Shown one piece after another: positions 1 through 35,852 of a stretch of DNA of 35,852 nt. This DNA comes from an uncultured Myxococcales bacterium. Lineage in GTDB: Bacteria; Myxococcota_A; UBA9042. The stretch lies in the NCBI GenBank assembly GCA_903955385.1, contig CAJBNH010000081.1, positions 1 through 35,852 of the forward strand, written 5' to 3'. The translations under genes were made by a program, and so were the position numbers. The notes below the pieces were generated by a model, which saw only the letters and a list, made by a program, of their open reading frames with translations, was not told the origin of the DNA and searched no databases. Position 1 is the first letter of the stretch, and each line of letters starts with the position of its first letter.

Positions 1-66
1 GGCAGGCGCAGTTGCGTCCCTGGGCGGGCCTGCACCGACAAGACTCATCCACACAGGAGCCCCACC

Positions 67-261
67 ATGTCCAAGCTGTTCCCCACCAATGAGAACGCCA
101 TCGAACGCGTGTTGCGGGTTGCCATCGGCGCAGGTCTTCTGGCGATCGTGTTCGTCGGCCCCCAAACGCCTTGGGGGCTGGTGGGCATCGTGCCGCTGGC
201 GACGGGCCTGATCGGCAGCTGCCCGCTGTACACGGCGTTCGGCTTTCGCACGAACAAGTAG
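67..261 (+). CDS. DUF2892 (YgaP-like) small inner-membrane protein
   Basis: A 64-residue protein with two hydrophobic segments (about residues 17-31 and 34-52) separated by a short Pro/Gly turn. The pattern N-x-x-E-R at the start, two membrane helices and a Gly-Ser-Cys-Pro-Leu-Tyr motif near residue 51 is typical of the DUF2892 family. Members occur alone or fused to rhodanese domains and often accompany sulfur metabolism; the exact function is unknown. The ATG at 67 is preceded by AGGAG at 55-59 with a 7-nt spacer. The gene converges on the sugar transferase that ends at 289. Family assignment is fairly sure; role is not. Confidence 0.85.
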   Translation: MSKLFPTNENAIERVLRVAIGAGLLAIVFVGPQTPWGLVGIVPLATGLIGSCPLYTAFGFRTNK

Positions 262-288
262 CGGTTCTGACGCGAGAAGCGCCGAGGA

Positions 289-1749
289 CTAGTGCGCGCC
301 CTTGCGCAGCAGCACGGCCGGCAGCGTCTTGAACAGGATCGACAGATCGTCCGTCAAGCGGTGGTGGGCGATGTAGTCCAGGTCCAGGAAAGCCCGCTCG
401 GGATAGCGCACGTTGCTTCGCCCGGACACCTGCCAGTAGCCCGTCACGCCCGGTCGTACCGACAGGAACAGGTCGGCATACGGTCGGTAGTGGTCGATCT
501 CCGCCGGCACGATGGGGCGCGGGCCGACCAGGGACATCTCGCCCACCCACACGTTCCACAGCTGCGGCAGCTCGTCCAAACTGGACTTGCGCAGGAAACG
601 CCCGAGCCGTGACACGCGCGGGTCCTCCTGCTCGGGCAGCTTGAAGTCGTTCGCCACGTAGCGTTGGTACAGCGCCTCGTCCGCGCGCAGCAGCGCCTCG
701 GCGTTGACCCGCATCGTACGGAACTTGTGGATCTTGAACAGTTGTCCGCCGCGGGCCAGCCGATCCTGATGGAACAGCGCGGGGCCCGGGTCCAGCACCT
801 TCAGCAGGACGGCGACGACCAGAAACAGCGGCGACAGCACCACCAGCGCCACACCCGCCACAACCGCATCCAGCACCCGCTTGGCACCCGCAGACACAGG
901 GTCACGCGGCATCGGGCCATACGACACCATCGGAATCCCGGCGAACTCTGTCACTCGGCCGCTGACGCCGTGGGGCCCGGCCTGCAACGTAGCGACAAAG
1001 CTGACGATTCGTCCGCGCTCGATCAGCGTCTGTGCCGTCGGCGCCAGCTCGGCCAGCTGTCGGGCGCTGCCGACGATGAACACTTCGTCGACCGGTCGTT
1101 CCACCAGCACCCGGTCCAACTCGCTGAAGCGCCCAAGGACCGGCTGGCCACCGACTTCCTGCGCGGTCTCGTCATCCGGTATCAGGACGCCGACGGTGGG
1201 GCGCCCCAACCCATCGTCATCGGCGGACAACACCTGAGTGAACCACGACGCCGGCTGACCGCTGCCGATCACCAGGGCGTGGCGGCGCACCGTCTGGCTG
1301 GCCATCAGGCGACGCAACACCCGACTCAGGAACAGGTCCTTGGCCATCAGCGCAACGAAGCCGATCGCGAAGTAGTAGCCGAAGTAGAGGCGACTGACCG
1401 TTTCGAACTTCAGCAGGAACACCACCGCCGACGTCGCGAGCACGGCCCAGCCGAGTCCCCGCGTGTGGTGGCCGAAGATGCGCCACCACGACCCGCGATG
1501 CACGCGCATGTAGCGGCGTCGACCCCGCAGCCCCCAGATCCACGAGCCCATGCTGACGATCAGCAGCACGGCGTAGACGGCGCGCTCTTCGGCCAGCGGG
1601 GCCCATGGCGTCGACGGAATCGAGTGCAGCAGTGGCAGATGGTCGTGCCATTCGCGACCGAAGTAGGCGAGGACAAAGGCGATCAAGATGCCCAAAACGT
1701 CGAGTACGGCGTAGAGGCCTCGCAAGGTCCGGGCGCGTTCCAAGTACAT
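289..1749 (-). CDS. Polyprenyl glycosylphosphotransferase (exopolysaccharide initiation)
   Basis: A 486-residue membrane enzyme of the WbaP/WcaJ/PssY type. These transfer a sugar-1-phosphate from a nucleotide sugar to undecaprenyl phosphate, the first step of exopolysaccharide or O-antigen assembly at the inner membrane. The N-terminal half holds several membrane helices, then a Rossmann-like CoA-binding_3 region. The C-terminal third has the catalytic bacterial sugar transferase domain: KRVLDA before a helix, [22 protein letters not shown] and [13 protein letters not shown], all intact. I chose the ATG at 1749 because GGAG lies at 1762-1759 with a 9-nt spacer. An upstream in-frame ATG at 1851 would add 34 basic low-complexity residues and has no better site. 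No other polysaccharide genes are adjacent, so the sugar is unknown. Confidence 0.9.
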
Positions 1750-1805
1750 GGGCGGGGGCTCCGTCGAGCGGCGGGTGCGCGCAGTGCGCGGTGCCGAGGA
1801 CGCGG

Positions 1806-1834
1806 AGATTACCATGGGTTTGCTTGGCTTCGAA
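1806..1834 (-). promoter_or_regulatory. Putative promoter of the sugar transferase
   Basis: On the minus strand TTCGAA (1834-1829) and TAATCT (1811-1806) are separated by 17 bp. The -10 is good and the -35 is weak. It would give a leader of about 50 nt before the ATG at 1749. Judged by eye only. Confidence 0.35.
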
Positions 1835-1835
1835 A

Positions 1836-1864
1836 TTGCCGCGCGCCCCATGCGCGACTACCCT
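1836..1864 (+). promoter_or_regulatory. Putative promoter of the TauE/SafE gene
   Basis: TTGCCG (1836-1841), 17 bp, then TACCCT (1859-1864). This matches the TTGnnn-N17-TAnnnT form seen before several other genes here. The start of transcription would be near 1871, about 30 nt before the ATG at 1901. It is back to back with the putative promoter of the divergent sugar transferase. Confidence 0.45.
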
Positions 1865-1900
1865 CGCCCTTGCCCGCGCGTCGGGCGGCGGACCTTGCCC

Positions 1901-2758
1901 ATGCCCTCGTTGCTCGCTCACGGCCCGCTCTGGCTGGCCTCTCTGGCCGTTGCGTTGCTGGTCACGGGGGCGTTTACCGGATTCGTCGCAGGCATGCTGG
2001 GCGTGGGTGGCGGCATCGTCATGGTGCCGTTCCTCCTGCAATTGTTCGCATTTCTTGGCGTTGACGAGTCCATCCGCATGCATCTGGTGCTGGGGACCTC
2101 TCTGGCGAGCATCCTGCCCACGGCGATCACCTCGGGCCGGGCGCACGCGCGGCGCGGTGCCGTGGACAAGCTGACCTTGGGGCACTGGGCGCCGTCGCTG
2201 CTGATCGGCTCGGCGTTGGGGACGCTGGTGGCCGGGCAGGCTCGCGGGTCGGTGCTGACGATCGGGTTTGGGGTGCTGGCCACCGGCATCGCGATCGACC
2301 TGCTGCGCAAGCGCACCGACGCCGTGAAGGCCTCGCGTGAACAGGGCAACCCTGAGCGCACCCGGTCGCGGCCGTGGCTGCAGCGGGTCCTCGCGTTGGG
2401 CGTGGGCGGCCTCTCTGCGTTGCTGGGCGTGGGCGGCGGGGCGATCAGTGTGCCGCTTCTGATCGCCTTTGGTCATCCGACCTTGCGTGCCGTCGGGACC
2501 GCGGGCGTGTTCGGCGTGTTCGTGGCGCTGCCCGCCGCCATCGGCTACGCATGGACCGGCTGGGGCAACCCGCTGCTGCCGCCCGGGTCGGTGGGCTACG
2601 TGCACTTGTTGGGGGTGGCGCTGCTGACGCCGATGACGGTGCTGTTCGCGCCGATCGGGGTCGCCACGGCGCACCGCGTCAGCACGGTCGCCTTGCGAAG
2701 GATCTTCGCGGCGTTCCTGCTGATCACGGCGGCCAGGATGTTGGCGGGTCTGGTGTAG
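1901..2758 (+). CDS. TauE/SafE family sulfite/organic-anion exporter
   Basis: A 285-residue inner-membrane permease with about eight helices. It shows the internal duplication typical of TauE/SafE (DUF81): a glycine-rich GMLGVGGGIVMVP segment near residue 30 and its copy LLGVGGGAISVP near residue 175, each at the start of one half. Known relatives export sulfite, sulfoacetate or similar C1-C2 sulfonates; the substrate here cannot be read from sequence. The ATG at 1901 gives a normal-length protein that starts just before the first helix. Earlier in-frame ATGs (1814, 1850) would add an arginine-rich leader. It is divergent from the sugar transferase and converges on the EF-G gene 25 bp away. 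Confidence 0.88.
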   Translation: MPSLLAHGPLWLASLAVALLVTGAFTGFVAGMLGVGGGIVMVPFLLQLFAFLGVDESIRMHLVLGTSLASILPTAITSGRAHARRGAVDKLTLGHWAPSLLIGSALGTLVAGQARGSVLTIGFGVLATGIAIDLLRKRTDAVKASREQGNPERTRSRPWLQRVLALGVGGLSALLGVGGGAISVPLLIAFGHPTLRAVGTAGVFGVFVALPAAIGYAWTGWGNPLLPPGSVGYVHLLGVALLTPMTVLFAPIGVATAHRVSTVALRRIFAAFLLITAARMLAGLV

Positions 2759-2783
2759 ACGCGGGCTTGGGTCGCGCGGAGGA

Positions 2784-4853
2784 CTAGTCCTCTTCGTCTT
2801 CGATCTTGCGGGTCGACGCGGCGATGATCTTCTCCTGCAGGTGCGCCGGGACCTCTTCGAAGCCCCCAGCTTCCCACACGAATGTGCCGCGGCCTTGGGT
2901 CATCGCGCGCAGCACGGGGGCGTAATTCTGCACCTCGGCCAGCGGGACGGCAGCGGTCACGACCGCGCGCGCGCCGTACTCGGTGTTCGACACGCGGCCG
3001 CGGCGCGAGGTGATGTCGCCCATCACGTCGCCCACGTTCACTTCCGGCACGCTGATGGTCATGCGGACGATGGGCTCGAGCAACAGCGGGTGGCACTTGA
3101 GGAAGCCGCCCTTGAAGCCCTTGGAGCCGGCCATCTTGAACGCGGCTTCCGACGAGTCGACGTCGTGGTACTTGCCGTCGAACACGGTCACCCGCACGTT
3201 GGTCACCGGGTAGCCGGCCAACGGACCGTGGTCCATTGCGTCGACCACGCCCTTCTCGACCGCGGGGATGAAGTTGCGCGGAATCGAGCCGCCGACGATC
3301 GCGTCGACGAATTCGAAGACCTTCTCGCTGTTCGGCTCGATCTTCAGCCACGCGACGGCGAACTGGCCGCGACCGCCCGTCTGCTTCTTGTGCTTGCCTT
3401 CGATCTCGGTCGTGCCGCGGATGGTCTCGCGGTACGGCACGGGCGGCAGCGACAGCTCGACCTCGGTGCCGTACTTGCGCTTGAGGCGAACGACCTGCAT
3501 CTCGACGTGCGCCGGGTTGCCACCGGACAGCGTAAGCTCCTTGGAGAGCTCGTCGTTGCCCAAGCGCAGGCACGGGTCTTCCTCAGTCAGGCGCCGCATG
3601 CCCTCGCGGACCTTGCCTTCGTCGCTCTTGGTGGCGGGGCGGATGATGAAGGTGCTCATCGCGGGCGGGAACGCCGGGAACTCAAGCTTCACCGACGCGG
3701 TCTTGTCGCACAGCGTGTTGCCCGTGTGGGTGTCCTTCAGCTTGGTGACCGCGACGACGTCGCCGACCGTGGCCGCCTGGCAGTCCTTCAGCTTCTTGCC
3801 CTCGAGCCAGTACAGACCGCCGACGCGCTCGCTGTGGCCCAGCGTTGCGTTGCGCACCTCGCACTCAGGCGTCAGCGTGCCGCGCATGATGCGCAGGACG
3901 TTGATGGTGCCCGCATAGGGGTCGATCAGCGTCTTGACGACCAGCGCCGCGAAGGGGCCGTTCGGGTCGGCCGGCACGTCGCCGCCTTCCACCGTCATGC
4001 GGGCCGGGCGATCCAGGGGCGACGGCAGCACCGAGCCAACCTCGAGCAGTCGCTGCACACCCCGATTCGCGGTGGCGCAGCCGTACAGCATCGGCACCAG
4101 CTTGCCAGAGCGGATGCCCTTCTCGACGCCGCGGAAGACCTCTTCCGTCGTCAGCTCGCCAGCCTCGAAGTACTTCTCGAGCAGGGAGTCATCGCCCTCT
4201 GCCGCGCACTCGACGAGCTCCAGATACGCGGTATCGACCTCGGCCACCAGATCCGCGGGGACGGGACCCTTGTCGGTCTTGCCGCTGCCGTCGGTCTTGA
4301 AGAAGTGGGCCTCCTTGCGGAGCAGGTCGACGATGCCCTTGAACTGATCTTCCTTGCCGATCGGCACCTGCAGCGGCACCGGGCGGACGTTGAGGATCTC
4401 CTTGATCTCCTTGACGGTCTTCTCCGGATTCGCGCGCTCGCGGTCCATCTTGTTGATGAAGATGACACGGGGCAGACCCAACTCGACTGCTGTGTTCCAG
4501 TTGCGCTCTGTCTCGACTTCGACGCCGTCGACCGCCGACACGACCAACACGACGGAATCCGCCGCCGCCATCGCGGCACGGGGCTCGTGCGCGAAGCTGC
4601 CGTCTCCGGGGGTGTCGATGACGTGATAGCGCCGACCTGAGAAGTTCAAGGTAGCGAATGTGGTGGCGATGGAGCCACCGCGATCCTGCTCTTCAGGTTC
4701 GAAGTCGAACGTGCTGGACCGCGTATCCACGGAACCCTGCCGGGGCGTGACGCCGCCGTTGAAGAGCATGGCTTCGCCAAGGCTGGTCTTGCCGGAACCT
4801 TGGTGGCCGATGAGAGCGAGGGTGCGGATGACGGCCGGGTCTACGTCTTTCAT
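2784..4853 (-). CDS. Elongation factor G-like GTPase (EF-G paralogue)
   Basis: A 689-residue translational GTPase, the usual EF-G length. The G domain shows a P-loop GHQGSGKTS (residues 16-24), RGGSI in switch I (58-62), DTPG (80-83) and NKMD (134-137). Domains II-V follow, including RGRVSNTEYGARAVVTAAVPL near the C terminus and the SYPV-like GYPVTNVRV segment. The P-loop differs from canonical FusA (normally AHIDAGKTT), and there are no rpsL, rpsG or tuf neighbours. This points to the EF-G-like or EF-G2 paralogue group rather than the main translocase. The ATG at 4853 follows GGAGG (4867-4863) with a 9-nt spacer; an in-frame extension upstream to 5168 would overlap the divergent NYN gene. 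Function beyond a ribosome-associated GTPase is inferred. Confidence 0.9.
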   Translation of the reverse strand: MKDVDPAVIRTLALIGHQGSGKTSLGEAMLFNGGVTPRQGSVDTRSSTFDFEPEEQDRGGSIATTFATLNFSGRRYHVIDTPGDGSFAHEPRAAMAAADSVVLVVSAVDGVEVETERNWNTAVELGLPRVIFINKMDRERANPEKTVKEIKEILNVRPVPLQVPIGKEDQFKGIVDLLRKEAHFFKTDGSGKTDKGPVPADLVAEVDTAYLELVECAAEGDDSLLEKYFEAGELTTEEVFRGVEKGIRSGKLVPMLYGCATANRGVQRLLEVGSVLPSPLDRPARMTVEGGDVPADPNGPFAALVVKTLIDPYAGTINVLRIMRGTLTPECEVRNATLGHSERVGGLYWLEGKKLKDCQAATVGDVVAVTKLKDTHTGNTLCDKTASVKLEFPAFPPAMSTFIIRPATKSDEGKVREGMRRLTEEDPCLRLGNDELSKELTLSGGNPAHVEMQVVRLKRKYGTEVELSLPPVPYRETIRGTTEIEGKHKKQTGGRGQFAVAWLKIEPNSEKVFEFVDAIVGGSIPRNFIPAVEKGVVDAMDHGPLAGYPVTNVRVTVFDGKYHDVDSSEAAFKMAGSKGFKGGFLKCHPLLLEPIVRMTISVPEVNVGDVMGDITSRRGRVSNTEYGARAVVTAAVPLAEVQNYAPVLRAMTQGRGTFVWEAGGFEEVPAHLQEKIIAASTRKIEDEED

Positions 4854-4913
4854 AAGCGATTGCCTCCACTTATCTGACAACTGCGGACCGCCCGCGGGCG
4901 CGGGTAGGGCGGC

Positions 4914-4942
4914 ATGATAGATGCGATGCAAGCGGCTTCCAA
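4914..4942 (-). promoter_or_regulatory. Putative promoter of the EF-G-like gene
   Basis: On the minus strand TTGGAA (4942-4937), 17 bp, then TATCAT (4919-4914). The predicted leader is about 55 nt and ends in a strong GGAGG site. It lies back to back with the promoter for the divergent NYN gene. Confidence 0.45.
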
Positions 4943-4962
4943 GGGGGCGGGAACACGTTCGG

Positions 4963-4991
4963 TTGCGCCCCTTGTCGCGGTCCTGTACCGT
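4963..4991 (+). promoter_or_regulatory. Putative promoter of the NYN/OST-HTH gene and downstream run
   Basis: TTGCGC (4963-4968), 17 bp, then TACCGT (4986-4991), with transcription expected near 4998 and the ATG at 5023. It could also serve the downstream same-strand genes, as the gaps to the selenoprotein and MFS genes are 60 and 22 bp. Confidence 0.45.
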
Positions 4992-5022
4992 CGCCCGGCA
5001 ACCCAAGCAGCCGGAGGCGAAG

Positions 5023-6051
5023 ATGGCCAAGGACGACGTACCGACGATGGCAATCTTCTGTGATTTCGAAAATGTGGCGCTTGGGGTGCGCGACGTCCGC
5101 GGCCAGTCCAAGTTCGACATCCACAAGGTGCTCGAGCGGCTATTGTCGCGCGGAACGATCGTGGTCAAGAAGGCGTATGCCGACTGGGAGCGCTACCGCG
5201 AGTACAAAAAGGAGATGCATCGCGCCAACTTCGAGTTGATCGAGGTCCCGGTGCTGTCGCAATCCGGCAAAAACTCAGCCGACATCCGCATGGTCGTGGA
5301 CGCTTTGGACCTCTGTTACACCAAAGAGCACGTCAGCACTTTCGTGTTGGTCAGCGGCGACAGCGACTTCTCGCCCTTGGTCTCCAAGCTGCGCGAGAAC
5401 AACAAAAAGGTGGTCGGCGTCGGCGTGCGCAACTCGACCAGCGACCTGCTGGTGTCGAATTGCGACGAGTTCATTTTTTACGACGACCTGATCGCCGACG
5501 CGCCGCGCGCCAAGAAGGCGGCGGCCAGGCCCCGCGACAAGGACGCCAAGTCTGAGTCCACCGTGTCCGCACCGACCGCCGTTGCCGTCGCCGTGACGTC
5601 GACGGTCGCCTCGCCGCGTTCTGGCGGTCGCCGCTCTGACGTGTCTGAGTCCGTCGACGCCGAGGCTGCCCCCGCTGCCTCAGGACGGTCCGGCAAGGGC
5701 AGCAAGGGCAAGACGACCCAAAGCAAGAAAGCGCAGATCGAATTCACCGCGCTGGCCCCCGCCCCAGCGGTTGCCGAACCTGTGGAAGGGGCTCCCGCAG
5801 GCGATCCGATGGAGCTTGTGCTGGAGACGCTCGACGATATTTTCGCCGACCGCAGCGACACCGAGGTTGTCTGGGCGTCGATGCTCAAGCAGAGCCTCAA
5901 GCGCCGTCGACCCGAGTTCAACGAAAAACGACACGGTTTCCGCACCTTCGGCCACATGCTGGAAACAGCGGCGGAAAAGGGTCTGCTCGACATCGAAAAG
6001 GATGCCAAGAGCGGCAACTACCGGATTCTGGGCTTCGGGCCGAACGGCTGA
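5023..6051 (+). CDS. NYN (LabA/DUF88) domain protein with C-terminal OST-HTH/LOTUS domain
   Basis: A 342-residue cytoplasmic protein. Residues 8-165 form a NYN/PIN-like fold with the acidic residues expected of the family: D14 in FCDFEN, D87 and D93 in SADIRMVVDAL, and D113/D115 in SGDSDF. A low-complexity Ala/Ser/Lys linker follows (about 165-255). A C-terminal OST-HTH/LOTUS winged helix (about 258-340) has the typical pattern of paired helices then YRILGFG. NYN proteins are candidate RNases and LOTUS domains bind RNA, so a role in RNA turnover is likely but inferred. The ATG at 5023 has GGAGG at 5013-5017. An in-frame ATG at 4921 would start upstream of the promoter and add a basic leader. 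It heads a run of same-strand genes. Confidence 0.9.
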   Translation: MAKDDVPTMAIFCDFENVALGVRDVRGQSKFDIHKVLERLLSRGTIVVKKAYADWERYREYKKEMHRANFELIEVPVLSQSGKNSADIRMVVDALDLCYTKEHVSTFVLVSGDSDFSPLVSKLRENNKKVVGVGVRNSTSDLLVSNCDEFIFYDDLIADAPRAKKAAARPRDKDAKSESTVSAPTAVAVAVTSTVASPRSGGRRSDVSESVDAEAAPAASGRSGKGSKGKTTQSKKAQIEFTALAPAPAVAEPVEGAPAGDPMELVLETLDDIFADRSDTEVVWASMLKQSLKRRRPEFNEKRHGFRTFGHMLETAAEKGLLDIEKDAKSGNYRILGFGPNG

Positions 6052-6111
6052 CCTGCGTCGACCGCCGTTCCCCCCGCATCCGTCCCCGTCCGTTCGCCAA
6101 CAGGAGGTCCC

Positions 6112-6714
6112 GTGACCCGCAGTAACCCTTGGATCGCTCTGCTGGTCGGCGCACTGGTTGCGTTCGCCGCGTGCGAGGTCTCCACCGACCCGGTCGCGAC
6201 CACGCCGCCCCCCGACTGTACCGCTGGCGGCGACACGCCCGTCTGCCCCGGCGCCCAGTGGCCGACGTGGCAGCTGGCCGACTTCCAGCCGCTCAGTGCG
6301 AAATTCCAGCAGACGTACGGACTTCAGACGTTTCAGGGCAAGGCGGTGCTGGTGGCCCTCTTCTCTGCGAGTTGAGGCTACTGCCTCTCCCAGGCTGGGA
6401 GACTCGACACGCTGCAGAAAGAGTTCGACACCAACGGAACGCCTGTCCAGATCGTCGCCATCAACCAGGCCAAGCTCGAGCTGTTTCAGCACTTGATGAG
6501 CGATGTTGCCGCCTATCCGCTGTTCCAGGACACCACCGAAGTCAACGCGTGGGCGCAGCAGGGCGGTGGCAAGGACGACTTCTTCGTGTACGACCGTCAG
6601 GGGCGGCTGCAGGTCTGGCTTCCCGCCAACGGTACCGTCGACACCGACCTGTCGGTTCCGGCGAACGTAGAGAACCTGCGCAAGCTGCTGCAGGAAGCAG
6701 CCAAGGCACCCTGA
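6112..6714 (+). CDS. Selenoprotein P N-domain-like lipoprotein selenoprotein (Sec at codon 88)
   Basis: Read through one in-frame TGA (6373-6375) this is a 200-residue protein; without readthrough both halves are meaningless fragments. The GTG start at 6112 follows AGGAGGT (6102-6108). Residues 1-21 are a lipoprotein signal ending in FAAC (C21), so the protein should sit on the periplasmic or outer-membrane face. After a Pro/Thr linker comes a thioredoxin-like domain. The TGA falls exactly at the first position of a redox motif, giving Sec88-Gly-Tyr-Cys91. The reading frame stays conserved after it, including KDDFFVYDRQGRL (154-166). From memory this matches vertebrate selenoprotein P N-terminal domain (ASUYLC; KDDFLIYDRCGRL; preceding W-x-I/L-x-D and VALL/F). 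A hairpin follows the TGA at the SECIS position. Likely a periplasmic thiol/selenol redox enzyme. A pseudogene is the alternative. TGA also ends this gene, so the genetic code is standard. Confidence 0.85.
6386..6402 (+). promoter_or_regulatory. Putative bacterial SECIS hairpin
   Basis: TCTCCC (6386-6391) pairs perfectly with GGGAGA (6397-6402) around the loop AGGCT. The loop begins 17 nt after the TGA. In the E. coli fdhF SECIS the apical loop AGGUCU begins about 18 nt after UGA, so position and GG-containing loop both fit SelB recognition. The stem lies inside the coding sequence, as expected for bacterial SECIS elements. Confidence 0.7.
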
Positions 6715-6736
6715 CCTCGGCCAGGATGAAGCCCTC

Positions 6737-8173
6737 GTGACCATGCCCTCGTCTTCCGCGCCCCCGACCCTCCCTCCCGCCGACCTCGCCCTGCGCCGCG
6801 CCGCGCTGACCGCGGCCGCCGCCAGCGCGTTCCTTGCCCCTTTCACCGGGTCGTCGATCAACGTCGCCCTGCCGACACTTGGAGCCGACTTCGGCTTGGA
6901 CGCGGTCGACCTGAACTGGGTGGCGACCGTTTACCTGCTCGCCACCGCCATCTTTCTGGTCCCGATGGGTCGCCTGGCCGACATCTACGGGCGCAAGCGG
7001 GTGTTTGCGTTGGGCGTCGCGATCTTCACGCTGGCTTCCGGCGCGTGTGCTCTGGCACCCAACGGTCCCACGCTGATCGCCTTGCGCGTTGTGCAAGGTA
7101 TCGGATCGGCGATGAATTTCGGCACCGGTCTCGCCATTCTCTCCTCGGTCTTTCCGGCGGGCGAGCGGGGCAAGGTGCTGGGCATCACCGTCTTCTTCAC
7201 CTACTTGGGTCTCGTTGCCGGTCCGGTGGTGGGCGGCTTGCTGACGCAGCATCTGGGGTGGCGCGCGGTGTTTCTGGTCGTCGTGCCGTTTGGGGCCCTT
7301 GCGTACAGTCTGGTGCAGTTTCGGCTGCACGGGGACTGGGCGGGGGCGCGCGGTGAGCCTTTCGACAAGACCGGGGCGCTGCTGTACGGCGTGACGCTGC
7401 TGCTGGGCATGTTGGGGCTGGCGCGCGTGCCGCAGCTGCTGGGCTTTGCGGGGATGGGACTGTCGGCTTTGGCGCTGGTGGTGTTCGTCTGGTGGGTCGG
7501 GCGTACGGCAAGTCCGGTGTTGGACCTGCGGCTGTTCCGCGAGAATCGGGTGTTCGCGCTCTCCAACCTTGCGGCCTTCATCCACTACGCGGCCACGTTC
7601 GGGGCGGGCTTCTTCCTCAGCCTGTACCTGCAGTACGTCCGCGGCATGGGACCGCAGGATGCAGGCCTGGTCATGCTGCCGCAGCCGATCGTCATGGCCC
7701 TGTGCTCGCCGTTTGCCGGCCGACTGTCGGACAAGGTCGAGCCGCGACTGGTGGCGACCAGCGGCATGCTCCTGACGGCGGTGGGCTTGGCCATGCTCAC
7801 CACCTTGAGCTCCGAAACCTCGATGCCGTTCCTGATGACCTGTCTGGCGCTGTTGGGAGGCGGTTTTGCGCTGTTCTCGTCGCCCAATTCGAACGCGGTG
7901 ATGAGCTCGGTCGACCCCCGCTCGCTGGGTCTTGCGTCGGCGCTGCTGGGCACGATGCGGTTGGTCGGGCAGATGGTCAGCATGGGGCTTGCGATGTTCG
8001 TGGTGTCGACCTTTGTGGGTGCGGTGAAGATTGCCCCGCAGCATCACGATCAGCTGTTGCAGGCCACGCACGTTGCCTTCCTCGTGATGACCGTGATGTC
8101 GCTGGTCGGCATGGCGGCGTCGATGGCGCGAGGGCGGATGCACGCAGGTCCGGACGACCTCTCGCGATCGTGA
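6737..8173 (+). CDS. MFS transporter, DHA2 (EmrB/QacA-like) drug:H+ antiporter family
   Basis: A 478-residue polytopic inner-membrane transporter, near the length of 14-helix DHA2 proteins. Visible family signatures are the motif-A-like MGRLADIYGRKRVF loop after helix 2, LRVVQGIGSAMNFGTGLAIL (motif B region), and GLVAGPVVGGLLTQHLGWRAVFLV (motif C region). The second half repeats a LAGRLSDK-like loop as FAGRLSDKVEPR. Likely proton-driven export of a toxic or lipophilic compound; the substrate is unknown. The GTG at 6737 has AGGA at 6723-6726 with a 10-nt spacer; an ATG two codons later is the alternative. It starts 22 bp after the selenoprotein gene and is probably cotranscribed. Confidence 0.88.
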   Translation: MTMPSSSAPPTLPPADLALRRAALTAAAASAFLAPFTGSSINVALPTLGADFGLDAVDLNWVATVYLLATAIFLVPMGRLADIYGRKRVFALGVAIFTLASGACALAPNGPTLIALRVVQGIGSAMNFGTGLAILSSVFPAGERGKVLGITVFFTYLGLVAGPVVGGLLTQHLGWRAVFLVVVPFGALAYSLVQFRLHGDWAGARGEPFDKTGALLYGVTLLLGMLGLARVPQLLGFAGMGLSALALVVFVWWVGRTASPVLDLRLFRENRVFALSNLAAFIHYAATFGAGFFLSLYLQYVRGMGPQDAGLVMLPQPIVMALCSPFAGRLSDKVEPRLVATSGMLLTAVGLAMLTTLSSETSMPFLMTCLALLGGGFALFSSPNSNAVMSSVDPRSLGLASALLGTMRLVGQMVSMGLAMFVVSTFVGAVKIAPQHHDQLLQATHVAFLVMTVMSLVGMAASMARGRMHAGPDDLSRS

Positions 8174-8254
8174 TCGTGCGAGGCGGACCTTTGCGTTCCG
8201 GCGCGTCTGCGGTCATTCTCCCGCCTCCCCGTTCGGCCGCCCGCGGAGGTGCCC

Positions 8255-9697
8255 TTGAATTCCCGTTCGCTTCTTCAGCTGTGGCTCTTGCTTGCCCTGA
8301 CGTCGACCGTAGCGACCCGCTCGGCGTTCGCCAACTCCATGGAACTGTTCGGTGGTTCTGCTCGCGCCGCGTCGATGGGCTCGGCCGTCTCGGCTTGGGC
8401 CGACGATTACACAGCGCTGTGGCACAACCCGGCTGGCCTCGCGCTGTCGCAGCCGCACATGGCCGTGGGCATGGCGCTCGCGTTCGATCAGGTAGGCATT
8501 CGGCTCAAGCCCCGACCCGCGGGCTATGACCTGCCGGATCTCGGCAACGACTCGGCGACCGTTCCTACCTCGAAACTGCTCGCGGGGAGAAGCGATACAA
8601 CCGGCATTCCAGATAGTTACGACTTTCGCTTGGGGGCCGTCGGCTCGCTGGGGCTGGACAAGTTGCGGTTCGGCGTGGCCCTTTCCCTGCCGATGACGCG
8701 CCTGGGGATGCAGCGCACCCGCTTTGCCGACGAGCGCGAGCAATACGTGTCCAACCGTCTGGACTTCGAGCTGCTGGGCAGCCGGTCGCAGCACCAAGTG
8801 ATCCTGCTGGGCGTCGGCTATCCAGTGCTGTCGTGGCTGTCTCTGGGGGGCGGCTTCTCGATCCTGCCGTCGGGGCACGCCAGTAGCTCCGTCTACCTGA
8901 ACGACCCGGTCGACCAGGCCAACGCTAGACTCGCGGTCGACAACGAGCAGGTGGGGCGCATGGCTCCGCACCTTGGCGCGCTGGTGCATGGCGAGAAGTG
9001 GCGCGCGGGTCTGGCGTGGCGCAGTGCCAGCTACTTTCCGATGGTTCTGCAAAACAGCATCCAGATCAACGGCTTTCAGACCGACCCTGACAGCTTCCCC
9101 ATCCGTCAGGACGTCACGTTGCGGATGAACTACAGCCCGGACCAGCTGGCGCTGGGCGGTGCGGTGTGGCTGGGACCGACGACGGTGGTGGCCGAGGCGA
9201 TGTGGTCGCGCTGGAGCGGCTACGTCGACACGCAAAATGAGCCTGCGGGCTTCAACGACACGCTGAGTCTTCGCGCCGGACTGGAGCACCGTGCCGACAG
9301 CGACCGACGTCTCAGGGTGGGGTTGCAGTGGGAGCCTTCCCCCGTGCCCGAGCAAACCGGCCGAACGAATTACGTCGACAATTCAAGGATCGTCGCCACG
9401 ACAGGCGCCACCCACGGTCTCGAGTTGTTTGGCCGCGCGCTGGAGGTCGACTGGTACGTCCAAGTGCACCACCTGCTGCCGCGTGACACGAACAAAGCCC
9501 AGACCTCGCCTGCACCTGCCTGTGGCGCCGACGTCACCGTCGTGTGCGACGAGATCCCCGACGACACCGTCAACCCAACGACGGGTCAGAAGGTCGCGGA
9601 ATACCAGGGCCTGCAGACCGGCAACCCCGGCTTTCCCGGCTGGACCTCGTGGGGTGACCTGCTCGCCGTGGGCGTTGACATGCGCTGGAGGTTTTGA
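8255..9697 (+). CDS. OmpP1/FadL-like outer-membrane beta-barrel protein
   Basis: About 480 residues with a Sec signal peptide (hydrophobic LLQLWLLLAL core, cleavage likely after SAFA). The mature N terminus reads SMELFGGSARAASMGSAVSAWADDYTALWHNPAGLA. This is the hallmark of the FadL/OmpP1/PorV-like barrels, where a NPAGL motif follows a glycine-rich plug. Alternating hydrophobic strands continue to the C terminus, which ends in MRWRF with a terminal Phe as in outer-membrane barrels. It may pass hydrophobic compounds across the outer membrane. GGAGG at 8245-8249 favours TTG at 8255; a GTG at 8249 overlaps that site and would add two residues. Only 3 bp separate it from the next gene. Confidence 0.82.
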   Translation: MNSRSLLQLWLLLALTSTVATRSAFANSMELFGGSARAASMGSAVSAWADDYTALWHNPAGLALSQPHMAVGMALAFDQVGIRLKPRPAGYDLPDLGNDSATVPTSKLLAGRSDTTGIPDSYDFRLGAVGSLGLDKLRFGVALSLPMTRLGMQRTRFADEREQYVSNRLDFELLGSRSQHQVILLGVGYPVLSWLSLGGGFSILPSGHASSSVYLNDPVDQANARLAVDNEQVGRMAPHLGALVHGEKWRAGLAWRSASYFPMVLQNSIQINGFQTDPDSFPIRQDVTLRMNYSPDQLALGGAVWLGPTTVVAEAMWSRWSGYVDTQNEPAGFNDTLSLRAGLEHRADSDRRLRVGLQWEPSPVPEQTGRTNYVDNSRIVATTGATHGLELFGRALEVDWYVQVHHLLPRDTNKAQTSPAPACGADVTVVCDEIPDDTVNPTTGQKVAEYQGLQTGNPGFPGWTSWGDLLAVGVDMRWRF

Positions 9698-9700
9698 TCC

Positions 9701-10603
9701 ATGCCTTTGAAAAGCCTTCGCTTCCTGCTTCCCCTCGTCGCAGTCGCAGTCGCAGTGGCAGTGGCTTGCGAGCCAGCCGCCGAGCCTGCCGAGTTCGCCG
9801 ATCAGGTGTTCGACACGGTGGACGCCACGGCCGACACGCTGCCAGGCGACGCGACCGCCACGGGCGACCCGTCGACGACGATGGCGGGCACCTGGGCGCT
9901 GGCCACCGACTGGTCCGCGTGCGTGGCCGTCGCCGATGCCCGGTTCGAGCTGCGCAGCTACAAGATCCTGCGCGTCCAAATCGAGCAGAGCGGCCACCAG
10001 CTGCACGAGACCCGAACGCTGTGCAGCGCCACGAGCACGCAGTTGCTGGGGCAGGCGACGGTGTTCCCCACCGCGCTGTTGCAGGCCGTAGGGCCGCTGC
10101 AGGTCGACGCGACCGTCATCGCGAGCGGCGCCTCGACGGCGTACGAGAGCTCTGCCGAGATCCAGTTGTACGGCGTCAAGCTCAACCAGCCCTTCGCCGA
10201 CCCGATGCCCGATCACGCCGGCGACCCGCAGGTGTTCGACACCGACGGCGACGGCAAGCCAGGGGCCACGCTGCTGATCGGCAAGCTGTGCCAGATCTAC
10301 GTGGCGATCCGGGCGGTTTCGTCGCTGCAGGGGATGTGGGTGGGGCCCGGTCGCTTCGAGGGTGCCGGCCTGCACGACGTGGACCAGATCACGCTGGGCG
10401 GTTCGAGCGCGTTCTGCGAGCAAGCGTTTCCCACGTACCCCAACCAGCCCCACAGCGGCTTTGCGCTGCAGCGGGTCGACCAGGGCGGGCTGGACTTGGA
10501 CGCGGACAAGGACGGCGACGTCAGCTGCGCCGAGATCGTCAGCGCGCAGGCGAAGATCGTGACGTGGAAGAAGGCGGACGACTCGCGGTGCAAGGGGTTC
10601 TAG
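9701..10603 (+). CDS. Lipoprotein with EF-hand-like acidic loops, function unknown
   Basis: A 300-residue protein with an unusually repetitive lipoprotein signal (VAVAVAVAVAC, lipobox C23). An acidic Asp/Thr/Ala linker follows, about residues 24-65. The globular part has several cysteines but no domain I recognise. Two loops, DTDGDGKPG (about residue 180) and DADKDGDVSCAE (about residue 267), resemble calcium-binding EF-hand or dockerin loops. The ATG at 9701 is served by GGAGG (9687-9691), which lies inside the end of the preceding barrel gene, so the two are probably translated from one mRNA and may work together at the outer membrane. It converges on the lipoprotein ending at 10619. Confidence 0.75.
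   Translation: MPLKSLRFLLPLVAVAVAVAVACEPAAEPAEFADQVFDTVDATADTLPGDATATGDPSTTMAGTWALATDWSACVAVADARFELRSYKILRVQIEQSGHQLHETRTLCSATSTQLLGQATVFPTALLQAVGPLQVDATVIASGASTAYESSAEIQLYGVKLNQPFADPMPDHAGDPQVFDTDGDGKPGATLLIGKLCQIYVAIRAVSSLQGMWVGPGRFEGAGLHDVDQITLGGSSAFCEQAFPTYPNQPHSGFALQRVDQGGLDLDADKDGDVSCAEIVSAQAKIVTWKKADDSRCKGF
9737..9766 (+). repeat. Hexanucleotide repeat within a signal peptide
   Basis: GTCGCA occurs three times in tandem (9737-9754), followed by GTGGCA and GTGGCT. It encodes the Val-Ala repeats of the lipoprotein signal peptide. Units are in frame, so copy changes would lengthen or shorten the hydrophobic core without breaking the gene. Confidence 0.8.
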
Positions 10604-10618
10604 AACCCCAGACGACGT

Positions 10619-12724
10619 CTACTGATTCACCCAAATCATCGCGCCGACCGACTGGTCGTCGTCGTAGGTTCGCGTCGGGTTGGCCGGGTTCAGGTCAAAG
10701 CCCCAGCGCGCCGACGGGCCGTCGAGCCAGATCGACCACTTGCGAAAGGCGATGCCCAGGCCCGACGCAAGGTCGAACACGCCCATGTCGCTGACCTGGC
10801 CCAACCCCGCGGAGTTCTTGCCGATCGACGCCGTTCCGGTGCCGCGCAGGAACAGCGACTTGGTCCCCACGGCAATGTCGGGTCCCGTGTAGGCGGTCGG
10901 CGGCACCTGGCCGGTGCACGAGTCGCACCAGCGCAGCAAGTCGCGCTTGAGATAGAGGAATTCCATCTCGATGCCGCCGTCGCTGTCGCCGTCGTCGTCG
11001 AAGTCCGCTTCGGTCTGCGTCACTTGCGGCATCGACCCGGTGACATCGAGCACGACGACCGCGTGCCGGTCCAGGTCGGTGCGCGTCGTGCCGATGCCCT
11101 TCTGCACCGACGCCTTGACCTGGCTGCTCTTGCAGTGGGGCATCGCGTAAAGCCGCTTGCCGTCTGGCGACGACCCAAACGACCCGGGCAGCAGGCCGAA
11201 GCCGGTGGTCTCGATCTGGGTCAGGAACTTGCCCTCGACGTCCAGAACCTCGATGCCCTTGTCGCTGCCGACCAGGAGTCGCGGCGTGGCCCCCACCGGC
11301 ACGGCAGCGAAGGCGGGCGGCCACGCGTTGGTCGAGCCGCACTTCTCGTTGGCCGTTCCCGCTGAGGTTGCCGTGCGCTTCTCGAAGTCCACCTTGCCAT
11401 CCGGGCTGATGGGCACCCGGTACACCGCCGTCTGGGCGCTCTTGCCGGCGATCTTGGCCTCGTCCGTCAGCTGGCCGGACCACGACGGTTCCATCAGCAG
11501 CAGGTGCTGGCCGATCGCCGCCACGCCGCGGAAGATCCGCTTGGTGCTCAGGAATTCGCTCTTCTTCTTGTCGTACGTCTCGATGATCTTGCCCGCGCCC
11601 GTGGCATCCAGTTCGACCACCATCAGGGCATACGCCCCCGTCGTCGTCAGCGCGCCGGCACCCTTGAAGTCGATCAGGTACAACCGGGTCTTGTCGCCGT
11701 CGAACAGAGCCGCGCCGCGGCAGGGCCAGGGCAGCGACTCGGCGCCCGGGCTCAGGCAGCTGCCGTCGGCGCAGTCGGGGTGGGGAATGTAGACCGACCC
11801 GCTGGCAAACTTGTTCGTCGCCAGGTCATACGTGAACACCCGAGCGCCCTTGCCGCCCGCGCCCATCACGTGCAGCGACGAACCCTGACCGCGCACGAAG
11901 CCGCACAGGTCGCCCGCGAACGGCTTGCCGTCGACCAGGGGCGCCACCCCCGCACCCACACTGTAGGTCGCCAAGTCCACGGACTTGATGTGGTTGCGAA
12001 AGCCGCCCTCGCCCGACGTCGCCAGAACCACCCGTCCGGCCTCGGGGGCGACCGGAAATGCCGGCGTCGACACCAGCAAGTGCCCCAGCACCACCACGCC
12101 CATGTCGGCCGGCGCGGCGTCGGACAGCGTGACGGCGGTGGTGCCCGTTAGCGGATTCTTGCCCTCCGACGGCTTGGGGTCGGCGCCGGCGGCCTGCAAT
12201 GTGTCGAAAGGACCAAAGGATCCCGTCTGGTCGGCGGCGTCGCCGTAGTCCTGGCTGTACTTCGAGTCGAGCGCCACGCGGGCGAAGTAGCTGCCCGACG
12301 GAAGACCGCCCACCAACAACGGAATCGTAGAGCCAGACGCCAGCAGCGCGTCGGTCTTGACCTTGTCGGACCACACGACCTTCAAGCAGTTCGCGTCCTC
12401 GCACAGTTGTACGTACAGGTTGCCGCGCACCAGCTTCGACCCCGAGGTCAGGTAGCTGCGCAGCGACGACACGACCTGATTCGGAAAGTCTTTCGCGATG
12501 CGGACTTCCGCCTTCAGCTGGGCGGCACCCACCGGGTTCACCACATCGGCGCTCAGGCCCACATCGGCCTGCTCGGGGGCAACATCCACCGGCACGTCTT
12601 GCACCGTGTCGGTCACTTCCGTCACGTCAAAGGGCACGTAGGCCGTGGTCGGAGCCACCTCGCAGCCTGCCAGCACGGTCACCGCCAAGGAGCAAAGGGT
12701 CACCAACGGAAAGCGCAGGGTCAT
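10619..12724 (-). CDS. Large lipoprotein with beta-propeller-like repeats, third gene of the YGGP/radical SAM operon
   Basis: A 701-residue protein with a lipoprotein signal ending in VLAGC (C21) and then an Asp/Val/Thr-rich linker (about 25-60). Residues from about 200 on contain repeated short strand patterns of the kind seen in beta-propellers (RVVLATSG, RVFTYDLAT, RLYLIDFKG, RLLVGSDKGIEVLDVEGKFL, SPDGKRLYAMPH, HAVVVLDVTGSMP), suggesting a YVTN/WD-like surface domain. A DFDDDGDSDGG acidic stretch may bind calcium. I do not recognise a named family. The ATG at 12724 has GAGGAG at 12736-12731 with a 6-nt spacer. It begins 34 bp after the radical SAM gene, so it is probably cotranscribed and may be a partner or receiver of the modified lipoprotein (inference). 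Confidence 0.8.
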   Translation of the reverse strand: MTLRFPLVTLCSLAVTVLAGCEVAPTTAYVPFDVTEVTDTVQDVPVDVAPEQADVGLSADVVNPVGAAQLKAEVRIAKDFPNQVVSSLRSYLTSGSKLVRGNLYVQLCEDANCLKVVWSDKVKTDALLASGSTIPLLVGGLPSGSYFARVALDSKYSQDYGDAADQTGSFGPFDTLQAAGADPKPSEGKNPLTGTTAVTLSDAAPADMGVVVLGHLLVSTPAFPVAPEAGRVVLATSGEGGFRNHIKSVDLATYSVGAGVAPLVDGKPFAGDLCGFVRGQGSSLHVMGAGGKGARVFTYDLATNKFASGSVYIPHPDCADGSCLSPGAESLPWPCRGAALFDGDKTRLYLIDFKGAGALTTTGAYALMVVELDATGAGKIIETYDKKKSEFLSTKRIFRGVAAIGQHLLLMEPSWSGQLTDEAKIAGKSAQTAVYRVPISPDGKVDFEKRTATSAGTANEKCGSTNAWPPAFAAVPVGATPRLLVGSDKGIEVLDVEGKFLTQIETTGFGLLPGSFGSSPDGKRLYAMPHCKSSQVKASVQKGIGTTRTDLDRHAVVVLDVTGSMPQVTQTEADFDDDGDSDGGIEMEFLYLKRDLLRWCDSCTGQVPPTAYTGPDIAVGTKSLFLRGTGTASIGKNSAGLGQVSDMGVFDLASGLGIAFRKWSIWLDGPSARWGFDLNPANPTRTYDDDQSVGAMIWVNQ

Positions 12725-12758
12725 CGGGAACTCCTCAACGGGCAGGGCAGGGTTGCGG

Positions 12759-13895
12759 TCAGGCGGGCGCTCGCGTCGTGGCGCCATCCTGACGATCCAG
12801 CCAGCAGAATTCGTCGGGTTGCACCAGTCGCTCGTGCAGGCCGCCGCCGCCGCAGACCTCGAACCACGAGCAGTCTTCGCAGGGTCCGGTCTTGCGCCAC
12901 GCCATGTCGCGGTGTTGCTTGAACTCGGTGCGCCAGATCTCGGAGAAGCGCCGTTCGAGCGCCGAGCCCTGGGCCATCGAGCGCGGCAGCGACGGGCACG
13001 CGCTGACCTGACCGTCGGCCAGGATCGACGCCACGCACAACCCGGCGAAACACTGCGAGTCACCCGGGCGAATCTTCAGCTCGCGCTGCACGCCGAGAAA
13101 GCCGCCGCAGGAGAAACGCACGTCGAATTTCTCTTTGTTCTTCTTGATCTCTGCGCGTCGTGTCTCCAGAAAGTCGAACAGCTGGCGCACCTGCGGCGGC
13201 TCGAGCCACAGGTCGGGCCCGTCCAACTCGGCGCGGCCCATGCGGTCGATCGTGATCAGCCGCTGCATCGTCGCGCCCGCTGCGCGCACGGCCTTCTCGA
13301 TCTCGCGCAGGTGATCCAGATGCACCGGGCGCACGCAGGTGATGGCCTCGACGCGCCGAAAGCCGATCGCCCGCGCCGCCGCGATGCCGTCCAACGCCTT
13401 GCGCCACGAGCCCTTGCCGCGCACCGCCTCGTGCTCGTCTTCCAACCCGTCGATGCTGACGCAGATGGTCCGCATCCCCGCGTCCCACAGCGCCTGGGCC
13501 TTCTCGCGGTCCAGCAGCGTGCCGTTGGTGACGATGCAGCTGCGCATCCCCAGCGACGTCATGTGCGCGACGACCTCGAACAGGTCCTTGCGCAGCAGGG
13601 GCTCGCCGCCCGTGACCGACACGAAGATGCGCTTGGCGTTGAAGTCTTGCGCGATGGTGTCGAGGATCGCTTTGACTTCAGCCGTTTCCAGCTCGCGCAC
13701 CGGCGACTTGCCCTCGCAGCTCGACCCGCAGTGGCGGCAGCGCAGGTTGCAGCGCAGCGTCGCCTCCCAGAACAGGTACGTCATGTCGGGCTTGGTGAAG
13801 AGGCGCCCGCGGCGGGCAGCGTCGCGGCGCACGGCGACCAGCTTGGGCAGGTCCATCAGGCCGACGTCGCCGGCGCTTTTGCGGAACAGGGACAT
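12759..13895 (-). CDS. Radical SAM/SPASM peptide-modifying enzyme
   Basis: A 378-residue cytoplasmic enzyme. The radical SAM cluster ligands are C49, C53 and C56 in CNLRCRHC, with C60 nearby and the SAM-binding GGEPL at 96-100. The C-terminal SPASM region carries eight cysteines (263, 282, 287, 300, 339, 342, 348, 364), enough for two auxiliary 4Fe-4S clusters. This architecture is shared with maturases that form carbon-carbon, thioether or ether links in ribosomal peptides, and with anaerobic sulfatase activators. No sulfatase is near. The gene directly before it encodes a lipoprotein with seven YGGP repeats, which makes that protein the likely substrate (inference). The ATG at 13895 is 70 bp after the stop of that gene. 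Confidence 0.92.
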   Translation of the reverse strand: MSLFRKSAGDVGLMDLPKLVAVRRDAARRGRLFTKPDMTYLFWEATLRCNLRCRHCGSSCEGKSPVRELETAEVKAILDTIAQDFNAKRIFVSVTGGEPLLRKDLFEVVAHMTSLGMRSCIVTNGTLLDREKAQALWDAGMRTICVSIDGLEDEHEAVRGKGSWRKALDGIAAARAIGFRRVEAITCVRPVHLDHLREIEKAVRAAGATMQRLITIDRMGRAELDGPDLWLEPPQVRQLFDFLETRRAEIKKNKEKFDVRFSCGGFLGVQRELKIRPGDSQCFAGLCVASILADGQVSACPSLPRSMAQGSALERRFSEIWRTEFKQHRDMAWRKTGPCEDCSWFEVCGGGGLHERLVQPDEFCWLDRQDGATTRAPA

Positions 13896-13965
13896 GGCGC
13901 TCCGTGGTGTGGGACCGGCCGTCGCGCGGGGCGTCGCCCGTCCGGGGGCAACCGGCGTGTGGGGG

Positions 13966-14514
13966 TCAACCGGCGTCGACCGGGCCGCCGTACTTTACCG
14001 CGGGGCCGGTGTCGATCGTGTCATTGGCGTCGTGATCGACGTCTTCGCTCGTGTCGAACGGGCCGCCGTACATCGGAGCAATCTCAGGACCTTGCGAACC
14101 GTCGTCGGCGTCCACGTCCATCGGACCGCCGTACTTCGTCGCGATCTCGATGTCCTCGGTCGTGTCGGCGGGGCCACCGTACTTGGTGGCGACGTCAGAG
14201 GCGCCTGCGTCTTCGTCGATGTCCATCGGACCACCGTACTTGGTGGCGACGTCGGTAGCGCCTGCGTCTTCGTCGATGTCCATCGGACCGCCGTACTTGG
14301 TGGCGGTCTCGGATGCCGTGTCGGCCTCCGCGTCAGAAAGGGTGTCGGGTGGCCCGCCGTACTTGGCCGTGTTGTCGGCGGAAGGGTCGGCGGGTGTCTC
14401 GCACCCCGGCAACGCCGCCAGCGCCGCACCGCCGGTAGCGACCACCCACAACCCTGCTGCCTTGTTCAAGAAATCGACCAGGAACGAGCGTCGTGAAGTC
14501 GTGACGGAAGCCAT
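13966..14514 (-). CDS. Tat-exported lipoprotein with seven YGGP repeats, putative radical SAM substrate
   Basis: A 182-residue protein. Residues 7-12 (SRRSFL) form a twin-arginine motif, followed by a hydrophobic stretch and a lipobox ALPGC (C38), so it should be folded or modified in the cytoplasm, exported by Tat and lipidated. The rest is a hydrophilic acidic chain with YGGP motifs whose tyrosines are at 52, 74, 93, 112, 128, 149 and 175. Most read (A/T)KYGGPxD followed by a Asp/Glu-rich spacer; repeats two and three are nearly identical 19-residue units. The last repeat ends five residues before the C terminus. Repeated short cores plus an adjacent radical SAM/SPASM gene suggest a multi-core modified peptide. 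The ATG at 14514 has AGGAGG at 14528-14523. The exact modification is unknown. Confidence 0.88.
   Translation of the reverse strand: MASVTTSRRSFLVDFLNKAAGLWVVATGGAALAALPGCETPADPSADNTAKYGGPPDTLSDAEADTASETATKYGGPMDIDEDAGATDVATKYGGPMDIDEDAGASDVATKYGGPADTTEDIEIATKYGGPMDVDADDGSQGPEIAPMYGGPFDTSEDVDHDANDTIDTGPAVKYGGPVDAG
14188..14301 (-). repeat. 57-bp tandem repeat encoding two 19-residue YGGP units
   Basis: Two almost identical 57-bp units begin at 14188 and 14245 and differ at only a few bases. They encode repeats two and three of the YGGP lipoprotein. The high DNA identity points to a recent in-frame duplication of the core unit. Confidence 0.85.
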
Positions 14515-14606
14515 GGGGTCCGCCTCCTTGCGTCTGCCGGCAGGTCGCGCGCCGAGAGGGGGACGGGCGCGGTCTGCTCGATGGAATCCCTTCAACTGCC
14601 GATCCA

Positions 14607-14618
14607 GTGTGCGCACAC
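14607..14618. promoter_or_regulatory. Palindrome at the predicted start of the YGGP operon transcript
   Basis: GTGTGCGCACAC is a perfect 12-bp palindrome lying just downstream of the predicted -10 (14631-14626). The overlapping ACACGTGT (14615-14622) is a second palindrome. Position suits a repressor site, but no regulator is identified. Confidence 0.35.
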
Positions 14619-14625
14619 GTGTTGG

Positions 14626-14654
14626 ACTGTAGCGCTTGGGTTGCGGGGGGACAA
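14626..14654 (-). promoter_or_regulatory. Putative promoter of the YGGP-lipoprotein/radical SAM operon
   Basis: On the minus strand TTGTCC (14654-14649), 17 bp, then TACAGT (14631-14626). Transcription should begin near 14619, leaving a leader of about 105 nt before the ATG at 14514. Confidence 0.5.
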
Positions 14655-14685
14655 GGACTTGGACGGTCCGGCATCGGGGGGGGCA

Positions 14686-14714
14686 TTTCCATCCGCCCGC
14701 GCCGCCGCTACCTT
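14686..14714 (+). promoter_or_regulatory. Putative leaderless promoter of the molybdoenzyme gene
   Basis: TTTCCA (14686-14691), 17 bp, then TACCTT (14709-14714). A start 7 nt after the -10 falls on the A of the ATG at 14721, and there is no Shine-Dalgarno sequence before that ATG. This suggests a leaderless mRNA. The block CTACCTTTGC is repeated before the gene at 16779. Confidence 0.45.
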
Positions 14715-14720
14715 TGCGCC

Positions 14721-16661
14721 ATGACCGACACGTCCACGCACCTCCGCACCGCCTGCAACCGCGACTGCCCCGACGTCTGCGGCATCCTCGCCACGGTCCG
14801 CGACGGCCGCGTCACGCGCTTGCAGGGCGACCCCGACCACCCCGTCACGCGCGGCTTTCTGTGCCACCGGACCAGCCGGTTCCTCGACCGCCAGTACAGC
14901 CCCGACCGCCTGACCACGCCCCTGATGCGCGACGGTGACGGCTTTCGACCCATCGGCTGGGACGAGGCGCTGGACCGCATCGCCCGTCAAATGTGCGCCA
15001 TCCGTGCAGAATCCGGTCCAGGCGCGATCCTGCACTACCGCAGCGGCGGGTCGCTGGGTCTGATGAAGCACGTGACGGACGCGCTGTTCGAGCGGTTCGG
15101 TCCGGTGACGTTGAAGTCGGGCGACATCTGCTCTGGCGCAGGCGACGCGGCGCAGTTGGCGGATTTCGGGGTCGAGGACAGTCACGATCTCGAGGACCTG
15201 CGCAACGCCAGGACGATCCTGCTGTGGGGCAAGAACCCGCACGTGTCGAGTCCGCATCTGGTGCCGCTGCTGCGCGAGTGTCGCAAGGCAGGGGCGCGGG
15301 TCGTGCTGGTCGATCCTGTGCACCATCAGGGCGTTTCCAGTGCGGACCTGTACCTGCAGCCGCGGCCCGGAGGTGACGTGGCGCTGGGGCTGGGGGTGGC
15401 GCGCGAGCTGTTCGAAGCGGGGGCGGTCGATCCGACGTGCGAGGCGTACTGCCTGAATCTGCAGGTGTTTCGGCGCACGGCGCTGGGCCGGTCGACGGCC
15501 CACTGGGCCGAGCTGGCGGGCGTCCGTGTCGACGAGGTTCGTGCGCTGGCCCAAGCCTATGCCCAAGGGCCGTCAGCGATTCTGGTCGGTTGGGGCACGC
15601 AGCGGCGCGGCAACGGCTCGGCGGCGGTGCGGGTGCTCGACGCGCTGGGGGCGATCTCGGGCAATCTGGGCGTCGCTGGCGGTGGCGTGTCGTTCTACTT
15701 CCAGCGGCGGGGCGCGTTCGACCTCTCGTTTGCATCGGGCGCAGCGGCGCGGCGGCTGCCGGAAGCGCTGTTGGGTCAGGCAGTTCTGGAGGCCCGTGAC
15801 CCGCCGGTGCGCGCGGTGTGGGTGACGGCTGGCAATCCCGTGGCCATGCTGCCCGACTCGCGAAAGGTCGCAGAGGCGCTGCAGACGCGCGACCTGACGG
15901 TGGTTGTCGACGCCTTCCTGACCGACACCGCCCGCTGCGCTCACTTCGTGCTGCCGACGACGACGCTGTTGGAGGAGGACGACCTGGTCGGCTCGTACGG
16001 GCACGCTTGGCTGGCCGAGGTGCGGCCGGTGGTGGCGCGACCTGAAGGTGTCCGCAGCGACTACGAGATCGCGGGAGAGCTTGCGGTGCGACTGGGGCTG
16101 CCCAACGCGCAGGAGTTTCGCCAGCCGGTCGAGGTGTGGAAGCGGCGGCTGTTGTCCCGAGTGGCAGACCACGGCGCGGGACTGGATCAGCTGCGGCAGG
16201 GGCCGGTGCGCCACCCGCTCGCTCCCAAGATCCTGTTCGAAGACAGGAAGTTCCCCACGCCGTCAGGCAAGGTCGAGCTGGTGACGGACCTGGACCCGAC
16301 CCCACCGCAAGTCACGCCGCAACGACCGATGTTGCTGATGGCGTTGTCGACCGAGCGCTCCCAGGCCTCGCAGCCAGCGGGTGCGCAGGAACCCCAAGGT
16401 CCTCCGGTGGCGACCGTTCACCCCGATGCCGCCTTGGGATTCGACGACGGCGGGCTAGCCCAGGTGGTGTCGGACGTCGGCGCGATGACGGTGCGGCTGC
16501 GGTTCGACCCGAGGCAGCGGCGCGACGTGCTGGCGATGGCCAAGGGTGGTTCACTGGGCGCGGGGCGTTGTCCGAATGCGCTGGTGCCGGCTCGCCAAAC
16601 GGATTGTGGAGGCGGTGCAGTCTATTACGACACCCCGGTGGCCCTGTTACCAGTGGACTGA
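14721..16661 (+). CDS. Stand-alone molybdopterin oxidoreductase (DMSO reductase superfamily)
   Basis: A 646-residue protein without a signal peptide, so probably cytoplasmic. C12, C16, C20 and C48 (CNRDCPDVC and GFLCH) give an N-terminal 4Fe-4S site of the Molybdop_Fe4S4 type. The central catalytic domain includes SGDICSGAG, with C137 at the position where the family carries its molybdenum ligand, and nucleotide-binding segments such as TILLWGKNPHVSSPH. The C-terminal part (from about 545) is a molydop-binding domain ending CPNALVPARQTDCGGGAVYY. It resembles formate dehydrogenase-like and BisC-like proteins, but no ferredoxin or membrane subunit is adjacent, so substrate and electron partner are unknown. 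The start lacks a ribosome site and fits a leaderless transcript. Confidence 0.88.
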   Translation: MTDTSTHLRTACNRDCPDVCGILATVRDGRVTRLQGDPDHPVTRGFLCHRTSRFLDRQYSPDRLTTPLMRDGDGFRPIGWDEALDRIARQMCAIRAESGPGAILHYRSGGSLGLMKHVTDALFERFGPVTLKSGDICSGAGDAAQLADFGVEDSHDLEDLRNARTILLWGKNPHVSSPHLVPLLRECRKAGARVVLVDPVHHQGVSSADLYLQPRPGGDVALGLGVARELFEAGAVDPTCEAYCLNLQVFRRTALGRSTAHWAELAGVRVDEVRALAQAYAQGPSAILVGWGTQRRGNGSAAVRVLDALGAISGNLGVAGGGVSFYFQRRGAFDLSFASGAAARRLPEALLGQAVLEARDPPVRAVWVTAGNPVAMLPDSRKVAEALQTRDLTVVVDAFLTDTARCAHFVLPTTTLLEEDDLVGSYGHAWLAEVRPVVARPEGVRSDYEIAGELAVRLGLPNAQEFRQPVEVWKRRLLSRVADHGAGLDQLRQGPVRHPLAPKILFEDRKFPTPSGKVELVTDLDPTPPQVTPQRPMLLMALSTERSQASQPAGAQEPQGPPVATVHPDAALGFDDGGLAQVVSDVGAMTVRLRFDPRQRRDVLAMAKGGSLGAGRCPNALVPARQTDCGGGAVYYDTPVALLPVD

Positions 16662-16685
16662 CCGGCCCTTGCCTGCAAGTTGCCG

Positions 16686-16715
16686 TTTCCATTTTTGCCG
16701 GTCCCGGACTACCTT
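16686..16715 (+). promoter_or_regulatory. Putative promoter of the P-domain/fibrinogen-like gene
   Basis: TTTCCA (16686-16691), 18 bp, then TACCTT (16710-16715) inside CTACCTTTGC. It closely copies the promoter before the molybdoenzyme, but here a leader of about 57 nt carries a GGAGG site. Confidence 0.45.
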
Positions 16716-16778
16716 TGCATTTCCCCCTGATTCCTTCCGATCCGCTGCGCGGGTCGCCTACTTGTGGTGGAGGTCGTG

Positions 16779-19058
16779 ATGGCAGCGTGGAAGCGTGGCG
16801 TGCTGGGCGTCGCATGTGTCCTGGGCGCGCTGTGGGGGACCGTGGCCGTCGCCGCCGTGCCCGCGACGGTGTTGGTCGAGGGCGCGCTGGTCTCGACGGG
16901 CGGCGGTCCAGTGGCCGACGGCGACTACGACGTGACGTTCGCGCTGTACGACGTGGACAAGAACGGTCAGGCGCTGTGGTCTGAGGGGCCGACGAAGATC
17001 GCGGTGCAGGGTGGCCAATTCACGTACTTGCTGGGCAGCGTGACGCCGATTGACGCAACGGTGCTGGGCAAGCTGGACAAGGGCTGGCTGGAGGTGGCGG
17101 TCGCCCCCGACCCGGCGCTGCCTCGCAAGCCCTTGGCTTCCGTGCTGTTTGCCCGCAAGGCCGGTATTGCGGAGAGCCTGTCTTGCTCCGGGTGCATTGG
17201 CGCCGCGCAGCTGGACGCGCAGGTGCTTGCGCCGTTCGCCAAGGCAGCCGACCTGTCGAAGGTCGCGACCTCGGGCGCCTACGCCGACCTGTCGGGCACG
17301 CCGGACCTGTCGGGGTACGCGCAGTCCGCCAACCTTGCCAAGGTCGCGACTTCCGGCGCGTTTGCCGACCTTGCCGGTGGCCCAGACCTGACGGCCTATG
17401 CCAAGACGGCCAGCCTCGCCGATGTCGCGACGACCGGCAGCTACACCGACCTGGCGGGCACGCCCGTCCTGGCCAAGCTGGGCGCCGCGTGTGGATCTGG
17501 ATTGGTGATCAAGGGGTTGAAGGAGGATGGCTCGTATGACTGCGTCAAGGCATTCGACGTCAGCCTGCTGCCCCCGGACGGACTGAACGAGATCTCCAAC
17601 GGTCTGCTGACCAACCAGTTCGTCGACGACGTCAAGAGCACCAAGGTTCCCGTGGACATCCCCGACAACAACCCGGTTGGCGTGGCGAACGTGATCGCAG
17701 TGCCGGACCTGGGCGTCGCGCAAGGGCTGGACGTCACGGTCGAATTGACGAACTCCGACATCTCCAAGATCGCGGTGGAGGTCTACGATCCGGCCGGCAC
17801 CAAGTACGTGCTGCACAGCAAGAGCGGCTCGGGCACCAGCCTGAAGACCACCTATCCGTCGACCACCAAGACGGTCAGCGGCGACCTGACTTCCTGGATT
17901 GGCAAGAACCCCAAGGGCAACTGGTCGCTCAACGTCATCGACACGGCGTTCCTGAACAACGGAGTTGACGGCAAGCTGTTGAATTGGAGCGTGAAGATCC
18001 AAACCCTGTCGTCGCAGAAGGTCTCATCCGTGGGCCTGCTGGTGACCGACGGCGGCCTGCAGGTCAAGCGCGCCGACAGCGCACCGGTGACGTGCAGCAC
18101 CGCAACGTTCGGCTACATCTACGCCAGCCCCAAGGACAACGCGCTGTACGTCTGCAACGGTGCGAAGTTCTTCCCGTTGTGGCTGACGGTACCCCCGGGC
18201 GGCAGCCAGGACGACCCGGGCCAGAGCTGCAAGCAGATCCTGACGGTCGGGCCCGCCAGCAAGAGCGGCCTCTACTGGCTCGACCCAGACGGCGCGGGCG
18301 GCGTGGACCCGTTCCAGACCTGGTGCGAGATGAGTGCAGCTGGCGGCGGCTGGACCCTCGTCTTCAACCTCGACACCAACGATGGAACAGGGCGCTGGTA
18401 CACCGACACCGACTTCTGGACCAACGCCAGCAAGCTCTTCGGCACGGCGGCCGGAGCGTTGACGGGCGACTTCAAGAGCCAAGCGTTCAACGCTCTGGTG
18501 GCCAACGAGATCATGGTCTTTGCGCACAACGAGGGCGCTCCCTTCAGCAATCCCCAGCCGTTTGCCGCGTACAGCTTGGCCGTTGCCGCGAAGAACAAGA
18601 CGATGGCGCAGATCATGGCGTTTGGCGCCAACACGACCATCACCTCTGGCAGCCCGGTCCGCCAGGGCACCGTCTCCGCCACGGGCGCCTACACGCGCAA
18701 CGCGGGCGACGTCTTCATCGACAACGGCCTGCCCATCCTCGTGAATTCCACCAACGCAGGCGGATCGGACGCCCAGAACACGGTTCGCATCGGCACCGAC
18801 TTCGGACCGGTCTGCGGCACGGTGAGTTGCAACGGCCACAATGTGCAGGGCGGCTACGGCGGCTACCACATCCGTCCGTCCGGCGGGAACTATCCGCTGA
18901 CCTATGAAGCGATGCCCAGCTTCGGCTATCACCCCGGACCGATGGGCTTCGGCGACAACTGGGTCAACAACAACGGCTGTGGCAACTCGGTGTGGAGCAA
19001 CACCTGCGGTCCCGAAGTTGCACGGCCGCAGGTCGACTTCGGGATCTTCGTGCGGTAG
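16779..19058 (+). CDS. Secreted multidomain protein: tail-fibre-like repeats, P domain and fibrinogen-like domain
   Basis: A 759-residue protein with a Sec signal (cleavage likely after residue 26, AVAA). Residues 27-125 form a beta-rich segment ending VLFARKAGIAES. Three repeats (about 160-235) read KVATSGAYADLSGTPDLS, a pattern common in phage tail fibres. A proprotein-convertase P domain (about 275-410) includes the conserved GVANVIAVPDL, VEVYDPAGT and GNWSLNVIDTAFLNNG segments. From about residue 483 a fibrinogen-related domain begins with SCKQIL, SGLYWLDPDG, WCEMSAAGGGWTLVF and ends in FGIFVR. Such proteins bind sugars or surfaces outside the cell; this one is probably exported or surface-displayed, though no sorting tag is visible. 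GGAGG (16769-16773) supports the ATG at 16779. Confidence 0.85.
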   Translation: MAAWKRGVLGVACVLGALWGTVAVAAVPATVLVEGALVSTGGGPVADGDYDVTFALYDVDKNGQALWSEGPTKIAVQGGQFTYLLGSVTPIDATVLGKLDKGWLEVAVAPDPALPRKPLASVLFARKAGIAESLSCSGCIGAAQLDAQVLAPFAKAADLSKVATSGAYADLSGTPDLSGYAQSANLAKVATSGAFADLAGGPDLTAYAKTASLADVATTGSYTDLAGTPVLAKLGAACGSGLVIKGLKEDGSYDCVKAFDVSLLPPDGLNEISNGLLTNQFVDDVKSTKVPVDIPDNNPVGVANVIAVPDLGVAQGLDVTVELTNSDISKIAVEVYDPAGTKYVLHSKSGSGTSLKTTYPSTTKTVSGDLTSWIGKNPKGNWSLNVIDTAFLNNGVDGKLLNWSVKIQTLSSQKVSSVGLLVTDGGLQVKRADSAPVTCSTATFGYIYASPKDNALYVCNGAKFFPLWLTVPPGGSQDDPGQSCKQILTVGPASKSGLYWLDPDGAGGVDPFQTWCEMSAAGGGWTLVFNLDTNDGTGRWYTDTDFWTNASKLFGTAAGALTGDFKSQAFNALVANEIMVFAHNEGAPFSNPQPFAAYSLAVAAKNKTMAQIMAFGANTTITSGSPVRQGTVSATGAYTRNAGDVFIDNGLPILVNSTNAGGSDAQNTVRIGTDFGPVCGTVSCNGHNVQGGYGGYHIRPSGGNYPLTYEAMPSFGYHPGPMGFGDNWVNNNGCGNSVWSNTCGPEVARPQVDFGIFVR

Positions 19059-19132
19059 TCGGCCCTCAGCGCCCGCGGCACCTCGTCCCATCGGCACAAC
19101 CCTCTCGAAGACCGGACGTTCGCTGCCCTATG

Positions 19133-19163
19133 GCCCGTCGACCCCGAGGCGGCGTCGACGGGC
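19133..19163 (+). terminator. Perfect 10-bp stem downstream of the fibrinogen-like gene
   Basis: GCCCGTCGAC (19133-19142) pairs with GTCGACGGGC (19154-19163) around an 11-nt loop. It lies 75 nt after the stop codon. There is no T-run, so it may be an RNA 3' end stabiliser or part of the adjacent repeat cluster rather than a true intrinsic terminator. Confidence 0.4.
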
Positions 19164-19231
19164 ACCGGGCACGGCTCAGTCAGGAACCGTGGCTGCGAGC
19201 GAGAATCCTTTCGGTAGCGCGGACGGGGCCA

Positions 19232-19345
19232 CCCAGGGTTAAAACCCGGGCTATCACACGGGAAGCCCACCTTCGTGGGCTCAGCGGCCATGCAGCCCGC
19301 GAAGGCGGGCTTTTCGACTGATAGCCCACCATTTGAATGGTGGGT
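19232..19345. repeat. REP-like cluster of four hairpins
   Basis: Four consecutive inverted repeats: CCCAGGGTT/AACCCGGG (19232-19250), AGCCCAC/GTGGGCT (19264-19281), AGCCCGC/GCGGGCT (19294-19311, followed by TTTT) and CCCACCATT/AATGGTGGG (19325-19344). Three share the AGCCC-stem pattern with tight loops (CTTC, GAAG, TG). This looks like a dispersed REP or IS200/IS605-derived non-autonomous repeat; no transposase is present here. Confidence 0.6.
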
Positions 19346-19367
19346 GCATCGGCCGGGCCGGCCAGCC

Positions 19368-19399
19368 GCCCGCCCGCCCGCCCGCCCGCCCGCCCGCCC
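19368..19399 (+). repeat. GCCC tetranucleotide repeat, 8 units
   Basis: Eight uninterrupted GCCC units (19368-19399) flanked by GCC and GCGG. A simple-sequence tract in non-coding DNA, likely length-variable. Confidence 0.9.
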
Positions 19400-19444
19400 G
19401 CGGTCCACTCGACGGAACACCCCTTCCGCCTGAACCATACCGCA

Positions 19445-19482
19445 AAAGCGCAACAGGCCCGGAAGGACGAACCCTCCGGGCC
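19445..19482 (-). terminator. Putative terminator of the pyrophosphatase gene
   Basis: GGCCCGGA (19456-19463) pairs perfectly with TCCGGGCC (19475-19482). Read on the minus strand the stem is followed by TGTTGCGCTTTT, a weak T-rich tail. It is 48 bp beyond the stop codon at 19530. Confidence 0.5.
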
Positions 19483-19529
19483 TGCGCGAGATCCATCGAC
19501 GTTGTCTGACCTTGCGGTCGGTGGCGCGG

Positions 19530-22109
<2,580 letters not shown>

Positions 22110-22235
22110 CATCGTCTCCTGAACAGTCGGCACATCGCCCGACAGCTGAGCGCTGGCAGTAGCGATGCGGAGGCTGGCCACTTGGCGGTTTTCCGGGTCC
22201 CGAGGGAAGGCTGTCCCAAGGTGGACAGGGCGGGG

Positions 22236-22271
22236 TTTGTAACCTGAGGATGCCCTTTGCGTCAACGCAAG
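22236..22271 (-). promoter_or_regulatory. Putative hppA promoter with overlapping inverted repeat
   Basis: On the minus strand TTGACG (22265-22260), 18 bp, then TACAAA (22241-22236). The -35 lies within TTGCGT-CA-ACGCAA (22258-22271), an inverted repeat that could be an operator. The predicted leader is about 120 nt. Confidence 0.45.
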
Positions 22272-22309
22272 TCACTCTTCCGACGGGTGTTCAACCCGCT
22301 GGAGGGCGT

Positions 22310-23257
22310 TCAGGCCTGTCCGGCCAGCACCAGCAGCCAGCGCAGCGAGAGTCCACCAACCAGCAAAAGCACCGGTGCAATCACGGTTGGGCGCAGCCGC
22401 CGCACACCCTCGACGGTTTCGAGCGCAAAGGGCACCAACAGGCCCGCCAGCACGACCAATGCCCAGAACGCGCCCGTGAAACGTCCGCCCAGGAACAGCT
22501 CAGCCGCCCCGCGAGAGGTCGCCCCTGAGGTCGACAGGCCCAACAGATAGAGCAGTAGCAGGGCGAGCTCGACGCCGATCGCCACCATGTCCCAGCGCCG
22601 CAGGGCCGCGTGCTCGTCGTGACCCAGCCGCATCAGCATCATCAGCGCGGCGCCGGTCGACAGCCCCGACACCAGAAACAGCGGCGGCAGGATGGCAGAG
22701 CTCCACGCGGCGCGGGCGCCCAACGCCCCCAGCAGCACGCCGGTGTACACGCCGAGCGCGACGCCCAGACCCAGCTGGACCGTCAGCAAGCCGTGGTCAT
22801 GCGCTTGGGCATAGCGGCGGCCCCAGGTCACCAGCCGTCCCAGCCGCGTCCACCGCAGGGGCGCCCAAGTCGTCACCGCCTTGGTCTCAGGACCCGTCAG
22901 CGCGGCCACCCCGACCAGCAGCGTCACCGGATAGATCCCCAGCAGAATCCAGGAGCCCCACGACATCGGCGAGGTCAGCTGGATCGTCGCGTAGAAGCGC
23001 GGGACGTGCAGGGGGTTGGCGAGGTCCAGCAGCAGCGCGAGCATGCCCAAGGACAACGCCACGGGGGTGGCGAAAGGCAGCCAGCGCAGGGCCCGCGAGC
23101 GCTCGGCGACAGGAATGCGGCGGAACAGCAGCGAAGTCCACACCATCACCCCGGCGGCCACCCCGCCGAGGAAGAGGTAGACCGGGATCTCCCACCCCCA
23201 GATGTGCAGGTTGGGGTCGATCAGGTGGCTGTGGCGCTGCAGGTCGATCTCGGTCAT
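22310..23257 (-). CDS. NrfD/PsrC-type membrane quinone-interacting subunit
   Basis: A 315-residue polytopic membrane protein with about eight or nine helices. The start reads IWGWEIPVYLFLGGVAAGVMV, the first-helix pattern of the NrfD/PsrC family. These subunits anchor molybdenum/iron-sulfur reductases and exchange electrons with menaquinone or ubiquinone. It lies last in the sulfur operon, 16 bp after the YeeE-rhodanese gene. It is separated from its likely catalytic partners (25.0-27.8 kb) by the two YeeE/YedE genes, an order unlike the usual psrABC. Together they would make a periplasm-facing polysulfide, thiosulfate or tetrathionate reductase complex. Confidence 0.88.
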   Translation of the reverse strand: MTEIDLQRHSHLIDPNLHIWGWEIPVYLFLGGVAAGVMVWTSLLFRRIPVAERSRALRWLPFATPVALSLGMLALLLDLANPLHVPRFYATIQLTSPMSWGSWILLGIYPVTLLVGVAALTGPETKAVTTWAPLRWTRLGRLVTWGRRYAQAHDHGLLTVQLGLGVALGVYTGVLLGALGARAAWSSAILPPLFLVSGLSTGAALMMLMRLGHDEHAALRRWDMVAIGVELALLLLYLLGLSTSGATSRGAAELFLGGRFTGAFWALVVLAGLLVPFALETVEGVRRLRPTVIAPVLLLVGGLSLRWLLVLAGQA

Positions 23258-23273
23258 GGCGAACCTCCCGGGG

Positions 23274-24497
23274 CTAGCTGCAGCCGCCCTTCTTCTTCTT
23301 CTTCGGCGCGGCGCCGGCGGGCGACCCGGAGGCGGCGGGCGGCGGCGCGGGCTTGGCTCCGGTCACGGCAGAGTTGACGGCCACCTGGAATTTCCAAGCA
23401 TTCAAGGCCTTGGCGTCGGACGCGTCGGGTGCGGCGGGAGGCTTGTCCAGCGCGAAGGCCTTCCATGCCGGGAAACCGCCCTGCAGCAACCAGACACGGC
23501 CGGGAAAGGCCCGGGCGGCAGCGGGGGCCTTCTTCAGGGCGTCGCCGGCCACCAGCACCAGCTCGCGGTCTGCGGGGGCGGTGGCCAGACCCAGCTTGTC
23601 CAGCGTGGCAAGCGGGGTGCACTCGCTGCCGGGCACCCGCTGCTCCTCACACGCTTTGGCATCGCGGAGGTCGAGCACTCGCACCTGCCACGGTTGGTCC
23701 AGCAGGCGTTGCGCCAGGGTCGGAGCGGCAATCCACGCGACGCGGGCACGTGATGGCGAGGCAGGCGGCGTTGCCGGCAGGGCCAGTGTGCCCAGACCCA
23801 GCACCGCGACGCCGAGCAGGATGGCGAAGACCAGGCGGCGCGGGCGCAGTGCGTCGCGGACGGTCGGCGCGACGGCCGTCTCACCGTCTGCTGGCGCGGG
23901 TGGCTTGCGGGCGAGCATGGCCTCGACCTTGTCGGCTCCAAGGAACAGCGACAACGCCATGACCGTGACACCGGCCGCCATCACCGCCTGTGGAATGCCC
24001 AGCAGGTCGTGCAGGAAGACCTGGCCCAGCGCGCCACTCATGTGGAAGTCGTGAACCCACGGGAAGATCCAGTCGAACACCAGCGTGCCGACCATCACAC
24101 CGCCAAAGGCCACCATGCCGTCGATGTTGCCTGACGAGGCGGCCACCAGCGACGTGCCGGGGCAGTAGCCGGATACGATGAAGCCGGCACCCAGCAGCAG
24201 GCCGCCCACGAGCATCGGCCACACGAAGGTCTCGCTGGCGCCGGATTCTTGAATCGCCTTCAGGTCCGCAAGGCCAAGCCCCGAGAAGACGGCCAGGCCG
24301 ACCATCGTCGTGACGATCGCGCCGAACATCACCTTGAAGACGGTCATGTCGTAGAAATAGAACTGGGCGGCGAGCTTGGTCGAGCGACCGAAGCCAGCGC
24401 GTTCCAAGACGAAACCGAAGCCGAAGCCCAGCGCCACGGCGACGACCAGGCCAAGCTCGCGGTGCTCGGCGACCAGGGAAGTCAGGGGGAACAACAT
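23274..24497 (-). CDS. YeeE/YedE (TsuA-like) sulfur transporter fused to a degenerate rhodanese domain
   Basis: A 407-residue protein. Residues 1-195 form a membrane domain of the YeeE/YedE family with the conserved SGYCPGTSLVAASSG motif (C112), the cysteine relay used for thiosulfate uptake in TsuA. One more helix follows (about 235-255) and then a rhodanese-like fold (about 275-365) with VRVLDLRDAKAC and RVWLLQGGFPAWKAF. The position of the rhodanese catalytic cysteine reads ELVLVAGDALKK, so the usual active-site loop cysteine is missing. A Pro/Ala tail ends in KKKKKGGCS, leaving a cysteine two residues from the C terminus. The ATG at 24497 follows AGGAGG (24510-24505). It probably works with the preceding half-transporter. 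Direction of sulfur movement is uncertain. Confidence 0.87.
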   Translation of the reverse strand: MLFPLTSLVAEHRELGLVVAVALGFGFGFVLERAGFGRSTKLAAQFYFYDMTVFKVMFGAIVTTMVGLAVFSGLGLADLKAIQESGASETFVWPMLVGGLLLGAGFIVSGYCPGTSLVAASSGNIDGMVAFGGVMVGTLVFDWIFPWVHDFHMSGALGQVFLHDLLGIPQAVMAAGVTVMALSLFLGADKVEAMLARKPPAPADGETAVAPTVRDALRPRRLVFAILLGVAVLGLGTLALPATPPASPSRARVAWIAAPTLAQRLLDQPWQVRVLDLRDAKACEEQRVPGSECTPLATLDKLGLATAPADRELVLVAGDALKKAPAAARAFPGRVWLLQGGFPAWKAFALDKPPAAPDASDAKALNAWKFQVAVNSAVTGAKPAPPPAASGSPAGAAPKKKKKGGCS

Positions 24498-24508
24498 GGC
24501 CGTGCCTC

Positions 24509-25033
24509 CTAGCGCCACTGCCGACGGACGAACCACGCCACTGCGTAGCCTCCACCGAACACGGCCATCATGAAGATCCAGGACCCCGCCGACAGCAGGG
24601 AACCGCCGCTCAACGCCTGACCCGACGTGCAACCGCGGGCGAACCGGGCCGCGACGCCCATCAGCACGCCGCCCGCCACTGCCAGCAGCAGCCGCGACGC
24701 GATCGAGATGCGCGGTCCCCGGATGACGCCCAGCTTCAGCCGCCCGGCACTGTACGAGGCAACCAGGCCGCCCAGCAGCGCGCCCAGCACCTCGAACACC
24801 AGCCAGTCGTCCAGCGGATTCGCGCCCTTGTCCGTCAGTTCGGCCATCATCGGCACCCGGGCGGCGTGCTCGGGGGCGACCGCCGCGACACCGGTGACGC
24901 CGATGCGATGCACCGCCCCCGAGGCACCCAGGCCGTTGCCCATGATCAGAAAGGTGGACAACAGCACGAGGCCCAGGGCGAACCCGGCGACATAGGGATT
25001 CCAGAAGGGAGTTTCAGGGGTTGCGGCTTGCAC
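24509..25033 (-). CDS. YeeE/YedE family sulfur transport protein, half-size
   Basis: A 174-residue membrane protein with about four to five helices and the second conserved cysteine motif of the YeeE/YedE family, ARGCTSGQALSGG (C135). In full-length TsuA both cysteine motifs are on one chain; here they are split over this gene and the next (C112 motif), so the two products likely pair. The GTG start at 25033 follows AGGAGG (25045-25040) with a 6-nt spacer. The gene starts 10 bp after the ferredoxin subunit and ends 11 bp before the fused YeeE-rhodanese gene. Confidence 0.85.
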   Translation of the reverse strand: MQAATPETPFWNPYVAGFALGLVLLSTFLIMGNGLGASGAVHRIGVTGVAAVAPEHAARVPMMAELTDKGANPLDDWLVFEVLGALLGGLVASYSAGRLKLGVIRGPRISIASRLLLAVAGGVLMGVAARFARGCTSGQALSGGSLLSAGSWIFMMAVFGGGYAVAWFVRRQWR

Positions 25034-25043
25034 GGCGCACCTC

Positions 25044-25586
25044 CTAGGTCAGGTAGTAGACGTGGGGGTCAAGGCCCAACTCAGGCTTGACCACGTGGTG
25101 CTTGCGGCGGCGAAGCAGCTGCGAGACCGGGCTGTCCGGGTCGCCCAGGTCGCCGAAGGTGATGGCACCGGTCGGGCACACCTCGCCGCACGCCGGGTCC
25201 TGGCCGCGTTCGAGGCGGTGGTGACAGAAGGTGCACTTGTCGACGTGGCCCTCGGGGTGCACATAACGTGCACCATACGGGCATGCCGCGATGCACGCCT
25301 TGCAGCCGGTGCACTTGGCGGGATCCACGGCGACCAGACCGCCCTTGCGCGTGTGGCTGGCGCCCGTCGGGCAATTCGAGACGCAGGGCGCATCGGTGCA
25401 GTGGTTGCAGCGCTCGGACCGGATCTGCTGCGAGAGGTGCGGGAACGTGCCGCGCGTCTCGGTGACGATCCAGTTGCGAAAGCCCCCCGGCGGCACGCGG
25501 TTTTCCGCCTTGCACGCAAGCACGCAGGCGTTGCAGCCCACGCAGCGGACCGTGTCGATGACCATGGCGTAGCGGATCTGGTTCAT
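25044..25586 (-). CDS. Four-cluster ferredoxin subunit (PsrB/PhsB/DmsB type)
   Basis: A 180-residue electron-transfer protein with four cysteine groups for four [4Fe-4S] clusters: CVGCNACVLAC (15-25), RCNHCTDAPCVSNC, KCTGCKACIAAC and KCTFCHHR...CGEVC. It carries electrons between the membrane quinone subunit and the molybdenum subunit. It has no signal peptide, as expected for a subunit co-exported with a Tat-bearing partner. Its ATG (25586-25584) overlaps the stop of the catalytic subunit gene in an ATGA arrangement, so translation is probably coupled. Confidence 0.93.
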   Translation of the reverse strand: MNQIRYAMVIDTVRCVGCNACVLACKAENRVPPGGFRNWIVTETRGTFPHLSQQIRSERCNHCTDAPCVSNCPTGASHTRKGGLVAVDPAKCTGCKACIAACPYGARYVHPEGHVDKCTFCHHRLERGQDPACGEVCPTGAITFGDLGDPDSPVSQLLRRRKHHVVKPELGLDPHVYYLT

Positions 25587-27805
25587 GCGACCCCCGGACG
25601 CTCGAGGCGGACGAAGTTCACGCTCATGCCCGTACCGCCCATGATCGGGTCGATGGCGACGCGTGTGGTCAGGTGGCTGTCCGAGGCACCCTTGCCGCGG
25701 GCGAACTTCAGTCCCTTGGCGGTGTGTCCGAAGCCGTGTTGCAGGTAGACCGCATCCCCGCGAATTCGCTCGGTGATCTTCACAGACACCGGCGACGACT
25801 TGATGCCGTCCTGGTTGATCAGCACGACGTACTCGCCCTGCTGCAGCGGCTCGGACTCGAAGCCGGGCAGGGTCTTGGCCACGGCGGCATTCAACCACAC
25901 CTGGTTTTCAGCTTGGATCTCCGTCAGCTCGCGGTTGTTGGTCGTGCGGCCGAACGTGTGCACGGGCGACCGTCCGGTCAGCAGCCGGAAACTGCCGGCG
26001 GGCGGTTCATCGGGCGGAGTGAACTCGGGCAGGGCGTGAAAGCCGTGGGACTTCAGCGTCTCGCTCGCCAGCTCGATCTTGCCGCTGGGGGTGTCGAAGG
26101 TCAGGGGCAGGCCGTCTTCCTCACACGAAGGTCGCAGCTTGCCGACCGCGACACCCGACTTGCGGACCAGCGCCGGGTCCATGCCCGACGCCGTCAGCCG
26201 GGTGTCGACGACCTGGGCGCCTGTCTGCCACGGGAAGTACGCGTCCAGCTGCAGTTTCTTGCCGAGTTCCTTGGCGATCCACCACCCGGGCTTCGAGTCG
26301 TACTTGGGCTCGACCACCTTCTGCCGCAGGGCAACGAACGGCGGATTCCACGCGGGCGCCCACAGGTCGTCGTCGCGCTCGAGGTAGGTGCACTCAGGCA
26401 GCACCACGTCGGCGTACCCCACGATCTCGGCGGGCAGCACGTCGACCACCGCCAGGAAGTCCAACGCCTGGATCTTCTTTTCGGTCTGGCGCCAGTCGGG
26501 CAGGGCCTGGATCAGGTTGGTGCCGTAGACCAGCCACGCGTGGATGCCGTCGAGCTTGTCGGGACCCACCGTGGCGTTGCACACGCCCGACGCCAGCACT
26601 TCGTCGGCCAGCGGGTATTTGCCCTCGGGCTTGTCGCGCAGCGCAGAGTGCTCGGGGTACTTGGGGTACGGGTACTTGGCGACCTCGACTTGACCGGGGC
26701 TGAGGAACCCGCCGCGCCGCCCCCAGTTGCCCAGCAATGCGGCCAGAATTGCCATCGCACGGGCCCGCTGCGTGTCGTCGCCGTACCACGTTGCACGCCG
26801 ACCGGGGTGCACCAGCGACGCGGGCTTGAAGCCGGCGATGAAGCGCGCGGTCTCCCGGATCAGCTCCGGGCGGATTCCAGTGTGCGGATAGGCCCACTCG
26901 GGCGTCTTGTCGGCGACGTGGGCCGCCAGCGCGTCAAAGCCAATGGCGTACTTCGTCAGGTAGTCGGCGTCGTACAGCTTCTCGGTGACGATGACGTGCA
27001 TCCACGCCAGCAGCAGCGCGATGTCGGTTCCCGGCTTGATCGGCAGCCAGTACTTGGCCTTGCCCGCTGCCACCGAAAAGCGCGGGTCGACGACGACCAG
27101 CTGGGCGCCGCGGTCCAGGGCTTCAGCGAAGTCCTGCACCTGCGTGTTGTGCATGTTCTCGCCCAAGTGGCTGCCGATCAGGGTGATGCAGCGGGCGTTG
27201 GCGATGTCGACGGGCTCCGGCGACCCGAGGATCGTGCCGTAGGTCAGGTTGTAGCCGACCTCACGCGGACCCCGGCACTGCGCATACGATGGCGCCGCGA
27301 TGTGGTGCGAGCCGAACGCCTTCATCAGGTGGCTGAACCACGAGCCGCCGTAACCATGCGAGAACAGGGCAACCGCCTCCGGCCCGTACTTGGCCTTGAC
27401 CTGCTCCATGCCCTGCGCGACACGGCCCAGCGCGTCGTCCCACGAGACGGGGGCGAACACGTCCTCGCCGCGCTTCTTCATGCGAACCAAGGGCTGCTTG
27501 AGGCGATCGGGGTCGTTCAGCGCGCCGGTGCCGCCGACGCCGCGCGGGCACAGGCGGCCGCGGGACAGCGGGTGCGCGGGGTTGCCCTCGAGCTTGGTGA
27601 CCTCGTCGCCGCGGACGTGGGCCAGTACGCCGCACTTCCAGAAGCACAGCTCGCAGAACGTGGGCACGATGCGGTCGCCCTGCGTGTGCGGATTGGGAAC
27701 TTGCGGTGAGGCGTAGCCCCACCAGTCGGTGGTCAGGCCGGAGGCGGCCGCGACACCTGTGCCGGCGGCGCCGATCTGCAGGAAGCGTCTGCGTGTCACG
27801 GACAT
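25583..27805 (-). CDS. Tat-exported molybdopterin oxidoreductase (Psr/Phs-type sulfur reductase catalytic subunit)
   Basis: A 740-residue protein. TRRRFLQ at 4-10 is a twin-arginine motif, followed by a signal segment. The 4Fe-4S ligands are C51, C54, C58 and C86. The segment SYAQCRGPREVG places C177 as the likely molybdenum ligand, as in polysulfide and thiosulfate reductases. A C-terminal molydop-binding domain includes LLTGRSPVHTFGRTTNNREL. Family knowledge suggests reduction of polysulfide, thiosulfate or tetrathionate in the periplasm, but arsenate or selenate relatives cannot be excluded by eye. The neighbouring YeeE/YedE and rhodanese genes favour a sulfur substrate. The ATG at 27805 is 40 bp after the ArsR gene. 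Exact substrate is inferred. Confidence 0.9.
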   Translation of the reverse strand: MSVTRRRFLQIGAAGTGVAAASGLTTDWWGYASPQVPNPHTQGDRIVPTFCELCFWKCGVLAHVRGDEVTKLEGNPAHPLSRGRLCPRGVGGTGALNDPDRLKQPLVRMKKRGEDVFAPVSWDDALGRVAQGMEQVKAKYGPEAVALFSHGYGGSWFSHLMKAFGSHHIAAPSYAQCRGPREVGYNLTYGTILGSPEPVDIANARCITLIGSHLGENMHNTQVQDFAEALDRGAQLVVVDPRFSVAAGKAKYWLPIKPGTDIALLLAWMHVIVTEKLYDADYLTKYAIGFDALAAHVADKTPEWAYPHTGIRPELIRETARFIAGFKPASLVHPGRRATWYGDDTQRARAMAILAALLGNWGRRGGFLSPGQVEVAKYPYPKYPEHSALRDKPEGKYPLADEVLASGVCNATVGPDKLDGIHAWLVYGTNLIQALPDWRQTEKKIQALDFLAVVDVLPAEIVGYADVVLPECTYLERDDDLWAPAWNPPFVALRQKVVEPKYDSKPGWWIAKELGKKLQLDAYFPWQTGAQVVDTRLTASGMDPALVRKSGVAVGKLRPSCEEDGLPLTFDTPSGKIELASETLKSHGFHALPEFTPPDEPPAGSFRLLTGRSPVHTFGRTTNNRELTEIQAENQVWLNAAVAKTLPGFESEPLQQGEYVVLINQDGIKSSPVSVKITERIRGDAVYLQHGFGHTAKGLKFARGKGASDSHLTTRVAIDPIMGGTGMSVNFVRLERPGVA

Positions 27806-27845
27806 GGCGTTGCACCTCGTACGGTCAGAGACGTCGGCGGGGGGC

Positions 27846-28178
27846 TCAGCGAATCGAGCACCCGTCCAGGCAGGACACAAGCGACTGCAGCTGGGGCTCG
27901 GCCAGCTCGTAGAACGCAAAACCGTCGCGGCGCACCGCCCGAACCAGGTGTCGCATGCGAAGAATTCTCAAGTGTTGCGACACAAGCGCCTGATCGACCC
28001 CAAGCCGGTCGGCCATGGCGTTGACGTGCAGCGGGCCGTTGCAGAGCAACGCGACGATGCGGATCCGCAGCGGATGGGCGACGGCCTTCAACAACTCGGC
28101 CAAGTGCTCGGCGCGAGGCGGATCGTCGTCGACAGAGCGGGAGCGGAGGGGGGCGGTTGTGGCGATCGTGTGGGACAC
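27846..28178 (-). CDS. ArsR-family repressor, candidate sulfide/persulfide sensor
   Basis: A 110-residue winged-helix protein. Residues 25-90 show the ArsR fold: LLKAVAHPLRIRIVALLCNGPLHVNAMADRLGVDQALVSQHLRILR, then the wing VRAVRRDGFAFYEL. Cysteines lie at 46 (in LLCNG) and at 103 and 107 near the C terminus. This one-early, one-late layout resembles the persulfide sensors BigR and SqrR, which form a tetrasulfide bridge; the metal-binding CVC box of ArsR is absent. A GTG start at 28178 has GGAG (28187-28184) with a 5-nt spacer. Upstream in-frame extension would be arginine-rich and cross the operator. It heads the sulfur operon and probably represses it through the inverted repeat at 28250-28269. 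Confidence 0.85.
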   Translation of the reverse strand: MSHTIATTAPLRSRSVDDDPPRAEHLAELLKAVAHPLRIRIVALLCNGPLHVNAMADRLGVDQALVSQHLRILRMRHLVRAVRRDGFAFYELAEPQLQSLVSCLDGCSIR

Positions 28179-28249
28179 GACAACTCCGGAAGTGGTTGGG
28201 GCGAAGGAGCGGGAGCGGGGGGCAGCGGGGGGAGAATCGCGACCTACGC

Positions 28250-28269
28250 ATATAGCAAGTCCGCTATAT
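28250..28269. promoter_or_regulatory. Candidate ArsR operator overlapping the -10
   Basis: ATATAGC-AAGTCC-GCTATAT is a perfect 7-bp inverted repeat in an AT-rich pocket of otherwise GC-rich DNA, 72 bp upstream of the arsR-type start. It covers the predicted -10, an ideal position for repression relieved by sulfide or persulfide. Confidence 0.65.
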
Positions 28270-28292
28270 CTACCCACGGCGAAATGGGTCAA
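28263..28292 (-). promoter_or_regulatory. Putative sulfur-operon promoter
   Basis: On the minus strand TTGACC (28292-28287), 18 bp, then TATAGC (28268-28263). The -10 lies inside the inverted repeat. The leader to the GTG at 28178 is about 78 nt. Confidence 0.55.
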
Positions 28293-28381
28293 GTGCGGAA
28301 GCGCTGCGCTCGCTCTGCGCGGGGCGTCCAACCACGCCTGACTGGAGTGCTGAGTGTGGAAAAGTCCGCGAACTGCTTGCA

Positions 28382-28399
28382 ATTGATGTGTTAATCAAT
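28382..28399. promoter_or_regulatory. ATTGAT-N6-ATCAAT inverted repeat
   Basis: A perfect 6-bp inverted repeat with a 6-bp centre, about 90 bp upstream of the sulfur-operon -35. The half-sites TTGAT/ATCAA equal those of FNR, but FNR boxes have a 4-bp centre, so the regulator is uncertain. Confidence 0.35.
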
Positions 28400-28546
28400 A
28401 GACTTTTGGGTCTAGTGAAACACTGGATCAGACCTTGATCGTGAGGATGGCCTCAGCCGGGGCACAAGTCGCACCAAGCGGCGATGACCCGGAAATTACG
28501 TTGGATTAGGTGAAAGAAGGTGCGCGGCAGGGCGGGGGCAGCTCGC

Positions 28547-29629
28547 TCAAACGCCGCTGGCAGCGTGTGCGGCAGCCTTGCGCGCCAGAAAGGCGTTGCG
28601 CTTCTTCTCGAGCATCGGGGCAAAGCTGAGCACCAGGATCGCGCACATGATCGACGCAGCGCCGCCCAACTCGTAGGCGTCCATCGACTTGCCGAAGAAG
28701 TACGCGATCAGGCCGGCGGCGATGACGCCCGCGAGCACGCTCGAGGCGCGGTTGACGGGTACGGCAAAGGTGTTCTCGCTCTTGTCGAGCAGCACCAGAC
28801 CGCCAAAGATGCCGGTTCCCTGCGAGCACAGGCCAATCGCCATCAGCAGCAGCAGCGTGGGCATCGTCACGGCAGACAGATCCAGGAATTGTCCCAGCAT
28901 CGAGAAGCCGTGCTGCAGCTGTCCGCCAAACTCGCCGGGCATGAACGACAGACCGGCAATCGTCAGCAGAATCATGGGTGTGGCGACAAGCTGCTCTTCC
29001 ACGAAGTAGCGAACTTGCGCGCCTTCCTCGTCGGACTTGCCGAAGCGCGTCATCAGACGCAGGCGCACAAAGTACGCGGCGATGTAGGCGGCGAAGTTGA
29101 TGGCGGCGATCACCGGCATCGAGATCCGCGCGTCCTTCATGAACGGGATGATCACGGCCAGCACGCTGAAGCCAAAGCCAACCCATGAGAACCAGCGGAC
29201 CTTGCGGCGCCCCAGCAGGTCGACGACCGGAGCCACCATCAGCACGCCGCCTCGCATCAGCAGCTGCGCGAACACAATCGACATATCGAAGGTGTAGGCC
29301 AGGGTGGTGGTGGCGATGATGGCTGCGGTGCCGATGCCCGACAGGAGCGTGGCAAGCGACGGGCGCGGCAGCATGAACGGCCCCAGCTTGAACCGGTGGG
29401 CGTGCTTCCACAGACCGGTCGCCCACAAGAACACCATCATGCCCAGCGTGGACGTCGCGATGGTGATCGGCAGCATCGAAGTGCCCGACATTTTGGGGAT
29501 CGTCGGGGCCAGCAGGCCGCTGGACAACGCCTTGGTCATCGCCGCGTACGGCACGTAGGCGGCGAAATACCCGAAAGCAAACGTCCAGATCGACCAAATC
29601 CCGGACTTCTTTTCTGCCGAATCCGTCAT
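28547..29629 (-). CDS. Multi-helix membrane protein, DMT/EamA-like transporter
   Basis: A 360-residue inner-membrane protein with about ten hydrophobic segments. The layout suggests two five-helix halves, as in the drug/metabolite transporter superfamily. Near the end NRASSVLAGVIAAGLIAYFFGKSMDAYELGGAASIMCAILVL resembles the last two helices of an EamA repeat. I cannot name a substrate, and assignment to the family is tentative. The ATG at 29629 has GAGG (29641-29638) with an 8-nt spacer. It is transcribed towards the sulfur operon but has its own promoter and is separated from it by 368 bp, so a shared role is not shown. Confidence 0.75.
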   Translation of the reverse strand: MTDSAEKKSGIWSIWTFAFGYFAAYVPYAAMTKALSSGLLAPTIPKMSGTSMLPITIATSTLGMMVFLWATGLWKHAHRFKLGPFMLPRPSLATLLSGIGTAAIIATTTLAYTFDMSIVFAQLLMRGGVLMVAPVVDLLGRRKVRWFSWVGFGFSVLAVIIPFMKDARISMPVIAAINFAAYIAAYFVRLRLMTRFGKSDEEGAQVRYFVEEQLVATPMILLTIAGLSFMPGEFGGQLQHGFSMLGQFLDLSAVTMPTLLLLMAIGLCSQGTGIFGGLVLLDKSENTFAVPVNRASSVLAGVIAAGLIAYFFGKSMDAYELGGAASIMCAILVLSFAPMLEKKRNAFLARKAAAHAASGV

Positions 29630-29690
29630 GGCGTGGGCCTCGTGCGGCGTAGCACGTCGCAGGCGCCCGGGGGGAAGGGCGCAACGTTCG

Positions 29691-29720
29691 ATTCTGACCA
29701 CAGTCTTGATGGAGCGTCAA
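29691..29720 (-). promoter_or_regulatory. Putative promoter of the DMT-like gene
   Basis: On the minus strand TTGACG (29720-29715), 18 bp, then CAGAAT (29696-29691). The leader to the ATG at 29629 is about 55 nt. Confidence 0.4.
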
Positions 29721-29802
29721 AACAATGGCGGTTGCGGTTGCAGCACGCGATCTGTCCCGGTTTGTCCGGTCCCCGCGCCGCCGACGGGTCAGCGGCCGGG
29801 TC

Positions 29803-29831
29803 TTGGGGACCGACCTCCGTCCGTGTATCGT
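29803..29831 (+). promoter_or_regulatory. Putative promoter of the LysM/M15 gene
   Basis: TTGGGG (29803-29808), 17 bp, then TATCGT (29826-29831). A second candidate lies nearer the gene: TTGCGC (29896-29901), 17 bp, TACCCG (29919-29924). Which is used cannot be told by eye. Confidence 0.4.
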
Positions 29832-29957
29832 CCGGGCCTGAGGGCTGGGCGGGGTCGCAGCGCCCCCGGTTCGACCGGCCTTGCACACGTGCCATTTGCG
29901 CCCGACGGCGACCTGCGGTACCCGTCAAGCAGCGTCCTCGACGTCACAGGTGCCATC

Positions 29958-31442
29958 ATGCCTCAGCAACAGCAGAACCCGCAGACCTCTCAGAAGCAGC
30001 AGCAGCCCGCTGCGCCGCAAGGTGGTGGTCAGGGCAATCAGGGGCGAGCGGCTCGTCCGAGTTCTGCGGCGACGCAGCGCGGCTACGGCCCCAGCGCGGC
30101 CGAGACCAAGCCCAAGGCCAAGGGCGAGCAGGCTGCCCCCGGTCCCGTGATCAAGCACAAGATCAAGCCGGGCGACACGTTGTGGGCGCTGGCCGAGCAG
30201 TACCTGGGCAGCGGCTTGCAGTGGAAGACGATCCTCGCCGCCAATGCCGACAAGATCCCGTCCAAGGATCGGCTGCGCGTCGGATCCATCATCGACATTC
30301 CGACCGGAGACACCGCGTCCCAAGGCGATGAGCGGTCGGCCCAGGACCTGCCCGCCGCAAGCCCCGGCCCCACCCCCGGCCAGCGCGAGCCGGCACCTGG
30401 CGCCGAGGGTGGCAAGCCCAAGAAGAGCAAGGAGTTGACGCCAGAGGCCCTGAATGCGGCCCGGCGCTTTTACGACGCAAACCCCGGGATGTACCTGCCG
30501 CACGTGATTCGGCGACTGCAGGCGGCTGTGGGCCAAACCCCGGACGGCGTCATGGGCCTGCAAACGGTTCAGGCCGTGGCAGCCTGGCAGGCAGACCGAG
30601 GCATGGCGGCCGATGGCATCGCGGGCAGGGCGACGTGCGCGGCGATGTTCGGGCGCGACGTGCGCTTTGACCCCAAGCCGAAGATCGAGCCCCCTCGCAG
30701 CGGCGAGATCCTGTCGCCGGCCGCGGTGTTGAATGCGGTCGACTGGTATCGGCGCAACCGCAGCCAGTATCCGGCACCGGTGTTCTCTCGCATCGAAGGC
30801 AAGCTCGGTCGCCCCGCCGACGGCCTGCCCGACTCCGACACCGTGACCTCGATCGCCGCGTGGCAGCGTCAACATGCGCTTGCGTCGGATGGCATTGCGG
30901 GCGTCGACACGATGACCAAGATGTTCGGTGGCGACATTCGCGCTGGCGTGCAGGTGCCCAAGCCCGGTCAACAGGCCAAGGAAGCGAGCACGGCCGCCGG
31001 TGGCGGCTCCGGTTTGGATCTGCCCAGTGGACTCGCACAGATTCGCAAGGTGTTCGGTGACGCGGGCACCAGCATCGTTGGCGCCGCGATGCGCGCGGGA
31101 CCCGGCGGAGAGATGGTCACGGTGCAGTGCCACAAGAAGATCGCGGACAAGCTCGCCAAGGTCTTCGACGACATCCACAAGGATGGCGCCAGCGCACACA
31201 TCAAGAGCTACGGTGGCTGCTACGTCTACCGCAAGAAGCGCCGCAGCGGCACCGAGTGGTCGACCCACGCCTGGGGCATCGCGATCGACGTCAACGCCGA
31301 GTGGAACCCGATGGCCAACACCAAGAACATGAAGGTGACCGACGGCCAGAAGGTGCTGGTGCCCTACTTTGAGCGACACGGCTTCTACTGGGGCGGCAAC
31401 TTCGGCGACCCGATGCACTTCCAGTACTGCACCGGGTACTAG
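29958..31442 (+). CDS. LysM, double peptidoglycan-binding, M15 peptidase protein without a signal peptide
   Basis: A 494-residue protein. It starts with a Gln-rich low-complexity segment (1-60), then a LysM domain (about 63-115, IKPGDTLWALAEQYLG ... GSIIDIP) and a Pro-rich linker. Two peptidoglycan-binding repeats follow (about 157-232 and 252-330), each ending DGIAG...MFG. A C-terminal M15 (VanY/DD-carboxypeptidase) domain (about 384-494) has zinc ligands H437 and D444 in HAWGIAID and H487 in DPMHFQY. It should cut D-amino-acid links in peptidoglycan stems. No Sec, Tat or lipoprotein signal is visible, although its substrate is periplasmic, so it may leave by another route such as a contractile injection particle or cell lysis. 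The ATG at 29958 is just before the Gln-rich start, with only a modest AGG site. Confidence 0.85.
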   Translation: MPQQQQNPQTSQKQQQPAAPQGGGQGNQGRAARPSSAATQRGYGPSAAETKPKAKGEQAAPGPVIKHKIKPGDTLWALAEQYLGSGLQWKTILAANADKIPSKDRLRVGSIIDIPTGDTASQGDERSAQDLPAASPGPTPGQREPAPGAEGGKPKKSKELTPEALNAARRFYDANPGMYLPHVIRRLQAAVGQTPDGVMGLQTVQAVAAWQADRGMAADGIAGRATCAAMFGRDVRFDPKPKIEPPRSGEILSPAAVLNAVDWYRRNRSQYPAPVFSRIEGKLGRPADGLPDSDTVTSIAAWQRQHALASDGIAGVDTMTKMFGGDIRAGVQVPKPGQQAKEASTAAGGGSGLDLPSGLAQIRKVFGDAGTSIVGAAMRAGPGGEMVTVQCHKKIADKLAKVFDDIHKDGASAHIKSYGGCYVYRKKRRSGTEWSTHAWGIAIDVNAEWNPMANTKNMKVTDGQKVLVPYFERHGFYWGGNFGDPMHFQYCTGY

Positions 31443-31495
31443 TCGGCGGCGTATCCGCAATCACTTGGATTCGCAGGTATTTGTCGTGCGGGCGA

Positions 31496-33307
31496 TCAGG
31501 CCGCCGACCGACCGGCAGCGTCCGCCGACTCGTCGTAGAGCGCATCGATCTCGGCCGCATACTTCTCGCGGATCACCTTGCGCTTGATCTTCATCGTGGG
31601 CGTCAACTCACCGCCCTCAATGGTGAATTCGCCGGCAACGATCGACCAGCGCTTGATCGTCTGCACCTTGGCCAAACGCTGGTTCATCTCGTCGATCTGC
31701 CGCTGCAGGTACAGGCGGAACACGGGGCAGGTCGAGGCACTCTGCAGGTCACGAGCGGGGCTGCCCGCCTCTGCCGCAGTCGCTGCGACCCGCTCGGCGT
31801 CCAGCGTCAGCAGAGCGGCCAGATACTTCTTCGCGTCGCCGATGACGACGGCCTGGCTGATGACGGGGATGCCCTTCAGCAGGCCTTCCAGGATCTGGGG
31901 CGCCACGTTCTCTCCGCCGGCCGTGATCAGCAGATCCTTCTTGCGATCGGTGATCTTCAGAAAGCCGTAGGAGTCGATGGTGCCGATGTCGCCGGAGTGC
32001 AGCCAGCCTTCGCCGTCCATGGACTCGGCGGTGGCGTCGGGATTCTTGAAGTAGCCCTTGAAGACGTGACGGCCGCGCATGCAGATCTCGCCGTCGTCGG
32101 CGATCTTCAACTCGGTGCCGGGAAGCGCCCAACCCGCCTTGCCCGTCGCGTACTTGGCGGGGGTCGAGATGGTCGCCGGACCCGTGCACTCGCTCATGCC
32201 GAAGACTTCGTAAACCGGCAGGCCCAGCGCCAGGAAGAACTCGAGTGTCGACTTCGAGATCGGCGCGGCGGACGTGATCTGCGCCCGGCAACGGTCCAGA
32301 CCCAGCTTCTCGCGCACGGTAGAAAACACGAGCTTGTTCGCCAGCCCGTAAAGCAGCGGACGGCCCTCGCCCCGCTGGTCCGCATAGCCACCTTTGAGGC
32401 CCTGGGTGCGGGCCCACGCGACAATCTTCTTCTTCAGGGGAGGGTTGTTGGCCCCCGCCGACAGCATCTTCTCCTGAATCTTCTCCCAGACGCGGGGCAC
32501 ACCCAGGAACCAGTGCGGGCGAACTTCCTGAAGATTGGCGCCCAGCTTGTCCATGCTCTCGGCAAACCAGCTGCAACCTGCGATGGCCATCGGCCCATGC
32601 AGCGTCACGACCTGCTCCGCGATGTGCGACAGGGGCAGGTAGCTGACCGTGTACTCACCGCGCCGGATGTCCATGGTCTGCAAGGCAGATCGCGTGGTGA
32701 ACACGATGTTGTCGTGCGAGATCATCACGCCCTTGGGGTTGCCGGTCGTCCCTGAGGTGTAGATCAGCGTGCAGACGTCGTCGGGCGCCTGCGCGGCGAT
32801 GCGGGCGTCCAGTTCCGCTTCCGAGACTTCAGCTCCCAGATCGAGCATCTGCTGCCAGCTGTAGACGCCGGGCACTGTCGGCTGGCCGTGCATCTGGACG
32901 ATGGCCTTGAGCGCCGGCAGCCGATCGCGCACGGCCAGAAACTTCGCCAGCTGCGCCTCGTCCTCAACCACCGCCAGCGCCGCCTCGGCGTGTTCCGCAA
33001 TGTACTCGCATTGCTCGGCCGAGCTGGTGGAGTAGATGCCCGCGGGAAAGCCACCCGCAAGGATGGCGCCCACGTCAGACAGGAACCATTCTGGGCAGTT
33101 GTAGCCGATGATGGCGACGCCGCGACCGCGCTCGAGACCCAGACGAAGGAACCCGCGCGCCACCAGACGCGCCTGTTGCCGGTACTCCGACCAGGTCGTG
33201 GTCTGCCACTCACCGCCGCGCTTGACCTTCATGGCTGGCAAGTCGCCCGCCTCGCGCGCGGTCCGGTCCAGCACGTCGCTCACCCTGATCTTGTCGGTCG
33301 TCGTCAT
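31496..33307 (-). CDS. Long-chain fatty acid-CoA ligase (AMP-forming)
   Basis: A 603-residue cytoplasmic or membrane-associated ligase of the ANL superfamily, FadD15-like subgroup. It activates fatty acids to acyl-AMP and then acyl-CoA. The AMP-binding motif YTSGTTGNPKG is at about residues 185-195. Later motifs are intact: YEVFGMSECTGP (A5 region), GEICMRGRHVFKGYFKNPDAT, WLHSGDIGTIDSYGFLKITDRKKDLLITAGGENVAP, and a C-terminal TPTMKIKRKVI with the catalytic lysine region. The ATG at 33307 has GAGG (33318-33315) with a 7-nt spacer. It stands alone with its own promoter, converging on the M15 gene. Confidence 0.92.
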   Translation of the reverse strand: MTTTDKIRVSDVLDRTAREAGDLPAMKVKRGGEWQTTTWSEYRQQARLVARGFLRLGLERGRGVAIIGYNCPEWFLSDVGAILAGGFPAGIYSTSSAEQCEYIAEHAEAALAVVEDEAQLAKFLAVRDRLPALKAIVQMHGQPTVPGVYSWQQMLDLGAEVSEAELDARIAAQAPDDVCTLIYTSGTTGNPKGVMISHDNIVFTTRSALQTMDIRRGEYTVSYLPLSHIAEQVVTLHGPMAIAGCSWFAESMDKLGANLQEVRPHWFLGVPRVWEKIQEKMLSAGANNPPLKKKIVAWARTQGLKGGYADQRGEGRPLLYGLANKLVFSTVREKLGLDRCRAQITSAAPISKSTLEFFLALGLPVYEVFGMSECTGPATISTPAKYATGKAGWALPGTELKIADDGEICMRGRHVFKGYFKNPDATAESMDGEGWLHSGDIGTIDSYGFLKITDRKKDLLITAGGENVAPQILEGLLKGIPVISQAVVIGDAKKYLAALLTLDAERVAATAAEAGSPARDLQSASTCPVFRLYLQRQIDEMNQRLAKVQTIKRWSIVAGEFTIEGGELTPTMKIKRKVIREKYAAEIDALYDESADAAGRSAA

Positions 33308-33703
33308 CGGCTTGCCTCGCGCGCAACGGACGCGGCAGGTGGGCGGTGCCACCGGTCGGCTCGCTGCGGTCTATCGGTTCTGGTCGCGTTCCACGGCCCA
33401 CGGTGGTGGGCGCGCCCCCCGGCGCAAGTCACAGCGGATAACATGCCATGACGCAAGGCGCAACGACTGTTCACCTGAGGCCTTTGCGTGCGTCGACACC
33501 TCCCATCCACCAGGCCACGTCTGCTGCCTCAGCGTCGTCGCGACGGCCAACTGCGCGGAAACCAGCCGAAGGTCGATGTGTGTAACCAAATGAATGATAA
33601 GGTGAATGCGGATCTTCTGGACTGGGCGCATGGGATTCTGCTACCCGTTGGCTGCGAACGGCAGTCGGGCTTCGGCTTGTCCAGCTACTGAGGGGCGCCA
33701 CCC
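33308..33703. other. Non-coding interval before the RHH gene
   Basis: Holds the ligase promoter and a locally AT-rich stretch (33580-33605). A 33-codon open frame at 33590-33691 lacks a ribosome site and is not called. No RNA gene recognised. Confidence 0.5.
33435..33463 (-). promoter_or_regulatory. Putative promoter of the acyl-CoA ligase
   Basis: On the minus strand TTGCGC (33463-33458), 17 bp, then TATCCG (33440-33435), giving a leader of about 120 nt before the ATG at 33307. Confidence 0.4.
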
Positions 33704-33952
33704 ATGGGCAGAATCACCGTCACCATCGACGACCACATGCTGCGGCGGATCCGCGCCCGAGCCACGGCTCAGGGGACGTCACCCACCTCATTGGTGCGCG
33801 AGTATCTCGAGGCTTTCGCGGGTTCAGACCCGGTGCACGCGATGGCGCTCCAGACCATGCTGGCGCTGTCGCGGCCCGCCCTCGGTCGCCGTGTCGCACC
33901 GTCGACTGACCAGACCACCGACCCGCCGATGGCCCTCCGCCTCATCTCCTGA
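33704..33952 (+). CDS. Ribbon-helix-helix (CopG/Arc-like) DNA-binding protein, orphan
   Basis: An 82-residue protein. Residues 3-40 (RITVTIDDHMLRRIRARA...SPTSLVREYLEAF) form a ribbon-helix-helix: one basic beta strand then two helices, as in CopG or VapB-type antitoxins. The remainder is a Pro/Thr-rich tail without known motif. Antitoxins of this kind normally sit next to a PIN or RelE toxin. The next gene on the strand is a lipoprotein and nothing toxin-like overlaps or follows, so this may be an orphan regulator or a remnant of a toxin-antitoxin pair. The ATG at 33704 has only a weak GAGGGG site upstream. Confidence 0.75.
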   Translation: MGRITVTIDDHMLRRIRARATAQGTSPTSLVREYLEAFAGSDPVHAMALQTMLALSRPALGRRVAPSTDQTTDPPMALRLIS

Positions 33953-34014
33953 ACCGCTGTTGCCGTTTCGTTGCGATGTCGCTGTTGGCGCGAATTCGCG
34001 AGCGCTTCCCGGCT

Positions 34015-34042
34015 TGCCCACGCCCGGAGGCGGCGGTAGGCT
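34015..34042 (+). promoter_or_regulatory. Putative promoter of the Cys-rich lipoprotein
   Basis: TTGCCC (34015-34020), 16 bp, then TAGGCT (34037-34042), with a leader of about 50 nt that ends in GGAGG. Confidence 0.4.
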
Positions 34043-34097
34043 GCGCAAGGTGGAGGCTCTGCCGTCCACGATTGCGCACTTGCTCCGGAGGCACGCC

Positions 34098-35693
34098 GTG
34101 TTCCTTCTTCCCGCCGTTTCCGTCCACCGTCGACTTGTTTGTTGCGCCCTGCTGGCAGGTGCGCTTGCCGTTGCGGCGTGCAGCAGCAACTCCACCGGCG
34201 GCGTACCTTATGTGCCCCCGTACGAGCTGCCGGACACCAAGGTCCCCGACACCGCCGTGACCGACGCAACAGACCTGGAAGAGGTTGTCGACGCGGAGGA
34301 TGCCGCCAGCGACGTGCCCGTTCAGGACACCACCGTCGAGGACTTCGTGCCTTACGAGACGTCGCCCTGCAGCTGCGAGGGCATCGGCTGCGGCATTCCC
34401 CCAGGCTGCACCAAGAGCTGCGGCGGCTGCGGCGACGGTCAGGTCTGTGTGAAGAACAAGTGCGAGGACGATCCCGGCTGCGCGTGCGGCTCGGCGTCGT
34501 GTGGCATCAAGTCGGGGTGCTCGAAAGACTGCGGCCCTTGCGACGGCAACGACCTGTGCGAAGACAACATCTGCACCAAGAACTGCACCTGCGCCGGTCT
34601 CGAGTGCGGCAGCCCGTCGGGTTGCGCCAACAAATGTGGCGTTTGCGAGGTCGGCAAGCTTTGCGACTCGAGCAACACCTGCGTCGTTGACCCGAAGTGC
34701 GAGTGCAAGCCCGGCACATGCGGCTTGGTTTCCGGCTGTGCCAAGGCCTGCGGCGGGTGCATCGACCCGGAGAGCTGCATCAACAACCAGTGCGTGGCCC
34801 TGGCCAAGTGCGACTGCACGGGGGTGGGCTGCGGCTTCCCGGACCCGGTATGCACCAAGTCCTGCGGGACGTGTGGCATGGGACAGGTCTGCCAGGAGGG
34901 CAAGTGTCTGGCTGAGAAGCCGACCAAGCGCAAGTTCGGCGAAGCGTGCGGTGCCAACGACGACTGCCAGCCCCCACCTCCCGGAGGCTCGCAGTTCGCG
35001 CAGAACGCCTACCTGACCTGCCTGCACAACCAGTGCGAGTCCAACCTGTGCCTGTCTGCGTTCGGCACCCCGGGCGCGGTCGGCGGCGGCGTCTGCACCA
35101 AGGCCTGCGTCACCGCGCAGGACCTGTTCAACAACGCCACCGGCGGCGGCGGAGCCGATGGCATCGAGGACGCGGGCGCCGTGTCGCAGTGCGCAGGCGC
35201 GGCCGACGGGACCAGCGGCAAGACGTTCCGGTGTGCAGAGCAAGCGTCGCCGTACCAGGTGTCGCAGCAACAGACCGAGCAGTTCTGCCTCGCTGGTTCC
35301 GGCTTCAAGCCCTGCAGCCGCACCGGCGACTGCGTCAACGGCGAGATCTGCCGCATCTACTTGGTGGGGGGCGATCTCTACGGCCGCTGCGGGCCGCGCA
35401 TTCACAACCCCAACGGATCCAAGGGAAATCCGGGGGGCCTCGCGTGCAACGAGAACCCGGTCAACGGTCCCATGGCGCTTTGCGAAAACGGTTTCTGCAC
35501 CCCGGCGGGCTGCGCCGAACTCTGCGTCAATAATGCGGACTGCATGGCTCCCGTCGGCATCTGCAAGGCCGGCAAGTGCGGCGCTTCGAATACCGCATGT
35601 CAGGCGGACGGTGACTGCCCGGCTTGGAAGTGCACGGCCAACGTCACCGTGCTGGCGACCAGTGCCACCATGTTCTCAGTGTGTCAGCCGTAG
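34098..35693 (+). CDS. Cys-rich tandem-repeat lipoprotein
   Basis: A 531-residue lipoprotein (signal ending AVAAC, C28) with an acidic Asp/Thr/Val linker (about 35-88). Residues 91-275 contain five tandem units of about 35-38 residues, each with eight cysteines in the pattern CxC...CG...GC.K.CG.C..G..C...C. The C-terminal half has further cysteine pairs and Gly/Asn-rich turns of the kind seen in myxobacterial Cys-rich surface proteins (DCVNGEICR, NADCMAPVGICKAGKCG). It is probably disulfide-stabilised on the cell surface; function unknown. GGAGG (34087-34091) with a 6-nt spacer supports the GTG at 34098. Longer in-frame readings begin upstream of the promoter and through the RHH gene, so are rejected. 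Confidence 0.83.
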   Translation: MFLLPAVSVHRRLVCCALLAGALAVAACSSNSTGGVPYVPPYELPDTKVPDTAVTDATDLEEVVDAEDAASDVPVQDTTVEDFVPYETSPCSCEGIGCGIPPGCTKSCGGCGDGQVCVKNKCEDDPGCACGSASCGIKSGCSKDCGPCDGNDLCEDNICTKNCTCAGLECGSPSGCANKCGVCEVGKLCDSSNTCVVDPKCECKPGTCGLVSGCAKACGGCIDPESCINNQCVALAKCDCTGVGCGFPDPVCTKSCGTCGMGQVCQEGKCLAEKPTKRKFGEACGANDDCQPPPPGGSQFAQNAYLTCLHNQCESNLCLSAFGTPGAVGGGVCTKACVTAQDLFNNATGGGGADGIEDAGAVSQCAGAADGTSGKTFRCAEQASPYQVSQQQTEQFCLAGSGFKPCSRTGDCVNGEICRIYLVGGDLYGRCGPRIHNPNGSKGNPGGLACNENPVNGPMALCENGFCTPAGCAELCVNNADCMAPVGICKAGKCGASNTACQADGDCPAWKCTANVTVLATSATMFSVCQP

Positions 35694-35711
35694 GTCTTCT
35701 TGGCCGTTGGG

Positions 35712-35779
35712 GCAGCTTCAGGCGCGACAGCAACTTCAGGCGCGACAGCAACTTCAGGCGCGTCAGCAACTTCGGGCCA
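35712..35779. repeat. 18-bp tandem repeat
   Basis: Three copies of an 18-bp unit close to GCAACTTCAGGCGCGACA begin at 35712, 35730 and 35748, with a partial fourth at 35766. It lies just after the Cys-rich lipoprotein gene, between convergent genes. Confidence 0.85.
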
Positions 35780-35808
35780 AGGCGCCGTTTCCCAGCCATC
35801 CTGACCGG

Positions 35809-35852
35809 CTACTGAACGAGCGTCTTTGCCAGTGCGTCGAGCACGCCCTGCA
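35809..35852 (-). CDS. Possible C-terminal end of a minus-strand gene running off the window
   Basis: Read leftwards from the window edge, one frame gives ...QGVLDALAKTLVQ and a TAG stop at 35811-35809. Third codon positions are GC-rich, like the coding genes here. Only 13 residues are visible, so product and even reality are uncertain. A competing open frame to 35684 has poor codon use. Confidence 0.35.
   Translation of the reverse strand, partial: QGVLDALAKTLVQ

Follow-up and report, generated by a model that had tools for sequence, protein, structure and literature searches.

A minus-strand gene pair from an uncultured Myxococcales bacterium joins a lipoprotein-like protein with seven YGGP cores, P0001, to a radical SAM/SPASM enzyme, P0002, whose clade is sister to the PlpX-type spliceases. 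The YGGP lipoprotein and the neighboring enzyme are conserved as a pair, to which the downstream gene, P0003, does not belong, and the element that stays constant among the partners of such enzymes is Tyr-Gly. Judged from sequence relationships, the most likely reaction of P0002 is tyramine splicing, with a probability of about 0.6. P0002 would then be a splicease-like maturase that works without a PlpY partner, with P0001 as its substrate; the same figure applies jointly to this assignment and to the explanation as a whole. The window referred to throughout is the entire 35,852-nucleotide stretch of DNA analyzed, and its relevant features are collected in Table 1.

Table 1. Features of the P0001–P0002 locus, in window coordinates
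Feature	Position	Strand	Remarks
P0001, lipoprotein-like substrate candidate	13966-14514	-	182 aa
P0002, radical SAM/SPASM enzyme, TIGR04133-like clade	12759-13895	-	378 aa; Pfam, NCBIfam, tree, model
P0003, lipoprotein-like orphan, downstream	10619-12724	-	701 aa
Tat-type signal and lipobox-like segment of P0001, residues 1-38	14401..14514	-	SRRSFL...ALPGC, motifs by eye
Seven cores of P0001	span 13981..14364	-	
KYGGP cores	14350-14364, 14284-14298, 14227-14241, 14170-14184, 14122-14136, 13981-13995	-	
MYGGP core	14059-14073	-	

The three genes follow one another in the order P0001, P0002, P0003, separated by gaps of 70 and 34 bp, and each is preceded by a purine-rich stretch resembling a ribosome-binding site. 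P0001 and P0002 probably constitute a single operon. Long plus-strand open reading frames also run across the YGGP cores in the window; these are antisense artifacts, since conservation elsewhere falls on the minus-strand proteins. P0003 had been taken for a large propeller-like lipoprotein belonging to the system. Its N-terminus is indeed lipoprotein-like, but the propeller finds no support: Pfam and NCBIfam profile searches returned no family above cut-off, and the single-sequence structure model is uninformative (pLDDT 32). As a third component it is rejected, because none of the 52 related genomes searched contains a homolog and relatives carry different genes in its place. Elsewhere in the window, positions 16764-19058 of the plus strand encode a secreted protein with matches to a proprotein-convertase P-domain and to a fibrinogen/collagen C-terminal-like domain, and its family has undergone a striking paralog expansion, with 118 matching stretches in the same genome.

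The YGGP cores of P0001 number exactly seven (KYGGP six times and MYGGP once), just as the initial annotation had counted, and shuffling the protein's own residues 20,000 times never produced more than two YGGP per shuffle. By eye, a twin-arginine motif can be read in its N-terminus, MASVTTSRRSFLVDFLNKAAGLWVVATGGAALAALPGC, along with a cysteine in a lipobox-like position, which suggests that the protein is probably lipid-anchored; within the lipobox-like ALPGC, the proline at −2 is unusual. Aspartate and glutamate make up 32% of the mature spacers. P0001 has no NCBIfam match, hence neither a Nif11/NHLP leader nor a TIGR04134 assignment, and a profile search of the window's genome likewise returned no TIGR04134 match.

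The pairing persists in close relatives. Six further genomes encode an enzyme 59-83% identical to P0002, and in all six a K-YGGP lipoprotein lies directly upstream. Together with P0001, these seven lipoproteins carry 2 to 7 cores each, 33 in total (32 KYGGP and a single MYGGP), so that the cores account for 33 of their 35 tyrosines. All of them retain a signal and a lipobox-like cysteine; the twin arginine is present in five, reads KR in another, and is missing from the last. The signal region is the most conserved part outside the cores, and the spacers range from acidic to Pro/Ala-rich, a pattern that looks like tight constraint on core and signal segment only. The acidic spacers emphasized in the initial annotation are thus a property of P0001 that its relatives do not share, and the Tat-type signal likewise holds for the window's small group, most partners elsewhere having Sec-like signals. 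P0001-like proteins were found only in enzyme-bearing genomes. The proposal that the YGGP lipoprotein belongs with the radical SAM enzyme is therefore borne out in the window and in six of six relatives, and, as detailed below, by YGxP neighbors across phyla.

P0002 matches the Pfam models Radical_SAM (1.2e-26) and SPASM (1.9e-7), and its CxxxCxxC motif comprises C49, C53, and C56. Eight cysteines follow residue 260 (263, 282, 287, 300, 339, 342, 348, and 364), in agreement with the eight initially ascribed to the SPASM region, but only six of them (282, 300, 339, 342, 348, and 364) are family-wide in the alignment; C263 marks the close clade and C287 is absent from one close relative (L013), so the number eight is partly incidental. 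The best NCBIfam model is TIGR04133, whose 269.7 bits exceed the next score (134) by a factor of two and fall below the cut-off of 425. Against TIGR04103, P0002 scores 125 bits, similar to its scores against other SPASM families, where the cut-off is 725. An AlphaFold2 model (pLDDT 92) opens with one helix, after which comes the radical SAM barrel; it shows no separate recognition domain, and its closest solved folds are anSME, SkfB, and BlsE. The first of these, anSME (4k36-4k39), is the nearest at 19% identity; it works on a protein and carries no fused recognition domain, and differs in that its substrate is a sulfatase Cys/Ser. PqqD-type domains in the window's genome reside on other contigs only. 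No PlpY-like protein was found near the P0002 gene, in a search of low sensitivity whose Nostoc query also came back empty at other loci.

Beyond the immediate relatives, 110 loci were assembled with the P0002-like enzyme as the sole criterion of choice; their sources were one named genome collection and relatives of the window's genome, and by record title they include Myxococcota, Bacteroidota, Bacillota, Spirochaetota, Fibrobacterota, Planctomycetota, Pseudomonadota, and Actinomycetota. Every AB.C pattern was counted in the same-strand neighbors and compared with shuffles. YG.P is the top neighbor pattern, present at 75 of the 110 loci against 11.75 expected, the loci not being independent since some come from related or identical genomes; the next pattern reaches 15 against 2.85. 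A looser count places YG.P within 1.2 kb at 83 loci. Among the remaining 27, about ten have a neighboring secreted-looking YG protein without proline at +3, and several others are cut by contig ends. Control loci of AhbD-like, heme-b-synthase-like enzymes, drawn from the same phylum with the same flanks, carry the motif in 6 of 30 cases versus 26 of 30 for P0002-like enzymes, and a reading frame with two or more motifs in 0 of 30 versus 19 of 30. A partner filter based on signal hydrophobicity dropped true cases and was left out of these rates. Annotated Parabacteroides and Treponema records agree, in that TIGR04134 lipoproteins with YGSP or YGMP adjoin TIGR04133 enzymes.

The same loci help to define the target, initially placed at the tyrosine or its Gly-Gly-Pro context. 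Those without proline at +3 still bear YG, as in VYGIW repeats (L014), ACYGPYY (L070), and ACYGAQ (L073); the constant element is Tyr-Gly, and proline is common without being obligatory. The residue before the tyrosine is mostly Leu or Val in the wider family. The L014 partner, encoded downstream of its radical SAM gene, repeats VYGIW or LYGIW cores devoid of proline and so follows a different core grammar. In Ruminococcus-type partners (L091, positions 4076-4924; also L099, L110, L114, and L116), YGPP sites occur together with a dockerin type I domain, identified by Pfam in L091 and by eye in the rest, which suggests modified proteins attached to cellulosomes. A Telmatospirillum-labeled partner (L071, 6010-6534) is a Pal-like lipoprotein that bears an OmpA domain, a Tat-like signal, and one LYGPPP site. 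Several Myxococcota partners (L021, L034, L035, L063, and L106) alternate YGPQPC/YGPPPC with Cys-rich segments (ETDEDCRQRYGAGWYCD), an arrangement suggestive of disulfide-bonded modules around YG sites.

The kind of chemistry that P0002 might perform, on which the initial annotation was silent, is suggested by its phylogenetic position. A maximum-likelihood tree of 57 proteins was built with AhbD-like outgroups, leaving out the long-branched radical SAM proteins of the window's genome; PlpX itself is not in the tree and is represented by a Nostoc TIGR04103 member (853 bits), TIGR04103 corresponding to IPR026482, the entry where PlpX is filed. P0002 and the Parabacteroides and Treponema TIGR04133 members fall into one 37-row clade with support of 100/100. 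The TIGR04133-like enzymes, P0002 included, group with TIGR04103/TIGR03913 to the exclusion of AhbD-like, TIGR04053, TIGR04347, and MftC proteins, a join that consists of one branch, well but not overwhelmingly supported (96/91), with long outgroup rows. P0002 is thereby sister to the PlpX-type enzymes, not nested among them. Both sides have in common a Gly-Ser immediately after CxxxCxxC, as well as Ala222, Glu272, and Arg276, mostly absent in the outgroups. The relation to TIGR04133/TIGR04134 raised in the initial annotation accordingly stands at the level of the clade, through the best model and the annotated YGSP/YGMP partners, and does not extend to formal membership, as P0002 lies below the cut-off and P0001 lacks a TIGR04134 match.

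Substrate motifs converge on the same connection. Published PlpX splice tags read RPxYGLPI, that is, YGxP, and the published PlpX rule is XYG, which the YG sites without proline fit. The Nostoc enzyme above the TIGR04103 cut-off adjoins a Nif11 precursor ending in ALYGLPPELF, which contains LYGLPP, and TIGR04103-like enzymes of the window's own phylum pair with YGLP/YGMP repeat proteins, bridging the two sides. Taken together, the splice tags, the Nostoc precursor, the tree join, the common residues, and these bridging pairs make tyramine splicing the likeliest reaction. Against it stand the 125 bits to TIGR04103, the lack of a PlpY-like partner nearby and of a Nif11/NHLP leader, and the unusual proline at −2. 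Chemistry may also vary within the PlpX-side group: beside TIGR03913 enzymes, DUF1843 peptides (L120 and L128) have cores that vary among YG, YA, and YM, and the requirement for glycine may be looser in that clade.

Comparison with the characterized spliceases sharpens the differences. The PlpX/PlpXY system of Pleurocapsa PCC 7319 (IPR026482, TIGR04103-type) likewise employs a radical SAM/SPASM enzyme of the sister clade on several Xaa-Tyr-Gly sites per precursor, often YGxP. PlpX differs in needing PlpY and in acting on precursors with Nif11/NHLP leaders, whereas the window offers no PlpY-like gene, a Tat-type lipoprotein substrate, lysine before nearly every tyrosine, and an enzyme below the TIGR04103 cut-off. 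Leader-independent tyramine splicing has reportedly been described by Richter et al. in 2024. One paper remarks that PlpY itself falls short of the size of a canonical recognition element, and it cites work on leader-independent splicing (PMC12710340). The TIGR04133 (rSAM_w_lipo) and TIGR04134 (radical SAM-associated putative lipoprotein) systems share with the window the same enzyme clade and an adjacent YGxP lipoprotein, but the TIGR04134 proteins seen have mostly one YG site and a beta-rich domain, while P0001 has seven cores. The TIGR03913 maturase with DUF1843 “GDL” peptides resembles it in its PlpX-side position and YG-like sites, and differs in having small, non-secreted peptides, some with YA or YM cores.

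The same Tyr-Gly sites could instead undergo some other radical chemistry, such as side-chain crosslinking, epimerization of Gly or Tyr, oxidation, or decarboxylation, leaving a modified but unspliced lipoprotein. SPASM enzymes catalyze a wide range of reactions, anSME and SkfB come nearest among solved folds, and mycofactocin MftC, also a SPASM enzyme, acts on a peptide tyrosine too (PMC8326336), albeit at a C-terminal VY site, with an MftB partner, and from outside the clade in the tree. The relation to PlpX as sister rather than nested, the missing PlpY-like partner, and the high frequency of proline at +3, beyond what XYG requires, point the same way. Set against this are the motif and the derived residues common to the PlpX-type clade, in view of which we regard a different chemistry as less likely than splicing, though as the next most likely reading.

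If P0002 is a splicease, it would act in the cytoplasm, before export, at each Xaa-Tyr-Gly of P0001 (six KYG and one MYG). The tyramine part of each tyrosine (C8H9NO) would be excised from the backbone and the ends rejoined, whereupon the Lys or Met ahead of that tyrosine would become an alpha-keto-beta-amino (ketoamide) residue. The enzyme may also use the signal region, residues 1-38, as a recognition element. Since Tat exports finished proteins, there would be time for modification before export; Tat would then carry the modified P0001 out of the cytoplasm, Cys38 would receive its lipid, and the protein would stay on the envelope, its cores not released. The predicted product is a flexible tether that bears as many as seven reactive ketoamides. 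Spliceotide products are described as protease inhibitors; with the residue before the ketone in the P1 place, lysine would suggest trypsin-like targets. Both the protease target and the role of modified P0001 are speculation: the product could possibly be a multivalent inhibitor or trap of trypsin-like proteases.

Retention on the envelope sets this splicing scheme apart from a classical RiPP precursor, in which modified cores would be cut out and released as small peptides and the signal would serve as leader only. Repeated cores in copy numbers of 2-7 do recall multi-core precursors. The loci read, however, hold no conserved protease or peptide exporter beside the pair, the signal and lipobox-like cysteine occur in all seven proteins, and some partners in other phyla bear folded domains such as OmpA and dockerin, which together render release improbable.

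A second Tat-type lipoprotein is encoded in the same genome on contig C137 (positions 19988-20317, plus strand; L221 and L219), with three KYGG cores (KYGGP, KYGGLP, and KYGGP) and a signal segment closely similar to that of P0001. No radical SAM gene adjoins it. P0002 is the only TIGR04133-like enzyme found in the genome, the next match being AhbD-like, so P0002 probably serves both lipoproteins, the C137 protein as a substrate in trans, and may recognize the signal segment. A homolog of the paralog-rich gene at 16764-19058 follows this second lipoprotein; a tie between the two is rejected, as 118 genome matches make chance sufficient. That YGGP is an unmodified structural or ligand-binding repeat, with the enzyme acting elsewhere and the genes mere neighbors, is very improbable, for although C137 lacks an adjoining enzyme and Gly/Pro-rich YGGP runs are also present in other places in the phylum (a phylum-wide search with a DNA pattern of three closely spaced YGGP codons retrieves mostly such low-complexity runs), the association with the motif across phyla greatly exceeds both chance and the controls, and P0001-like proteins keep to genomes with the enzyme.

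The two families and the one reaction are known already; what the window adds is the link between them and a lipid-anchored, Tat-type, Lys-rich multi-site form. A survey by Scott et al. (2022, Chem 8:2659), which deals with widespread spliceases, may already cover some of this, including TIGR04133 members. A literature search for TIGR04133, YGGP, or YGxP together with radical SAM returned nothing relevant. More tentatively, TIGR04133/TIGR04134 systems of gut Bacteroidota, rumen Clostridia, spirochaetes, and myxobacteria might form a splicease branch that puts ketoamides into envelope proteins that are never released, and the Lys-ketoamides here might constitute a multivalent covalent trap for trypsin-like proteases on the surface, one enzyme serving two substrates.

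TIGR04133 still goes by the description of a hypothetical enzyme family, and TIGR04134 by that of a putative lipoprotein, although gut and rumen bacteria commonly carry the pair. Connecting the family with tyramine splicing supplies a single definite prediction that is cheap to test, a loss of 135.07 Da (C8H9NO) per YG site. A multi-site splicease without a partner protein could serve as a labeling tool, given that with PlpXY expression takes long and tags must be placed with care (PMC10533398). If the splicing reading is true, backbone-edited proteins containing beta-amino acids would be common in bacterial envelopes, beyond peptide natural products.
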